From the NCBI RefSeq assembly GCF_000186245.1, contig NC_014935.1, positions 1,240,001 to 1,304,000 of the forward strand: a stretch of DNA of 64,000 nucleotides, given 5' to 3'. The DNA comes from Nitratifractor salsuginis DSM 16511 (GTDB taxonomy: Bacteria > Campylobacterota > Campylobacteria > Campylobacterales > Sulfurovaceae). The notes below the pieces were generated by a model. It ran no database searches and had not been told where the DNA came from. It worked only from the letters and a program-made list of their open reading frames with translations. Shown here one piece after another: positions 1-64,000 of the stretch. The position numbers and the translations under genes are program-made. Positions within the stretch are counted from its first letter, which is position 1, and every line of letters starts with the position of its first letter.

Positions 1-1317
1 CTTGCGGAAGCGAACGCCCTGCTTCGCAGACTGGAGATGCTCGATGAAGAGGGGCGCATCACACCCCTCGGGGAGCGGGCCCTGAAGCTGGGGGAACACC
101 CCCGCATCGCCCATATGCTCCTGCGGGCCGTAGAACTAGGCTTTGGGTATGAGGGGATCTTACTGACCCTCCTCTTGACGGAGCGCCCTTCTCTGGGCAA
201 AGGCACGGATTTGCGCGAAACACTCGAAGCCCTCGACACGCTGCTCAGACGCGAAAGAAGCAGCCTGCTCCGGCGCCGCTACGAGAGTCTACTGCGGCTT
301 CTGGACATCGAAGCCAAAGAGGCTCCCGATCTTGAGGCCACTGGAACCCTCTGCGCCCTGGCTTATCCAGAGCGGGTGGCTGCACGTCGGGAAGAGGGTG
401 CGGGGGAGTATCTCAGCGCCGCGGGCCGGGGCCTGCGCCTCGATCCTGGTGATCCCCTGGCGCGCCATCCTCTCCTGGGATTAGCCGAAAGCAGCACAGT
501 TGGGAAAAGCGGACGGATCCTCCGTGCGGCTCCCCTGAGCCTGGAGGAGCTGAAAACCCTCTACCCCGAAACCCTCAAGTGGGAAGAGGAACTCCGACTC
601 GACGAAGCGAGCGGCCGTATCGAAGCGTGGGAGCGGCTGCGTTTCGGACGATTGGTCCTCGAAGAGAAACGCCTTCCCAAACCCGAATCCGAAAAAGCGG
701 CGCCTCTTCTACTCCAGGAGATCCGGCGGCAAGGCATCTTAGCTCTCGCCCCGAGCCCCAAAGCCCGCCGGCTCATCGAGCGAGTCCGCTGTGCCGGGGA
801 GCAATTGGGGGAAGCCTTCCCCGACTGGAGCGAAGAGGCGCTGCTGGACAATCTGGAAGAGTGGCTGCTGCCCTGGATGGAGGGGGTCACTTCTCTCGAT
901 GAGCTGAAAGCCTTGGATCTGAACGCCGCGTTGAAAGGCTATCTGGGCTGGGAACGGTTCCAGGAGCTGGAGAAGCTTTTGCCGGAATTTTGGACCCTTC
1001 CCACCGGCACCCGGGCCCCCGTCGACTACAGCGAGCCCAAGGCCCCCGCCCTGGAAGCGCGACTGCAGGAGCTGCTGGGAGAGACACAGACCCCACGAAT
1101 CCTGGAGGGGAGTCTCCCCCTGACATTGCGGCTCCTCTCCCCCGCCGGGCGTCCCCTGGCCGTGACCCGGGATCTGGTCAACTTTTGGCAAGCGATCTAT
1201 CCCGAAGTGCGCAAAGAGATGCGGGGGCGCTATCCCAAACACTACTGGCCCGAAGATCCCCTCAGCGCCCGGCCCACCCAAAAGAGCAAAAAGGCGATGG
1301 ACCGCCAGGGGCTATAG
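1..1317 (+). CDS. hrpB: ATP-dependent helicase HrpB, C-terminal part (5' truncated by the window)
   Basis: The reading frame is open from base 1 with no start codon that fits the family, so this is the 3' part of a larger gene; the helicase core lies outside the window. The visible 438 residues begin in the helicase-associated winged-helix/ratchet region (LGEHPRIAHMLLRAVELG) typical of DEAH/RHA helicases. They end in the HrpB-specific C-terminal domain: PVDYS near residue 341, then HYWPEDP and a PT-K tail. HrpB proteins are predicted ATP-dependent 3'-5' RNA helicases whose cellular role is poorly defined. The stop codon lies 3 bases past that of the convergent MBL-fold gene, so the two 3' ends overlap by 6 bp. 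Family assignment is firm; function is inferred from homology. Confidence 0.9.
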   Translation, partial: LAEANALLRRLEMLDEEGRITPLGERALKLGEHPRIAHMLLRAVELGFGYEGILLTLLLTERPSLGKGTDLRETLEALDTLLRRERSSLLRRRYESLLRLLDIEAKEAPDLEATGTLCALAYPERVAARREEGAGEYLSAAGRGLRLDPGDPLARHPLLGLAESSTVGKSGRILRAAPLSLEELKTLYPETLKWEEELRLDEASGRIEAWERLRFGRLVLEEKRLPKPESEKAAPLLLQEIRRQGILALAPSPKARRLIERVRCAGEQLGEAFPDWSEEALLDNLEEWLLPWMEGVTSLDELKALDLNAALKGYLGWERFQELEKLLPEFWTLPTGTRAPVDYSEPKAPALEARLQELLGETQTPRILEGSLPLTLRLLSPAGRPLAVTRDLVNFWQAIYPEVRKEMRGRYPKHYWPEDPLSARPTQKSKKAMDRQGL

Positions 1318-2019
1318 CTCCACCACCGCCCCCACACCGCCGCGCAGACAATCCTCACCGAAGGCTTCCCTGAACATCGCCGTCGCCCGCTCGCCGGTGC
1401 AGTGAGTCGGACAGACCTGCCTCACCCCCAGGGCGATCAACCCTTCGATCACTTCGGCGATCTCCTCCTCGTCGCTGCGAAAGAGGTGAAAACCACCCAT
1501 CAGTAAGGCCAGCGGCTCTTTGCAAAGCTCCGTCGCCCGCGCCACGATCTCCACGATCCCCGGATGGGCACAGCCGGTGAGAACCACGGGGCCTTTGTCG
1601 CTGTGGATGATCGCCGCCTGCTCTCCCACTTCTGACATAATGCCCGTCGATACCACGCCGTCGAAAAGCGGCTGAGGCTCTTCCCCCACCACCGTCACTC
1701 CGCCGCTCATCTTTTCCAAATCTTCGATCCAGTGTTTCGAGAGGCTCTCGGGCAGATAGAGGTGCAAGCCGGAATTGATCTCCAGGACCGAATCGATCCC
1801 GCCCACGTGATCCCAGTGGGGATGGGAGATCACCAGCGCCGCGGCACGGCTCAGATCGGCTCCCGCTTTTTGGGCGTTGGCCAGCAGCACCCGGCCGTTG
1901 CTCCCGGTATCGAAGAGCCAGGGAGCCTTCCCCTCATCCTCCACCCAACAGGCAAAGCCCCAGAGCGGCTGCATATCTTCCCGGAAAGGGACATTGTCGA
2001 AGAGGATCGTCAATTTCAT
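1312..2019 (-). CDS. MBL-fold metallo-hydrolase
   Basis: This is a 235-residue metallo-beta-lactamase-fold protein. The metal motif SHPHWDHVGG (the HxHxDH signature) lies near residues 65-74, with later ligand candidates in TGCAHPG and MGGFHLF. The lineage resembles MBL proteins annotated as 7,8-dihydropterin-6-methyl-4-(beta-D-ribofuranosyl)aminobenzene-5'-phosphate synthase-like, but the substrate cannot be read from sequence. The start was set at MKLTILFDN because AGGAAAAG lies just upstream; a longer frame adds 14 poorly supported residues. It is convergent with hrpB, overlapping by 6 bp, and divergent from the lipoprotein gene at 2111. Confidence 0.82.
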   Translation of the reverse strand: MKLTILFDNVPFREDMQPLWGFACWVEDEGKAPWLFDTGSNGRVLLANAQKAGADLSRAAALVISHPHWDHVGGIDSVLEINSGLHLYLPESLSKHWIEDLEKMSGGVTVVGEEPQPLFDGVVSTGIMSEVGEQAAIIHSDKGPVVLTGCAHPGIVEIVARATELCKEPLALLMGGFHLFRSDEEEIAEVIEGLIALGVRQVCPTHCTGERATAMFREAFGEDCLRGGVGAVVEL

Positions 2020-2110
2020 TCTCTTTTCCTTTGGCATCGTTGATGATAAAAAGCATAGCACTTTTTACGCTTATTTGTTATGATCCTAAAAAAGCGAGAA
2101 AGGATCGGCG

Positions 2111-2575
2111 ATGAATGTTCAGCAAAAGGTAACGGTGATCACACTGCTTCTGGGCGCTTGGCTTTTCGCCGCCTGCCCACCCTATTACGACTCCGTCCCC
2201 AAACACTCACCCGACTTCCGATATCAAAAAGGGGGCTGGGAGTTAAAGGTCTGGTATATGCAGAAAGGAACCCGAAGCGAAGGGAAATTCGGGCTCCTGA
2301 CCCATAACGGTCAGGAAGTCTGCCCCCGCAGAGACGGGGATCTGATCGACACGCCCCTGGGGCGGCTCCACTTCAACGGCCACGGCCCGATCTGGAGTTT
2401 CCGGGGATGGAACTTTGCCAACGGCAGCAAAAACCCGCCCCCCAGCTGGCTTCTGGGCCGCAAAAACCTCACCGTCACCCCCGCGGACAACCGTTCCAAA
2501 AGTGCCCCGCCGAAAGAGAACGCCCAAAAACTCTGGAAAGACTTCCAAAAAAAAGACGATAGCAACCAATCTTGA
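2111..2575 (+). CDS. putative lipoprotein of unknown function
   Basis: This 154-residue protein starts with a hydrophobic N-terminus and a lipobox-like LFAAC around residue 22. Phe at -3 is atypical, so lipid attachment is probable rather than certain. The mature part is rich in Trp, Gly and Lys, with no recognised domain; an MQKGTRSEGKFG-LTHNG segment suggests a small beta-rich fold. AAAGGA lies about 8 bases before the ATG. It stands alone, divergent from the MBL gene, and ends in a Lys-rich tail. No function is assigned. Confidence 0.6.
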   Translation: MNVQQKVTVITLLLGAWLFAACPPYYDSVPKHSPDFRYQKGGWELKVWYMQKGTRSEGKFGLLTHNGQEVCPRRDGDLIDTPLGRLHFNGHGPIWSFRGWNFANGSKNPPPSWLLGRKNLTVTPADNRSKSAPPKENAQKLWKDFQKKDDSNQS

Positions 2576-2643
2576 GGGTCTCAAAAAACGTCGCAAACCG
2601 ATTCATCACTTCAAAGGCGACAAAGCCCTCTACCCACTACCCA

Positions 2644-3357
2644 CTATTCTCTACCCACTCCCTTCCCCAGATCGACGATCCAGGCCCCGGGAATCTTCCC
2701 GGCGATGAGATAACCGGCCAGATCGAACCAGCGCACCCCGCTGTCGAGGATCGCCGCGTCGGCGGTGACGACGATCCCATCACAGTGCTTCAGAAGGCTA
2801 TCCACTCGATCCACCGCTCGTGCCTCCGCTTTGACACCCAGCTCCTCGGCGATACTTCGCACCAGGGCCGCCAGGCGGCCGCTGTTGGAGACGGGACGGT
2901 CGAAATACCAGAGGCTCTCCTTCACCCCCAGCTCCTGCAGTGTCTCCAGGCTCAGGCGGATCGCCTCTTCCGTCTCCGCCCTCAGGGCATAATTGCCATG
3001 CACCGCCGCCAGATCCCTTATCCGGCCGTCCACTCCCCGGATCAGCACCCCGCCCCCCAAGGCGGTCTCCAGCGTGATGAGGAGGTTGAATCCGTCGATG
3101 CAGACCCTAGAGCCTTTGAGCTCCTCCGGTGCCACCTGGCCCGGCCGATCGCTTCGGTCCCAGCTGGCGTGGCTCAGGGCCAGGCGCTCTCTGGCATTGA
3201 GCTGATAGCGGTTGCCCACGAGCTCCGACGCCGCTTTGGCCGAATAACCCCGGCGCAGCAGCCAGCTCAAATCCGCCACCGCCTCCCGCAGGCGTTTCAG
3301 CCGGGATGCGTCACGAAAGAGTACATCCTCCGGCGCCGGCCCCCGATGCTTTCTCAT
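2644..3357 (-). CDS. DUF434 domain-containing protein
   Basis: This 237-residue protein matches the DUF434 pattern known mainly from archaea and a few bacteria. An N-terminal helical part (LSWLLRRGYSAKAASELVGNR) is followed by VCIDGFNLLITLE and then RDLAAVHGNYALR. The C-terminal half ends in a Rossmann-like segment with CDGIVVTADAAI. The two-part layout resembles DUF434 plus a nuclease/PIN-like C-terminal domain; the catalytic role is unknown. The start was set at MRKHRG because a GGAGG ribosome site lies 5 bases upstream. The longer frame would read through a heptamer repeat tract (atccaaa repeats at 3364-3400) and is rejected. Confidence 0.75.
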   Translation of the reverse strand: MRKHRGPAPEDVLFRDASRLKRLREAVADLSWLLRRGYSAKAASELVGNRYQLNARERLALSHASWDRSDRPGQVAPEELKGSRVCIDGFNLLITLETALGGGVLIRGVDGRIRDLAAVHGNYALRAETEEAIRLSLETLQELGVKESLWYFDRPVSNSGRLAALVRSIAEELGVKAEARAVDRVDSLLKHCDGIVVTADAAILDSGVRWFDLAGYLIAGKIPGAWIVDLGKGVGRE

Positions 3358-3408
3358 CCAGCCTCCATACTCAACAATCCAAAATCCAAAATCCAAAATT
3401 TATCATCT

Positions 3409-4038
3409 TCATTCCTTCCTCCCCCGGATCACTACAAAGGCCCCCTCCCCGTAACCGGGTTTCACCCCGCCTTCCATCTCATCCAGCCGAGGGCCGAAGA
3501 GGGTCTGCACCGCCTTGAGCTCCGAAAAGCCCGCCCGGCGCAAAAGCTCCGCCACCTCATCGGCACTGAAAAAGGTTGCCGGCGCGTAAAAACGGCTCTC
3601 ATTCCGGTGCTTCAGATAGAATCGCCCCAGGGGAGTATCCCGGTCCACGAAGCCCACGATCACCCATCCACCGGGACGCAGAATCCGGTGAATCTCTTTG
3701 AGAGCTTTCAGAGGATCGTCCACGAAGCAGATCGTCGTCACCATCAGGACAAAATCGACACTCTCATCGGGCAGTGGAATCTCCTCGGCGGTACCGGGGG
3801 TCACTTCCAGCCCCTTCTTGCCGGCAAGCGCCGCCATCCTTGGTGATGGCTCGATCCCAAATTTTATCCCCAACGGCAGGGCAAAACGCCCCGTCCCGAT
3901 CCCAATCTCCACCCCTTTCTCAAAGGGAGGCAAAAGCTCCCGGATCGCCTCGATCTCCCAGCGATAGAGATCGGGATGCTTCTCAAACCACTCCTCGTAA
4001 GCTTCGGTATGCTCCTCAAAAGGCCCGATCTTCGCCAT
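3409..4038 (-). CDS. class I SAM-dependent methyltransferase
   Basis: This 209-residue protein has the class I methyltransferase Rossmann fold. Motif I is VEIGIGTGRFALPLG near residues 43-57 and motif II ends in GIEPSPRMA. The SAM-pocket segment PLPDESVDFVLMVTTICFVDDP and the post-motif LRPGGWVIVGFVDRD are both present, the pattern of Methyltransf_11 (UbiE/COQ5-like) enzymes. The acceptor substrate is not predictable. The gene sits 41 bp downstream of a flavin reductase gene on the same strand. The spacer between them contains a GGTTACTC-type repeat tract that overlaps the likely ribosome site region (GAGG before ATG). Confidence 0.85.
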   Translation of the reverse strand: MAKIGPFEEHTEAYEEWFEKHPDLYRWEIEAIRELLPPFEKGVEIGIGTGRFALPLGIKFGIEPSPRMAALAGKKGLEVTPGTAEEIPLPDESVDFVLMVTTICFVDDPLKALKEIHRILRPGGWVIVGFVDRDTPLGRFYLKHRNESRFYAPATFFSADEVAELLRRAGFSELKAVQTLFGPRLDEMEGGVKPGYGEGAFVVIRGRKE

Positions 4039-4079
4039 TATCGCCTCACTCCTCGGTTACTCATTACTCCGTTACTCGG

Positions 4080-4679
4080 TTATTCCGCTATTTCCGGAGC
4101 CGCCACCTTCTCCCCCATCAAAGCATAGTTGGGCCCGATCCTGGCAACCAAGCCGCTACAGTCGAGATAGAGACGCTCGGGATCTTTCACGCACCCTTCG
4201 GCAAGGTACTGCGCTTCGATCTGCAGGATCAGCGGGCGGGTCTTGCTACCGGGGAGGTCCACCTCCTGCAAAAGTGTGCAGGCAAAGGCGACGGGAGCCT
4301 CTTTGACCGCCGGGGGGAATCCTTCGAAACGCTTTTCCATTTCGATCCCAAAGTGCTCGGCTTCGCTCTCATCGTGAGCCAGGGCCTTGGAGCTGAAGTG
4401 CATCGGTTCCAGCAGCTCCGGTGAAACCAAGCAGAGGGTGCAGCGGCCGTGCTTGCGGATGTTGGCTAGGGTATCCTTGGGCGTACCGTCGGGACGATGC
4501 CCCACGGAGACTACCAGACTCGGCGGCTCTGAAGAGAGGGGTGTGAAGTAGCTGAAAGGCGCCACATTGAGCACCCCCTCATCTTCGGTCACGATCCAGG
4601 CGATAGGCCGGGGCACAACCGACTGGGCCATCAGCTTGTAGCGATCAGAGGCACTGATCTTTTGATAATCGATTGTCAT
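4080..4679 (-). CDS. flavin reductase-like (FMN-binding split-barrel) protein
   Basis: This 199-residue protein belongs to the flavin reductase/FMN-binding split-barrel family. The family's opening VVPRPIAWIVTEDEG and NVAPFSYFTPLS, which line the FMN pocket, are clear, followed by PPSLVVSVGHRPDG-PKDTLANI. Members reduce flavins with NAD(P)H or act as flavoproteins of unknown partner. An AAGGAG ribosome site lies 7 bases before ATG. The gene is divergent from a tiny membrane protein gene at 4759 across a 79-bp spacer with candidate -10 boxes on both strands. No oxygenase partner is adjacent, so the physiological acceptor is unknown. Confidence 0.85.
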   Translation of the reverse strand: MTIDYQKISASDRYKLMAQSVVPRPIAWIVTEDEGVLNVAPFSYFTPLSSEPPSLVVSVGHRPDGTPKDTLANIRKHGRCTLCLVSPELLEPMHFSSKALAHDESEAEHFGIEMEKRFEGFPPAVKEAPVAFACTLLQEVDLPGSKTRPLILQIEAQYLAEGCVKDPERLYLDCSGLVARIGPNYALMGEKVAAPEIAE

Positions 4680-4733
4680 AAGACTCCTTTGTCAAGCGTT
4701 GAGAGATATTCTAACCTATCGCACGGGTCAAAA

Positions 4734-4742
4734 TGCTATGAT
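4734..4742 (+). promoter_or_regulatory. candidate extended -10 promoter for the 41-aa membrane protein
   Basis: TGCTATGAT (extended -10, TGn plus TATGAT) ends 16 bases before the ATG at 4759, with AAGGAG between. No convincing -35 is visible. On the opposite strand TAGAAT (4713-4708) may serve the flavin reductase gene. Confidence 0.4.
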
Positions 4743-4758
4743 AGATCAAGGAGTCATA

Positions 4759-4884
4759 ATGGAAAAGATCAGTGAACTGCTCAAGGTCGATCTCAGCGAC
4801 CCTATCAACCTCATCCCCCTGATTCTGATCGCAACGATCGTCATCTATGCCATCGCCATCTTCGCCGACCAACCGCCGGAATAA
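4759..4884 (+). CDS. single-pass small membrane protein (41 aa)
   Basis: The 41-residue product has a short polar N-terminus (MEKISELLKVDLSDP), one strongly hydrophobic helix of about 22 residues (LIPLILIATIVIYAIAIF) and a short ADQPPE tail. A strong AAGGAG ribosome site lies 6 bases before the ATG at 4759; an upstream in-frame ATG at 4699 would read through the promoter region and is less likely. No family is recognised. Its 3' flank is a repeat tract of GAGTAACC units (4889-4940). Confidence 0.6.
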   Translation: MEKISELLKVDLSDPINLIPLILIATIVIYAIAIFADQPPE

Positions 4885-4888
4885 CCTT

Positions 4889-4985
4889 TTATAACCGAGT
4901 AACCGAGTAACGGAGTAATGAGCAACCGAGTAACCGAATAGCTGAAAATTTCCTCAACCCTCAACGCTCAGCACTCAACACTCAT
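4889..4985. repeat. 8-mer then 7-mer tandem tract
   Basis: The first half contains repeated AACCGAGT-type 8-mers with variants (AACGGAGT, AATGAGC). It then changes to heptamers CTCAACC CTCAACG CTCAGCA CTCAACA CTCATTT. The tract fills the space between a small membrane gene and the NYN gene, and belongs to the window-wide family described under findings. Confidence 0.75.
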
Positions 4986-5746
4986 TTCTCCCTCACATAC
5001 ATAATCGAATTGTTATTCTCGAACTTGCTCTCCAGGAACGGGATGTTGCGCAGCAGGGCTCCCAGTTTTTCATAGCCGTAGTTGACGGGGCTGAAGGCGG
5101 AGTTGTTGCTCAGGTACTGCCCCAGGTCCGAGACATTGACCCAACCATTCTCTCCGGCGGTCTTGCGCAGGCCGGTCAGGAGCAGATCGATAAACTCCTC
5201 ATCCTCCAGCACCCGGTCGATTTTACTCTCGGCTTCGCTGGGGCTCTTTTTGGTAATGCGCTTCTTCTTGACTACCTCTTCGGTGCGGCTCTTGGACTTC
5301 TTCTCCTCTCTTTCCAGGTTCTCGGTGTAGATGAATTGGCTGCAGGAGTTGATAAAGGCTTTGGGTGTCTTTTTTTCCCCAAACCCGTAGACGGTCAAGC
5401 CGTTGGACATCAGGCGCTGGGCCAAGGGGGTAAAGTCGCTGTCGGAAGTAACCAGGGCGAAGCCGTCGAGATCCTTGGTGTACATAATATCCATCGCGTC
5501 GATCACCATCGCGATATCGGTGGCATTCTTCCCCTTGGTATAGTCGAACTGCTGGATCGGTTTGATCGAATGTTCCAGCAGACGCTCCATCCAGGGTGCC
5601 AACTGCTGGCTGTTCCAGTTGCCGTAGGCTTGCCGCACGATCACTTCGCCGTATTTGGAAAGCTCTTTGAGTATCCCCTTGATGGCATAGGGGGAAGCGT
5701 TGTCGCAGTCGATCAGCATTGCGATATGTTTTTTCTTCTCTTGCAT
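4982..5746 (-). CDS. NYN domain plus OST-HTH/LOTUS domain protein
   Basis: This 254-residue protein has two domains. Residues about 1-145 form a NYN (PIN-like) domain with the acidic metal sites AMLIDCDNAS, GKNATDIAMVIDAMD and ALVTSDSDFTPL, as in limkain/MARF1-type predicted RNases. After a Lys/Glu-rich linker, residues about 185-254 (WVNVSDLGQYLSN... YGYEKLGALLRNIP) form an OST-HTH/LOTUS RNA-binding domain. Related bacterial proteins are predicted RNA-processing nucleases, possibly binding structured RNA through the LOTUS domain. No strong ribosome site is visible. It is monocistronic, and its promoter region holds paired REP-like palindromes. Confidence 0.88.
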   Translation of the reverse strand: MQEKKKHIAMLIDCDNASPYAIKGILKELSKYGEVIVRQAYGNWNSQQLAPWMERLLEHSIKPIQQFDYTKGKNATDIAMVIDAMDIMYTKDLDGFALVTSDSDFTPLAQRLMSNGLTVYGFGEKKTPKAFINSCSQFIYTENLEREEKKSKSRTEEVVKKKRITKKSPSEAESKIDRVLEDEEFIDLLLTGLRKTAGENGWVNVSDLGQYLSNNSAFSPVNYGYEKLGALLRNIPFLESKFENNNSIMYVREK

Positions 5747-5848
5747 CTTTGGTAAAACCTTTTTGATTATTGAAATAGAATTTTTCTCTTATTGTAGCGA
5801 CATCCCGGATCGGAGAAGCCGACCCAAGTAGCATAATGCCCTGCTCTC

Positions 5849-5947
5849 GTTCCCACGCCGTGCGTGGGAATGCCTATGTAAGCTTGACGCCATATGAAAA
5901 CTGTACCACTGTCTCCCGTATGGATTCCCACGTTGAACGTGGGAACC
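5849..5947. repeat. paired REP-like palindromes
   Basis: GTTCCCACGCCGTGCGTGGG starts at 5849 and GATTCCCACGTTGAACGTGG at 5923. Each is an inverted repeat of about 9-bp arms around a short variable loop. The pair is separated by about 50 bases, like a BIME of REP elements. A third copy lies at 12164. Confidence 0.75.
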
Positions 5948-6044
5948 AGAAAAAAATCATATAATCTCCCTCAACACTCAACGCTCAGCTCTCAACTCTA
6001 TTTTCCATCTTCCATCTTCAATCCTCCATCCACTTCCTATGCGC

Positions 6045-6050
6045 TATAAT
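6045..6050 (+). promoter_or_regulatory. -10 box of cysS
   Basis: A perfect TATAAT in the context gcgcTATAATc lies 32 bases before the cysS ATG. The same cgcTATAATc context precedes the gene at 24900. No -35 is recognised, as is common for sigma70 promoters in this phylum. Confidence 0.55.
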
Positions 6051-6081
6051 CCCCCTATTACTTTCCCCTCAGGAACAGCCG

Positions 6082-7494
6082 ATGCAAATGCAAATCTTCG
6101 ATTCCGTCAAAAAAGCCAAAGTCCCCTTCGAACCGATCCGTCCCGGCGAAGCCTCTATCTACGTCTGCGGCCCCACCGTCTACGACGAAGCCCACCTGGG
6201 CCACGCCCGCAGCGCCCTGAGCTTCGACCTGCTCTCGAGAACCCTGCGGTCCCTGGGCTACAAAGTAACCCTGGCCAAGAACTTCACCGACATCGACGAC
6301 AAGATCATCAAAAAGATCAACGAAACGGGCCAAAGCCTCCAAGAGCTCACCGACTACTACATCCAACGCTACCTGGAAGAGATGGCGGCTCTGGGCGTAC
6401 GCCGGGCCGACATCGAACCCAAAGCCACTGAATCGCTCGACGCCATTCAGGCGATGGTAGAAGGGCTCATCGAAAAGGGCTGCGCCTACCGCACCGAGAG
6501 CGGGGATGTCTACTTCGATACGTGCAAAGACGAGCACTACGGCGAGATCTCCCATATGCTGGGCGACGAGGAAGAGGCCCGCAGCCGCCTCTGCGAAATC
6601 AAGACCGGAGAAAAGCGCCACCCCAGGGACTTCGCCCTCTGGAAAGCCTGCTCCGGAGAGGGGGATGTCTGCTTCGACACCGAGCTGGGCAGCGGACGCC
6701 CCGGCTGGCATATCGAATGTTCGGCGATGATCGAGAAGCACTTCCAGGGCAACGGAGAGTACACCATCGACATCCACGGCGGCGGCGCCGACCTTCTTTT
6801 CCCCCACCACGAAAACGAAGCGGCCCAGACCCGCTGCGCCACGGGCCACGAGATCGCCAAATACTGGATGCACAACGGCTTCGTCCAGATCGACGGGGAA
6901 AAAATGTCCAAGAGCCTGGGCAACAGCTTTTTCCTCAAAGACGCCCTGGCGATCTATCCGGGAGAGCTCCTGCGCTTCTACCTCATCGGCGTTCATTACC
7001 GCAACGACTTCAACTTCAACGAAGTGGACCTCCAGGCAGCCAAAAAACGCCTGGACAAACTCTACCGTCTCAAAAAACGCCTCACTCCCGGCAAGGTCGG
7101 GGAAGCGGAAGCGGGCTTCGTCCAGGCGCTCAAAGAAGCGATGGCCGACGACCTGAACACTTCCAAAGCCCTGGCCATCGTGGACGAGATGGTCTCCGCC
7201 GCCAACGAAGCCCTCGACGCCAACCCCAGGGACAAAGTCCTCAAACGCACCCTGCTGGGCAACATCGCCTTCATCGACGAGCTGCTGGGCTTCGGAGGCT
7301 CCGACCCCTACGCCTGGTTCCAGCACGGGGTCAGTGAGGAGGAGCGCCAGGAGATCGAAGCGAAGATCGCCGAACGCGACGCGGCCAAAAAGGCCAAAGA
7401 CTTCTCCAAAGCCGACACCATCCGGGATGAGCTTAAAGAGAAGGGGATCGCCCTGATGGATACCCCCGAGGGGACCAAGTGGGAGAAACTCTAA
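6082..7494 (+). CDS. cysS: cysteinyl-tRNA synthetase
   Basis: CysS charges tRNA-Cys with cysteine in the cytoplasm. This class I synthetase of 470 residues, the usual family length, has the HIGH-type motif as HLGH in DEAHLGHARSA (near residue 35). The zinc ligands of the family are present as the Cys in VCGPTVYD, a Cys in HIECSAM and the HHENE motif. The KMSKS loop is EKMSKSLGN near residue 273. The first ATG is followed by an in-frame ATG two codons on; AGGA precedes both, so either could be used. It is followed 13 bp later by msrA, probably cotranscribed. Confidence 0.96.
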   Translation: MQMQIFDSVKKAKVPFEPIRPGEASIYVCGPTVYDEAHLGHARSALSFDLLSRTLRSLGYKVTLAKNFTDIDDKIIKKINETGQSLQELTDYYIQRYLEEMAALGVRRADIEPKATESLDAIQAMVEGLIEKGCAYRTESGDVYFDTCKDEHYGEISHMLGDEEEARSRLCEIKTGEKRHPRDFALWKACSGEGDVCFDTELGSGRPGWHIECSAMIEKHFQGNGEYTIDIHGGGADLLFPHHENEAAQTRCATGHEIAKYWMHNGFVQIDGEKMSKSLGNSFFLKDALAIYPGELLRFYLIGVHYRNDFNFNEVDLQAAKKRLDKLYRLKKRLTPGKVGEAEAGFVQALKEAMADDLNTSKALAIVDEMVSAANEALDANPRDKVLKRTLLGNIAFIDELLGFGGSDPYAWFQHGVSEEERQEIEAKIAERDAAKKAKDFSKADTIRDELKEKGIALMDTPEGTKWEKL

Positions 7495-7507
7495 AAAGGA
7501 GTCAAGA

Positions 7508-8038
7508 ATGGCGATAAGAGAAGCGATCCTGGGCGGAGGCTGTTTCTGGTGTCTCGATGCGGCTTTCCGGCAAGTCGACGGGGTAGTGGATGTGATCAGC
7601 GGCTACGCCAACGGCCACGTTGCAAACCCTACCTACAAAGAAGTCTGCACCGACACCACCGGCCACGCCGAAGTGGTCAAAGTACTCTACGACGATAGCA
7701 AGATCAGCTACCGGGACCTGCTGAAGATCTTCTACGCCATCCACGACCCCACCACCCTCAACCGCCAGGGAGCCGATTTCGGCAGTCAATACCGTTCCAC
7801 CATCCTCTACCAAAACGAAGAAGAGAGAAAGATCGCCGAGGAAGTGACCGCCGAGGTGCAAAAAGGGCTGGAGCGAAAGATCGTCACCAGGATCGAGCCC
7901 CTCAAAAACTTCTACCCCGCCGAAGAGTATCACCAAAACTACTTCGCCAAAAACCCCCATCATGGCTACTGCCAAGTGGTCGTTGCCCCCAAGGTCCTCA
8001 AAGTACGTGAAAAATTCCCGGAGAAGGTCAAGCACTAA
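7508..8038 (+). CDS. msrA: peptide-methionine (S)-S-oxide reductase MsrA
   Basis: MsrA reduces the S-epimer of methionine sulfoxide in oxidised proteins. The 176-residue protein carries the catalytic GGCFWC motif near residues 10-15. The family blocks GYANGHVANPTYKEVC and GHAEVVKVLYDD follow, and the substrate-pocket residues lie in YHQNYF. No fused MsrB domain is present. An AAGGAG site lies 6 bases before ATG and only 13 bp separate it from cysS. Confidence 0.96.
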   Translation: MAIREAILGGGCFWCLDAAFRQVDGVVDVISGYANGHVANPTYKEVCTDTTGHAEVVKVLYDDSKISYRDLLKIFYAIHDPTTLNRQGADFGSQYRSTILYQNEEERKIAEEVTAEVQKGLERKIVTRIEPLKNFYPAEEYHQNYFAKNPHHGYCQVVVAPKVLKVREKFPEKVKH

Positions 8039-8060
8039 AGACTGTGCAATGAACCAGCAG

Positions 8061-8123
8061 ATGCGACTTTAGTCGCATTGGTAAAGAAGGATGATGCTTT
8101 GATTTTAGCGACTGAAGTCGCTA
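8061..8123. repeat. two GCGACT palindromes
   Basis: ATGCGACTTTAGTCGCAT (8061-8078) and TAGCGACTGAAGTCGCTA (8106-8123) are near-perfect inverted repeats with a shared GCGACT core, spaced 27 bases apart just downstream of msrA. They could be REP-type elements or act as 3'-end stem-loops for the cysS-msrA transcript. No U-run follows the first. Confidence 0.6.
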
Positions 8124-8180
8124 CCCCTAAGAGTAAACGAGGATAAGAAGCAGCATATCATCTTTACTCTCCCGAAAAGC

Positions 8181-8390
8181 TCACCTATCCCCCAAAGGAT
8201 TATCACTCCGCTCTTTCTTTTTCCGCCGCTCAAAAGCAGCATTGGAGGGCGTATCGCTCACGCTAAACAGCCTATGTCCATAGAGTACACACCCCTTGCA
8301 CCCCGGATCGCAGGGGTGCGACAGGAGCCGGCACCAGTCGGCGATCCCCTCGTGCGTCGTCTGATGTTGGCATCCCCATCCACTCGCCAT
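8181..8390 (-). CDS. small cysteine-rich conserved-looking protein (69 aa)
   Basis: This is a 69-residue protein with six cysteines: one in GWGCQHQTTHEG, one in DWCRLL, and four in PCDPGCKGCVLYG plus its flank, a possible metal-binding arrangement with nearby His. The start is supported by AGGAGG 6 bases before ATG, and the gene lies 9 bp after the acylphosphatase stop on the same strand, so it is probably co-translated with acyP. Related short proteins seem to occur in other Campylobacterota (recollection, not checked). No function is assigned. Confidence 0.65.
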   Translation of the reverse strand: MASGWGCQHQTTHEGIADWCRLLSHPCDPGCKGCVLYGHRLFSVSDTPSNAAFERRKKKERSDNPLGDR

Positions 8391-8399
8391 CTTCGCCTC

Positions 8400-8699
8400 C
8401 TACTCGTAGCGTATTTCAAAACCGTCGTAGAGGAGATCGTCCTCGTCGAGGACTTCCACGGTAATATCCTCCACCTCACTCATAGGCGACCCTTCTTTGA
8501 GGGTTTGCAGCACCGCATCGAGCTGATCCTCACTGAGCCGCGCCACCACCTCCACCGTCCCATCGGGCAGATTGCGCACATAGCCCTGGATCCCCAGCGC
8601 CCTGAGCTTCTGGGCGACGAACTTGCGGTAAAAGACCCCCTGCACTCTTCCGTGAACGATAAAGCGATAACTCTCCACCTTTACCTCCGTTCTCTCCAT
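8400..8699 (-). CDS. acyP: acylphosphatase
   Basis: AcyP hydrolyses the carboxyl-phosphate bond of acylphosphates. The 99-residue protein shows the phosphate-binding loop VHGRVQGVFYRKFV with its catalytic Arg near residue 23. It also carries the GYVRNLPDGTVEVVA block with the catalytic Asn. Length and fold order match the family. It is followed closely by the Cys-rich gene at 8181. Confidence 0.93.
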   Translation of the reverse strand: MERTEVKVESYRFIVHGRVQGVFYRKFVAQKLRALGIQGYVRNLPDGTVEVVARLSEDQLDAVLQTLKEGSPMSEVEDITVEVLDEDDLLYDGFEIRYE

Positions 8700-8787
8700 T
8701 GAATCTCAAAGTGTTTTGATTATACATCAGTTTTGAAATCTTTGACCAGTCTTAAATGGCCTTTTGCCGGCCGATCAAATTTACGCA

Positions 8788-8816
8788 TTGACAAAAACAG
8801 GGCAATGTATTAATAT
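8788..8816 (+). promoter_or_regulatory. sigma70 promoter of the CopG-MazF operon
   Basis: A consensus -35 TTGACA (8788-8793) and a -10 TAATAT (8811-8816) are separated by exactly 17 bases. The AT-rich segment after it (tatacca-tctatatagg) may be the autoregulatory operator of the RHH antitoxin. A strong -35 is unusual beside the other promoters read in this window. Confidence 0.6.
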
Positions 8817-8843
8817 ACCATCTATATAGGGAAGGAGAATCAT

Positions 8844-9101
8844 ATGGCACAATCATATGGCAAACAGACAGAAAAGGTAACATTCAATATCTCGGTTGAA
8901 CTCAAAGAGAGGTTGCTTGCCTTGAAAAATGAGCTTCATGTTTCACTCTCAAGTCTCTATAACGAGGCCATAACCAAGTATCTCCGGGAAAAAGAGTTGG
9001 AAAAGTGGGAAAAAGGCGTCTCGATGGCTTTGAAAGATTCGGAATATAAAGCGCTAAACAAAGAGCTGGGTGCAGATGGAGGATCACTGCATGAGTATTG
9101 A
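8844..9101 (+). CDS. ribbon-helix-helix (CopG/MetJ-like) antitoxin
   Basis: This 85-residue protein has an N-terminal ribbon-helix-helix pattern: VTFNISVELKERLLALKNE, then SLSSLYNEAITKYLREKE. The C-terminus is charged and probably disordered until it binds toxin. The strong ribosome site GGAAGGAG lies 6 bases before ATG. The downstream MazF-like gene overlaps its 3' end by 11 bp, the standard antitoxin-first arrangement. It is predicted to neutralise the toxin and repress the operon through the promoter at 8788. Confidence 0.82.
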   Translation: MAQSYGKQTEKVTFNISVELKERLLALKNELHVSLSSLYNEAITKYLREKELEKWEKGVSMALKDSEYKALNKELGADGGSLHEY

Positions 9102-9447
9102 GGCCAAGCAGGGGGAAGTGTGGATGGTTCGTTTCTACCCTCAAGTCGGTAGCGATATATCCAAACTGCGTCCGGCCATCATTATCAGTCACGATACAAT
9201 CGGTCGTCTCCCGCTTAAAACCATCGTTCCCGTCACCGATTGGAAGCCCTCATATGAGCACTACCCCTGGATGATTCCAATCACTCCAAGTTCCACCAAC
9301 GGCCTCTCAAAGCCCTCAGCAATCGATTGCTTTCAGATTAAAAATTTCTCGGATGATCGTTTTGTAGAAAAGATCGGGGTTATAGAGCTCACTCTACTTC
9401 AGAAGATTCATCAAACGGTTATGAAAACTTTGGATCCTCTTTTTTGA
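9091..9447 (+). CDS. MazF/PemK-family mRNA interferase toxin
   Basis: This 118-residue protein starts MSIEAKQGEVWMVRFYP, the beta-barrel opening of PemK/MazF toxins, followed by SKLRPAIIISHDTIG and KTIVPVTDW. The conserved GEVW, RPAIIIS and T-I-VP-T blocks match the family, whose members cleave mRNA. The ATG at 9091 was chosen because GGAGG lies 8 bases upstream; an in-frame ATG at 9070 would add seven residues. It is translationally coupled to the antitoxin gene. No inactivating change is visible. Confidence 0.85.
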   Translation: MSIEAKQGEVWMVRFYPQVGSDISKLRPAIIISHDTIGRLPLKTIVPVTDWKPSYEHYPWMIPITPSSTNGLSKPSAIDCFQIKNFSDDRFVEKIGVIELTLLQKIHQTVMKTLDPLF

Positions 9448-9584
9448 AGTCTTTTCGCTTTTCAAGATTTGGATAGTAACCGATTCCCATATTTCTTCCT
9501 TCAAGGATGTTATCAGTTATCACCTGACCCCTCTATCTTTATGAAAACGAGGGATTTCAACCATCTCCGATGGAGACACTATTA

Positions 9585-9881
9585 TTAAGTAAACTCTCTT
9601 TTTCTTTTTGAAAAAAATGACCTTTTCCGAAAAAATTGTTTTCTTGGTGACCTATAGTATTTTCCATCTTCATCAAGGCTAATCTCCCCTGATGCTCTCA
9701 AATACTCCAGTCTATCAAAAATTGTTTCTCGAGTAGAATAGTCATATGGATAATTGATATAGCTGTTATTTTTTATTATATGTATGAATTCATCATAGCT
9801 TAAATGGTTGTTTTTTTTAATAAGATTTACTCTCAAAATCTCATCAAATAATTTTGCGGTAGCATCATATGCCTTACACAT
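9585..9881 (-). CDS. unknown 98-aa protein coupled to the HD-domain gene
   Basis: No family is recognised. The 98 residues are mostly helical in character, with a segment TRETIFDRLEYLRASGEISLDEDGKYYRS that reads like a short winged-helix wing. The C-terminus is strongly basic (RKQFFRKRSFFSKRKRE), suggesting nucleic-acid contact. A strong AAGGAGG ribosome site lies inside the end of the upstream HD gene, and the two genes overlap by 8 bp, so translation is coupled. The base composition is as AT-rich as its partner and unlike the G+C-rich neighbours, indicating transfer as a unit. Confidence 0.65.
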   Translation of the reverse strand: MCKAYDATAKLFDEILRVNLIKKNNHLSYDEFIHIIKNNSYINYPYDYSTRETIFDRLEYLRASGEISLDEDGKYYRSPRKQFFRKRSFFSKRKREFT

Positions 9882-12024
9882 AATCTTCCTCCTTTACTAA
9901 AATTACACTATAGCCTTCTTCAGACATAAAATTGAATATCTCAATCTGTTCAACAATACTTAAACCATTAATTATATCTTTTACTTTTTCCACTTGGGTC
10001 ATGATTATATCTTCTCCTCTTTCTGAAGTCACATCGATTTCTTTTCGTACTAAAAAACGTTTTAAAGTCTCAACTTTTCTCATAGCTTGCATTAGTGTAT
10101 TTTTAATGTTTTCACTATCTATTCGTGCATTGACAAATTCAATAGATTCATCTAACAAATAATACACTAAAGATGTACTATTATAAAAACTGACAAAATG
10201 CAACCCAAGCTCTATTAAAAGTTGTTTCTTTAATTCCTCAACTTTTTCATGATCCTCGTTAGTGAAAAATAATATTTTCATATTTTCTAAAAATCTATTC
10301 TTAAGTCTTTCATCTACCGTTGATACCTCTTCGAAGTCTCTTATACTATCACTATATTCAATTTTAATATTATCTTTCACATTTGGAGTGCCGAGTTTGA
10401 AATCACGGATAGTGTATAATAGTCTTTTATTTCCTGATAATTTAGAATTTATTTTATGAACAATTCCTTTAATACTTTCATCATCTTCCTTTAAATTATT
10501 TACAGATACATAAGTATAAAAAAAATCGTCTATAAAATCATCGTTTTTAACATCAAAATAATTTCTCATTAATGAAAAAAAATCATCTTTGAATAATTCT
10601 TTATTATCCCATATAGTAATAAAGTTTTCTTCATCATCTAAAACATCTTTTAGACAATCCAATAAATAGTTTTCAATATCATTTCTTCTTGTATTTTTTT
10701 CTTCTAATTCATATCTAAAGTGTTTCAATAATCTTAAAAGCCAATTTTCTTCGAATTGATTTATTAAAGCCATTTTTACCATATCCAAAATATTATTATT
10801 CAAAACATATTCTAGTACATTAAAAAGTCCTGTAATATTATCTTCAAGAAGATATGTAATACGCGAACCAGCTTTATCGGTAGAGTCATTTTGCTGAACA
10901 AGATAGTCTTTTATCAGATATATCAATATATCTTCCAATAACATATTTGTTCTAATTACTTTGTGATGGAAAATAATTTCATTATAAGATTCATATCTTG
11001 AAACAAAAAAGTTCTCAATAGTAGAAAGAACAAAGTTTGGGAATAATAAATTAAAATTATTATCAAATTTTATATTATTAATTATCCTATTTTGATCAAA
11101 AGCCAATATTTTCAACCCGCTATGCAATACATCTCTTTGAACATAATCAATACGATCTGCATCAATGGCTCCATCAACTATTTGATGCAATTTTTTAAAT
11201 TTAAACTCTTCTATAACCTTTTCTTGAAAAATCATAGAGACTAATTCTCTTATAATATAAATAATAATTTTTTCTTCTATCTCTATGCAATCATCAAGTA
11301 TCTCATCAAAAATCAATAAACCAAGCTTTTCTCCAAGAAACTCATGAATAGGTATTTTTTTATTATTTTTATTATTTTCAATAAGTGATTTCAGTAATTC
11401 ATAATAATAATTCTGTTTCTCTGTTAAATCACTATTCCTATCTAAATCAATTAAGTCTCCATATATCTCTTTTAAAACGTTTTCAAATAAATGGCTAAAC
11501 GGCATGTGCCCAACATCATGTAGCAACCCTACAATTCGTATAGACTCCAGAAGAATTTGATAGAGAAACAACTTCCTGTCATCCGAATATTTAAATATAC
11601 TTAATGTTTCATTTAAAATATATGAATTGTTACTTTTATAAAAATATTCACAGTTTATAGGTTTTGTATTTTCGACACAAAAACCTGTTAGCTCTTTTTT
11701 AAAATTATCAGATCCTGTTTTTAACTCTTGAATAATTCTAGAGTCCAATATATGATTGTTTATAATAGTTTCTACCTTTTGGAGCAGAGTGTTAATAGTT
11801 TCTACATCAGTATTTTTAACAATATTACAAAACATGACACCTGCTACATGCATTGTACCAACACTGTGAGAATATCGACTATGTTTCAAAGAAGGGAAAG
11901 AAAAATAAGAAGTTGATGTCTGCATAATATATTGCAAACGATTAAAAAGACCCGAGTTGATCACCCTGCTCTCTAATGGCGTTAATATAATATCAGTATG
12001 TATGGGATCATGTTTGATTCTCAT
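9874..12024 (-). CDS. HD-superfamily phosphohydrolase, dNTPase/SAMHD1-like (716 aa)
   Basis: The N-terminal third carries the metal motifs of the dGTPase/SAMHD1-type HD fold. These are HSRYSHSVGTMHVAG near residue 49, GLLHDVGHMPFSHLFE near residue 167, and a later Asp in DGAIDADRIDYVQRDVLHSG near residue 290. The ends of the catalytic core resemble COG1078 proteins. The following ~350 residues are AT-rich, charged and unrecognised. Family members hydrolyse dNTPs or related phosphoesters, and some bacterial members defend against phage by depleting dNTPs; that role here is inference from context (next to a toxin-antitoxin pair, horizontally acquired composition). No Shine-Dalgarno is visible and TATAAT lies 6 bases before the ATG. 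Confidence 0.8.
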   Translation of the reverse strand: MRIKHDPIHTDIILTPLESRVINSGLFNRLQYIMQTSTSYFSFPSLKHSRYSHSVGTMHVAGVMFCNIVKNTDVETINTLLQKVETIINNHILDSRIIQELKTGSDNFKKELTGFCVENTKPINCEYFYKSNNSYILNETLSIFKYSDDRKLFLYQILLESIRIVGLLHDVGHMPFSHLFENVLKEIYGDLIDLDRNSDLTEKQNYYYELLKSLIENNKNNKKIPIHEFLGEKLGLLIFDEILDDCIEIEEKIIIYIIRELVSMIFQEKVIEEFKFKKLHQIVDGAIDADRIDYVQRDVLHSGLKILAFDQNRIINNIKFDNNFNLLFPNFVLSTIENFFVSRYESYNEIIFHHKVIRTNMLLEDILIYLIKDYLVQQNDSTDKAGSRITYLLEDNITGLFNVLEYVLNNNILDMVKMALINQFEENWLLRLLKHFRYELEEKNTRRNDIENYLLDCLKDVLDDEENFITIWDNKELFKDDFFSLMRNYFDVKNDDFIDDFFYTYVSVNNLKEDDESIKGIVHKINSKLSGNKRLLYTIRDFKLGTPNVKDNIKIEYSDSIRDFEEVSTVDERLKNRFLENMKILFFTNEDHEKVEELKKQLLIELGLHFVSFYNSTSLVYYLLDESIEFVNARIDSENIKNTLMQAMRKVETLKRFLVRKEIDVTSERGEDIIMTQVEKVKDIINGLSIVEQIEIFNFMSEEGYSVILVKEEDYV

Positions 12025-12030
12025 ATTTTT

Positions 12031-12036
12031 ATTATA
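12031..12036 (-). promoter_or_regulatory. -10 box placing the transcript start at the HD gene ATG
   Basis: TATAAT on the minus strand ends 6 bases before the ATG at 12024, and no ribosome site is present. This geometry would make a leaderless mRNA. The region is AT-rich, so a chance match is possible. Confidence 0.35.
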
Positions 12037-12163
12037 ATATACTATTCTTAATAAACATCATTGGTAGATCTCTCTCTGAATAATCGAAAGAAACAAGTAT
12101 AAAGAAACACATTATAAGGGTTAGCTGAACGTGCCTGCCCTCATGTATTGTAAATATCGTAGT

Positions 12164-12188
12164 GGTTCCCACGTTTAACGTGGGAACC
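12164..12188. repeat. REP-like palindrome, third copy
   Basis: GGTTCCCACGTTTAACGTGG begins a near-perfect inverted repeat ending GGGAACC. It is the same family as the pair at 5849-5947 and lies between the AT-rich HD operon and pckA. The rest of 12025-12228 holds no gene that I can support. Confidence 0.75.
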
Positions 12189-12228
12189 AGCAAGGAGAAA
12201 AGATACGCAGTAGAGAAGAAGCCCTCTC

Positions 12229-13812
12229 TTAGAGCTTCGGCCCCGCCGAAGAGTAATCGAACTCACTCCCCCGGTCGTTGTAGCGGTTGAAGTTCTCGAT
12301 GAACATCGCCGCCAGTTTGCGTAGCTGCTCGTCGTAAGCCTCTTTGTCTTCCCAGGTGTTGCGGGGATTGAGGACGGCGTTGTCGGCAACGCCTTCGAGG
12401 GCTTTGGGGATCTGGAGGTCGAAGACCGGCAGGGTTTCGAACTCGGCTTCGTTGATGGAGCCGTTGAGGATGCCGTTGATGCAGGCGCGGGTGTCTTTGA
12501 TGCTCATCCGCTTACCCACGCCGTAGGGGCCGCCGGTCCAGCCGGTGTTGACCAGATAGACATTGACATCGTGCTCGTCGATCTTTTTACCCAGGAGCTC
12601 GGCATAGACCGTGGGATGCAGGGGGAGGAAGGCTTCGCCGAAGCAGGCGCTGAAGGTGGCTACCGGCTCGGTGATTCCCCGCTCGGTTCCGGCGACTTTG
12701 GCGGTGTAGCCGCTCAGGAAGTAGTACATCGCCTGCTCTTTGGTCAGTTTGCTCACCGGAGGAAGCACACCGAAAGCGTCGGCGGTGAGGAAGATGATGT
12801 TTTTGGGATGGCCGCCCATCAGAGTGCACTCGTGGTTCTCGATGTGCTCGATGGGATAGCTGACCCGGGTGTTCTCCGTCTTGGAGTCGTCGGAGTAGTC
12901 CACGTGGCCCTGCTCGTCGGCGACGACGTTTTCGAGCAGCGCGCCGGGGCGGATGGCGTTGTAGATCTCGGGCTCGCTGTTGGGGTCGAGGTTGATGACC
13001 TTGGCGTAGCAGCCCCCTTCGAAGTTGAAGACGCCCTCATCGTCCCAGCCGTGCTCGTCGTCACCGATCAGGCGGCGGTTGGGGTCAGTGGAAAGCGTAG
13101 TCTTTCCGGTACCGGAGAGGCCGAAGAAGAGGCAGACGTCATCGTCTTTGCCGATGTTGGCAGAGCAGTGCATGGAGAGCTTGCCCTCCAAGGGGAGCCA
13201 ATAGTTCATCATCGTGAAAATCCCCTTCTTGATCTCTCCGCCGTACCAGGTACCGCCGATGATCGCTTCGTTCTGCTCGATATTGAAGGCGACGTAGACT
13301 TCGGAGTTGAGGCCCTGCTCTTTGAATTTGGGGTTGGTGGCTTTGCAGGCGTTGTAGAGCACGAAGTCGGGCTCGAAATTTTTTAGCTCCTCTTCGCTGG
13401 GCATGATGAACATATTTTCGATGAAGTGGGCCTGCCAGGCGATCTCGGTGACGAAGCGGATCGCCTTGCGGCTGCTCGGGCTGGCCCCGGCGTAGGCGTC
13501 GATGATGTAGAGATCTTTGCCCGAGAGTTGCTTCATCGTAATCTCACGAAGCTCCTGGTAAATCTCGGGAGTCAGAGGCTGGTTGATGGACCCCCAGGCG
13601 ATATGCTCGTTGGAGGGGGGCTGCTCGACAAAGTATTTGTCTTTGGGACTGCGGCCGGTAAAGATCCCGGTATCGACCATAGCCGTACCGTTGTCGGTAA
13701 AGGCACACTCCCCTTTGACCTTTTCGTCTTCGGCGAGTTTCGCGTAATCAGGGTTGTAGATCACTTTCCCGATATTCTCGATGTCGAGCTTGTCCAATCC
13801 GTTGGGTTGCAT
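12229..13812 (-). CDS. pckA: phosphoenolpyruvate carboxykinase (ATP)
   Basis: PckA interconverts oxaloacetate plus ATP with phosphoenolpyruvate, CO2 and ADP. The 527-residue length fits the ATP-dependent family. The kinase P-loop [11 protein letters not shown] is near residue 236 and is followed by the [21 protein letters not shown] metal and substrate block. The ATP-type marker [11 protein letters not shown] lies near residue 55. It is the last gene of oadG-oadA-oadB-pckA, 46 bp after oadB, which places PEP formation next to the sodium-pumping oxaloacetate decarboxylase. AGAGGAG lies about 12 bases before ATG, a somewhat long spacing. Confidence 0.95.
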
Positions 13813-13858
13813 GATAATTTTTATCTCCTCTGCAGATGATGTGCAATTATGCCGTATC

Positions 13859-15214
13859 TTAATTGAAGATCGACAACAGTACGCCGGCGGCCACAGCCGA
13901 ACCGATCACTCCGGCCACATTGGGCCCCATGGCATGCATCAGCAGCACGTTGCCGGGGCGGGCCTCGGCGCCGACTTTGCTGACGACCCTCGCCGCCATC
14001 GGCACGGCGGAGACCCCTGCCGCGCCGATGAGGGGGTTGATGGGTTCCTTGCTGAAGTAGTTCATCAGCTTGGCCAACAAAACTCCCGCTGCAGTTCCCA
14101 CCGCGAAGGCGACCAGCCCGATGACGAGAATACCCATCGTATCCAGGACCAGGAACTTGTCTGCCTGGAGCTTGGACCCCACACCCAGGCCCAGAAAGAT
14201 GGTCGTGATGTTGATGAGGGAGTTTTGCATCTCGTGGCTGAGACGATCGACGACCCCCGACTCTTTGGCGAAGTTGCCGAAGGCGAAGGCACCGATCAGC
14301 GGGGTGGACTCCGGAAGCAGCATCGCCGAGAGCATCACGATCAGCAGCGGAAAGATCAGTTTTTCCCGTTTGTTCACTTTGCGCAATCTCGGCATCACGA
14401 TCCGCCGTTCCTCTTCGGTCGTCAGCGCCTTCATAATCGGCGGCTGGATCACCGGGACCAGCGCCATATAGGAGTAGGCCGCCACGGCGATGGCTCCCAG
14501 CAGCTCCGGAGAGAGCGCCGAAGCGATGAAGATCGACGTCGGCCCGTCCGCCCCGCCGATAATCGAGATGGAGGCGCACTGTTTGAGGGTAAAATCGACC
14601 AGGCCCGTATATTGGGAGAGGGCCGCCGCCCCCACCAGCGAACCGAAGATACCGAACTGGGCCGCTCCGCCCAGCAGGGCCGTCTTCGGGTTGGAGAGCA
14701 AAGGGCCGAAATCGGTCATCGCCCCAACCCCCATAAAGATGATCAGCGGGAAAAATTCGTTGGCGATCCCCATATTGTAGATGATGCCCAGAAAGTTATC
14801 AGGCGCCGTCATATTGACCACGGGAATGTTGGCCAGCAGGCCGCCAAAGCCGATGGGAAGCAGCAGCAGCGGCTCGAACTTTTTGACGATCGCCAGATAG
14901 AAGAGGACGAATACGACCAGAAACATAATGATCCGCCCCCAACTCTGGGCGAAACGGCTCATCGCCTCCCCCTGGCCGTTTTTGGCTCCCTCTTTGGGCT
15001 TGACCAGGGCGTAGATGCCGGTGGTCTTGAAAAAATCTTTCAGCAGCTGAGTCAGGGGTTTGGAGACGTGGGTCTCTTTGACGGCCAGCTCCCGGGCGGG
15101 AGCCTGGGAGAGTTCCGAGGCGGCGGCGGGCTGAGCGGAAGAGCCCGAAGCCCAAACCTGCATCGTCCCCAGCAGGATCAAAAACGGAAAGATGAGATGT
15201 CGGATCATCGTCAT
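13859..15214 (-). CDS. oadB: sodium-pumping oxaloacetate decarboxylase, beta subunit
   Basis: OadB is the integral membrane subunit that decarboxylates carboxybiotin and exports Na+. The 451-residue protein begins with a signal-like helix and a soluble Pro/Ala-rich stretch, then many membrane helices. The family signature [13 protein letters not shown], involved in Na+ and carboxybiotin handling, is near residue 230, and the C-terminal [19 protein letters not shown] block is intact. Its ATG overlaps the oadA stop by 4 bp. The N-terminal extension of about 70 residues before the first core helix is longer than in classical OadB and may be a periplasmic segment. Confidence 0.93.
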
Positions 15215-17028
15215 GCCAGCGTCGCCAGGAGACGCCCCTCCTCGATCTGTTCGTTGGGTTCCACATCGATGGTGGCGACGGTCCCCTGCATGGGCGCGGC
15301 CACTTCGATCTCCATCTTCATCGCCTCCAGGATCATAATCGGCTCCCCCTCGTCGACATGATCGCCGGGTTTTTTGAGGATCTTCCAGACGGTACCGGGA
15401 GTTTGGGCCTCCACTTCGATCGTCCCTTTGCCGCCGGTGGGAGTCGCCGGCTTGGCCTCCGGGCTCTCTTTGGCGGAAGCGGAGGATTCCCCGGCCGGCT
15501 GGACCGTGATCTCCCCTTCCCCTTCGCTCACCTGCACACTGTACTTCTTGCCGTCGACGATTACGGTGTAATTCCCTGCCATCTCTGCTCCCTCGCTTTG
15601 CTTCGTTTCGTTTTGGGCACCCTTGCGCACCATCAGCGGCGATTCCCCTTTGAGGTAGGCGATCCCCTTCTTGTCACAGGCCGCCGCGATGAAAATATTC
15701 TCCTCCGTCGCTTCGATCCCCTCGGCCTGGAGCACCGCTTTCCAGTAGGCGATGGATTTCTTTTCGTCCCGGTCGGCGATATCCAGGGGATTCTCCTCGG
15801 TCGGTTCCAGATGGAGCTGCTCTCGGGCCAGCTCCACGATCTCGGGATCGGGAGGCATCGGGGTGCGGCCGAAATAGCCCAGCACCATCTTGCCGTATCC
15901 GGGGGCAATCTTCTTCCAGGGGCCGAACATCACGTTGGCGTAAGCCTGCTGCCAATAGAATTGACTCACCGGCGTCACCGAAGTGCCGTAGCCCCCCTTC
16001 TCCACCACCTCGGTCATCCCTTCGATCACTTCGTCGAATTTGTCGAGGTTGCCGCTGTCGCGCATCATCTGGGTATTGGCAGTGAGGGCACCTCCGGGCA
16101 TCGGGGCGAAAGGGATGATGGGATTGACCCGGGTCGCTTCGGGCGGGATGAAATAATCTTTCAGGCACTCCCGAAAGCGCTTTTCATAGCGCCGAACCTT
16201 GTTCAGATCGAGGCCGCCCAGATCGTAGTCGGTCCCTTTGAGGGCATGCATCAGGGTCAGGATGTCGGGCTGGGAAGTTCCGCCGCTCACGGGTGCCGCC
16301 GCCAGGTCGATACCGTTGGCGCCCCCCTCCAGAGCCGCCAGGTAGCCGGCGACACTCACTCCGGCCGTTTCGTGGGTATGGAGGCGGATATGGGTATCTT
16401 CTCCCAGAAGCTGCCGTGCCATCCGGATCGTCTCGTAGACTTTATGGGGGTTGGAAGTGCCGCTGGCGTCTTTGAAGGCCACACTGTCGAAGACCAGGTC
16501 ACTCTCGAGAATCTCCCGGAGCACCTTTTCGTAGAAGGCTACATCGTGCGCTCCCTTGCAGCCCGGCGGCAGATCCATCATCGTCACCACCACTTCGTGG
16601 GCCATGCCGTGCTTTTTGACGCAGGCGCCGCTGTATTGGAGGTTCTGCACATCGTTCAGGGCGTCGAAGTTGCGCACGGTCGTGGTCCCGTGCTTGGCGA
16701 AGAGTTTGGCGAAGAGGTCAATCATCTCCCGGCTGCCGGTATCGAGCATCACCGTATTGATTCCCCGAGCGAGGATCTGGAGATTGACATTGGGGCCCAC
16801 CATCTCCCGGAAACGGTCCATCATTTCGAAGGCGTCTTCCCGGAGATAGAAGTAGAGGGTTTGGAAACGCGCACCCCCGCCGAACTCGAAGTGGGTGATC
16901 CCCGCTTCCAGAGCCGCTTCCACCGCGGGGAAGAAGTCTTCCATCAGCACCCGCCCGCCGAAGACCGACTGAAAGCCGTCCCGGAAACTGGTATCCATCA
17001 CATCGATATACTTTTTCGCCATGATCAA
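15211..17028 (-). CDS. oadA: oxaloacetate decarboxylase, alpha subunit (carboxyltransferase plus biotin domain)
   Basis: OadA transfers the carboxyl group of oxaloacetate to its own biotin. Residues about 1-300 form the TIM-barrel carboxyltransferase with [10 protein letters not shown] at the N-terminus and a metal-site HTHETAG; the conserved-domain part continues to about 470. After an Ala/Pro/Glu linker the C-terminal biotinyl domain has EAMKMEIEV, with Lys as the biotin site. The typical opening D-T-xRD is present as DTSFRD. The family also contains pyruvate carboxylase subunit B; the adjacent oadB and oadG favour the decarboxylase. Overlaps of 4 bp on both sides indicate tight coupling. 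An alternative ATG lies two codons in. Confidence 0.93.
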
Positions 17029-17276
17029 GCCTTTCCGGCACGGGCTTTGCGGTATTCAGCCACCGCCGCGACGATCGCCGCGACCCGGGCCCCCTCTTCA
17101 TCGTCCGCTTTGAGCGCCGGAGCAGCCTTCTGTCTTGAAGATTTTTCCGGGAAAAAGCGTTCGATGATCCAAGCCTGGAGGCGCATCAAAAGCACTAGGA
17201 TATAGAGAAAGACAAAGACGATCCCCATCCCCAGTATCATAAACTTGATACTCTCCTCGACGAGATGGACTTCCAT
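17025..17276 (-). CDS. oadG: oxaloacetate decarboxylase, gamma subunit
   Basis: This 83-residue protein has one N-terminal membrane helix (FMILGMGIVFVFLYILVLLM) followed by a soluble Lys/Ala-rich tail ending VAAIVAAVAEYRKAR, the layout of OadG, which anchors and assembles the alpha and beta subunits. It is the first gene of the operon and overlaps oadA by 4 bp. The ribosome site AAAGGAGAGG immediately precedes the ATG. A TACAAT-like box about 35 bases upstream may be the promoter. Confidence 0.88.
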   Translation of the reverse strand: MEVHLVEESIKFMILGMGIVFVFLYILVLLMRLQAWIIERFFPEKSSRQKAAPALKADDEEGARVAAIVAAVAEYRKARAGKA

Positions 17277-17346
17277 CCCCTCTCCTTTGCGTTGGCGATG
17301 GGTTATTGTAGGATAGATTAACCTTTATGACTCTTAAGGAATCTCT

Positions 17347-18735
17347 TTAGCGTCTTCTTTTTCGCTTTTTGCCGCTTTTGCTCTGGCGCTGGGTTGCTTC
17401 GAACTCCCCGAGCAGCGCTTCGAGCTCCTCTTCGTCATAGCCGATCCGATCGCTCTCGTCGAACTCTTCGGTCTCCAGGATATAGCTGATCGCTTTTTTG
17501 ATAAAGGTACTCTGGTCCATATCGGACATTTTGGCCAGGACCTGGTCCACCATCGGGTGCAGCGCGGTCTCCTGAAGCTTTTGGCTGAGCATCTCGATCT
17601 GCTCGTCGCCGATGCTGCCGCTTCCGGCTACCTGGAGGGTCGCCAGCTTCATGTCGGCTCCTACCTCTTTGCGGATGCGCTGAAGCTCCCGGAACTCTTC
17701 CGTCGAAGCCAGGGTGATGGCCCGGCCCCGCTTGCCCGCCCGGCCCGTCCGGCCGATGCGGTGGACATAGCTCTGGGGATCGAAGGGGATATGGTAGTTG
17801 AAGACGTGGGTGACGTTTTTGATATCCAGTCCCCGGGCCGCGACGTCGGTGGCGATGAGGATCCGGGTCTCTCCCCGCCGGAAGGATTTGACGATGGCAT
17901 CCCGCTCCATCTGGTCGATATCGCCGTGCAGCCCCGCCGCGTTGAAGCCCAGGGCTTTGAGTTCTTCGGCCAGGCGGTCCACCTCCCGCTTCATCCGGCA
18001 GAAGATCAGGGCTTTGTCGTAATTCTCCGTCTCCAGCAGCCGGACGATCGCTTCGTCGCGCTGATTTTCATTGATGACATAGTAATACTGCTCGATATCG
18101 ACGTTTTTGGTGGTCTCTTCCCCGACGACGGAGATGAACTCCGGCTCATAGAGCAGCGTATCGGCGAGCTCTTTGATGGGATCGGGCATCGTCGCCGAGA
18201 AAAGCAGCGTCTGGCGGTTTTGGGGGATGTATTCGAAGATCTCCCGCACATCGTCGAGAAAGCCCATATCGAGCATCTCGTCCGCCTCGTCCAAAACCAC
18301 CACTTCGGGGTTAAAGACATCGATTTTGCCCTTCTGGTAGAGGTCTTTGAGCCGTCCCGGGGTTGCCACGACGATCTGCACGCCCCGGTGGATCAGAGCG
18401 ATCTGCCGACCGTAGCCTACGCCGCCATAGACCGCCAGAGTCCGGATCCCGGCGAAGCGCCCCAAATGGTAAAGCTCATCGCTGACCTGGGTCGCCAACT
18501 CCCGCGTGGGGGTGATTACCAAAGCCCGCTCGATCTCTCCCCGGGCGATCCGGTCGAGGATCGGCAGACCGAAGGCTGCGGTCTTTCCGGTCCCGGTGTG
18601 GGCCTGACCCACCAGATCACGCCCCTCCAGGATGATGGGGATCGCCTCTTTCTGGATCGGGCTGGGCTCTTTGAAGCCGGCGATGCGGACTCCCTTGGCC
18701 ACCTCCGGGTGCAAGTCAAAATCTTTAAATGTCAT
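17347..18735 (-). CDS. DEAD-box ATP-dependent RNA helicase
   Basis: This 462-residue helicase has all DEAD-box motifs in order. They are the Q motif (GFKEPSPIQKEAIP), motif I AHTGTGKTAA, Ia PTRELA, II VLDEADEM, III SAT, then ARGLDI and HRIGRTGRAG in the second RecA domain. A short C-terminal extension ends in a basic SGKKRKRRR tail, suggesting RNA binding. Family roles include ribosome assembly and mRNA decay at low temperature; the exact paralogue (rhlE/deaD/csdA type) is not decided. The start MTFKDFDLHPEV was chosen because AAGGA lies 6 bases before it. The longer frame begins in a repeat-rich leader. Confidence 0.93.
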   Translation of the reverse strand: MTFKDFDLHPEVAKGVRIAGFKEPSPIQKEAIPIILEGRDLVGQAHTGTGKTAAFGLPILDRIARGEIERALVITPTRELATQVSDELYHLGRFAGIRTLAVYGGVGYGRQIALIHRGVQIVVATPGRLKDLYQKGKIDVFNPEVVVLDEADEMLDMGFLDDVREIFEYIPQNRQTLLFSATMPDPIKELADTLLYEPEFISVVGEETTKNVDIEQYYYVINENQRDEAIVRLLETENYDKALIFCRMKREVDRLAEELKALGFNAAGLHGDIDQMERDAIVKSFRRGETRILIATDVAARGLDIKNVTHVFNYHIPFDPQSYVHRIGRTGRAGKRGRAITLASTEEFRELQRIRKEVGADMKLATLQVAGSGSIGDEQIEMLSQKLQETALHPMVDQVLAKMSDMDQSTFIKKAISYILETEEFDESDRIGYDEEELEALLGEFEATQRQSKSGKKRKRRR

Positions 18736-18974
18736 ATACATTCCTTTCTCGTTCAGGGGCAGATCCCCTCTTTCGTTCAAAAGCAGACTTCACGAAGTGA
18801 TTCCATTCTTTTGAACCTCCTCAATCCCTCTAAAGAGACTGAAGAAATCCAAAGTCATAGACCATTAACGGCATTAAATAGAAATTTCTAGTAACTAGTT
18901 ACTAGTTTCCTAGTTACTAGTTACTAGTTTCTCAATTCTCCATCTTCCATCCTCAATCCTCAATCCTCCATCCA
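18736..18974. repeat. 239-bp spacer with a continuous heptamer tract
   Basis: No gene is seen. Bases about 18889-18974 read almost entirely as heptamers: TAGTTAC and TAGTTTC units merge in register into TCAATTC, TCCATCT, TCCATCC and TCAATCC units. The switch of motif without loss of the 7-base phase is the clearest example of the family in the window. Confidence 0.8.
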
Positions 18975-19742
18975 CTAAAAGTACCAAAGCAAAAAGGCCC
19001 CGAAGAGTATCCGGTAGATGCCGAAGGGAACGAAGGTAAATCGGGAGAGAAAGGCCAGGAAGAGTTTGATGGTGATCCAGGCGACCGCAAAGGCGGTGAC
19101 GAATCCCGCCAGATAGACCCCCCAATCAGCCTGGGCGAACTCGTGATAGTGTTTGAGCAGATCGAAACCGCTCACCGCCGCCATCACCGGGATCGCCAGC
19201 AAAAAGGAGAACTCCGCCGAAGCTTTGCGGTCAAGCCCCGCAAGCAGCCCGCCGATGATCGTCGCTCCCGCCCGGGAGGTGCCGGGGATCAGGGCGAAGA
19301 CCTGGGCGATGCCGATGGCCAGCGCCTGGCGGTAGCTGACTTTTTCCACATCCCGCACCCGGTGGGGATACTCCTCGTCGTAGAAATACTCCACGATCAA
19401 AAAGATCACCCCGCCGATGATGAACATCCAGGCCACCACTTCCACACTGAAGAGCGCTTTGATCTGGTGTCGGAAGATGAAGCCCACGATCCCCAGAGGT
19501 AAAAAGGCCAGGATCAACTTCTTCCACAATTCGAGATGGCGCAAACTCAGCTTTTCGCGATAGACCAGCATCACCGCCAGGATCGCGGCGAACTGGATAA
19601 TGACGTCAAAAGCCTTGGTCAAATCGCTCTGAGCCACCCCCAGAAACTTCTCCGCCACGATCATATGCCCCGTAGAAGAGATAGGTAGAAACTCGGTAAA
19701 GCCCTCGATGATTCCGATGATAATTGATTGGAAATAGTCCAT
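18975..19742 (-). CDS. uppP: undecaprenyl-diphosphate phosphatase
   Basis: UppP (BacA) recycles the undecaprenyl lipid carrier for cell-wall synthesis by dephosphorylating C55-PP in the membrane. The 255-residue polytopic protein opens [21 protein letters not shown], the family's catalytic E(x4)E block, followed by the Ser/His-rich motif. The second motif [17 protein letters not shown] with the catalytic Arg lies near residues 161-177. Length and helix pattern are standard. It is monocistronic, with repeat tracts on both sides. Confidence 0.94.
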
Positions 19743-19800
19743 TTTACTCTCTAATTTGTGTTAAGTGCTACGTGCTACGTGTTAAGTTTTCACTTTCCGA

Positions 19801-19842
19801 TCGCAAGTCGCTAGCACGGGGCTACGCCCCTCACGTCGCAGG
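19801..19842. repeat. GTCGCAA hairpin element, copy 1
   Basis: The copy starts TCGCAAGTCGCTAGCACGGG and ends CACGTCGCAGGA. Its centre is GGGGCTACGCCCC, a stem-loop. It is a degenerate member of the four-copy 44-nt family (other copies at 26091, 31384 and 42267). It lies upstream of uppP, followed by a heptamer tract at about 19858-19915 (CACTCCT and CGTTCCT units). Confidence 0.7.
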
Positions 19843-19929
19843 ATTTTTATGTAGGATATTTTCTCAATCCAAAATCTTCCCGCGTTCCTCACTCCTCACT
19901 CCTCGTTCCTCATTCGAGGCAGAGCCTCG

Positions 19930-21690
19930 CTAAATCATCCTCGCGAAGTATCCCTCTTCCTTGGCCATCAACTCTTCGGGTCTCCCCTGGTCGGCCAGGT
20001 GCCCGTCTTCAAGGACGAAGACGTACTCCGCCTTTTCGATGGTGCTGAGGCGGTGGGCGATGGTGATGACGGTTTTGGGAGCCAGATAAGCCTGCAGCGC
20101 TTCAAAAAGCTTCGCTTCGGTGTGCACATCCAGTGCGGACGTGGATTCATCGAAGATGACCACCTCCGGGTCGAGCAGAATCATTCGGGCAATGGCTACC
20201 CGCTGACGCTGACCGCCGCTGAGTCGCACTCCGTCGCGTCCGACCATCGTGTCGAGCCCCGCTTCCAGGGTCTCGATCAGATCCTCCAGCTGGGCGATCC
20301 GGATCGCCTCGGCGATCTTCTCTTCGGGCACGTCCCTGCCCAGCGTGAGGTTAAACCGCATTGTATCATTAAAGAGCTTGGGGTGCTGAAGGATCACATG
20401 CACGTGCTCCCGGATCGTCGGCAGGGCGATCCGGTCGTGGGGGACCTCGTCATAGAGGATCCTCCCCTCCTCCACCGGGTAGAAACCGACGATCAGGTTG
20501 GCCAGGGTCGTCTTGCCGCTGCCGCTGGGCCCTACGATGGCCACCTTGGTCCCGGCGGGGATCTCCATAGTAATATTTTTTAATATCTTTCGGCCTTTCC
20601 GATAAGAGAAGCCCAGGTTCTCGGTGCGGATGGCAACCGTCGTCTTCCCGCTGAAGGGATCGACCGGATCGGCGACCTCCGGCTCCCGTTCCATTTCGAA
20701 GATCGTATTGATCCGCTTGCAGGCGGCCCGGGCGGATGCCAGGGCGTATTGGAAATTGATCACATCCTGGGTGGGGGTCATCATGATCCACAGATAGCCG
20801 AAAACCGCCAGCATCAAGCCCACGCTCAGCCCGCCGTAGGCCACCGCCAGGATACTGACGGAGCGGAAGAGCTCATAACCGCTGAGGAAGATCAGGAAAG
20901 AGAGGCGCATTGCCCGGTCGCTCTTGTAACCGTACTCCACCGAACGGTCCCGAAGCCCCAGGGCTTCCCGGATGATCCGGGAGAAGAAATACTCCTCTTT
21001 ATTCGCGGCGCGGATCTGATGAAAAAGCTCCAGAGTCTCCGTCAGCGCCGATTGAAATGCTTCCACCGCCCGGTTCTCCTCCCGCTTGAGCCGACCGACG
21101 TTTCGGGCCAGTTTGGCGGTAAAAAAGACCACCACCGGATTGGTCACCAGGATGAAAAGGGCCAGCTTCCAATCGATGATCAGAAGCACGACCGCGGTCA
21201 ACACCAGGGTCAGCACGGAGATGACGAATTTGCTCACCGTGGTCCCGATAAAGGTATCGACGGTCGCGATATCGGTCACCAGCCGCGAAGCGATGGCTCC
21301 GGAAGAGCTGGTCTCGTACTCTTTGAGAGAGACGTGTTCCAGATGCCCGATGGCGGAGCGGCGCAGGCGGTAGGCCAGGTCCTTGGAAATCCCCAAAAAG
21401 GTTTTGACCTGATAGACATTCAGCAGGAAGCCGAGCCCCCGCAGGACGATCACCACCCCCAGGAAGAAGAAGACATACCCCTCCAAACTCATCGGATGGA
21501 TATGGGTCGCCACCCAATGGGTCATTGTATCGCTCTTCTTGAGCAGAAGCTCATCTACGAGAATGGGGATGAAAAGGGGGATCATTACGGTAAGGAAGGT
21601 CGCCAAAACCGCCGCGATGTGGCCGCGGATCAATGCCGAACGGTACTCCAGCGCCCGGCGCAGCAATCCCTCGATCCGGCAGGAGCGCAT
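19930..21690 (-). CDS. ABC transporter, fused permease and ATPase (exporter type)
   Basis: This 587-residue half-transporter has an N-terminal six-helix type IV permease domain (about 20-310) and a C-terminal ATPase. The ATPase carries Walker A GPSGSGKTTLAN near 384, signature LSGGQRQRVAIAR, Walker B VVIFDES and the switch His in AHRLSTI. This is the layout of homodimeric MsbA/LmrA-like exporters; the substrate is unknown. The start is MRSCRIEGLL at 21690, two bases after the serB stop, because the longer frame overlaps serB antisensibly with proline-rich sequence. It is probably cotranscribed downstream of serB. Confidence 0.92.
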   Translation of the reverse strand: MRSCRIEGLLRRALEYRSALIRGHIAAVLATFLTVMIPLFIPILVDELLLKKSDTMTHWVATHIHPMSLEGYVFFFLGVVIVLRGLGFLLNVYQVKTFLGISKDLAYRLRRSAIGHLEHVSLKEYETSSSGAIASRLVTDIATVDTFIGTTVSKFVISVLTLVLTAVVLLIIDWKLALFILVTNPVVVFFTAKLARNVGRLKREENRAVEAFQSALTETLELFHQIRAANKEEYFFSRIIREALGLRDRSVEYGYKSDRAMRLSFLIFLSGYELFRSVSILAVAYGGLSVGLMLAVFGYLWIMMTPTQDVINFQYALASARAACKRINTIFEMEREPEVADPVDPFSGKTTVAIRTENLGFSYRKGRKILKNITMEIPAGTKVAIVGPSGSGKTTLANLIVGFYPVEEGRILYDEVPHDRIALPTIREHVHVILQHPKLFNDTMRFNLTLGRDVPEEKIAEAIRIAQLEDLIETLEAGLDTMVGRDGVRLSGGQRQRVAIARMILLDPEVVIFDESTSALDVHTEAKLFEALQAYLAPKTVITIAHRLSTIEKAEYVFVLEDGHLADQGRPEELMAKEEGYFARMI

Positions 21691-21692
21691 GG

Positions 21693-22343
21693 TCACGAGG
21701 GGGAGTTGCCTTGGAGGCTGTCGACGATCTCCAGGACCCGACTCAAATCTTTCTCTTCGATGGTATGCGTCGCCGCCTCTTTGAGGATCGGCTTGGCGCA
21801 AAAGGCAATCCGGGTGGCGGCATGGGCGAACATACTCAGGTCGTTGGCCCCGTCACCCACCACGACCGTCTCTTCGACAGGAACCTCCAGGAGATTCTGC
21901 AGCCGCACGATCATGCGTCCCTTGGAGTCGCCGAACATCATTTCGCCCCCCACCTTGCCGGTGAGGATCCCTTCGTCATCGTGGAGATAATTGGCGAAAT
22001 CGGCATCGAGACCCAGGACCTCCGCGGCGTGGTGGGTCGCCTGGCGGAAGCCTCCGGAGAAGCAGACCACTTTGTAGCCCCGCTTTTTGAGCCCCGAGAC
22101 CGCCTCTTTGGCCCCGGGCATAAGCGGGAGGCCTTCGCAGATCTCTTTGACCCGAACGGCGGGCAGCCCCTCCAGCAGCGCCACTCGGGCCTGAAGGGAT
22201 TTGAAGAAGTCCAGCTTCCCCGCCATCGCCTGCTCGGTAATGGCGGCGACCTCTTTCTCCAGCCCAAGCTCCGCCGCGAGAAAATCGATGGTTTCCCCAT
22301 CCATCAGTGTCGAATCGAAATCGAATACGGCCAGTCTTTTCAT
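21693..22343 (-). CDS. serB: phosphoserine phosphatase
   Basis: SerB removes phosphate from O-phosphoserine, the last step of serine synthesis. The 216-residue HAD-family protein opens with the nucleophile motif FDFDSTLMDGETIDFLA. The second motif is VCFSGGFRQATHH, and the third VVVGDGANDLSMFAHA carries the Mg2+ Asp pair. It corresponds to the shorter SerB without an ACT domain. It is divergent from metF across 54 bp and is followed 2 bp later by the ABC exporter gene. Confidence 0.93.
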   Translation of the reverse strand: MKRLAVFDFDSTLMDGETIDFLAAELGLEKEVAAITEQAMAGKLDFFKSLQARVALLEGLPAVRVKEICEGLPLMPGAKEAVSGLKKRGYKVVCFSGGFRQATHHAAEVLGLDADFANYLHDDEGILTGKVGGEMMFGDSKGRMIVRLQNLLEVPVEETVVVGDGANDLSMFAHAATRIAFCAKPILKEAATHTIEEKDLSRVLEIVDSLQGNSPS

Positions 22344-22366
22344 CAGCTCTCTTTGCTCAAATTTGG

Positions 22367-22372
22367 TAGAAT
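22367..22372 (+). promoter_or_regulatory. extended -10 of metF
   Basis: TGGTAGAAT (TGn plus TAGAAT) lies 25 bases before the ATG at 22398 and inside the 54-bp divergent spacer. The same TGGTAGAAT string precedes the SulP gene (29779-29787). Confidence 0.45.
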
Positions 22373-22397
22373 TATAGCCAAATCAACCCGCCCGGGA

Positions 22398-23336
22398 ATG
22401 AAAGACGCCTATATGTTCGATACCTTCTGCCAGAACCTTCAGGGGACTTCTCCCTTCATCACCGTGGAGATCACACCGCCGCACGGCGCATCGATGGACC
22501 CCATTCTCGAAGCGATCGAAGCCTCGGGGCTTGTGCAAAAAAAAATCAGCGGCTTCTCCGTGACCGACAATCCCCTTGCCCGCCTCAAAATGTCAGCGAT
22601 CCTCAGCGCCATCCGAGTCCAGCAGCGTTTCGGCAAGCCCGTCATCGCCACGATGAGTATGCGCGACCGCAACAAACTCTCCCTGCAATCCTCGCTGCTT
22701 GGGGCCAACGACTTCGATATCCGCCTGATTTTGGCCCTGACGGGTGACCCAGCCAAGTTCTCCGACCAACCCGAGGTCAAAGGGGTCCTGGAGCGTGACA
22801 GCACCCTGCTGCTGAGCATCATCTACCGCCTCAACAACGGCTACGACTACTCCGGCCAGGAGCTCGACCCCAAGCCCAGGCCCATCTACCCCTTCGCCGT
22901 GAGCAACGCCTATGCCAAAGATATGAAGCAGCTGATGAAACGGATGGTCAAAAAGCTCGACTACGGCGCCCGGGCCATCATCACCCAGCCTGTCTTCGAC
23001 CTGGACAATGCCCGGGAACTCCTGGAGATCTTCGAAGAGGCCAAGGGCAAAAGCATCCGCGAAACGGCCAAAGAAGCCCGGCTGATCCTGGGACAGTTCC
23101 CCATCGTCCGGGCCCGCACTGCCACCTTCATCGACGACAAAGTCCCCGGCATCCACGTCCCCAAAAGGATCATCGACGAAATGAACTTGGCCGCTATGGA
23201 CGGTGTGGAAAAAGAGCAGGAGGTTGGCTTCACCCTCTCCAAACGGATCTTCGACGAGATCATGGCCCTGCACCCCAAGGTCCACCTGATGACCCACAAC
23301 CGTTTCGAGCTCTGTGCGAAGCTTATTGAGCGTTGA
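22398..23336 (+). CDS. metF: 5,10-methylenetetrahydrofolate reductase
   Basis: MetF reduces 5,10-methylene-THF to 5-methyl-THF for methionine synthesis. The 312-residue protein shows the family opening FITVEITPPHG, with the catalytic Glu near residue 26. Further family blocks are SVTDNPLARLKMSA, ATMSMRDRNKLSLQSSLLGA and LALTGDP. The barrel continues through ITQPVFDLDNA and ends VHLMTHNRFELC. Starts at 22398 (MKDAYMFDTF) or 22413 (MFDTF) are both possible; neither has a strong ribosome site. Upstream in-frame sequence lies antisense to serB and is not coding. A stem-loop formed by TGAGCGTT and AACGCTCA follows the stop. Confidence 0.92.
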   Translation: MKDAYMFDTFCQNLQGTSPFITVEITPPHGASMDPILEAIEASGLVQKKISGFSVTDNPLARLKMSAILSAIRVQQRFGKPVIATMSMRDRNKLSLQSSLLGANDFDIRLILALTGDPAKFSDQPEVKGVLERDSTLLLSIIYRLNNGYDYSGQELDPKPRPIYPFAVSNAYAKDMKQLMKRMVKKLDYGARAIITQPVFDLDNARELLEIFEEAKGKSIRETAKEARLILGQFPIVRARTATFIDDKVPGIHVPKRIIDEMNLAAMDGVEKEQEVGFTLSKRIFDEIMALHPKVHLMTHNRFELCAKLIER

Positions 23337-23351
23337 GCGAAACGCTCAGCT
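23327..23351 (+). terminator. stem-loop at the metF 3' end
   Basis: TGAGCGTT and AACGCTCA form an 8-bp stem around a short loop and overlap the stop codon. No U-run follows, so this may be an attenuator or simply a repeat; heptamer-like CTCAACA sequence follows. Confidence 0.3.
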
Positions 23352-23483
23352 CTCAACACTCCCTTCTGCGTAATCTCGTTACACTTCAGCGATTTGCCAT
23401 CCCTTTCCCGGAAGCGAATCCTCCATTCTAAAGCTCTTCAATGTAAGATACTGTATCACTATTTCACAATCACAGGAGATGCC

Positions 23484-24785
23484 ATGAGCAACGATAAATT
23501 CAGAGAAGAATCCCTTCAGTACCATAAAGCACGTAACGAATTCGATACCAACGGGAAGATCGGCACCCTGATCACCAAACCCTGCGACACCGAAAAAGAG
23601 CTCTCTATGGCATACAGCCCCGGCGTCGCCTACCCCTGCCTCGAGATCGAGAAGGATGAAGAGGCAGCCTACGAATACACCAACAAAGGCAACCTGGTCG
23701 CCGTCATCAGTGACGGAACCGCAGTCCTGGGCCTGGGTGACATCGGCCATCTGGCGGGCAAGCCCGTCATGGAAGGGAAAGCCGTTCTCTTCAAAACCTT
23801 CGCCAACGTCGATGCCGTCGACATCGAGATCAATACCAAAGATACCGATGAGATCATCGAGACCGTCGCCCGCATCGCCGACAGCTTCGGTGGAGTCAAC
23901 CTGGAAGACATCTCCGCTCCCCGCTGCTTCGAGATCGAAGCACGGCTCAAAGAGATCTGTAACGTCCCCGTCTTCCACGACGACCAGCACGGTACCGCCG
24001 TCATCACCACCGCCGGCCTCATCAATGTCCTGGAGATGACCGGCAAAAAACCCGAAGACCTCAAAGTGGTCGTCATCGGTGCCGGCGCCTCCGGAATCGC
24101 CTGTGCCCGTATGTACAAGCAGCTCGGCGTCAAAAACATCACGATGCTCGACTCCAAAGGAGTCATCCACAGCGGACGGACTGATTTGAACAAATACAAG
24201 CAGGAGTTCGCTTTCGACACACCCGACCGCACCCTCGAAGACGCGATGAAGGGCGCTGATATGGTGCTCGGCCTCTCCGGCCCCGACCTGATCAAACCCG
24301 AGTGGGTCAAAACAATGAGCAAAGAGAGCCCCATCATCTTCGCCTGCGCCAACCCCAACCCCGAGATCAAGCCCGAACTGGCCAAAGAGGCACGCCCCGA
24401 TATTATCATCGGTACCGGCCGCAGCGACTACCCCAACCAGGTCAACAATGTCCTGGGCTTCCCCCAGATCTTCCGCGGAGCCCTCGACGTGCGTGCCACC
24501 CGCATCACCGAAAATATGAAGATGGCCGCCTCCAAAGCCCTGGCCGCCCTGGCCAAAGAGCCCGTGCCCGAGCACGTCAAAAAAGCCCAGGGGCGTGAAA
24601 CGATGGAGTTTGGACCCGACTACATCATCCCCTCTCCCTTCGATCGCCGCGTTCTGGTCTATGTCGCCTCCGCCGTCGCCCAGGCTGCCGTCGAAGACGG
24701 GGTCGCCCGGGTCAAAGAGTTCGACCTCGACGCCTACAAAGCCAAGCTTCAGCGCCTCGCCGATCACCTCGACGGCAAAATCTAA
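23484..24785 (+). CDS. maeB: NAD(P)-dependent malic enzyme
   Basis: Malic enzyme oxidatively decarboxylates malate to pyruvate and CO2. The 433-residue short form has the N-terminal block ELSMAYSPGVAYPC and the KGNLVAVISDGTAVLGLGDIG substrate site. The metal-binding segments are EDISAPRCFEIE and VFHDDQHGTAVI, and the dinucleotide motif is VVIGAGASGIACAR near residue 193. No phosphotransacetylase domain is fused, unlike the long MaeB of enterics. The start was set at MSNDKFREE, with AGGAG 6 bases upstream. A GC-rich terminator follows the stop. Cofactor preference is not decided. Confidence 0.93.
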   Translation: MSNDKFREESLQYHKARNEFDTNGKIGTLITKPCDTEKELSMAYSPGVAYPCLEIEKDEEAAYEYTNKGNLVAVISDGTAVLGLGDIGHLAGKPVMEGKAVLFKTFANVDAVDIEINTKDTDEIIETVARIADSFGGVNLEDISAPRCFEIEARLKEICNVPVFHDDQHGTAVITTAGLINVLEMTGKKPEDLKVVVIGAGASGIACARMYKQLGVKNITMLDSKGVIHSGRTDLNKYKQEFAFDTPDRTLEDAMKGADMVLGLSGPDLIKPEWVKTMSKESPIIFACANPNPEIKPELAKEARPDIIIGTGRSDYPNQVNNVLGFPQIFRGALDVRATRITENMKMAASKALAALAKEPVPEHVKKAQGRETMEFGPDYIIPSPFDRRVLVYVASAVAQAAVEDGVARVKEFDLDAYKAKLQRLADHLDGKI

Positions 24786-24796
24786 GCTTCTCCTAC

Positions 24797-24820
24797 CGGG
24801 CCTTCCGGGCCCGTATTTTG
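24797..24820 (+). terminator. rho-independent terminator of the malic enzyme gene
   Basis: CGGGCC and GGCCCG pair around a TTCCG loop and are followed by TATTTTG. It lies 11 bases after the maeB stop and before the lhgO promoter box. Confidence 0.7.
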
Positions 24821-24855
24821 CGATCATCCACCCATTTTTCTTCCCCTTCCTTCGC

Positions 24856-24861
24856 TATAAT
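24856..24861 (+). promoter_or_regulatory. -10 box of the L-2-hydroxyglutarate oxidase family gene
   Basis: A perfect TATAAT in cgcTATAATc lies 38 bases before the ATG at 24900. AAAGGA precedes the ATG. Confidence 0.5.
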
Positions 24862-24899
24862 CACGAATTCAAAGCCCCTTTTTTGCCAAAGGATCGTGT

Positions 24900-26090
24900 A
24901 TGACCTGCGATTTTCTCATCATCGGTGCCGGGATCATCGGCCTGAGTATGGCCCACAACCTGCGCCAACGCTATCCCGAAGCTTCCATCGTCGTCATCGA
25001 CAAGGAGCCGGAGCTTGGCCGACACGCCAGCGGCCGCAACAGCGGGGTGCTCCACGCCGGGTTTTACTACACTGCCGAAAGCCTCAAAGCCCGTTTCACC
25101 CGGGAAGGAAACGCGGCGATGCGGGCGTTTTGCCATAAGCACGGCCTGGCGATCAACGAATGCGGCAAGCTGGTCGTCGCCCGCAATGAATCAGAACGCC
25201 AAACCCTCCACGAACTGCTGCGACGGGGAGAGGCCAACGGCGTGGATGTGCGAATCGTCAGCGAAGAGGAAGCGAGGGAGATCGAACCCAACTGCCGCAC
25301 ATACCGGGAGGCCCTCCACAGCCCCACTACGGCGACTGTCGATCCCAAAGCGGTGCTGAGGAAATTGCGGGAGATCGTTACCGATGAAGGGACCCGGCTC
25401 ATGCTGGGCAATCCCTGGATGGGGAACCTGGGCAACAATCACATCCTCACCCGCACCCACAGCATTACCGCCGGCCGCATCATCAACTGCGCCGGGCTCT
25501 ACGCCGACCGCATCGCCCAGGCCTACGGTTTCGGGGAGCGCTATACGATCCTCCCTTTCAAAGGGATCTACCTCAAATACAGCGGCAGCCCCGCGCCGCT
25601 GCGCACCAACATCTACCCCGTCCCCAAGCTCGAAAATCCCTTTCTCGGAGTCCACTACACCGTGACCGTCGACGGCACGGTCAAGATCGGGCCTACCGCC
25701 ATCCCCGCCTTTTGGCGGGAGAATTATCAGGGGCTTAGCCGCTTCCGCCCCGATGAGCTGAGCGAAATCCTCTGGTACGACGCCAAACTCTTCCTCAGTG
25801 ATAGCTTCGGCTTCCGCCGCCTGGCCCTGGAAGAGTTTCGCAAATACTCCAAAAAACATTTGGCCGCCCTCGCCGCGGAGATGGTGCAGCAGATCGAGCC
25901 CGAGCGCTTCGACACCTGGAGCACCCCCGGCATCCGCGCCCAGCTCCTCGACAAAGAGAGCCTGGAGCTGGTCCATGATTTCATCGTCGAAGGGGATGAG
26001 AAGAGCCTCCATATCCTCAACGCCGTCTCCCCCGCCTTCACCTGCGCCCTCCCCTTCACGGAATGGGTAATCGGAGAACACTTAAGTTAA
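24900..26090 (+). CDS. lhgO: FAD-dependent L-2-hydroxyglutarate oxidase family protein
   Basis: This 396-residue DAO-fold flavoprotein begins with the FAD motif FLIIGAGIIGLSMAHNL. It then carries the LhgO-family block GRHASGRNSGVLHAGFYY, with His residues near the flavin, and LGVHYTV-VDGTVKIGPTA. Family members oxidise L-2-hydroxyglutarate to 2-oxoglutarate, feeding electrons to the quinone pool; related enzymes act on other 2-hydroxy acids. It fits the surrounding C4/C5 dicarboxylate genes. The 3' end is followed directly by a GTCGCAA hairpin repeat and then a nested IS. The exact substrate is inferred. Confidence 0.86.
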   Translation: MTCDFLIIGAGIIGLSMAHNLRQRYPEASIVVIDKEPELGRHASGRNSGVLHAGFYYTAESLKARFTREGNAAMRAFCHKHGLAINECGKLVVARNESERQTLHELLRRGEANGVDVRIVSEEEAREIEPNCRTYREALHSPTTATVDPKAVLRKLREIVTDEGTRLMLGNPWMGNLGNNHILTRTHSITAGRIINCAGLYADRIAQAYGFGERYTILPFKGIYLKYSGSPAPLRTNIYPVPKLENPFLGVHYTVTVDGTVKIGPTAIPAFWRENYQGLSRFRPDELSEILWYDAKLFLSDSFGFRRLALEEFRKYSKKHLAALAAEMVQQIEPERFDTWSTPGIRAQLLDKESLELVHDFIVEGDEKSLHILNAVSPAFTCALPFTEWVIGEHLS

Positions 26091-26134
26091 AGTCGCAAGT
26101 CGCAAGCACGGGCCTTCGGCCCTCACGTCGCAAG
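26091..26134. repeat. GTCGCAA hairpin element, copy 2
   Basis: The 44-nt element reads in heptamers GTCGCAA GTCGCAA GCACGGG and ends CACGTCGCAAG. Its centre GGGCCTTCGGCCC forms a stable hairpin. It starts right at the lhgO stop and could act as its transcript end. Confidence 0.75.
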
Positions 26135-26258
26135 TTTTTAGTCGTCAGTCGTTGGTATCAATTTGGTTGCTAGCCGTCCCGTTTCTCAACACTCAATTCT
26201 GAGCTAAAGCGGTTTTTCGGGTTGCTAAAAATCCTTTAAACCTTCGGTAATATGGTGC

Positions 26259-26834
26259 GTGAATGCCTCCACCGGCTAATAGCCGGTGGCTTCAGATTAC
26301 GGCTGAAAGCCGGTCATTCAGCCTGAAGGCCGTCAGTCGATCAGACAACTCGGAACTCATCATCAAGCTCTGGTGGTTGTTGGTTCTTGATATATTCCAT
26401 CCAGACTTCATCGGTCACATTTCCACTCGTTGCAACCCAGTATCCTCTCGCCCACAAATGCTGCCCCCAATACCGCTTCTTCAGCATCCGAAATTCACTC
26501 ATCAATTTATGCGAACTCTTCCCTTTCAAATATTGCACCGCTTTCGATACGGACATATTTGGCGGTATCCCTATCAACAAATGTACATGATCCCGATTGA
26601 TGGATCCTGCATAAATCACCATCTCCCGACTCATCGCAATCTCACGCAACAAATCTCGGCATCGATACCCTACATCCCCTTTTAAGACTGGATAACGGTA
26701 TTTTGTCGTCCACACGAGATGGTATTTACAATCCCATACTGTATGCCCACCACTTTTATACTCTTGCATCTCTCAAGCATACCATATCCCGGCCGCCTAA
26801 AGGCGTGGGGTTTACGGATCCCCGATGGGGGACT
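26259..26834 (-). mobile_element. IS200/IS605-family element, copy 1, inside IS256-like copy A
   Basis: The 576-bp unit on the minus strand starts AGTCCCCCATC and ends TTCAC, with a subterminal hairpin near each end (CCACCGGCTAATAGCCGGTGG type at one end, CCGCCTAAAGGCG type at the other). Comparison with copies B and C of the host IS shows the empty site: the insert lies exactly 3' of TTTAG, read on the element's own strand, with no target duplication, as expected for IS200-type single-strand transposition. It has no tnpB. Confidence 0.92.
26341..26769 (-). CDS. tnpA: IS200/IS605-family TnpA (Y1 HUH) transposase, copy 1
   Basis: The 142-residue Y1 transposase starts MQEYKSGGHTVWDCKYHLVW. The HUH metal motif is HVHLL in SINRDHVHLLIGIPP, and the catalytic Tyr is probably in DEVWMEYIKNQQ. 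Length and order are standard for IS200 TnpA, which cuts and joins single-stranded DNA at the hairpin ends. It is nearly identical to the copy at 42652; the first residues differ (KS versus RN). The reading frame is intact, so it could be active. Confidence 0.94.
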   Translation of the reverse strand: MQEYKSGGHTVWDCKYHLVWTTKYRYPVLKGDVGYRCRDLLREIAMSREMVIYAGSINRDHVHLLIGIPPNMSVSKAVQYLKGKSSHKLMSEFRMLKKRYWGQHLWARGYWVATSGNVTDEVWMEYIKNQQPPELDDEFRVV

Positions 26835-26855
26835 CTAAAAAGGACTTTTTTACAG

Positions 26856-27798
26856 ATGGCTTGTAAAAAAGTGCCCTATCTGTGGTTCAAAAGCGACGAA
26901 AAAGAATGGTAAAAGAGCAGGAATTCAGCGCTATTTTTGCCAAAGTTGCCGGCAGAGCTTCTCTTCTCGTAGACGTCCCTCCCGCCTCAGAAAACGACTC
27001 TTTACTGCCTACTTCTATGAGCACCAAACCCTCAAAGCCTTATCCCGGACCTATCATAAGGATCGGGAGTGGATTCAACGTCAGATTCATAGCTATGAAC
27101 CGCCAAAGACTTCACCACATCCCAGACCGGTCACTTTGGTTATCGATGCGACATTCTTCGGAAAACGGGGAGAGGGCTTTGGTGTTCTTGTAGCTAAAGA
27201 TATCCTGAGTGGCCAACTGGTAGCGTATCGTTTCATTCAGACTGAGACGCTCAATGAATATGCGATGCTTCGGCAAAGCCTTCTGGATCAGGGCTTTATC
27301 ATCCAGGCCGTCACCGTCGATGGCCGACGGGGATTGTTTGGGCTCTTTGCCGACCTTCCGGTTCAAATGTGCCATTTCCATCAACAAGCCATTCTCACTC
27401 GTTATCTGACGCGCAGACCTACCTATCAAGCCTCTAGGGATCTCAAGCGTATCGCTTCCTATCTTGGACAGACAACCCCCTGCCGTTTCCGCTATATGCT
27501 GGAAGCCTGGCTCCAACGGCACAAAGATTTCTATGAAGAGAAAACCCCTGACGATTCTCCACGTGGATGGCATTACACCCATGATCGACTCCGCTCGGCC
27601 TATCGAAGTCTTGAACGCAATCTTCCTTATCTCTTCACGTATAAAACCCATCCTCATCTTGGCATAGCCAATACAACCAATACTTTGGATGGTGGACTCT
27701 TCTCTCCTATGAAAGCTTTATTGAAAATCCATCGGGGTATTGGAGACTCTATGAAGAAGAAACTCATCACTGATTTCCTAGAAAAAGCAATGAAATAG
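26856..27798 (+). CDS. IS256-family transposase, zinc-binding variant, copy A (needs a frameshift)
   Basis: The apparent ATG at 26856 reads MACKK and then leaves frame; the conserved product lies in the +1 frame from the A6 run at 26865-26870. In that frame it begins CPICGSKATKKNGKRAG...CQSC, a zinc ribbon. It continues through VIDATFFGKRG (first catalytic Asp), VDGRRGLFGLF and MCHFHQQAI (the IS256-type DG..GL and C..H motifs), and TTNTLDGG near the end. No in-frame ATG, GTG or TTG precedes the zinc ribbon. The ATG sits in the loop of an ACTTTTTTACA/TGTAAAAAAGT hairpin. Slippage on A6 would give MACKKCPICG. The frame is otherwise uninterrupted to 27798. Confidence 0.85.
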
Positions 27799-27822
27799 CA
27801 ACCCGAAAACCCGCTTTAAGTC

Positions 27823-27955
27823 TCAATTCTCAATTCTCAATTCTCAACTCTCCATTCTCAATTAATCGGTTACTCATTACTCGGTTACTCGGTTGCTCGG
27901 TTGCTCAGTTGCTCGGTTGCTCAGTTGCTCGGTTACTCATTCCTCATTTCCCTAT
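27823..27955. repeat. 7-mer and 8-mer tandem tract
   Basis: TCTCAAT repeated about four times (with TCTCAAC and TCTCCAT variants) passes into TTACTCA/TTACTCG and then 8-mers GTTGCTCG and GTTGCTCA. The tract separates IS256-like copy A from the 3' end of gltA. Confidence 0.8.
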
Positions 27956-29227
27956 ATAGAGCTGCCTCGGCCGTGCGATCTTCGCTTCGGGGGATTTGCG
28001 GAATTCGATCCACTGGGCCACCCAACCCACGGTCCGTCCGATGACGAAGACGGGAGTGAACATAGAGCGGGGCAGTCCCAGGGCGGTGAGGATGATACCG
28101 GAGTAGAAGTCGATATTGGGATAGAGCTTGCGCTTGATGAAATATTCGTCGCTCAGGGCGATCTCCTCGATCCGCCGGGCAATACGCATCAGCTCCGTAT
28201 CGAGATCGAGCTCTTCGACGAGCTGATCCTGGAGCGTCTTGAGAATGCGGGCTCTGGGATCGAAGTTTTTGTAAACCCGGTGGCCGAAGCCCATCAGCCG
28301 GAAGGGGTCCTTGGGGTCTTTGGCCCGGGCGATGAATTTGTCCACATTCTCCACGCTGCCGATCATCCTGAGCTGCTCGATCACCGACTCGTTGGCTCCG
28401 CCGTGGGCCCGCCCCCAGAGCGCCGCGATCCCGGAGGCGATGGCAACATAGGGGTGGGCGCCGGTGGAGGCGACGCTGCGCACCACCGTCGTGGAAGCGT
28501 TCTGCTCGTGGTCGGCGTGGAGGGTGAAGATGGTATCGAGGGCCTGGACTTCGATGGGCTTGATCTCCCTGGGCCCGGAGGGGTCGCGGTGGAGCTTGCC
28601 TCCGGGATAGGCCCGCAGCATATAGAGGAAATTCTCGGTGAAGCTCCGGTCGATATCGGGATAGATATAGGTGGCCCCCAGGCTGTGCCGATAGGCGAAG
28701 GCTGCCAGAGTGGGCATCTTGGCGATGATCCGGTGGGCCATCTCGCGGTAATCCTCGTCACTCTCGAGCTTCAGGTGCTCGTAGTAAAAAGCCGAAAGTG
28801 CCGTCGCTCCGGCGCTGAGGGTCGACATAGGGTGGGCATTGTCGGGCATGGTCTCGAAAAGCTTCACCAGGCTTTCGGGCAAAAAGGCCCGGTGCCGCAG
28901 CTCCAGGTCCAGAGCCGTCAGCTCCTCCTCGGTGGGGAGCTTCCCTTCAAGAAGCAGATGACAAACCTCCAGATAGCTGTGGCCTGTGGCCAACTCTTCG
29001 ATGGGGATCCCCCGATAACGCAGCTCCCCCTTTTCGCCGTCGATGAAAGTGATCTCGGAGCGGCAGCTCGCCGTGGAGGTAAAACCGGGATCGTAGCTGA
29101 ACATCCCGCTGTCACGGTAAAAGCTCCGCATATCCACCGCCGCGGGCCCCCGGCTCCCTTCGAGGATGGGATACTCATAGTGTTTGCCGTTGCGGTTGTC
29201 GATCAGAGTCATCGTCTTTTTGCCCAT
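27944..29227 (-). CDS. gltA: citrate synthase (type II, hexameric)
   Basis: GltA condenses oxaloacetate with acetyl-CoA. The 427-residue protein fits the long Gram-negative type. The catalytic His are in TLHADHEQNAST (near 237) and MGFGHRVYKNFDPRA (near 317), and the catalytic Asp is in YPNIDFYSGI near 374. The N-terminal beta-sheet domain (YRGIPIEELATGHSYLEVCHLLL) is present. A strong AGGAGG lies 7 bases before ATG. In a phylum that often fixes carbon by the reverse TCA cycle, a normal gltA argues for an oxidative or biosynthetic branch too. Confidence 0.96.
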   Translation of the reverse strand: MGKKTMTLIDNRNGKHYEYPILEGSRGPAAVDMRSFYRDSGMFSYDPGFTSTASCRSEITFIDGEKGELRYRGIPIEELATGHSYLEVCHLLLEGKLPTEEELTALDLELRHRAFLPESLVKLFETMPDNAHPMSTLSAGATALSAFYYEHLKLESDEDYREMAHRIIAKMPTLAAFAYRHSLGATYIYPDIDRSFTENFLYMLRAYPGGKLHRDPSGPREIKPIEVQALDTIFTLHADHEQNASTTVVRSVASTGAHPYVAIASGIAALWGRAHGGANESVIEQLRMIGSVENVDKFIARAKDPKDPFRLMGFGHRVYKNFDPRARILKTLQDQLVEELDLDTELMRIARRIEEIALSDEYFIKRKLYPNIDFYSGIILTALGLPRSMFTPVFVIGRTVGWVAQWIEFRKSPEAKIARPRQLYIGK

Positions 29228-29323
29228 CTTTTGCCTCCTGGGATACTGATGATTTCAGTATATCATAGGGCCATAGCGTCTCTCCGGCACAGGCCGAGCT
29301 TTTTCATTGACCCGTAACGATGA

Positions 29324-29716
29324 TCAGGAATCGGAACGCAGCCACTCAAGCGCTTCGTTGTAATCGCTAAAGAAACGTATCTCCCCTTTACTGAAATGTT
29401 TGAAGAGTTCTATAGAGAGCTCCTCCCACTTTTTATCGCCGACGATGGCCATTTTTTTGAAGGCGTTTCGCAGTTTCAGGCCAAACTTCATATCATCCAA
29501 GGCCGCCTCGAAGCTCCAACCCTCGAATTGACGCATATCCACCAGGATATCGAGCTCTTTGTCCCGGGCCGCCTCGATGGCATGTTCCATAACGGGGATC
29601 ATCACCTGATAGTCCCGGTGATGGAGTTTGCCCTGCATTCGGATCTCCACATATTCGTGCTTTCCGTCTGCCTTGATCGTGATGTTCACCCCTCGGGTAT
29701 CGATTTCGATGGACAT
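29324..29716 (-). CDS. SpoIIAA-like (STAS-related) protein
   Basis: This 130-residue protein of the SpoIIAA-like/DUF3478 type has an N-terminal strand (NITIKADGKHEYVEIRMQGKLHHRDYQVMIP split over two strands), then DILVDMRQFEGWSFEAALDDMKFGLKL, VAIVGDKKWE-like and FFSDYNEALEWLRS. Members share the STAS/CRAL-TRIO-like fold and lack an assigned activity. The start was set at MSIEIDTRG, with AAGGAG 7 bases upstream; the longer frame has no support. It is divergent from a SulP transporter that ends in a STAS domain. Confidence 0.8.
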   Translation of the reverse strand: MSIEIDTRGVNITIKADGKHEYVEIRMQGKLHHRDYQVMIPVMEHAIEAARDKELDILVDMRQFEGWSFEAALDDMKFGLKLRNAFKKMAIVGDKKWEELSIELFKHFSKGEIRFFSDYNEALEWLRSDS

Positions 29717-29778
29717 ATTGGACTCCTTTTTGTGTGATACCTCTATTATACCTCTGCGTCCCGTTTGTCTTTCGTTTA

Positions 29779-29787
29779 TGGTAGAAT
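29779..29787 (+). promoter_or_regulatory. extended -10 of the SulP gene
   Basis: TGGTAGAAT is identical to the box before metF and lies 44 bases before the ATG at 29832. Confidence 0.4.
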
Positions 29788-29831
29788 TCCGGATTTTCAA
29801 TTCGAGCAGACTCACAACAGGAATCCCAACT

Positions 29832-31382
29832 ATGAAAATCCCTATGATCCCCTTGCGCAACTATGCCCGGGACAATCTCAAAAACGACCTTCTCTCCGGG
29901 CTCGTGGTCGCCGTGGCCCTGGTGCCGGAAGCGATCGCCTTCAGCTTCATCGTCGGCATCAACCCCATCATCGGTCTCTATACCGCCTTTATCCTGGGAT
30001 TGGTCACGGCGATCCTCGGGGGAAAGCCGGGGATGATCAGCGGCGCGACCGGTTCGGTGGCGGTCGTCCTGGTGGGATTGGCGGTGGCCGCCTCGGCGAT
30101 CCTCAAGCATGCAGGCCTCAGCGGTGACGCCCTGGAGCTTGGAGTACTGCAGTATATCTTCCTCACCGCTATCCTGGCGGGGCTGATCCAGATCCTCTTT
30201 GGGGTACTGCGCTTCGGCAAATTTATCCGCCTGGTCCCCCTACCCGCCATCTACGGCTTCGTCAACGGGCTGGCCATCGTCATCGCCCTCTCCCAGCTGA
30301 AGTTTTTCCACGGTCAGGACTGGGTGATGGTCTCCATCGTCATCGCCACCATGCTCATTATGTATTACCTCCCCCGCTATACCAAGGCGGTCCCCGCGGG
30401 CCTGGTCGCCATCGTCGTGATGACCCTCGTGGTCTATTTCGGGCATATTCATACCCTGCTCATCGGCGATCTGGCCAACCTCAGCGAATTCAAAGGGCAG
30501 CTGCCATCCTTCCACATCCCGCCGACCCTCTTCAGCTGGGAAGCGATCAAGATGGTGGCCCCCTACGCCCTCATCGTCGCTCTGGTGGGTCTCATCGAAT
30601 CCCTGCTGACCCTGGCGGTGCTGGATGAGATGAGCGGTACCCGGGGCAGCGGCAACCGGGAGTGCGTCGCCCAGGGAGTAGGCAACGTCACCTGCGGCTT
30701 CTTCGGCGCCATGCCCGGCTGTGCCATGATCGGCCAGTCGATCATCAACTTCACCTCCGGCGGGCTGGGCCGCCTCTCTTCGGCCACCGCCGCCATCGGA
30801 TTGATGGTGCTGGTGGCTTCCCTGACCGACCTGCTCAACATCATCCCCGTGGGGGTGCTGGTGGGGATTATGTTTATGGTGAGCATCGGGACCTTTGAGT
30901 GGAGCAGCTTCGGCCATCTGAAGAAGATGCCGCCCGAAGATGCCTTTGTGATGGTCGTCGTAACGGTCATCACCATCTTTTTCGACCTGGCCGTCGCCGT
31001 CATTATCGGGGTGATCATCTCGGCCCTGGTCTTCGCCTGGAAACACGCCCGCATCTACGCCCGTACCAAAGAGCTGGGCAAAAACGCCAAACTCTACGAA
31101 CTCTCCGGCCCCCTCTTTTTCGGCTCGGTCCAATCCTTCAACGACACCTTCGACGTGGAGAACGATCCCAAAGTGGTCGTCATCGATTTCAAAAACGCGC
31201 GGGTGATGGACTCATCGGGAGTGGAAGCGATCGAAAAACTGACGGAAAGATACGCGAAGGCGGGCAAGAAACTCACGCTGCGCCACCTCAGCGATGACTG
31301 CAAAGCGGTCCTCAAACGCGCCCGGGCCAACATCACCCAGGAGGAGGATGATCCGGGGTATAAGGTGGCGAGGGATTACTGA
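29832..31382 (+). CDS. SulP-family anion transporter with STAS domain
   Basis: This 516-residue SLC26/SulP protein has about 10-12 membrane helices beginning NDLLSGLVVAVALVPEAIAFSF. The family core is VNGLAIVIALSQLKF and GTRGSGNRECVAQGVGNV, and a cytoplasmic C-terminal STAS domain holds VVIDFKNARVMDSSGVEAIEKL near residues 451-470. Family substrates include sulfate, bicarbonate and dicarboxylates; the substrate here is unknown, though bicarbonate import would suit an autotroph. AGGA precedes ATG by about 10 bases; earlier in-frame codons lie antisense to the SpoIIAA-like gene and its promoter. Confidence 0.92.
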   Translation: MKIPMIPLRNYARDNLKNDLLSGLVVAVALVPEAIAFSFIVGINPIIGLYTAFILGLVTAILGGKPGMISGATGSVAVVLVGLAVAASAILKHAGLSGDALELGVLQYIFLTAILAGLIQILFGVLRFGKFIRLVPLPAIYGFVNGLAIVIALSQLKFFHGQDWVMVSIVIATMLIMYYLPRYTKAVPAGLVAIVVMTLVVYFGHIHTLLIGDLANLSEFKGQLPSFHIPPTLFSWEAIKMVAPYALIVALVGLIESLLTLAVLDEMSGTRGSGNRECVAQGVGNVTCGFFGAMPGCAMIGQSIINFTSGGLGRLSSATAAIGLMVLVASLTDLLNIIPVGVLVGIMFMVSIGTFEWSSFGHLKKMPPEDAFVMVVVTVITIFFDLAVAVIIGVIISALVFAWKHARIYARTKELGKNAKLYELSGPLFFGSVQSFNDTFDVENDPKVVVIDFKNARVMDSSGVEAIEKLTERYAKAGKKLTLRHLSDDCKAVLKRARANITQEEDDPGYKVARDY

Positions 31383-31383
31383 G

Positions 31384-31427
31384 AGTCGCAAGTCACGAAC
31401 ATCGGGCTGCGTCTCTCACTTCACGGA
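31384..31427. repeat. GTCGCAA hairpin element, copy 3 (degenerate)
   Basis: It begins AGTCGCAAGTCACGAACATC and ends CACTTCACGGAA. It is the most diverged copy and its central stem (GGGCTGCGTCTC) is weakened. It lies 1 base after the SulP stop, the same position relative to a stop codon as copy 2. Confidence 0.6.
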
Positions 31428-31489
31428 ATTTTGTAGAGGATTTCCATTTAATTCAATATCCAAAATCTAACAACTTCCATTTCATAGGT

Positions 31490-31495
31490 TATAAT
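31490..31495 (+). promoter_or_regulatory. -10 box placing the mntA start at its ATG
   Basis: TATAAT ends 6 bases before the ATG at 31502 with no ribosome site. The same geometry is seen for the HD gene at 12024, so a leaderless transcript is possible. Confidence 0.4.
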
Positions 31496-31501
31496 CTCTC
31501 T

Positions 31502-31858
31502 ATGATTGACCAGATAAAAACACTCCTGTCTCGAGATAAAAATGTTCGATTCGCCTATCTATTCGGCTCCTATGCTCGGGGAGATGCCGACGAAAAGAGC
31601 GATGTGGATCTTGCGGTCTATCTCGAAGAGTGTAGCTTCGACATAAGACTGGAGCTTCACCATAGACTTGAAAAAGCATTGCGGCGTGATGTCGATCTTC
31701 TCTGCCTCAATGAGCTAAAAAACATTTATCTGCTCGAAAAGATTCTCGATGAGGGAATCGTGGTCAAAGATCACCCGGAGAGAGACTATTTCGAAGTCTT
31801 GAAAGGGCATGAAATCATCGATTTCAAAAACTTCAAGCGATACATCGATGCGGCATAG
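31502..31858 (+). CDS. mntA: MntA-type minimal nucleotidyltransferase antitoxin
   Basis: This 118-residue pol-beta-like nucleotidyltransferase has the full GSx10DxD signature in GSYARGDADEKSDVDLAVY (near residues 22-40) and a later Asp in RRDVDLLCLNE. In the MntA-HepT system the antitoxin adenylylates a Tyr of the HEPN toxin. It overlaps the hepT start by 11 bp. The gene is intact although its toxin partner is split by an IS. Confidence 0.86.
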   Translation: MIDQIKTLLSRDKNVRFAYLFGSYARGDADEKSDVDLAVYLEECSFDIRLELHHRLEKALRRDVDLLCLNELKNIYLLEKILDEGIVVKDHPERDYFEVLKGHEIIDFKNFKRYIDAA

Positions 31859-32171
31859 AATCGAAGCGAAGATTAAACGGATCGAATACTATCTCGAGCT
31901 GCTGGAGAGTTACCGGGATGATTGCAAAGAACGCTTCAGAAGCGATCCGATGTTCGAAGGGGCCCTTCTACACTATCTTTATCTCGTCAGCGATGGGGCT
32001 GTCTCCCTGGTGGAGATGTTGTTAAAAAAGCTAAAGATCGGCCGGGCGCAGAGCTATTACGAAGCGATCGACACATTGGGAGAACGAGGGATCATCCCCA
32101 GGGAGTTTGCCTATGATTTTGCCAAAATCTCCTCATTTAGAAATTTTCTGGCTCACGATTATGAGAAAATA

Positions 32172-33219
32172 GAGCTAAAGCGGTTTTTCGGGTTGCTAAA
32201 AATCCTTTAAACCTTCGGTAATATGGTGCCTAAAAAGGACTTTTTTTACAGATGGCTTGTAAAAAAGTGCCCTATCTGTGGTTCAAAAGCGACGAAAAAG
32301 AATGGTAAAAGAGCAGGAATTCAGCGCTATTTTTTGCCAAAGTTGCCGGCAGAGCTTCTCTTCTCGTAGACGTCCCTCCCGCCTCAGAAAACGACTCTTT
32401 ACTGCCTACTTCTATGAGCACCAAACCCTCAAAGCCTTATCCCGGACCTATCATAAGGATCGGGAGTGGATTCAACGTCAGATTCATAGCTATGAACCGC
32501 CAAAGACTTCACCACATCCCAGACCGGTCACTTTGGTTATCGATGCGACATTCTTCGGAAAACGGGGAGAGGGCTTTGGTGTTCTTGTAGCTAAAGATAT
32601 CCTGAGTGGCCAACTGGTAGCGTATCGTTTCATTCAGACTGAGACGCTCAATGAATATGCGATGCTTCGGCAAAGCCTTCTGGATCAGGGCTTTATCATC
32701 CAGGCCGTCACCGTCGATGGCCGACGGGGATTGTTTGGGCTCTTTGCCGACCTTCCGGTTCAAATGTGCCATTTCCATCAACAAGCCATTCTCACTCGTT
32801 ATCTGACGCGCAGACCTACCTATCAAGCCTCTAGGGATCTCAAGCGTATCGCTTCCTATCTTGGACAGACAACCCCCTGCCGTTTCCGCTATATGCTGGA
32901 AGCCTGGCTCCAACGGCACAAAGATTTCTATGAAGAGAAAACCCCTGACGATTCTCCACGTGGATGGCATTACACCCATGATCGACTCCGCTCGGCCTAT
33001 CGAAGTCTTGAACGCAATCTTCCTTATCTCTTCACGTATAAAACCCATCCTCATCTTGGCATAGCCAATACAACCAATACTTTGGATGGTGGACTCTTCT
33101 CTCCTATGAAAGCTTTATTGAAAATCCATCGGGGTATTGGAGACTCTATGAAGAAGAAACTCATCACTGATTTCCTAGAAAAAGCAATGAAATAGCAACC
33201 CGAAAACCCGCTTTAAGTC
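32172..33219 (+). mobile_element. IS256-like element, copy B
   Basis: 1048 bp with the same GAGCTAAAGCGG/CCGCTTTAAGTC ends, flanked by the perfect 8-bp duplication AGAAAATA (32164-32171 and 33220-33227). It is two bases longer than copy C because of extra T residues in two homopolymer runs. Confidence 0.93.
32252..33195 (+). pseudogene. IS256-family transposase, copy B, with an extra frameshift in the zinc finger
   Basis: The catalytic part is identical in sequence to copy A over the regions compared. However, the run before TGCCAAAG has six T (32330-32335) where copy A has five, so the zinc-ribbon first half and the second half are in different frames. A separate T7 run lies in the 5' leader hairpin. 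A 305-residue ORF can start at a GTG (32278), but it would read the first 19 residues in the wrong frame and lose CPICG. I treat it as probably inactive. Confidence 0.75.
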
Positions 33220-33461
33220 AGAAAATAGATTATCTTCTCATCTGCGATGAAGCGCTGCAAAAACTCGATGATATTCGTCGCTATCTCGATTTCATAAAGG
33301 AGTCATTGGATCTGAATTGAGCCAAAGCCTTCAATCAGGCACCCGATCATTGCACAGATCATCATCAAAGCAGCCAAGCCAATGGTCAAGACTATGCCGG
33401 CAAAACCGCAACAGAACTCCGGAAAGCCTTGCGATAAGAGCGCAGTGCTTGATCGCCGGAG

Positions 33462-34565
33462 TCACTTCAGCTTTTTGCTGACATCGATGAAGCGCTGATC
33501 GCTTTTGGTATGCAGCCGCAAAATCTTTTTGCCGTCAAGGTTGAACTTCTTCAGATCGACCACTTTGATACTCTGATCGTCATAAGTCTTGTAATAAAAG
33601 CGCAGGTTTTTGGTATCTCTGACCAGTGTCAGCATCGTATAGTCGGAGAAGATTTTGCCGTCTTCGATGGTCCGGGCCGCACCGACAGGGATGTCGAAGT
33701 TGTTGAGAATGTGGAAGACCTGCATTACCCCTTCTTCGGCTGTTTTGGCAGGAATGGTAGTTGCGGCGAAAGCAGCGGCTCTGATGAAACGGGAAGGAGG
33801 AGTAAAATCTCCGGGGAGACCGAGCATACCCGCCCCCTGTCCGAGGGGTTTGATCGTCATACCGAAGAGTTTGACCTCCTTCGGTGTGTGGGCCAGCAGG
33901 TTGGCATAGTTTCGCAGATTGGTCATATGCCAATCGAAGGTCGGGGAATTGGTGATGACACCGATGGGATTGTCATAGATCTTCAATTTGCCATTGAGGG
34001 GCTCGATGACGATGCTCTTGCCCGTGCGGTCATAGACGATGAAGTGAAAGGGCTGTACCTGGGGAGGGAAGCCGGGGGTGAGGACCGGTGAAATCGCCAC
34101 TTCGTTATTTTCGATCGCCTTTTTGACCTCGTCGACCGTCGCAAAGCGGGAGAGAATCCACTGGGTGAAGTCAGAGGAGGAGAGGGAGATCTTCTGGTTC
34201 TTTTTGGTGGTCACCGAATATTTCGCGTATCCCGGGAAATAGAAACTGGCGGTCGCCAGGCCCTTTTCATTCATCCCGTCGACGATCACTTCGTTGTCAA
34301 CGAGGATCATCCCGACTGAAGCATATTTGGAAGTCCACTGCTTCCCGGGCCCGAGGGTCGTGGTACCGGTAAACTTATATCCCCGGGGAACGACGACGAC
34401 ACTGGTATCGAGGAAAACGCCGAATTCAACAGTCCGACCGTTGATGGCAGCGTTGTCTTTGGTCTTGATCTGGCAGCCGGTACAGGCATCGGCGGGGCTG
34501 AAGCCCAGCAACATAATCGCGGCGGCCGCTGTGACCAATCCTTTGGCGTGTTGTTTGATTTTCAT
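33462..34565 (-). CDS. choloylglycine hydrolase-family linear amide C-N hydrolase, exported
   Basis: This 367-residue protein has a signal peptide ending ADA at residue 27, so the next residue, Cys28 in CTGCQIKTKD, becomes the N-terminal nucleophile of an Ntn-hydrolase. The following INGRTVEFG carries the conserved Arg. NEKGLATASFYFPGY and a later GVITNSPTFDWHMTNLRNY carry the Asn pair of the bile-salt hydrolase/penicillin-V acylase family. The substrate is an amide such as an N-acyl amino acid or homoserine lactone; it is not bile salt in this setting (inference). It is the last gene of a five-gene envelope operon. Confidence 0.87.
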   Translation of the reverse strand: MKIKQHAKGLVTAAAAIMLLGFSPADACTGCQIKTKDNAAINGRTVEFGVFLDTSVVVVPRGYKFTGTTTLGPGKQWTSKYASVGMILVDNEVIVDGMNEKGLATASFYFPGYAKYSVTTKKNQKISLSSSDFTQWILSRFATVDEVKKAIENNEVAISPVLTPGFPPQVQPFHFIVYDRTGKSIVIEPLNGKLKIYDNPIGVITNSPTFDWHMTNLRNYANLLAHTPKEVKLFGMTIKPLGQGAGMLGLPGDFTPPSRFIRAAAFAATTIPAKTAEEGVMQVFHILNNFDIPVGAARTIEDGKIFSDYTMLTLVRDTKNLRFYYKTYDDQSIKVVDLKKFNLDGKKILRLHTKSDQRFIDVSKKLK

Positions 34566-34596
34566 TTTTTCTCCTTTGATTTTTGATTGAGCTGAA

Positions 34597-35487
34597 TTAT
34601 TTGGGAAACATAAGAGTGAAGACCAGTCTCACTCCCCAGCCTTTGGGGCCGTTGTCAGGGCTTTTAGCATAATATTTCACACCGCCGCCGTAACTGACAA
34701 GCTGTTTGCCGATCTTCCCGACCTGGGAAACCGTCAGGTAGAGGGGCACACTCCAGCGTTCCCCTCCTTCGGCTGTCCAGTCATAGGTCGACTCGGTCAT
34801 AAAGGTCGCCGAAAGCGCACTAGGAGTCGTATAGGTGAGAAAGGGTTGGACGAAGGATTGATTGATACGATCGACCCTCTCGTCGCTCCCGGCATAGGAC
34901 CAGATATGGTTGGCAAGGATACCGTAAGTCCAAGGTCCCTGCTGCTTCAGAGCGACAGCCGTGGGACCTGCCCCCCATTTCTTGGCAGACTGCTCCGTCC
35001 CCGAAGGGAAGAGAAAGACCGGGCCTGCCCCCCAGATCCATCCGCTATCGCTCGGAGCCTTCGGGGAGAAAAAGACGCTCTGGACGATATCGCCCACTCC
35101 TCCGTCGATCCCGCTTCCCAAGGGATAATTGTCGGTACGGATGACCGGCAGGATGGTTCGGGAGATCACATTCCAATCTTCATTGAGGGAAAAAGGAATG
35201 ACCGGCTGGATATTGAGAGTCCACTTGTTGCTATCGTTGCCGGACGTTCCGAAAAAGCCACGGTCGTAATTGAGCTGGAAGGGGACCGAGATCAGCGTGG
35301 CGATGGGGTTGGCGAGCTGCTTCGCCAGTTCCGCCTCTTCGTGGGTCTGCCTCCCCTGTGCCGGAGCATTGGCGGCCGCTCCCGCCTGGCCCGCCATCAG
35401 AGAGCCTTGTAGGGAGAGCACGCTCAGGCAGATAGCGCCGATACGGCGAAAGGCCTGAACTCTTTGGATCATGGAACTGTTTTTCAT
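34597..35487 (-). CDS. outer-membrane beta-barrel protein (MetA-pathway/'neuromedin U'-annotated family)
   Basis: This 296-residue exported protein has a signal peptide (ICLSVLSLQGSLMAG) and the recurring block AELAKQLANPIATLISVPFQLNYD. That block is characteristic of proteobacterial outer-membrane proteins often misannotated as neuromedin U, related to the phenol-degradation MetA family. Alternating beta strands and a C-terminal aromatic-containing strand (GWGVRLVFTLMFPK) fit a barrel. It may pass hydrophobic substrates to the adjacent periplasmic hydrolases (inference). It is separated from the amide hydrolase gene by 31 bp. Confidence 0.78.
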   Translation of the reverse strand: MKNSSMIQRVQAFRRIGAICLSVLSLQGSLMAGQAGAAANAPAQGRQTHEEAELAKQLANPIATLISVPFQLNYDRGFFGTSGNDSNKWTLNIQPVIPFSLNEDWNVISRTILPVIRTDNYPLGSGIDGGVGDIVQSVFFSPKAPSDSGWIWGAGPVFLFPSGTEQSAKKWGAGPTAVALKQQGPWTYGILANHIWSYAGSDERVDRINQSFVQPFLTYTTPSALSATFMTESTYDWTAEGGERWSVPLYLTVSQVGKIGKQLVSYGGGVKYYAKSPDNGPKGWGVRLVFTLMFPK

Positions 35488-35510
35488 CTAAAGTGGATCC
35501 TTTTCGAAGA

Positions 35511-35780
35511 TTATCGATTTCCGCAGAAATCGTCGAAGGTCTCTTCGGTCTTGGCGAAACCCTCACGCTTTGCCAGTTCCCAGGGCCTTTCGCACTTTTG
35601 GGTCTTGGCGCACCAGCGGTAGCCCGCCGAAGCGATGCAGCCGTGCGCATCCCGGTCCGCCCCCGCTTTCGCGGGGCGCTGGGCCTCCACCGCAGCGGAG
35701 GGAGAGCCGCCCGTCGCATTGCAAGCCGTCAGGCCCAGGCCGGCCAGGGAGAGTATGCCGATAAGCAGTGAACGTTTCAT
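35511..35780 (-). CDS. small lipoprotein with a Cys-paired domain
   Basis: This 89-residue lipoprotein has lipobox LGLTAC near residue 20. The mature part carries HGCIASAGYRWCAKTQKCERPWEL, quoted here in two halves (HGCIASAGYRWC and KCERPWEL), and a final Cys in FDDFCGNR. The four cysteines suggest disulfides, and the AGYxWC-xxxKCxRPWE pattern recurs in bacterial lipoproteins of unknown role. The start was set at MKRSLLIG, with AAGGA 6 bases before it; the longer frame begins inside the ribosome site. Confidence 0.75.
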   Translation of the reverse strand: MKRSLLIGILSLAGLGLTACNATGGSPSAAVEAQRPAKAGADRDAHGCIASAGYRWCAKTQKCERPWELAKREGFAKTEETFDDFCGNR

Positions 35781-35794
35781 ACCTCTTCCTTGAT

Positions 35795-37789
35795 TCATCT
35801 GCTTTTTTGAGCAGCATCCATCATCGCCAGGGCGAATCGATGATTGAGGGCACAGACGCAGTCACCATGCTCCATGAAATGGTCGTCCTCTTTTCCGAAA
35901 GTCGCAGCACCGGAAGAGAAGAAAGGAGCCGCCGAAACCAGGCTCTCTTCCGTGTCCTTCCCGCTTTTTGGCTTGGCGTTGGGCTTAACGGGGAGCACCT
36001 TGCCTTCGAGCACGGTCCCCCAGACCGCGATATCCTTGATCTTGCGGCTCTCCACAGTGAGCGGGTTCTCCTCCAGGATCGTGAAGTTGGCCAATTTGCC
36101 TGCTTCGATGCTGCCAAACTCCTTCTCCATCCGCCAGGAGTAAGCCCCTTCGATGGTGACCGCACGCAACGCGGCCATCCGGGAGACCCGCTGTTCGGGA
36201 GCGGAGACCTTGCCCGAGGTGGAGATGCGATTGACGCCGCAATCCATCAGAAAGAGCGGCTGGGCCGGAGCCATCGGCATATCGGAGTGGTAGGAGAAGT
36301 GGACCCCCGCCCGCTCCAGATCACCCGCTGGGACCATCCGTTTGACTCGCTCGGGGGACATACCGTGCTTGGCGTAGTTGTCGGCCAGTGCCGTCACGTA
36401 ATAGGGATTGGCACTGACGATGGCACCCAGACGTTTGATCTTCTTAATCTGGTCGGGCTGTGCCACCCCGAAGTGAACCGCCGTGGTGCGGTGGTCGTAA
36501 CGGGGATTGCGGCGCATATTGAGTTCCAGATTGTCCAGCATCATATCCAAGCCGGCATCCCCTGTGACATGGGTGACGATCATATAGCCCGCATCCCAGT
36601 ATTTCCGGAAGGCTTTGGCATAGAGCTCCGGCGTCATCATCCACTCACCCTTGTGCCCGTCGGTATAGCCCTCGCGCAGCTGCATCAGCTGGGAGTAGAT
36701 CGCCCCGTCGGCGAAGAGTTTGACCTGCTTGGGCTGGTAGGAGCATTTTCCTTTGCCCCAACTGAGCAGTTTTTCCGTCTCATCGATCAGGTCTCCGTCG
36801 ACAAAGCGCTCCGCCAGGCTCTTGCCGTCGGGCAGAAAATAGAAGCGGAAGGGAGTACTCTCGTCTCCGAGGATAGAGTTGATGATCTCGGTCATCGGTT
36901 TGGAAATGACCCCACCCGGTTCGGATGCGGAGGTGATCCCCTGCCGGTGAAGGTAATCCCGGAAGGTCTTGAGGCCGTGCCGGAACTGATCGGTCGTCGC
37001 CACATAGGGAGCCAGCTTGCCCAGGACCCCAAAGAGCCCTGTCTCCCAGAAGTGGCCGTCCTCCAGGTCAGTCATCGCCCTGGCTTCGGGGCGCAGCGTA
37101 TCGATGAACTCCTTGGTGATCCCGGTGAGCTTGATCGCGCCGGAGTTGAGGATAAATTCATGGCAGGAACGATGCCAGACAAAGATAGGGCGCTTGCTCT
37201 CGATCGCGTCCATAATCTTGCGGTTGAGTTTGCCATGAAAAGTCTGGTGGTATCCCCAGGTAAAAAGCGGAAGCTTCTTTTCGGGATCCTTCTTGTCCAG
37301 TTTGGCTAACTCTTCCTTAAAATGAGCGATATACTCGTCGTGGCCCCTTGCCTTTTTCACATAGCCACCGGGCAAGTCCCAATCTTCGATGGAGATGATG
37401 GCCGATTCCAGAGCAAGCGCTCCCAGAAAAGGGTGTACATGCTGGGCAATAAAGCCGGGAGTGACAATTTTGCCGTCGAAACTGTGATTGACCCGGTAGG
37501 GCTGGCCCTTGGCCATCGCCTTGAGCTCGTCGAGAGAACCCACGGCGAGGATACGGTCATTGACGACGGCCACGGCCTTGGCCTCGGGATTCGTCGGGTC
37601 CATGGTCAGGAACTTCTTGGCGGTGTAGATAGTGATCTCCGGCATCGCATTCGTCGCTTTGGCCAGATCCTGGAGCGAAACGCTCCGGGCAGTTTCGGAA
37701 ATGTTTGGCTTTGCCTCGGAAGCGGATAGACCCACACTCATCGCTCCGGCAGCCAGCGCGACACCTTTTATGAAATCGCGTCTCTTCAT
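35795..37789 (-). CDS. Tat-exported amidohydrolase (amidohydrolase 3 family)
   Basis: This 664-residue metal-dependent hydrolase opens with a twin-arginine signal, MKRRDFIKGVALAAGAM. The TIM-barrel enzyme shows the metal site QHVHPF near residue 117 and a His in MIVTHVTGDAGLDM. The C-terminal block GSIEAGKLANFTILEENPL returns to the small beta domain. YtcJ-type members act on amides and cyclic amides; the substrate is unknown. It ends with an extra Cys-containing tail. It overlaps the preceding small gene stop by 1 bp (TAATG). Confidence 0.86.
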   Translation of the reverse strand: MKRRDFIKGVALAAGAMSVGLSASEAKPNISETARSVSLQDLAKATNAMPEITIYTAKKFLTMDPTNPEAKAVAVVNDRILAVGSLDELKAMAKGQPYRVNHSFDGKIVTPGFIAQHVHPFLGALALESAIISIEDWDLPGGYVKKARGHDEYIAHFKEELAKLDKKDPEKKLPLFTWGYHQTFHGKLNRKIMDAIESKRPIFVWHRSCHEFILNSGAIKLTGITKEFIDTLRPEARAMTDLEDGHFWETGLFGVLGKLAPYVATTDQFRHGLKTFRDYLHRQGITSASEPGGVISKPMTEIINSILGDESTPFRFYFLPDGKSLAERFVDGDLIDETEKLLSWGKGKCSYQPKQVKLFADGAIYSQLMQLREGYTDGHKGEWMMTPELYAKAFRKYWDAGYMIVTHVTGDAGLDMMLDNLELNMRRNPRYDHRTTAVHFGVAQPDQIKKIKRLGAIVSANPYYVTALADNYAKHGMSPERVKRMVPAGDLERAGVHFSYHSDMPMAPAQPLFLMDCGVNRISTSGKVSAPEQRVSRMAALRAVTIEGAYSWRMEKEFGSIEAGKLANFTILEENPLTVESRKIKDIAVWGTVLEGKVLPVKPNAKPKSGKDTEESLVSAAPFFSSGAATFGKEDDHFMEHGDCVCALNHRFALAMMDAAQKSR

Positions 37790-38004
37790 TACAGTACCTT
37801 TTTCACAATGTCAGCTTCGATTTTACGCTTCTCTTTTTTGACCTTTTTGTCAACCTTTTTCTCGACGCTCGATTTGCCCATTTCTTTGACGCCCTCTTTG
37901 ACGCCTTTTTTAACCTTGTGCTTGACCACCTCTGTCGCGACGCCGGCATACCCCAACGTCAGTAATCCCACCAATACTACAACCGATACTACAATTGCTT
38001 TCAT
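37789..38004 (-). CDS. small Lys-rich exported or membrane-anchored protein (71 aa)
   Basis: No family is recognised. A single hydrophobic N-terminal helix (MKAIVVSVVVLVGLLTLGYA) is followed by a soluble tail made almost entirely of Lys, Val and Glu (KKGVKEGVKEMGKSS...KKVDKKVKKEKRK). The overlap of its stop with the amidohydrolase start suggests it begins the operon. It could be a membrane-anchored basic protein or low-complexity peptide; coding is supported mainly by the coupling. Confidence 0.5.
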   Translation of the reverse strand: MKAIVVSVVVLVGLLTLGYAGVATEVVKHKVKKGVKEGVKEMGKSSVEKKVDKKVKKEKRKIEADIVKKVL

Positions 38005-38089
38005 ATAATCTCTTTAATCTCTTTCTTTTTAAAAAATTTATTTAATTATGTCAAATAAAAATTAAATATGCATGAACAAATATATTTTG

Positions 38090-38569
38090 TCAGAGCTCAT
38101 ATTGTTTCAGCGCATCGAGAAATTCATTATTCACATACATCACCACCCGGCTGGTCCCCTCTTCTTCGGCACGCATCTTGTCGTAGAGCCGCTGCATCTC
38201 GATCCGTTTTTCTCTCGGGACAGGTTCACGGAGTGATTTGTATTCCACCACTTTGCCGTCTTTGATCATCGGAGAGACCCGTGCGTAGACCCAATAATAT
38301 CCCCGGTCTTTGCGAAGGTTCTTCACATAACCTTCCCAGGTCTTGCCCGCTTTGATCGTAGCCCAGAGGTCGGCAAAAGCCGATTTGGGCATATCGGGGT
38401 GACGGATGATGTTGTGGGGTTTGCCGATGAGCTCTTCGGGCTCGTAGCCCGAGATATGGGCGAAGGTCTCGTTGACATAGGTGATGATGCCTTTGAGATC
38501 GGTTCGGGAGATGATGAGCTCATTTTCGGGCACTTCTGTTTCGATAAACATATCAAAGCTGGTATCCAT
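38090..38569 (-). CDS. PAS-domain protein, Aer-like
   Basis: This 159-residue single PAS domain (about 15-120) has the Aer-type string GKPHNIIRHPDMPKSAFADLW, followed by GKTWEGYVKNLRKDRGYYWV and YARVSPM. This class usually binds FAD and senses redox or oxygen. No output domain is present (no methyl-accepting or kinase domain), so it probably acts through a partner. It is monocistronic, with a clear spacer on both sides. Confidence 0.85.
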   Translation of the reverse strand: MDTSFDMFIETEVPENELIISRTDLKGIITYVNETFAHISGYEPEELIGKPHNIIRHPDMPKSAFADLWATIKAGKTWEGYVKNLRKDRGYYWVYARVSPMIKDGKVVEYKSLREPVPREKRIEMQRLYDKMRAEEEGTSRVVMYVNNEFLDALKQYEL

Positions 38570-38633
38570 AGTTTCCTCCTTCTTTGGCTTGCTCTATTCT
38601 ACCTAAGCACCTCATCCACCCTATTGAGACGGG

Positions 38634-40553
38634 TCAATCTTTGAGACGGATGCGCTGGACGAATTCCAGCTCAATCTTTTTGCCGGCGATCGTGTCGATT
38701 TGCTTTTTGAGTTTCTTGATCTCTTCGTTTTCAAGCGGACTGGAAACGACCAGATCACAGATCAGTAGATCACCCCGGGCGTGGCGAATCTCCAGACGGT
38801 CGAGGGTCGCCACCTTTTTCCCGATATGAAACTCCTGGTTTTGAAGGCGGTGAATCAGCTGTGCATCCCAGGCCATCTGACGGTAGGAGAGCGTCAAGGG
38901 GATCGCTACCATAACGACAATCCCCAGACTGAACCCCAGACCTTTTTTGGCCCGGTGCATCGGCGAAAAGCCCATCAGCATAAAGATAAACGCCGCTGCC
39001 AGGACAATGCCGGCGAAGTTGGTGAGGAAGAGGAGAAAGGCGTGATAGAAGATGGAGAGTTCGCCCCAGCCCAGGCCGATCCCTGCCGTCGAGAGGGGCG
39101 GGACCAAAGCGACGGCGATGGCGACCCCGACGAGGGAGCCGCTGATTTTGGGATTGTTTTTGGCATAGGCCGCCGCCGCGCCGGAGACGACGGCGACGAT
39201 CAGATCCAGAAGCGTCGGATGGAGTCTGCCCGCCATTTCAGCCGTCACTTGACGGAAGGGGAGCAGCCAGGCGACACTCATGGCACTGGCAAGCGTCAAC
39301 CCCACACCGACCAGGACGGTGCGCAGCGAACCGTATGAGAGCGTACTATCCCAACGAAGCATCCCCATCGAAAAGGTGACGATCGGCTGCATCAGAGGGG
39401 CCAGAAGCATCGCACCGATCACGACCGAGGCACTGTTGAGGAACAGCCCCACCGTCGCCAGCAGCGTACTGAAGATCATCAGGATCATAAAGGTGCTGGT
39501 GAGTTTCCCCTCCTCCCGCAGCGTGGCGAAGAGCTCTTTGTACTCCTGCTCGCTGGCGTGGGTCAAAAGCGGCAGGCGTTTCTGCGCATATTCCACCGCC
39601 TCGTCTCCCTGGGGGAGATGGTCGACCCGGATCGTCTCCTTGTCGGTCTGGGTGGGCTTGTTGCGCTCCCAAAACTTTTCGCCGGCACAGAAACGGACCC
39701 CTTTGGGATGGATTTGAAAAGTCGCCGGGGTTGTCCCTTTCTCTTCCCCATCGATGGAAATCGGCAGTGGAGGATCGCACTCGAAGGTCAGGGCCTGGGA
39801 CTTGATGAGGCCGACGGAACTGGGCAGAGTCTGTTTGTGATATCGGGTGAAGATCGTGATAAAGACGTGATAGATGTAGGAGACGATGGAGAGGGGTGAA
39901 ATCAAAATCGCCCGGAGTTGCCCGTCGTTGTAGGTATTATCGGGCAGGAGGTTGGCGGCGAAGGTACTGGTTTTTCGGTTGAAGATCAGCGATCCCGTGA
40001 TCGCCGTGACGATCTGCTGGCCCTTCGCCGTGGTCACTTTGGTCCGCACCCGTTTGAGCGATACGGTCTTTCGGATCGCTTCGATGAAAAGCTCGAATTT
40101 GTTCGTCTCGATGTCATCGTGGAGGAAGGCGTTGTGCAGGGAGAGTGGAGGCGCATCGCCCACCAGGGCATTGAAGATCACCAGCTCCTCTTCACAATAG
40201 AGGAGATCGATGGATTGGGGTTCTGCCCTTTCCAAAAAATCGAGATTTTCCTGCAAAGAGCCCGTTATATCCAGAATCCGCGCCAGTTTGCGCTGTTTCG
40301 GTGTGGGGATCAGGCCCAGAGAGTATCCCTCCGCTTCAGCCTTGACGATCGCCTCTTTCAAAAACTTCAGCGAACCGTAGGCCACCACACGGTCTTCGGG
40401 GCCCAATCGGCTTTGGAAAAAGGCCTTGTCGTCGAGATAGTGCCACTCCCGCTCGGCGATCCCCGTCTGCAGTTCTTCGGGGAGCTCCTCGATCGGCCCG
40501 TCGTGGACAAAAAATTTTCGGATTTTTTTCTCCTCCTGCTCTTCGCCGGGCAT
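38634..40553 (-). CDS. DUF389 membrane protein with N-terminal diacylglycerol-kinase-like region
   Basis: This 639-residue protein has two parts. Residues about 15-325 look like a DAGK/LCB5-type nucleotide-binding fold: VVAYGSLKFLKEAIVKAEAEG, then NAFLHDDIETNKFE and YNDGQLRAILISPLS. Residues about 350-600 are the DUF389 hydrophobic domain: SASVVIGAMLLAPLMQPIV, VSGAAAAYAKNNPKISGSLVGVAIAVALVPP. The C-terminal soluble tail ends with a coiled-coil-like ENEEIKKLKKQIDTI. Substrate and activity are unknown. The start MPGEEQEEKK follows the stop of the 73-aa gene by 1 base (TGAGATG). Confidence 0.78.
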   Translation of the reverse strand: MPGEEQEEKKIRKFFVHDGPIEELPEELQTGIAEREWHYLDDKAFFQSRLGPEDRVVAYGSLKFLKEAIVKAEAEGYSLGLIPTPKQRKLARILDITGSLQENLDFLERAEPQSIDLLYCEEELVIFNALVGDAPPLSLHNAFLHDDIETNKFELFIEAIRKTVSLKRVRTKVTTAKGQQIVTAITGSLIFNRKTSTFAANLLPDNTYNDGQLRAILISPLSIVSYIYHVFITIFTRYHKQTLPSSVGLIKSQALTFECDPPLPISIDGEEKGTTPATFQIHPKGVRFCAGEKFWERNKPTQTDKETIRVDHLPQGDEAVEYAQKRLPLLTHASEQEYKELFATLREEGKLTSTFMILMIFSTLLATVGLFLNSASVVIGAMLLAPLMQPIVTFSMGMLRWDSTLSYGSLRTVLVGVGLTLASAMSVAWLLPFRQVTAEMAGRLHPTLLDLIVAVVSGAAAAYAKNNPKISGSLVGVAIAVALVPPLSTAGIGLGWGELSIFYHAFLLFLTNFAGIVLAAAFIFMLMGFSPMHRAKKGLGFSLGIVVMVAIPLTLSYRQMAWDAQLIHRLQNQEFHIGKKVATLDRLEIRHARGDLLICDLVVSSPLENEEIKKLKKQIDTIAGKKIELEFVQRIRLKD

Positions 40554-40554
40554 C

Positions 40555-40776
40555 TCAGCCTTCCTTGCCCTCTTCTCGGCCCTCTCTGTTGAGCCGGTCC
40601 ACCAGGCGGATACTCTCCAGGGCATTCTGGAGAATCTGTTTGGTAGAGCTGAGCGGCTTCATACGGAGGTTCGTATTTTTCTTGTCCAGGCTCTGATCCT
40701 GAAGAATCTCCATCACTTCCTTTTCCAGTTCCGCAAAAATCTCATTGAACTTCTCTTCTATAAACTCAATCTGCAT
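40555..40776 (-). CDS. small helical protein upstream of the DUF389 gene (73 aa)
   Basis: This 73-residue helical, charged protein (IEEKFNEIFAELEKEVMEILQDQS) is unrecognised. Its TGA is separated from the DUF389 ATG by one base and an AAGGAAGG ribosome site lies inside its end, so the two are translationally coupled. It could be a small partner or assembly factor; no function is assigned. Confidence 0.6.
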   Translation of the reverse strand: MQIEFIEEKFNEIFAELEKEVMEILQDQSLDKKNTNLRMKPLSSTKQILQNALESIRLVDRLNREGREEGKEG

Positions 40777-40794
40777 ATCGCCCTACCCTTCTAT

Positions 40795-40833
40795 CCAAAA
40801 TCCAAAATCTTCCATCTTCAATCTTCCATCAAA
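40795..40833. repeat. heptamer tract between mogA and the 73-aa gene
   Basis: The tract reads CCAAAAT CCAAAAT CTTCCAT CTTCAAT CTTCCAT in exact 7-base register. Confidence 0.75.
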
Positions 40834-40835
40834 AA

Positions 40836-41369
40836 CTATTTTCCCTTGGGTCGGAACGCCTTGATCACCTCTTCATTGACCTCCATATAGCCCGCCCCGA
40901 TTAGATCGAGGCAATAGGGGACCGCGGGGAAAACCGCGTCGAGGCACTCCCGGATCGACTTGGGTTTGCCCGGAAGGTTGATAATAAGGGTGCTGCAGCA
41001 GATCCCCGCCGTCTGACGGGAGAGGATCGCCGTGGGGACATACTGCAGGCTCACCGCCCGCATCTGCTCCCCGAAGCCCGGCAGGATCTTGTCGCAGACC
41101 GTCAGTGTGGCATCCACCGTCACATCCCTGGGCGCCGGGCCCGTCCCGCCGGTGGTGACGACCAGGTCGCACTTTTTGTCCCGGGAGAGGTCCAAAAGCG
41201 CCTCCTCGATGATGTGCTTCTCATCGGGGACACAGCGGTAGTAAAACTCGATCTCGTTTTTGAGATACTCTTTCATCGTCTCCATAATCGCCTTGCCCGA
41301 TTCATCCTCGTAGATCCCCTGGCTGGCCCGGTCACTGGTGGTGACGACTCCGATATTGATCTTATCCAT
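40836..41369 (-). CDS. mogA: molybdopterin adenylyltransferase
   Basis: MogA adenylates molybdopterin before metal insertion in molybdenum-cofactor synthesis. The 177-residue protein has the MoCF_biosynth signature VVTTGGTGPAPRDVT near 70-84 and the second motif LPGKPKSIRECLDAVFPAVPYCLDLI near 130-155. The N-terminus INIGVVTTSDRASQGIYED matches the family. No other Mo-cofactor gene is adjacent. Confidence 0.93.
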   Translation of the reverse strand: MDKINIGVVTTSDRASQGIYEDESGKAIMETMKEYLKNEIEFYYRCVPDEKHIIEEALLDLSRDKKCDLVVTTGGTGPAPRDVTVDATLTVCDKILPGFGEQMRAVSLQYVPTAILSRQTAGICCSTLIINLPGKPKSIRECLDAVFPAVPYCLDLIGAGYMEVNEEVIKAFRPKGK

Positions 41370-41397
41370 ACTTCGTATCCTTGACGTTTTTGTTTTA

Positions 41398-42246
41398 TTA
41401 TACCCGCAAGAGGAGCCGATCGAGCAAACGGGTGTTCAAAAGACGCTTGGCGATGCCCAGCATCCAGGTGGCCTTGGTGATGTAGTAGCGGGGGGCGGGA
41501 CGATCGCTCAATACAATCTGATGGACCACCGAAGCCACCGCCTCCGGGGGCAGATTGAAAGGCACTTTCCGGCTTTCGCCCCGCAGTGCCTTGTAATACG
41601 TGCTGCGCCAGCGTGATTTGTCGATATCAATCTTAGAGAGAGTTTTAATGGCATTCTCACGGAATCGGCTGGTGACGGGGCCGGTGTTGAGCAGGCTGAC
41701 ATAGATGCCGCTACCGTGCAGTTCCAGGCGCAGGGTGTCGGTGAGCCCCTCGACGGCATATTTGCTGGCGTTGTACGCCCCGCGAAAGGGCAGAGCCACG
41801 AGACCCAGTACCGAAGAGTGCTGGATGATCTTGCCCCGGCCCTGCTTCCGCATTACCTGCAAAATCTGCCGGGTACACTCGTGCAAGCCGATGACGTTGG
41901 TCTCGAACTGCTCCCTGAGCGCCTCGAGGGGCAAATCCTCCACCGCGCCCATCTGACCGTAACCCGCGTTGTTGAACCAGACATCGATCCGCCCTTCTCG
42001 TTTGAGCACTTCCCGGATCACCGCCGCGATCTCTTCAGGCTTGCGCACATCCAGACGCATCGCCCCCTCAAACCCCGCCTCCTCGAGTTCCCGCACCTCC
42101 TCATCGGTCCGCGCCGTAGGATAGACCGTGCAAAACCGCTCCCGCAGATACTCCGCCGTCACCCGCCCGATCCCGCTGGAACAACCGGTGATCACCACGA
42201 CGGGTTGATCTTTCTTTTGTACTTGTTTCACTGTTTCATCACTCAT
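41398..42246 (-). CDS. short-chain dehydrogenase/reductase
   Basis: This 282-residue classical SDR has the NAD(P) motif VVVITGCSSGIGRVTAE near 15-30, NNAGYGQMG near 92, and the catalytic YNASKYAVEG with Ser in QHSSVLGLVA. The Tyr-x3-Lys pair is intact. The substrate is unknown. The start was set at MSDETVKQVQ, with GAGGTGAC upstream; the longer frame runs into the GTCGCAA repeat at 42267. Confidence 0.88.
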   Translation of the reverse strand: MSDETVKQVQKKDQPVVVITGCSSGIGRVTAEYLRERFCTVYPTARTDEEVRELEEAGFEGAMRLDVRKPEEIAAVIREVLKREGRIDVWFNNAGYGQMGAVEDLPLEALREQFETNVIGLHECTRQILQVMRKQGRGKIIQHSSVLGLVALPFRGAYNASKYAVEGLTDTLRLELHGSGIYVSLLNTGPVTSRFRENAIKTLSKIDIDKSRWRSTYYKALRGESRKVPFNLPPEAVASVVHQIVLSDRPAPRYYITKATWMLGIAKRLLNTRLLDRLLLRV

Positions 42247-42266
42247 TTTTGTCACCTCATTTAAGT

Positions 42267-42310
42267 AGTCGCAAGTCGCAAGCACGGGGCTTCGCCCCTC
42301 ACGTCGCAAG
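42267..42310. repeat. GTCGCAA hairpin element, copy 4
   Basis: The best-preserved copy reads AGTCGCAAGTCGCAAGCACG, then GGGCTTCGCCCC as stem-loop, then TCACGTCGCAAG. It lies in the leader of the SDR gene, about 20 bases upstream of its ATG on the opposite strand, so its position differs from copies 2 and 3. Confidence 0.75.
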
Positions 42311-42586
42311 ATTTGAGTCGTGTTACGTGCTAAGTGTTACAATAAAAATCATCGATCTTTTTCTATTACCTAGTTGTCAGGTTTCACCACGTTGTTGAAG
42401 CCAGAGCAGTGTGTCGGCTTTGAACATCTCAGGAGATTTCCTGAATAGATCAGATTCCAGATTATACCAGTAGCGCAATGCTTCAAAAGGTGTTTTGACT
42501 TTCAATTCCTTTCTGAGTCCTCCGTGGCGTCTGGTAAAGAGATAGTAAAGAAGGAACTTATCCAAATCCATTATCATCTGCTTTAG

Positions 42587-43162
42587 AGTCCCCCATCGGG
42601 GATCCGTAAACCCCACGCCTTTAGGCGGCCGGGATATGGTATGCTTGAAAGATGCAAGAGTATAGAAATGGTGGGCATACAGTATGGGACTGTAAATACC
42701 ATCTCGTGTGGACGACAAAATACCGTTATCCCGTCTTAAAAGGGGATGTGGGGTACCGATGCCGAGATTTGTTACGTGAGATTGCGATGAGTCGGGAGAT
42801 GGTGATTTATGCAGGATCCATCAATCGGGATCATGTACATTTGTTGATAGGGATACCGCCAAATATGTCCGTATCAAAGGCAGTGCAATATTTGAAAGGG
42901 AAGAGTTCGCATAAATTGATGAGTGAATTTCGGATGCTGAAGAAGCGGTATTGGGGGCAGCATTTGTGGGCGAGAGGATACTGGGTTGCAACGAGTGGAA
43001 ATGTGACCGATGAAGTCTGGATGGAATATATCAAGAACCAACAACCACCAGAGCTTGATGATGAGTTCCGAGTTGTCTGATCAACCGACGGCCTTCAGGC
43101 TGAATGACCGGCTTTCAGCCGTAATCTGAAGCCACCGGCTATTAGCCGGTGGAGACATTCAC
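42587..43162 (+). mobile_element. IS200/IS605-family element, copy 2, inside the IS481-like element
   Basis: A 576-bp unit starting AGTCCCCCATCGG directly after TTTAG and ending TTCAC, with no duplication; the interrupted transposase rejoins without change. Both ends carry hairpins (CCGCCTAAAGGCG-type left, CCACCGGCTATTAGCCGGTGG-type right). Confidence 0.92.
42652..43080 (+). CDS. tnpA: IS200/IS605-family TnpA transposase, copy 2
   Basis: The 142-residue TnpA starts MQEYRNGGHTVWDC and otherwise matches the copy at 26341, including the HVHLL metal motif and EVWMEYIKNQ with the candidate catalytic Tyr. The frame is intact. Codon-level differences between the two copies appear few. Confidence 0.94.
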   Translation: MQEYRNGGHTVWDCKYHLVWTTKYRYPVLKGDVGYRCRDLLREIAMSREMVIYAGSINRDHVHLLIGIPPNMSVSKAVQYLKGKSSHKLMSEFRMLKKRYWGQHLWARGYWVATSGNVTDEVWMEYIKNQQPPELDDEFRVV

Positions 43163-44048
43163 ATTTTCATAGTTCTGTACTTTGATGGTTCGCTCTTTAA
43201 TCAGACCATTGGCTCGTTCGACCATTCCGTTGGTTTGTGGAGTGAAGGGTTCCGTGAGACGATGGGTGATCTTTAACGCTTTGCAGAGCTTGTCGAAGCG
43301 ATGGTTTCCGGTCGGTTCCTTTCGTCCCTGACTGAATCGGTCGGTAAATTCCATTCCATTATCGGTCAGGATATGAGTGATCGTAAAGGGAAAGAAACGT
43401 CGGCACTCTTCGAGGAAATCCATTGCACTACCGGCACTTCGGCATCGGTAGACCTTGTAGTACATCAAGCGTGTCGCACGATCGATGGCTACAAAGAGAT
43501 AGTATTTGACTCCATCGATCTTTGGCAGATAGGTCACATCCATATGGACAAAGCCCGGAGCATACTCTTTGAACTTCTTTGCCTTGGCCCGATTCTCTTC
43601 GGGAACACGGCTGATCTTCAGTGCCTTGAGTGTTCGGTACACGGCAGAACGACTGATACCGGGAAGCACACTGCTCAGGATCTCTACCAGATCATCCAAA
43701 GGCATCCAGGTACAGGTTCGCACGATGCGTACAATTTCCCGCTCCAGGTCATTTAGCGCATAATGAATCGTATGGGGCCTACTACTACGATCTTGTGTCT
43801 CTTGACGGTTCCGCCATTTACTGATTGTCTGAACACTGACACCGAAACGTCGGGCCAACTCTTGATTGCTTGCCTTGGATTTCTGTATACTTTGGCGTAT
43901 ATGCGAGTTGGTCCTCGCATTGCAATGATAGTGCTGTTTCATCTCTCCTTTGCCTTATTCTGAGATGTCTCAGCCTATCACTCCTCTCTTGAATTTCAAA
44001 TTGAACCCAAGCTCACACCTTCCATCAACAACGTGGTGAAACTGGAGA

Positions 44049-44102
44049 CCTAGTTACTAGTTCATCGGTTGCTCATTACTCGGTTACTCATTACTCGGTT
44101 AT
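44049..44102. repeat. TAGTTAC/GGTTACTC repeat tract beside the IS481-like element
   Basis: TAGTTACTAGTTCATCGG runs into GTTGCTCATTACTCGGTTAC units and ends inside the bioV stop region. The IS481-like element appears to have inserted into it. Confidence 0.65.
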
Positions 44103-44609
44103 CAAAACGTGTCCCGCCTCCCGAAAATGATAGGTCGCCGTCGCCAAAGGGGTAAAAAACTCCAAGGCCCCCTTGGCATCGATGATCCGGTCCCGCTCGC
44201 CGATAAAGACTTCCACAATGGTGCCCCGTTGCATAATTCTTTTCAATTTCTCCTCTTCCCAACGATAGCGCAGAAGCTCCTCGAGCTCCTCCTCGCTTCC
44301 TCCGTGGAGATAAGGGCTCAGATCGATTTTGGCCGGGTAGGCGACATTCTCCAGGAAGCGGCGGCGATAGAGCTCCGGGTCCCGGTGAAAGGCTTCGAGC
44401 TGCATCTTGACAAAACGCTTCGGGCGTGTCTGGAAAAAAGCGGGGGAAAAGAGAAGGAGACGGTCGAGCCGTCCCCGATGGTTCAGGGCGAACTCCAAAG
44501 CCTTGATCGCCCCATAGCTGAATCCCGCGACGGCATAGTCGCTTTCGATCAGCCAGGGAGCGAAGAGCCGCTCTTCTCCCCGGAGAGCGAAGCCGCTAAA
44601 ATAGATCAC
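44091..44609 (-). CDS. bioV: pimeloyl-ACP methyl ester esterase, BioV type
   Basis: BioV cleaves the methyl ester of pimeloyl-ACP in biotin synthesis and replaces BioH in Helicobacter relatives. The 172-residue alpha/beta-hydrolase is short like BioV. It has the nucleophile elbow GFSYGA with Ser near residue 31, the acid site ERDRIID near 138, and the catalytic His in EAGHVLI near the end. It is the last gene of a tightly coupled operon and its start overlaps the end of the FtsH-like gene by 14 bp. Confidence 0.85.
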   Translation of the reverse strand: MIYFSGFALRGEERLFAPWLIESDYAVAGFSYGAIKALEFALNHRGRLDRLLLFSPAFFQTRPKRFVKMQLEAFHRDPELYRRRFLENVAYPAKIDLSPYLHGGSEEELEELLRYRWEEEKLKRIMQRGTIVEVFIGERDRIIDAKGALEFFTPLATATYHFREAGHVLITE

Positions 44610-46251
44610 GCAGGATCCTCCTCGCCTCTTCCTCCCCGATATTCTCGTGCTCCAGCAACCAGGCTTCGATCGTTTTGCGGACCTCTTCGAGCTTCTCTAG
44701 CATCAGGCGGACTTCACGGTAGAGCTCCGTAAGCAGGCGCTCCGCCTCCTCCTCCCCGGCGACGAGGCGTTCTCCGCTGCCAAATTCCCTCACCAGGCGC
44801 CGTACTTCCGAGATCGCCAGGGCGCGGTCCTCGGCGCCGTTGCTGTACTGCTCCTTGAAGATCATCTCCACGGCGGCCGAGCCCGCCAAAAGCACTTTGA
44901 TCCGTGCCAGCATTTCGCTGCGGGAGATGATTTCCCGGTCCGCCTCGCGCATCCGGGTCGTCACGATCCCGATCCGCTCGTAAGGGACATCGAGCCAGGT
45001 GGCCACCAGGGCTTTGCCCGACTGGTACACCGCCTGGATCCGGCGCTCCTCATCGCTGAAGCTGAGGATCTTGCGCTTGCCGGAGATCACCGTCTCCCTT
45101 ACCGCGTCGAAATCCTCCTGATCGATCACCTTTTTCCCCCGGCGCAGGGCGTGCAGAGCCGCTTCGTTGACCAGGGTCGAGAGGGCCGCGGCGCTGAATC
45201 CCACCGTGGAGCGGGCCAGAGCCTCCAGATCGACATTGTGGGCTTTGCGCTTCAGATAGAGCTCCAGGATCGCGCGCCGGTCCTGCTGATCGGGCAGGGA
45301 GAGATGGACCCGGCGGTCGAAACGCCCGGGGCGCAGCAGCGCGGGATCGAGCATCTCCATACGGTTGGTCGCCGCCAGGACCACCACGCCGCTGTCGCTC
45401 TCGAAGCCGTCCATCTCAGTGAGCAGTTGATTCAACGTCGCTTCCCGCTCTTCGTTGCGCAGACTGCCCCGGCTCCGGCCCACCGCATCGATCTCGTCGA
45501 TGAAAATGATGGCGGGCGCCGCTTTTTTGGCCGCCTGGAAGAGCTCGTGGACCCGGCGGGGGCCCATCCCCACATAGATCTCAACGATATTGGCCCCGCT
45601 CTGGTAAAAGAAGGGAACCTTGGCTTCGCCGGCGACCGCCTTGGCCATCAGGGTCTTGCCCACGCCGGGAGGCCCTGCCAGGAGGACCCCTTTGGGGAGG
45701 CGAATGTCGAATTTTTTGTAACGGGCGGGATGGCGGAGAAAATCGATGATCTCCCGCAGGTCCTCTTTGACCTCCTCGGAGCCGGCCACGTCGTCGAAAC
45801 GGACCTTGGATCGCGTCGGCTTGAGCGGCTCCTCCGAAGGAGCGGAAGTATACGTCTCTTTCGAGCCTTGCCTCAGCGTCGACTCCAACCGGTCTCGGCG
45901 GGAGAGGTAGTAGATCACCACCGCCAGACCGACCAGCATCAGCAGCAGGAGGATCAACCCCAGATTGATCAGATTCCACTTTTGGCGGATCTCGATGGGA
46001 AATTCACGGCCCAGCTTTTTCAAATCGACCGCATCCACCGGCACACGATAAAGCATCCGTGATGTCCGCACATAGAGGTAGGGATCTTCCCGGACTACGC
46101 GGGTGATGAGCTTTTTTTGCGCCAGGATGTCGAGCTGATCGGCGGTAATGAGGCGGGAAGAGTCCCGCAGGATCAGAAAAAGCCCCAGGATCAGCAGCAC
46201 CAGGACCAAAGCGGCGATGATTCTGACGTTTTTAGAGCGTAAATCGGGCAT
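44596..46251 (-). CDS. FtsH-like membrane AAA+ protein with a lost protease zinc site
   Basis: This 551-residue protein has an N-terminal membrane helix, a small periplasmic segment and a second helix near residue 100. The AAA domain carries Walker A GPPGVGKT near 195, Walker [16 protein letters not shown] near 252 and the second region [10 protein letters not shown] near 307. In the peptidase-like C-terminal domain, the place where FtsH has HEAGH reads YQSGK (near 407, in [18 protein letters not shown]), so the HExxH zinc site is absent while the fold and a later NGAEDRALA block remain. It therefore probably unfolds or remodels proteins without cutting. The ATPase site is intact. Confidence 0.88.
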
Positions 46252-47497
46252 GGTTCTCCCTCTCTCCGGCTTCCACCTCGGCCAGGTAGACCCAGGTGTT
46301 GTTCAAATCTTCGGAGCTCTCGATGAGCACTTTGTTGTAATATTGATCGAAGCCCTGATAGAGGCCGTCCTGCCGCTGCGTCTCGACGAGGACCGTCAAA
46401 CCTTCGTTGTGGCTGCGCCGGAAGCGGAGGTTCTTCTGTCTGATCGCCTCGGTGAGCTCACGGTGCCGCGCCTTGGCCACATCGCCCCGGGGACGGGGAA
46501 GCTCCAGAGACGTGGAGGCGGTCCCCTCTCTGGGAGAGTAGGTAAAGGCATGGATGTGGGTCAGGGGCAGCACGTCGATCCGCTCCATCGCTTCACGCCA
46601 CTCCGCCTCCCCTTCTCCCGGATGTCCCACGATAAAATCGGTCCCCAGGGCATACCCTTTCGCGGCGAGGGTTTCGAAGAGCTTCAGATCCTCGGGGTAA
46701 CGGTTGCGCCGGTTCATCAGCTCCAGCATCCGATCGGAAGTGTGCTGCAGGGCGATATGAAGATGCCGTGCCATCCAGGGTTCAGCAAGCAGCTCCATAA
46801 ACTCCGCGTCGATCTGGATCGGCTCCAAAGATCCGATCCGGATCCGCCGCACCCCCCGGATCTGACTCATCCGTTTGAGCAGTTTCGCCAGGGAAGTGCC
46901 CCGGTCCCGGCCGTAGCTGCCGACATTGGTCCCGGTGAGGATGAATTCCCCGAAGCCGTTGGCCGCCAGGCGCCGCACCTGCTCGAGGATCTGCTCCTCG
47001 TCGTGGCTGCGGGCATTGCCCCGCACGAAGGGGATGATGCAGTAGCTACAGCGGAAATTGCACCCCTCCTGAATCTTGATAAAGGCCCGGCTCTTGCCCA
47101 CGAATTCGCTCACGACCGTCGAATCGACATGCTCCAGGTCCCCGATCTCGTAGAAGCCCTCCGGGCGGTGGAGGATCTCGTTGATCCGCTCCTTCTCCGA
47201 ATGGCCCATCACCCCGTGGACCTTTCCCTGTTTGAGAAGCTCTTCTCCTTTGGAGTGGGCGCCGCACCCCGCCAGGACCACCCGAACCTCGGGATGACGC
47301 CGCCGCAGAGCGTTGATGTAGCCCCGCACCGTGGCGTCGGCGCCGTTGGTGACGGTGCAGGAGTTGACCACCACCACATCCGCTTCGCTCTCTTCCAGAC
47401 AGAGTTCGAAATCCTTCAGGCGGCTCATCATCACCTGGGTATCGAACTGATTGGTCCGGCAGCCGAAGGTTTTGAAATAGACCTTTTGGCGGCTCAT
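46232..47497 (-). CDS. mtaB: tRNA t6A37 methylthiotransferase MtaB
   Basis: MtaB adds a methylthio group to t6A at tRNA position 37. The 421-residue protein has the MTTase domain opening FKTFGCRTNQFDTQ with its first cluster Cys, and further Cys in VVNSCTVTN and LAGCGAHS. The radical-SAM motif is EGCNFRCSYCIIPFVRG (CxxxCxxC) near 144, and a C-terminal TRAM-like part follows. MtaB-type assignment rests on GCRTN and overall layout. It overlaps the FtsH-like gene by 20 bp and the channel gene by 4 bp. Confidence 0.9.
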   Translation of the reverse strand: MSRQKVYFKTFGCRTNQFDTQVMMSRLKDFELCLEESEADVVVVNSCTVTNGADATVRGYINALRRRHPEVRVVLAGCGAHSKGEELLKQGKVHGVMGHSEKERINEILHRPEGFYEIGDLEHVDSTVVSEFVGKSRAFIKIQEGCNFRCSYCIIPFVRGNARSHDEEQILEQVRRLAANGFGEFILTGTNVGSYGRDRGTSLAKLLKRMSQIRGVRRIRIGSLEPIQIDAEFMELLAEPWMARHLHIALQHTSDRMLELMNRRNRYPEDLKLFETLAAKGYALGTDFIVGHPGEGEAEWREAMERIDVLPLTHIHAFTYSPREGTASTSLELPRPRGDVAKARHRELTEAIRQKNLRFRRSHNEGLTVLVETQRQDGLYQGFDQYYNKVLIESSEDLNNTWVYLAEVEAGERENHARFTL

Positions 47498-49200
47498 AGC
47501 GGCTCCTCCCGGGAAGCCCCTGTGGCCGGGGCCTTGGGCTCCGGCTCTTCACTGCGGACGGCGTGGGGAATGGGATGCTGCATATAGATGGCTTGGGTGG
47601 GATAGGCCAGAGCGATCTCCTTCTCTTCGCGGATGCGCTGGAGGATTTCGCTGCTGATCGTGCTGCGCAGCGTCAGGGTGGCGAAGGCGTTGGTCAGGTA
47701 CCAGACGCTGACCCGGATCCCGTACTCCTCCATAAAGGTGAAGACCCGCGGCTCGACGTTGGTGTTTTTCAAGTGATATGAGCTTCGGAGCTTATTGAGC
47801 TGCTTGCGGGTGATGTCGGTATAGCCTTTGGAATACTTTTTGGCGATCTCTTTGGCGATGGAGGCTGCCTTGGCCCCGTCGGAATCGAAGGTGATGGTGA
47901 AATCGATCCCGTCCCAGACCGTCTTGAGCCCGGCGTGGGAGTAGTTGGCGATCATATCGGTGAAGATGTAATTGTTGGGCACGAAGATGATCCGCCCCGC
48001 CCGCCGGTTGTGCATATAGGTCGTCAGGGTGATATCCTCCTGGATCGTCATGCGCAGCAGGGAGATATCCACCACATCCCCTACATACTCGGTGCCGTTG
48101 CGCACCACTTTGATCCGGTCGCCGACGTGGATGCTTCCTCCCAGGACGATGACGAACCATCCCATCATCGACATGAACCAATCTTTCATCGCGATGGCGA
48201 TTCCCGCCGAGGCGAATCCCAGGATCGTCACCAGGTAGTTGACATTTTCGATGTAGGCGAAGAGGAGGACCAGAAGAATCACCGTGATGAAGAGAAGGTT
48301 GGAGACTTTGTTGACGGTATAGAAACTCTCCTTGTCCGCCATATATTTTCGGATCAGCCGCTTGAAAATCAGAAAGAGGAGGAAGAGGAAGAGGATGATC
48401 CCTCCGATGGTGGCTGCCTTTTCGGCTTCCCTTCGGATTTCGCCGTTGACCTTGAGGCGGATCTCTTCGATCTTTTTGTTGTAGACTTCCCGGGTGGTCT
48501 TGAAGATCTCATAGGTAGGTTGGAGGGTGTCGAGCGCTTCGCTGACCTCTTTGAGACGCCGGGTGATCTCCGGGTCCTTCGGACGGTATTTGAGCATTTC
48601 ACGAAGGATCTTTCGCTCCCGGTTCAGACGATTGATGGTCGCTTCAAGGCTTTTGAAATTCTCTTCGTAGAGTTGCCGGTCACTCTGGAGCTTTTTGAGG
48701 TAACTGATGGCAGAAATGATCCCGAAAGGGTTGCCGATGACGGGAACGTCACCCGTCTCCGGGGGCTCCAGGAGTTTTTTGAAGGGATCGTGCTGGAATT
48801 CGCTAAGGAGTTGGAGTTTTCCTACATTGGTCTGACGCTCCAGGATCTCTTTTTCCAGCTCTTTCTGCTCCTCGGGGGTCAGAGTCGGCTTGTGTTTTAG
48901 ACGAAAGATCTCCCGGATGAGCTGATCCTGACGCTTTCTCAGCGCCTCGTATGTCTTGTAGCTGCTGTAGATCTTAGTCCAAACATTCCCTTCACTCCCC
49001 TGAGCCGTCAGAGTGCGAAGCTGCATTCCGAGACGATTGAGCCGGTCCTGGGCCGCCGGGCTCACCGACCGGGCCGGGGAGCTTGCCTGAACCTTCTGAG
49101 ATGTCGCAGATGTGCGATTGCTTTCCGCCTGAGTGCTGACATTGTCCTCGGCCTGCAGCAGCGAGAGGGTGAGCAGCAGAGCGATCCAGAGTCTCTTCAT
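47494..49200 (-). CDS. MscS-family mechanosensitive channel
   Basis: This 568-residue protein has a signal peptide (LWIALLLTLSLLQAED), then a long periplasmic coiled-coil part (about 60-250, Leu/Lys/Glu rich). Several membrane helices follow near 255-370, with the pore-lining small-residue stretch ILGFASAGIAIAMKDWF. The MscS beta domain GGSIHVGDRIKV and a mixed C-terminal domain complete it. The large N-terminal extension is like MscK/YbdG-type channels. Its stop overlaps mtaB start by 4 bp. Confidence 0.9.
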   Translation of the reverse strand: MKRLWIALLLTLSLLQAEDNVSTQAESNRTSATSQKVQASSPARSVSPAAQDRLNRLGMQLRTLTAQGSEGNVWTKIYSSYKTYEALRKRQDQLIREIFRLKHKPTLTPEEQKELEKEILERQTNVGKLQLLSEFQHDPFKKLLEPPETGDVPVIGNPFGIISAISYLKKLQSDRQLYEENFKSLEATINRLNRERKILREMLKYRPKDPEITRRLKEVSEALDTLQPTYEIFKTTREVYNKKIEEIRLKVNGEIRREAEKAATIGGIILFLFLLFLIFKRLIRKYMADKESFYTVNKVSNLLFITVILLVLLFAYIENVNYLVTILGFASAGIAIAMKDWFMSMMGWFVIVLGGSIHVGDRIKVVRNGTEYVGDVVDISLLRMTIQEDITLTTYMHNRRAGRIIFVPNNYIFTDMIANYSHAGLKTVWDGIDFTITFDSDGAKAASIAKEIAKKYSKGYTDITRKQLNKLRSSYHLKNTNVEPRVFTFMEEYGIRVSVWYLTNAFATLTLRSTISSEILQRIREEKEIALAYPTQAIYMQHPIPHAVRSEEPEPKAPATGASREEPL

Positions 49201-49203
49201 AAC

Positions 49204-50256
49204 TCAAGACTCCCTGAAACGTTCCAGGGCTTTGAGGACCTGGGCTTTGGGAATATCGTCCCGCATGACATAGCTTCCGATCGACCCGCCGGGAAGAATG
49301 AATTTGATCCGGTTGTTGCGGCTCTTTTTGTCCAGGAAAAAGTGCTCGTAGAAGGCTTCGGGATTCTCGACCCGGTAGCGGGTGGGCAAGCCCCATTTCT
49401 CCAGCAGTACGCGGATCCGCTCCGCCTCTTCGCGGCTGAGCTGGCCCAGATCCACGGCCAGTTCGTTGGCCATCACCATCCCGATGGCGACCGCTTCTCC
49501 ATGCAGGTAGCGGGCGTAGCCGGTCTCATTCTCGATGACATGGCCGAAGGTATGGCCGTAGTTGAGCACGGCGCGTACTCCCGCCTCTTTCTCGTCACGG
49601 TTGACCACATCGGCTTTGAGAGAGACGGATCGGGCGATCATCTCCACGGCGGTCTCGGGCGCTTTGAGGTCGCTCTTTTCGAGAAAGTCGAAGAAATCCC
49701 GATCGAACATCACCGCCATCTTGACCACTTCAGCGATCCCGGCGGCGTACTCCCGCTCCGGCAGTGTCTCGAGAAAGGCGGGGTCAATGTAGACCGCTTC
49801 GGGCTGATAGAAGGCGCCGACGAGGTTCTTGCCCCAGCGGTTGTTAACCCCCGTCTTGCCCCCGACACTGGCATCGACTTGGCTGAGCAGCGTGGTGGGC
49901 ATCTGCACGAAGCCGATCCCCCGCTGATAGAGGCTGGAGGCGAAACCGGTCATATCCCCGATCACCCCGCCCCCCAGGGCGATGAGCAGGGAACTGCGGT
50001 CGTAGCGCGCCTCGAAAAGCCGATCGAGGATGCTCAGCACCGTCTCCATCGTCTTGAACTCTTCGCCGTCGGGCAACTCGATCACTTCGATCTGCGGAGC
50101 TTCGAGCCGCTCCATCACTCTGGCTAAATGCAGCGGGGCCACCGTGGTGTTAGTTACGATGGCCACTTTGCGATCGTAGTGCAGTTTCGGCAGCGTGTCG
50201 ATGGTGATGTCGTAGCGTTTGAACTCGGGTTGACGGATCTCAATAGGGACGATCAT
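49204..50256 (-). CDS. aroB: 3-dehydroquinate synthase
   Basis: AroB converts DAHP to 3-dehydroquinate in the shikimate pathway. The 350-residue protein has the NAD site ALGGGVIGDMTGF near 95, then PTTLLSQVDASVGGKTGVN and metal-binding NYGHTFGHVIE and LHGEAVAIGM. The ATG at 50256 was chosen over a TTG at 50277 because AAGAG precedes it at a good distance. It lies 3 bp upstream of the mechanosensitive channel gene. Confidence 0.95.
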   Translation of the reverse strand: MIVPIEIRQPEFKRYDITIDTLPKLHYDRKVAIVTNTTVAPLHLARVMERLEAPQIEVIELPDGEEFKTMETVLSILDRLFEARYDRSSLLIALGGGVIGDMTGFASSLYQRGIGFVQMPTTLLSQVDASVGGKTGVNNRWGKNLVGAFYQPEAVYIDPAFLETLPEREYAAGIAEVVKMAVMFDRDFFDFLEKSDLKAPETAVEMIARSVSLKADVVNRDEKEAGVRAVLNYGHTFGHVIENETGYARYLHGEAVAIGMVMANELAVDLGQLSREEAERIRVLLEKWGLPTRYRVENPEAFYEHFFLDKKSRNNRIKFILPGGSIGSYVMRDDIPKAQVLKALERFRES

Positions 50257-50304
50257 ACGGGCGCTCTTTTGGGTCAAATTTGAATTATTTTAGCGGAAAA
50301 TCGT

Positions 50305-52925
<2,621 letters not shown>

Positions 52926-52939
52926 GCGATAGAGGCTTT

Positions 52940-53518
52940 ATGGAAAGGACGCTAAAAAATTCGCCAAAATTGCTGGCCCTCCACAAACCCAAGGGCTATG
53001 TGGTCACCCGCTCTGACGAATTGGGCCGAAAAACGGTCTATGACCTATTGCCCGATTGGGCGTTCGAAAATGGGTGGATGCCTGTGGGCCGCCTGGATAT
53101 GGACTCCAAGGGGCTCTTGCTCTTCACCACCGACGGAAAGATCGGCGATGCCCTCACCCGGCCCGGAAATTGCAAAAAGGTCTATGAGATCTGGGTGAGA
53201 GGCTATGTGACCGATGAACACATCGCGGCAGCCAAAAAGGGTGTGGAAAGCAAACAGGGCTTGCTCAAAGCACTCTCCGTTGAGAAGCTTGGTACCGGCG
53301 GCGCAAAGACCAAACTCCGAGTCGTCATCGACGAAGGAAAGAACCGCCACATCCGCCGCCTCTTCGGAGCGTTGAAAGATCCCAAATTTTCAACGCCATT
53401 AAAGGTCCTCGATCTCAAACGCGTCCGCATCGGAACTTTCGATCTCGATATCGAAAGCGGTCAGTGGCGTTTTCTTACTAAGGAAGAAGAGAAGAGGCTG
53501 CTGGATGGTTTGATCTGA
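52940..53518 (+). CDS. RsuA/RluE-family pseudouridine synthase
   Basis: This 192-residue rRNA pseudouridine synthase of the RsuA/RluB/RluE family has the catalytic motif PVGRLDMDSKGLLLFTTDG (Asp near residue 50) and the family ends KVYEIWVRG and GKNRHIRRLFGAL. It lacks an N-terminal S4 domain, as in RluE-like short forms. The start at 52940 follows the tgt stop by 14 bases with AGAGG upstream. The target uridine is not predictable. Confidence 0.88.
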   Translation: MERTLKNSPKLLALHKPKGYVVTRSDELGRKTVYDLLPDWAFENGWMPVGRLDMDSKGLLLFTTDGKIGDALTRPGNCKKVYEIWVRGYVTDEHIAAAKKGVESKQGLLKALSVEKLGTGGAKTKLRVVIDEGKNRHIRRLFGALKDPKFSTPLKVLDLKRVRIGTFDLDIESGQWRFLTKEEEKRLLDGLI

Positions 53519-53717
53519 TTCTGGAAACCTGCGATATCAAGAGGCCGAGAGCGGTGCAATTGAATTGAAAATCGGGGGAATATTTATGTTACCAAACCCA
53601 CTTTTTGATCTTGGCCATACACACACTCCTTTTTTGATCCGATTAAGTTCTCTAATTGTATTACAATTTGAGCTGATTATGGAGAGGTTCTGGAGCTTGT
53701 GATTGGGGTCTGATCGA
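53519..53717. other. 199-bp spacer between the pseudouridine synthase and hsdR
   Basis: No gene is seen. The composition drops toward the AT-rich hsdR end, marking the edge of the acquired R-M locus. No clear repeat or att site is recognised. Confidence 0.5.
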
Positions 53718-56711
53718 TTATTTCATGTCTTTCAACCTTCTATACACACTCTTCATCATCATTCCTTTAACAAGTTCACCAAAATCCTTATCTTCAAGAA
53801 TCTTCTCAAATATATCCTGATTTTGATCCATTCGTTCTATGAGTTTATCTGTAAACATATCATTAAAGGCATATTTGAATGTATCCAGTTTATTGACCTT
53901 AGCCTGTTTTTGCAATGTCTCATCGGCAACGAGATCTTCTTCTATCTGTTCAAAGAAAAGTCGATCGGCTTCTTCAAATTCTGTACCAAAGCGCTCATTG
54001 AGAATCTTGATAATCTCCGAAAGTGCCTCTTTCTCATCTTTTTCTCTGTGGAGTCCTGCTTCACTAATTCCCTGTAAGACACCCTCTTCGCCCTTTTGTA
54101 ACTCCAGACGACCCTCCTTAATCTTTTCGAGACGATAATACTCCAGTGCCAATTCATCTTCAAATTGCAAACTCTCACCCAACTCTTTTTTTGGAAGTTT
54201 TTTCAGCAGGAGTTTGGCATAGGCGTAAAATTTCTCAAACTCCGCATCCCAAAAAGGCATAACCTGTGAAAAATAACTATAAAGTTTTGTCCAAGTTCTC
54301 AGAGATTTTTTGAAACTATCCTGCTGTTCCTCATCCAAAACATTAAATCTATCTACTGCGGGATCGATCAGTGCATAGAGTTTTGATTGCATTCTGGCAT
54401 TATGCTGATAAGCGGGGTCGAAATAGATATGTGCCAGTGCCTCTACTTCTGAAGGCCAATATACCTGAAAAGCATCCAACGTATTTTTGAGATCATACAG
54501 GTGGTTAGGGTCGTTGTCTTCTTCGATCGACGTGACTTCATAGTAATCTTGAAACGATTTGAGAATTGTCTCTCGATCATTGATGAAGTCAAGTACAAAG
54601 GTATCCTCTTTACCGGGTGCTATACGGTTGAGCCGTGAGAGGGTTTGTACCGCTTTGACTCCCGAGAGCTTTTTATCGATATACATTGTATGTAGCAGTG
54701 GCTGGTCGAAACCAGTCTGGTATTTATCGGCCACGATCAAGATACGGTACTCATCTTTTTTGAAAACTTCGGGGAGTTCTTTTTCACCATACCCTGTCAG
54801 TTGAGGTTCAGAAACACCATCAGGGTATGTCAAATCTTCAGGATCGATAATCTTGCCGGAAAAAGCCACAAGCACTTTTAGCTCTTGTTCGTACCCTTTT
54901 TCTTCGATATATGCTTCAAAAGCTTCAAAATAGCGTTTGGCGTGAAGCCGTGAAGAGGTAACGACCATCGCCTTGGCTTTACCGCCGATCTTGTGAGCGA
55001 CAACACTACGAAAATGTTCGATTATCACTTCTGTTTTTTGCGCGATATTATGGGGGTGCAGATCGATGAACGACCGTATCGCTTTAGCCGCCTTTTTTTT
55101 GTTGACTTTTGGATCCTCTTCGATCGCTTTTGTAATCTTGACAAAACGCTCATAAGTCGTGTAGTTTTGCAATACATCGAGGATGAATCCCTCTTCGATC
55201 GCCTGTCTCATCGAGTAGAGATGTGTCGGCCTTGGTTTGCCATCATCCCCTGTCTCTCCGAAAATCGATAGCGTCTTCTCCTTGGGTGTGGCAGTGAATG
55301 CAAAAAAGGAGAGGTTGGACTGTTTTCCTCGGGCTTTTGCAGATTTTGCCACCATGTCGTTGATACGATCTTCATCATCATATTCATCCTCTTTCGTCAC
55401 TTCATCAAGTACAGGCATCCCGAGGACTTCCTTCATCTTTTTACTCGCTTCTCCCCCCTGGGAGCTGTGAGCCTCGTCGATCAAAACGGCATAGTTTCGC
55501 CCCGGTATGTCACCGACTTTTTCAAGTATATAGGGGAATTTCTGAAGTGTCGTGATGATGATGGGGATACCTCTCGATATCGATTCGGCTAGCTGAGTGC
55601 TGTCTTTGTCGATCTTTCGCACGACGCCTGTTTTGTGTTCAAACTGATAGATGGTATCTTGTAGTTGTTTATCCAGTACCCGTCTGTCGGTGATGACGAT
55701 CACCGAGTCAAAGACACGTTCATCCTGTTCGTCATGTAGGCTGGAGAGGCGGTAGGCCAGCCAGGCGATGGTATTGCTCTTTCCCGATCCGGCAGAGTGC
55801 TGTATGAGATAGTTCTGCCCGGCTCCCTCCTTACGTGCACGGTTACGCAGGAGTCGTACAGCATCGAGTTGATGGTACCTCGGGAAGATCATCTTCTCCT
55901 TGGTATAGATGCGTCCCTCAACAGTGATCTCCTCTTTTTGCAGGTGGATAAACCTGCCAATGATCTCCAGCAGGCTATCGCGCTGTAATATCTCTTTCCA
56001 GAAATACTCCGTTTTGTATCCGTCATCGTTTGGTGGATTTCCGGCTCCGTTGTTGTAGCCTTTGTTAAAAGGGAGCCAGAAGGTTTTGTTGCCTTCGATT
56101 TTGGTGCTCATATAGACCTCTTCGTCATCGAGAGCAAAATGCACCAATGCCCGCTTTTTGAAAGCAAACAGCAACTCTTTGGGGTCACGGGTGTTTCGGT
56201 ACTGCCTTTTGGCATCGTCCGTACTCTGCCCGGTAAAATGGTTTTTGAGTTCTATGGTCAATACCGGTATGCCGTTGAGAACGATAACCAGATCGATCGA
56301 CTTTTTGTCTTTGCGGCTGAAGTAGACCTGTCTTGCAACGGCAAGTCTGTTTTGTTCATACAGGGCGATCGTCTCGGGATTAAGTCGGCTTTCCGGCGCG
56401 AAATAGGCCATACGAAATTTGACGCCATAGTCGGTAAAACCGTTGCGCAGGACATCGAGACTGCCTCGCAAGTCAAGCTCTTTGTAGAGGCGCGCCAAGA
56501 CACGTTTCTCGACATCCTCTCCGTGAATGGCAGAGATCTTCTCCCAGCGTTTAGGCTGTGTCTCACGCAAAAAGGCGATCACCTCCTCTTTGAACATTCC
56601 GATCTCAGCGCTATAGTCACTTCCTTCTATCTGCCGGTATCCACCATCTTTGCAGAGTGCATCTACGATAGCACACTCAAAGGTATTTTCAGTCGTTAAA
56701 TTGTTCATCAT
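53718..56711 (-). CDS. hsdR: type I restriction enzyme, HsdR subunit
   Basis: HsdR is the motor and nuclease of type I restriction. The 997-residue protein has the endonuclease site VLTIELKNHF near 155, preceded by the Asp of DLVIVLNG. The translocase carries Walker A HSAGSGKSNTIAWLAYRL near 302, DEAH-like LIDEAHSSQGG near 412, then SFFAFTATP and VADKYQTGFDQPLLHTMYIDK. The C-terminal helical region contacts the methylase. It overlaps the preceding gene's end by 23 bp. The nuclease and ATP motifs look intact although hsdS is broken. Confidence 0.95.
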   Translation of the reverse strand: MMNNLTTENTFECAIVDALCKDGGYRQIEGSDYSAEIGMFKEEVIAFLRETQPKRWEKISAIHGEDVEKRVLARLYKELDLRGSLDVLRNGFTDYGVKFRMAYFAPESRLNPETIALYEQNRLAVARQVYFSRKDKKSIDLVIVLNGIPVLTIELKNHFTGQSTDDAKRQYRNTRDPKELLFAFKKRALVHFALDDEEVYMSTKIEGNKTFWLPFNKGYNNGAGNPPNDDGYKTEYFWKEILQRDSLLEIIGRFIHLQKEEITVEGRIYTKEKMIFPRYHQLDAVRLLRNRARKEGAGQNYLIQHSAGSGKSNTIAWLAYRLSSLHDEQDERVFDSVIVITDRRVLDKQLQDTIYQFEHKTGVVRKIDKDSTQLAESISRGIPIIITTLQKFPYILEKVGDIPGRNYAVLIDEAHSSQGGEASKKMKEVLGMPVLDEVTKEDEYDDEDRINDMVAKSAKARGKQSNLSFFAFTATPKEKTLSIFGETGDDGKPRPTHLYSMRQAIEEGFILDVLQNYTTYERFVKITKAIEEDPKVNKKKAAKAIRSFIDLHPHNIAQKTEVIIEHFRSVVAHKIGGKAKAMVVTSSRLHAKRYFEAFEAYIEEKGYEQELKVLVAFSGKIIDPEDLTYPDGVSEPQLTGYGEKELPEVFKKDEYRILIVADKYQTGFDQPLLHTMYIDKKLSGVKAVQTLSRLNRIAPGKEDTFVLDFINDRETILKSFQDYYEVTSIEEDNDPNHLYDLKNTLDAFQVYWPSEVEALAHIYFDPAYQHNARMQSKLYALIDPAVDRFNVLDEEQQDSFKKSLRTWTKLYSYFSQVMPFWDAEFEKFYAYAKLLLKKLPKKELGESLQFEDELALEYYRLEKIKEGRLELQKGEEGVLQGISEAGLHREKDEKEALSEIIKILNERFGTEFEEADRLFFEQIEEDLVADETLQKQAKVNKLDTFKYAFNDMFTDKLIERMDQNQDIFEKILEDKDFGELVKGMMMKSVYRRLKDMK

Positions 56712-57678
56712 CTACACCATTATTTTCTTCCAAAAATTTTCGGTATAACATCTCTTCAAAAATTTGTTTGAGCATAGACTGTTCCCTTATAGAAACGCCT
56801 TCTTTTAACTTCAAGTTATCACCGATGTAACATTTCTCTATAAAAGTCATATCAAAACTATTTACCGATGAAGGTAATTCACTTAATTTTTGAGGTATTG
56901 TTTCATTGAGCACTATTCCAGTGTCTGGATCAATGTATCTTACATGAGGGTTATTTTTATATGTAACATCTTTTCCTAAAAATGTTTTTTTACCATCGAT
57001 AGATGGCCAAACTACTCCAAAAAATTCAGTTTCTCCAGGTGGATATATTTTGGCGAACTGTATTGCACCATCAATATAGTCATATTCTTCTTTCCTAATC
57101 ATTTCAACAAGCACCTTCAGCGGTTCCATGTCAAATTCTCTTGAAAATTCTCTACCCAAGTTTCTTATTTCAGTTTTCAAAAGATCTTCTGCTACTTCAA
57201 TTTCATCACCAATAAAAGCAAAAAGCTTTGTGTCCTGTGTGATCTCATCATGTCCAACAGCGTGCAGATCGTGCTTATATTCAAGTTTCCACAACCTAAA
57301 CCTATTTTGTTTCCATGACCATCCACCAAACAAAAACTCAAAATTGCCAACAGCATCATCAAATGATTGTGTTCCATAACTTGTAATAGAATTAGACAAA
57401 TCTGTAAAAAGGTTACTTAAATACTCAAGGATCTCTTCTATATCTGTACTTGGGCTTGATAAATGTTTGTCAAATTTTATAGAAGAAATTAAATTGAGAA
57501 TGAGTGTGTATGTACGTTTCGTATCACCAGCAAAGCTTATCAAACAATCTTTTCTAGGCAATTCAAATAATTTAACACCATAATGCCATCTTTCTCCTGC
57601 AGACAGGCAGCTGTCTGTAGCAAAAATCATTTCCTGATTACCATTTTCTTCTCTAAGCCACGCAACGCACAACGACAT
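56689..57678 (-). CDS. proteasome/HslV-fold-like Ntn-hydrolase candidate in the R-M operon
   Basis: This 329-residue protein begins MSLCVAWLREENGNQ. Its first 70 residues run strand-hairpin-strand with ATDSCLSAGERWHYGVKLFEL and ISFAGDTKRTY, resembling the N-terminal half of proteasome beta/HslV subunits (nucleophile, D17, K33, then a G-D-T turn). If Cys4 is the nucleophile, Asp22 and Lys38 would correspond with a 2-residue longer hairpin (inference). The C-terminal 200 residues are unrecognised. The start has GGAGGAG upstream and lies one base after the hsdS stop; its 3' end overlaps hsdR by 23 bp. Its AT-rich composition matches the locus. Confidence 0.6.
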   Translation of the reverse strand: MSLCVAWLREENGNQEMIFATDSCLSAGERWHYGVKLFELPRKDCLISFAGDTKRTYTLILNLISSIKFDKHLSSPSTDIEEILEYLSNLFTDLSNSITSYGTQSFDDAVGNFEFLFGGWSWKQNRFRLWKLEYKHDLHAVGHDEITQDTKLFAFIGDEIEVAEDLLKTEIRNLGREFSREFDMEPLKVLVEMIRKEEYDYIDGAIQFAKIYPPGETEFFGVVWPSIDGKKTFLGKDVTYKNNPHVRYIDPDTGIVLNETIPQKLSELPSSVNSFDMTFIEKCYIGDNLKLKEGVSIREQSMLKQIFEEMLYRKFLEENNGVDDEQFND

Positions 57679-58099
57679 CTCACTTCTCCTCCGCAACCTT
57701 GATCTTGCCCGTCACAACCTCACTGATCAGAGCAGCTCTATACTCTTTTTGCAGTGCGATGATCTTTTTAGTTTTTGCTATTTTTTGGTCTATTGTGGTA
57801 AGTTTTTCGTCAATAAACTTTACAATTGTATCCATCTCTTTCTGAGGAGGTAATGCAATAAAAAAATTATTTAAAACATTTATTGTCAACTGATTTACAG
57901 TGGACGTAAGAAACAATCCTGATTGGCCATTAAAAACTTGCGAATTAAAATATTTGGAAACAAACTTATAATACTTAGTTCTAAATACAGTCATAAAAGC
58001 ACCAAATGTATTTCCCACCATACTTTCATCGATTGTAATATTTTTTCCAATCAGATTTCTGCTACCATTTCTTGAACATATTAAAATATCGCCTTTTTT

Positions 58100-59148
58100 G
58101 AGTTAAAGTAAAGTTTCGTGTGGCTATTTGGGGCCATTTCCCAGATAGTCAATGATCAATTTTCTCTTGAGATCCTGACTGATACCCCTCCTGTGAACTT
58201 TGAGAAGATCTTTCAATGGAGAGAAGACTCCTCCATCGAGTGTATTAGTAGTATTGGGGATTTTGAGTTCAGGATATCTCCGGTAGGTATAAAGCCAAGG
58301 AAGATGCCTTCTGAGACTGCGATAGGCGGAACGTAACCGTTTGTGTTTGTAGTGCCAGCCCCGTTTGGAATCATCTGGAACCTTCTCATCGAAAAAGCTC
58401 TGATGTCTGCTGAGCCAAGCATCCAGAAGAAGAGTGAATCTCCTTTGAGTGACCTTTCCCAGATAGCCTCCTATTCTCTTGAGATCTATTGAGGCTTTCA
58501 TCCTTGGACTTCGAGTCAGATAACGGGTCAGAATGGCTTGTTGGTGAAAGTGGCACATTTGAACAGGGATATCTCTAAAGAGCCCAAATAATCCAGGTTT
58601 CCCATCGGTAACGACCGCTTTGATCTCATAGCCCTTTGCTTCGATGCTCTTTTGAAGCAGTAGGTACTCTTCCAGGGTTTCAGACGTGATGAAGCGGTAT
58701 GCGATCACTTCCGATCTATGGGGATCTTTTGCGACAAGTACACCGAATTTATCCTGACGTTTCCCGAAAAAGGTGGCATCTATGACCAGGACGACAGGTC
58801 GGGGATGACGTCCTCTTACAGAGGGTCCGTATTGATGGATTCTCTCTTGAATCCAGGCACGGGAATGCCCATATTCTTTGGCCAGTTCCTTGAGTGTCTT
58901 TCGGTGATAGAAATACTCTTCAAAAAGGCGGCGAGTCAATCGTCTCTGACGCCTCGAGGAAGAAAAGGTCCGACGGCATTCAAGGCAATAGTAGCGTTGT
59001 ATTCCACGGAAGTGACCGTACTTTTTTGTGTGTCTCGAATCGCAATAGGGACACTTTTTTACAAGCCATCTGTAAAAAAGTCCTTTTTAAACCCCATATT
59101 ACCGAAGTTCTTAAAGGTTTTTAGACACACGTTTCTTTACTTTAGGTC
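58100..59148 (-). mobile_element. IS256-like element, copy D (diverged sister)
   Basis: 1049 bp with inverted repeats GAGTTAAAGTAAAG / CTTTACTTTAGGTC, related to but distinct from the ends of copies A-C. Flanked by the perfect 8-bp duplication CCTTTTTT (58092-58099 and 59149-59156). It interrupts hsdS between its second recognition domain start and DILICSRN. Confidence 0.9.
58124..59069 (-). CDS. IS256-family transposase, zinc-binding variant, copy D
   Basis: This sister of the copy A transposase clearly differs at many residues. The apparent ATG at 59069 reads MACKK, then the A6 run at 59060-59055 must be slipped to enter the conserved frame KCPYCDSRHTKKYG...CLEC. The catalytic motifs VIDATFFGKRQ, VVTDGKPGLFGLF, MCHFHQQAI and TTNTLDGG follow. 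The longest ATG-initiated frame, MTRRLFEEYFY, lacks the zinc ribbon. The out-of-frame arrangement is kept despite the divergence from copies A-C. Confidence 0.85.
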
Positions 59149-59819
59149 CCTTTTTTCAATAATAATTTTTCTGGAATACTTGTTTCTACATAAACACAAT
59201 CTTTAAGACTCAATTTATTATTTTGTATATTTGATGATCTTAATACCAATTTCCCAGATTTATCATATACAATTTCTTCAGGTTTATATGTTAAATCAAT
59301 AATTGCTTCACCAATAAATTTTAATCGCTTCACATCCCAATGCTCCGGTATCTCCCCAAGCCATGGAATACCGCTCTTTTTCATCGGAACATCGGGGTCG
59401 ATTCCTTTGGTGACGGCATAGTTAATGACGGCACGCTTCTCCTCTTCATAGAGATCAAGCAAACGCTCTTTCTGGGCGATCAGCGTATCGATCTCTACTG
59501 TTTTCCGATCAAGAAATTTTGCGATGGTTTGTTGTTCTTTAATATCTGTTGGAATTGCAATATTTTCATTAAGATAACTTCCTATATCAAGATTTTGAAT
59601 TCCAGTTGTCTGTTTGATAGATCTAGTATTAACCCTAAAAGAATACAAGGCTGTGAAATAATACAGGAGAAACCTATTGTCGATCATTTTTTTATTGGTG
59701 AATAGTTTTCCTATAAAATTAGAATAAACTGCTCTTTCATCCAAATCATTTTGTATAACACGACCGACAGTTTGTTTCTCGCCTCCTCCTGATTTCTCGA
59801 TAAGAAGATCACCAAAGTT

Positions 59820-60865
59820 GAGCTAAAGCGGCTTTTCGGGTTGCTAAAAACCTTTCAGAACTTCGGTAATATGGGCTTTAAAAAGGACTTTTTTACAGAT
59901 GGCTTGTAAAAAAGTGCCCTGTATGCGGTTCCCGGCAGACGAAAAAGAATGGGAAAAGAGCTGGAATTCAGCGCTATTTATGTCTAAACTGTCGGCATAG
60001 TTTTTCTTCAAGTAGACGTCCCTCCAGAATACAGAAACAACTCTTTAATGCCTACTTCTATGAACACCAAACGCGCAAAGCCTTATCTCGGACCTATCAT
60101 AGAGATCGGGTGTGGATTCAACGTCAGATTCATAGCTATGAACCACGAAAGAGCTTAGCTCGTCCCAGACCGATCACGCTGGTTATCGATGCGACATTTT
60201 TCGGAAAACGGGTCAAAGGCTTTGGTGTACTTGTGGCCAAGGATGTCCTGAGTGGCCAACCGGTAGCGTATCGTTTCATTCAAACTGAAACGCTTTTTGA
60301 ATATGCAATGATCCGGCAAAACCTTCTCGATCAGGGCTTTGTGATTCAGGCAGTGACCGTCGATGGGCGACGGGGATTATTTGGGCTCTTTGCCGACCTT
60401 CCGGTTCAAATGTGCCATTTCCATCAACAGGCGATATTGACCCGTTATCTAACACGCAAACCTACCTATCAAGCCTCCAAGGATCTCAAATGTATCGCCT
60501 CCTATCTTGGCCAGACAACTCTCTGCCGTTTTCGCTATATGCTGGAAGCCTGGCTTCTACGACACAGGAAATTCTATGAAGAGAAAACCCCGGATGATTC
60601 TCCACGTGGATGGCATTACACCCATGATCGACTCCGCTCGGCCTATCGAAGTCTTGAACGCAATCTTCCTTATCTCTTCACCTACAAAACCCACCCTAAT
60701 CTTGACATCGCCAATACGACCAATGCACTCGATGGTGGACTTTTCTCACCGCTGAAATCCTTATTGAAAATCCATCGGGGTATTGGAGACTCTATGAAGA
60801 AGAAACTCATCACTGATTTCCTAGAAAAAGCAATGAAATAGCAACCCGAAAACCCGCTTTAAGTC
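59820..60865 (+). mobile_element. IS256-like element, copy C
   Basis: 1046 bp with GAGCTAAAGCGG/CCGCTTTAAGTC ends, flanked by the perfect 8-bp duplication CCAAAGTT (59812-59819 and 60866-60873). It interrupts hsdS in the first recognition domain. It differs at many bases from copies A and B, so it is not a recent copy of them. Confidence 0.93.
59899..60841 (+). CDS. IS256-family transposase, zinc-binding variant, copy C (needs a frameshift)
   Basis: The ATG at 59899 reads MACKK and then the A6 run at 59908-59913; slipping one base gives MACKKCPVCGSRQTKKNGKR and an uninterrupted frame to 60841. Residues CLNCRHSFSS complete the zinc ribbon, and VIDATFFGKRV, VDGRRGLFGLF, MCHFHQQAI and TTNALDGG follow. 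The frame without slippage ends soon after the ribbon; the ORF beginning at 60110 is only the C-terminal part. Confidence 0.83.
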
Positions 60866-61136
60866 CCAAAGTTCAATACCTTGGAATGAAGTTGGTTGTC
60901 ATCTATATTTCTTATAGTTAAATTGCTTTTGTCGACACCTAAACTCTCCATATCAAAATCTGCAACACGTATACAAATGACATCATTTTCATCATTTTGA
61001 GCTTCAGAACCCCAAACGCCATTACTTGTTTTAGGTATCAGGGTTTTTAATCTATAAATCACCCAATGCTCCGGTATCTCCCCAAGCCATGGAATGCCGC
61101 TCTCTTTGTAATGATTGTACCGAGTCATAGCACTCA

Positions 61137-62042
61137 TCACATCTTCTCCTCTTTGCTCTCTACCCACAACGTACGCGCTTTCCAGTCCTCTGGAAAGCCC
61201 ATATTGTAAAGCGGAACATCAGGATAGGCAGCAAGCAGTCGCATCAGCTCACCGCGAAAATCATACTCATCTCCATCGATCGCCTCAAGCAGATAGCGGA
61301 TCATACTCAGAACAAAAAAGATTTTGCGGTTGTTCAGTCCGCTAAAAGCAGGGTTCCCGCGAGGAACCATAGGGCGAATCGCCAAGAGTTTGTTCCAGGT
61401 ACGGGCATGATGGGCACAGAGGTTGCGCACATAGGTCAGCGAATGCAGCCATCCCGCCAGGACTTTGGCATTCAGATTCACCGAATCAGCGATTTTTTGT
61501 TGTACCGGGGCTCTGAGATTGCCATAAAGCCGAGAAAGCGTACTAAAAGAGATCACCTCCACCATCATCCACACCGGCAGATAATCTCCATCATATTTCG
61601 AGAAAAAATGGGTGACAAAAACCTCTTTTGAGCGATCCACATCCCGTCGTATCGCCTCCAAGATCGAAGCGTGTTTTTCCAAATCGTGCATTTTGGCGCT
61701 CTTGGTATAGCCAAAGGCTCCCAGAGTAGGTTCCATCGCTGTGTGATAGGCATACGTCGTACGGAAATAGACTTCAAGCTTTTCCATCGCATAAAAGATA
61801 AGATTGCGAAGCTTTTTATCAAAATAGTAGAGGCGTATCACCTGTTCAAAAGTCGTTCCCTCTCTGAAGCAGTGCGATGCATCATCCTGAAAAAAGCGCA
61901 TATAGGCACTGAGACGGTAATAATTGATTTGGGCGAGCTTTAATTCAGCGTAAGCAGAATTGGGAACGATCAGCCCTCTCTCTTGGAGCAGGTGAACTTG
62001 TTCTGAAAAAGTTAATGGGGATTTCGTATAGGAAAGCTTCAT
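61137..62042 (-). CDS. Abi_2 (AbiD/AbiF-like) family protein
   Basis: This 301-residue protein of the Abi_2 family opens SPLTFSEQVHLLQERGLIV, followed by INYYRLSAYMRFF and YYFDKKLRNLIFYAMEKLEVYFRT, the typical family blocks. A HEPN-like Rx4-6H motif occurs in YVRNLCAHHARTWN near 209. Some members abort phage infection by RNase activity. It lies between hsdM and hsdS; its TGA overlaps the hsdS ATG by one base, so it is coupled to the R-M operon. Activity is inferred from the family only. Confidence 0.85.
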   Translation of the reverse strand: MKLSYTKSPLTFSEQVHLLQERGLIVPNSAYAELKLAQINYYRLSAYMRFFQDDASHCFREGTTFEQVIRLYYFDKKLRNLIFYAMEKLEVYFRTTYAYHTAMEPTLGAFGYTKSAKMHDLEKHASILEAIRRDVDRSKEVFVTHFFSKYDGDYLPVWMMVEVISFSTLSRLYGNLRAPVQQKIADSVNLNAKVLAGWLHSLTYVRNLCAHHARTWNKLLAIRPMVPRGNPAFSGLNNRKIFFVLSMIRYLLEAIDGDEYDFRGELMRLLAAYPDVPLYNMGFPEDWKARTLWVESKEEKM

Positions 62043-62151
62043 AAAATCTCCCCGATTTGCACATTGCCAAAGGCAAGAGGTGGAGGAGATATGTTGAGAC
62101 TATTATACAATACCAGTGCACTAATGTCAAGTCCATTGACCTGATCAAGTC

Positions 62152-63951
62152 TCATTGAAGCACCTGTCTCTCTAGTTCTCGACTACTCTCCTCCAGTGCC
62201 AAAATATCAGCCCTGATAGCATCGAGTGAGCGTAAGGGTTTGAACTCGTAGAAATATTTGTCGAAGTTGATCTCATAGCCTATTTTTGTTTTGCTCTCAT
62301 CGATCCATGCATCGGGCACATGAGGAAGCACTTCTCTTTCGAAATACTCCTCAATGCTCTGAGGCACCAAGTTCCCCTCTTCATCCTCGCGCAAAAAGGG
62401 GATGTTTTCTGTATCTCGCAGCTCTTTGTCGGGCTTGGGTCTGCCCTTGGTATCTGTGACGATATTACCGGCTTCATCTCGCAAGGGTCGCTCTACCGTC
62501 ACGCGCCAATACCCGAAATAGTCATTGGGGAAGATCTTGACAAACTCTCCTTCCTCAAACTCACCGTAGAGCTTCGTGATGTAGTTGATCCCCCGTTCAT
62601 CATCATTAGTCGGGATCCGCTTTCGCTTGTCTCCCAAACTGCGAGGCATCTTCTCCCAAAAGCGGTTGAAGTCTCTTTTGCCCTCTTCCATCAGTGCTTC
62701 ATCTTTGCTGCCTGTGGCGTTGATGAGTTGGATCTTTCCTCGGCACTTTGCATCTTTTTGGTTGTTTAGCACCCAGATGTAGGTTGCAATGCCGGTATTG
62801 TAAAAGAGCTGATCTGGCAATGCCACGATCGCTTCGAGCCAGTCATTCTCGATAATCCATCGGCGGATGTTACTCTCTCCGCTTCCCGCCTGACCGGTAA
62901 AGAGCGGCGAACCGTTAAAAACGATGCCTATACGGCTGCCTTCAGGCTTCATCTTGGAGATCATATGTTGTAAAAAGAGCAATGAACCGTCGTTGATCCT
63001 CGGCAGCCCGGCCCCAAAGCGACCGGCAAAGCCCAAATTTTCATACTCGGCTTTAATCGTCTTGGCTGCCTTTTTCCACTCAACCCCAAAAGGAGGATTG
63101 GAAAGCATATAATCAAACTTCTCGTCTCTGAGACCATCGACGGTAAAAGTGTTTCCAAATTTGATATTGGATGGATTCTCCCCCTTGATCAACGTATCAG
63201 ATTTGCAGATGGCATAAGACTCCGGATTGATCTCCTGCCCGAACAACTCCAACTTGGCATCGGGATTGAGCCTTTTGATGTGATTCTCCCCGATAGAAAG
63301 CATCCCGCCCGTTCCGCACGCAGGGTCGTAAAGTGTCTTGACGATACCCTCTTTGAATATCTCCCGATCACTGTTGAAAAGTAGATTGACCATCAGTTCA
63401 ATCACTTCTCTGGGTGTGAAGTGTTCACCGGCTGTCTCGTTGCTTTGCTCGGCGAATTTACGAATCAACTCCTCAAAAATATACCCCATCTGCATACTGT
63501 CCACATCGTCAAAAGGCATCTCGGCAAAGGCTTTGACCACCTGATAGAGTAGATCTGATTTTGGGTCATCCATCCGATCGATCTGATCGTCAAAATTGAA
63601 ATACTCGATGATCTCTCGAGCATTGGAAGAAAATCCATTGATATAATTACGCAGATTCATCGCTACATTATTGGGGTCAGCGACAATTTTCGCAAAGTCA
63701 AAACGGCTTCGATTGTGAAAGTTGTAGCCTGCAATCTTGTTGAGATAGAGATCTTTGGCATTCTCAGACATTTTCTCTACACGGGGCAATGCGGCAAGTA
63801 CCTTTTCTTTCGTAGGTGCCAGTACTGCATCGAGACGCCGCAGCACCGTCAGAGGCAGAATCACTTTACCATAGTCGGAACGTTTATAATCACCACGCAA
63901 CAACCCGGCAATATCCCAGATCAGGTCAGCTTTTTGTTTGAAATTCGTCAT
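62152..63951 (-). CDS. hsdM: type I restriction enzyme, HsdM methyltransferase subunit
   Basis: HsdM methylates adenine in the target set by HsdS. The 599-residue protein has the N-terminal helical domain (KADLIWDIAGLLRGDYKRSDYG), then AdoMet motif I DPACGTGGML near 213, and the catalytic NPPFGVEW near 285. It also has the GEHFTPREVIELM block typical of type I M subunits, and a C-terminal linker helix. It is the first gene of the minus-strand R-M operon at the window edge. No ribosome site is obvious upstream. Confidence 0.95.
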   Translation of the reverse strand: MTNFKQKADLIWDIAGLLRGDYKRSDYGKVILPLTVLRRLDAVLAPTKEKVLAALPRVEKMSENAKDLYLNKIAGYNFHNRSRFDFAKIVADPNNVAMNLRNYINGFSSNAREIIEYFNFDDQIDRMDDPKSDLLYQVVKAFAEMPFDDVDSMQMGYIFEELIRKFAEQSNETAGEHFTPREVIELMVNLLFNSDREIFKEGIVKTLYDPACGTGGMLSIGENHIKRLNPDAKLELFGQEINPESYAICKSDTLIKGENPSNIKFGNTFTVDGLRDEKFDYMLSNPPFGVEWKKAAKTIKAEYENLGFAGRFGAGLPRINDGSLLFLQHMISKMKPEGSRIGIVFNGSPLFTGQAGSGESNIRRWIIENDWLEAIVALPDQLFYNTGIATYIWVLNNQKDAKCRGKIQLINATGSKDEALMEEGKRDFNRFWEKMPRSLGDKRKRIPTNDDERGINYITKLYGEFEEGEFVKIFPNDYFGYWRVTVERPLRDEAGNIVTDTKGRPKPDKELRDTENIPFLREDEEGNLVPQSIEEYFEREVLPHVPDAWIDESKTKIGYEINFDKYFYEFKPLRSLDAIRADILALEESSRELERQVLQ

Positions 63952-64000
63952 AAATGTACCTTAGTGAATTCAATATAATATAATTGGTTTTATAAACTAA

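Follow-up and report, generated by a model that had tools for sequence, protein, structure and literature searches.

A predicted proteasome-like peptidase gene carried between hsdS and hsdR in type I restriction-modification operons

A 329-codon gene in the type I restriction-modification (R-M) operon of Nitratifractor salsuginis DSM 16511 very likely encodes a protein of the proteasome fold, and genes of its kind lie directly ahead of hsdR in R-M operons of two distant groups of bacteria. The superfamily is already known; the link to R-M is the new part. The reading that fits the evidence best, to which we assign a probability of roughly 45%, is that the gene is a protease cassette backing up or serving the R-M system. 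In the window (the whole 64,000-nucleotide stretch of DNA that was analysed), hsdM, hsdS and hsdR of a type I R-M system form one operon, in which hsdS is broken, as follows:

53718-56711, minus strand: hsdR, intact, overlapping the proteasome-like gene by 23 bp
56689-57678, minus strand: gene for the proteasome-like (Ntn hydrolase) protein of 329 amino acids; ATG start, 329 codons, without internal stop
57680-58021, minus strand: 3′ fragment of hsdS
58104-59144: IS copy A in hsdS (terminal inverted repeats 58104-58126 and 59122-59144; transposase ORF 58124-58939, minus strand)
59142-59744, minus strand: middle fragment of hsdS
59824-60861: IS copy B in hsdS (terminal inverted repeats 59824-59846 and 60839-60861; transposase ORF 60110-60841, plus strand)
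60859-61167, minus strand: 5′ fragment of hsdS
61137-62042, minus strand: AbiD/Abi_2 gene between hsdM and hsdS
62152-63951, minus strand: hsdM, intact

The 5′ end of the proteasome-like gene lies one base past the hsdS stop (57680), and 23 bp are common to this gene and the start of hsdR (56711). The open reading frame, the one-base spacing, the overlap and the quoted peptides are all as an earlier sequence-only reading had described them. The AbiD/Abi_2 gene is a second accessory gene of the same R-M operon.

Regarding the fold, single-sequence searches were empty, so the proteasome signal is visible only with family profiles. The window protein alone gave no useful match in Pfam, NCBIfam, PADLOC, PHROGs or PDB, and PADLOC models gave no match to it at E up to 10. 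A nine-member profile searched against 177,635 PDB sequences returned HslV (4hnz) as the top match (E=0.041), and HslV was the sole PDB match of a fifteen-member profile (E=0.033). The Pfam model PF00227 (Proteasome) matched two relatives (L008 and L020) below threshold over approximately residues 16-83, the best at 15.4 bits (E=0.015); no member reached its gathering cut-off of 22.4 bits, and the window protein was unmatched. Local hhalign to the HslV encoded in the same genome paired Asp22 with Asp17, Lys36 with Lys33 and FAGDT with FAGST; a global hhalign matched the wrong termini and was discarded. AlphaFold predictions for two members, built from three and four input sequences, have low confidence (mean pLDDT of 55 and 46). 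Both low-confidence models contain the proteasome core order S1 S2 S3 S4 H1 H2 S5 S6 S7 H3 H4 S8 S9, and they gave best Foldseek E values of 1.9e-6 and 9.8e-6 and a VIA-align Z of about 10, with solely proteasome and Anbu chains among the matches listed by the two programs for either model. Model residue 2 was aligned to chain residue 1 in many rows (Anbu and several proteasome chains), as judged from the range starts only. Individually these lines are inconclusive, but jointly they make the fold very likely, and the resemblance of the N-terminus to proteasome beta subunits and HslV, on which the sequence-only reading was built, extends to the family profile, whose top PDB match is HslV, and to structure predictions that match proteasome and Anbu chains, albeit with low-confidence models, rather than an unrelated fold. 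A chance resemblance was ruled out by the same motifs in distant relatives from other phyla together with the fold searches.

A cyanobacterial relative is 60% identical to the window protein and one from another genome of its taxonomic order 42% identical, and copies at approximately 26-34% identity occur on plasmids and chromosomes of Klebsiella, Agrobacterium, Rhizobium, Lactiplantibacillus, Rhodococcus and E. coli. Two prophage-like viral contigs also carry relatives; most scans of viral contigs were empty, and tblastn of phage records with the proteasome-like protein gave no match. The family is rare, being found in 3 of 399 genomes of the window's order, and its distribution is under-sampled because the profile was run on two genome groups. 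One match at 5.7e-4 (L004, genome G386) was false, as it sits in a trigger-factor-like gene. Alignment of 14 members revealed nine invariant residues besides a constant hydroxyl residue at position 2 (Thr in 11, Ser in 3), namely Asp22, Ser23, Gly28, Lys36, Gly51, Thr53, Tyr57, Trp122 and Asp158. The positions of functional interest in the window are:

57673-57675, minus strand: Ser2 codon, predicted to be the nucleophile as residue 1 once Met is lost; Thr or Ser in 14/14
57613-57615, minus strand: Asp22 codon, Asp17 equivalent; 14/14, paired with HslV Asp17 by hhalign
57571-57573, minus strand: Lys36 codon, Lys33 equivalent; 14/14, paired with HslV Lys33
57526-57528, minus strand: Gly51 codon in the FAGxT motif, equivalent of the oxyanion-hole glycine; 14/14, FAGST in HslV
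56692-56865, minus strand: C-terminal tail, about residues 272-329; R-M-linked clade only

The catalytic triad proposed earlier (Cys4, Asp22 and Lys38) needs revision at two points. Its Asp22 and Cys4 were numbered correctly, whereas the lysine of GVKLFEL is Lys36 counted from Met1, not Lys38; with that correction, the acidic and basic members are both invariant and aligned with those of HslV. Cys4 as the nucleophile is ruled out, as this cysteine is confined to the six R-M-linked members (6/14) and variable outside that clade, versus Thr or Ser at position 2 in 14/14. Because the invariant Thr/Ser2, a residue type that suits the excision of Met1, would become residue 1 on the predicted loss of Met, residue 1 is the expected catalytic residue, and the conserved positions and the models together suggest that the protein is likely an active Ser/Thr-1 enzyme. 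Two paralogs in one genome (L017 1108-1953 and L018 1099-1947) show the same kind of signature (MTT start, DTxIS, GAKxFPL and YAGxS) but belong to a more distant family, which is probably a separate proteasome-like one.

Among characterized proteins, HslV is the best sequence match and has in common with this protein the predicted fold, Asp17, Lys33 and FAGxT, as well as a residue-1 Thr/Ser nucleophile, which is predicted here. It differs in length (178 aa versus 329 aa here) and shows 24% identity over 46 columns; furthermore, there is no adjacent hslU at the R-M locus, whereas the genome's separate HslV is encoded at 1508922-1509440 beside HslU. Anbu and the 20S proteasome beta subunits are the best structural matches of the low-confidence models, but identity is 10-15%, their operon context is different, and the C-terminal tail has no known counterpart in them. 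Fuchs, Alva and Lupas (2021) described 22 prokaryotic proteasome-like subfamilies, of which AAH, CPH, PPH, RPC and DPH constitute group I (PMC8665760). The present family resembles those subfamilies in the absence of a propeptide, in its bacterial and phage distribution and in its conserved triad (PMC8665760), and it may correspond to AAH or CPH, which would be plausible by taxonomy.

The order hsdM, hsdS, none to two further genes, the proteasome-like gene and hsdR was found in six operons, three of them in the window's taxonomic order (the window, L026 and L032) and three on the cyanobacterial side (L001, L027 and L028). The tie to type I R-M, which the earlier reading could propose from one locus, thus recurs in unrelated genomes in two distant groups. 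Its expectation that homologues would adjoin R-M genes in unrelated genomes holds for these operons, but many other homologues do not adjoin such genes. Across the six operons, identities are 57-86% for HsdR, 61-88% for HsdM and 38-77% for the proteasome-like protein, and the R-M-linked genes occur with this one HsdR subfamily only; among the more distant HsdR relatives inspected, at about 40-51% identity, the gene is absent. The six R-M-linked members form one clade (branch support 89/99) and have in common a private C-terminal tail, which follows residue 272 or thereabouts and occurs in all six but in none of the eight other members. The cyanobacterial pair L001/L027 is under purifying selection (Ka/Ks 0.11). 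A further locus (L029) contains a decayed copy of the arrangement. In L032 (2020-3314, genome G377), two more small genes lie between hsdS and the proteasome-like gene, one of which has a weak DUF1828 match.

The interval between hsdS and hsdR is a known cassette slot. In E. coli, a DarTG2 cassette resides there, and the interval is a hotspot (PMC12255303). In the inspected HsdR relatives at about 40-51% identity, the slot is either empty (L054, L056, L057 and L060) or occupied by other genes, among them an AAA ATPase and a PtuB-type HNH nuclease in Ketogulonicigenium (L055). The DarTG2 and PtuB-type cassettes occupy the same type I operon slot as the window gene; they are known defence systems directed at DNA, whereas the window gene encodes a predicted peptidase. 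This gene also seems to travel between R-M operons apart from hsdR and hsdM. In the HsdR and HsdM trees, the window groups with L026 of its own order (support 100/100 and 95/96), whereas the tree of the proteasome-like protein places it beside L001 and L027 from the cyanobacterial side (98/98); for this protein, the alternative topology was rejected (AU p=1.5e-4). This conflict suggests movement that is independent of hsdR and hsdM.

Outside R-M operons, one relative adjoins GajA/GajB (L012), another Gabija-like genes (L011) and a third LeoA/LeoBC genes (L005), and other standalone relatives are located on plasmids, near integrases or among non-defence genes. The defence-gene neighbours of standalone relatives are anecdotal. 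On the two viral contigs (L020 8001-8840 and L016 76-885), the relatives lie within a prophage tail module, that of L020 being placed ahead of the tail genes. Some standalone copies are damaged. The E. coli copy (L010 8001-8717; L021 15001-15576) is shortened by an in-frame stop, with 191 aa annotated, and among 5426 complete genomes of that species, 126 carry near-identical DNA; a Klebsiella plasmid copy (L007 7851-8829) has ISKpn26 at its start and a frameshift.

Under the favoured reading, the gene would be a protease cassette that uses the hsdS-hsdR slot and overlaps hsdR, and its product would be an N-terminal-nucleophile hydrolase of the proteasome-beta/HslV type, without a propeptide. 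Met1 would be cut off by methionine aminopeptidase; the exposed Ser2 (Thr in most relatives) would then serve as nucleophile with the help of Asp22 and Lys36, and conservation and alignment predict an oxyanion hole at Gly51. The R-M-specific C-terminal tail may dock the peptidase on the restriction complex. Engaged or blocked restriction may then unleash the peptidase, which would form a second line of defence by cutting proteins of the phage or the host. Two points favour such an accessory protein-cleaving arm: autonomous defence cassettes use the slot, and relatives adjoin other defence systems. The rarity of the family, the low confidence of the models, the disrupted hsdS in this genome and the lack of a neighbouring unfoldase gene, which would make folded substrates difficult to degrade, count against a protease cassette, and the prophage-tail and non-defence relatives may indicate that the basic activity is non-defensive.

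The main rival is built-in restriction alleviation, in which a dedicated protease would cleave or destabilise HsdR on the unmodified host chromosome and thereby replace ClpXP. HsdR proteolysis by ClpXP is established for types IA and IB, and type IC uses another mechanism (PMC3874165, PMC12707154). This precedent, the overlap with hsdR and an R-M-linked clade with its own tail are consistent with such a role; on the other hand, standalone relatives have no HsdR neighbour, HsdR relatives at 40-51% identity manage without the gene, and the conflict between the cassette and HsdR trees (AU p=1.5e-4) is unexpected for an HsdR-specific protease. Moreover, no unfoldase gene lies nearby. Overall, alleviation appears rather unlikely. 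The lack of an unfoldase would suit counter-counter-defence, in which anti-restriction proteins made by phages, or other phage proteins that are small and unfolded, would be degraded, as a proteasome-like protein working alone should prefer substrates that are small or unstructured; an action on unstructured proteins that needs no ATP has been discussed for proteasome-like homologs (PMC8665760). The location in an R-M operon agrees with this proposal, but its substrates are hypothetical and the standalone members lack, at their own loci, an R-M system that they could protect, which leaves it distinctly improbable. A hitch-hiking phage or plasmid gene, retained by its position in a recombination hotspot and without a functional tie to R-M, would explain why relatives occur in a prophage tail module, on plasmids and beside integrases, but is the least probable explanation given the six-member R-M clade, its private tail, the purifying selection and the restriction to a single HsdR subfamily (57-86% identity).

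Searches of open-access papers found no report that ties a proteasome-like protein to R-M or to phage defence, which is not proof of absence. The R-M link is regarded as new since Fuchs et al. (2021) reported no informative genomic context that would hint at function (PMC8665760). A recurrent, clade-specific place in R-M operons supplies one family with a context of this kind and opens its function to direct testing, and it adds a predicted protease to the cassettes known from the hsdS-hsdR slot. Recurrence of the arrangement in cyanobacteria suggests that some restriction systems work with a protein-cutting enzyme of their own. A tentative proposal, which we would put below even odds, is that the state of the restriction complex switches a proteasome-like protease belonging to the type I system itself, which would serve either to control HsdR by proteolysis or as a protein-cleaving arm triggered by engaged or inhibited DNA restriction. 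If this is true, the protease would be, to our knowledge, the first member of the proteasome family to have a defined role in prokaryotic immunity.

The hsdS gene of the window is in three pieces, interrupted by IS copies A and B, whose terminal inverted repeats measure 23 nt. The two copies are related and oppositely oriented, and an 8-bp direct repeat apparently flanks each of them (AAAAAAGG and AACTTTGG, minus strand). For its zinc-ribbon N-terminus to be included, each IS transposase apparently requires frameshifting at an AAAAAAG run.
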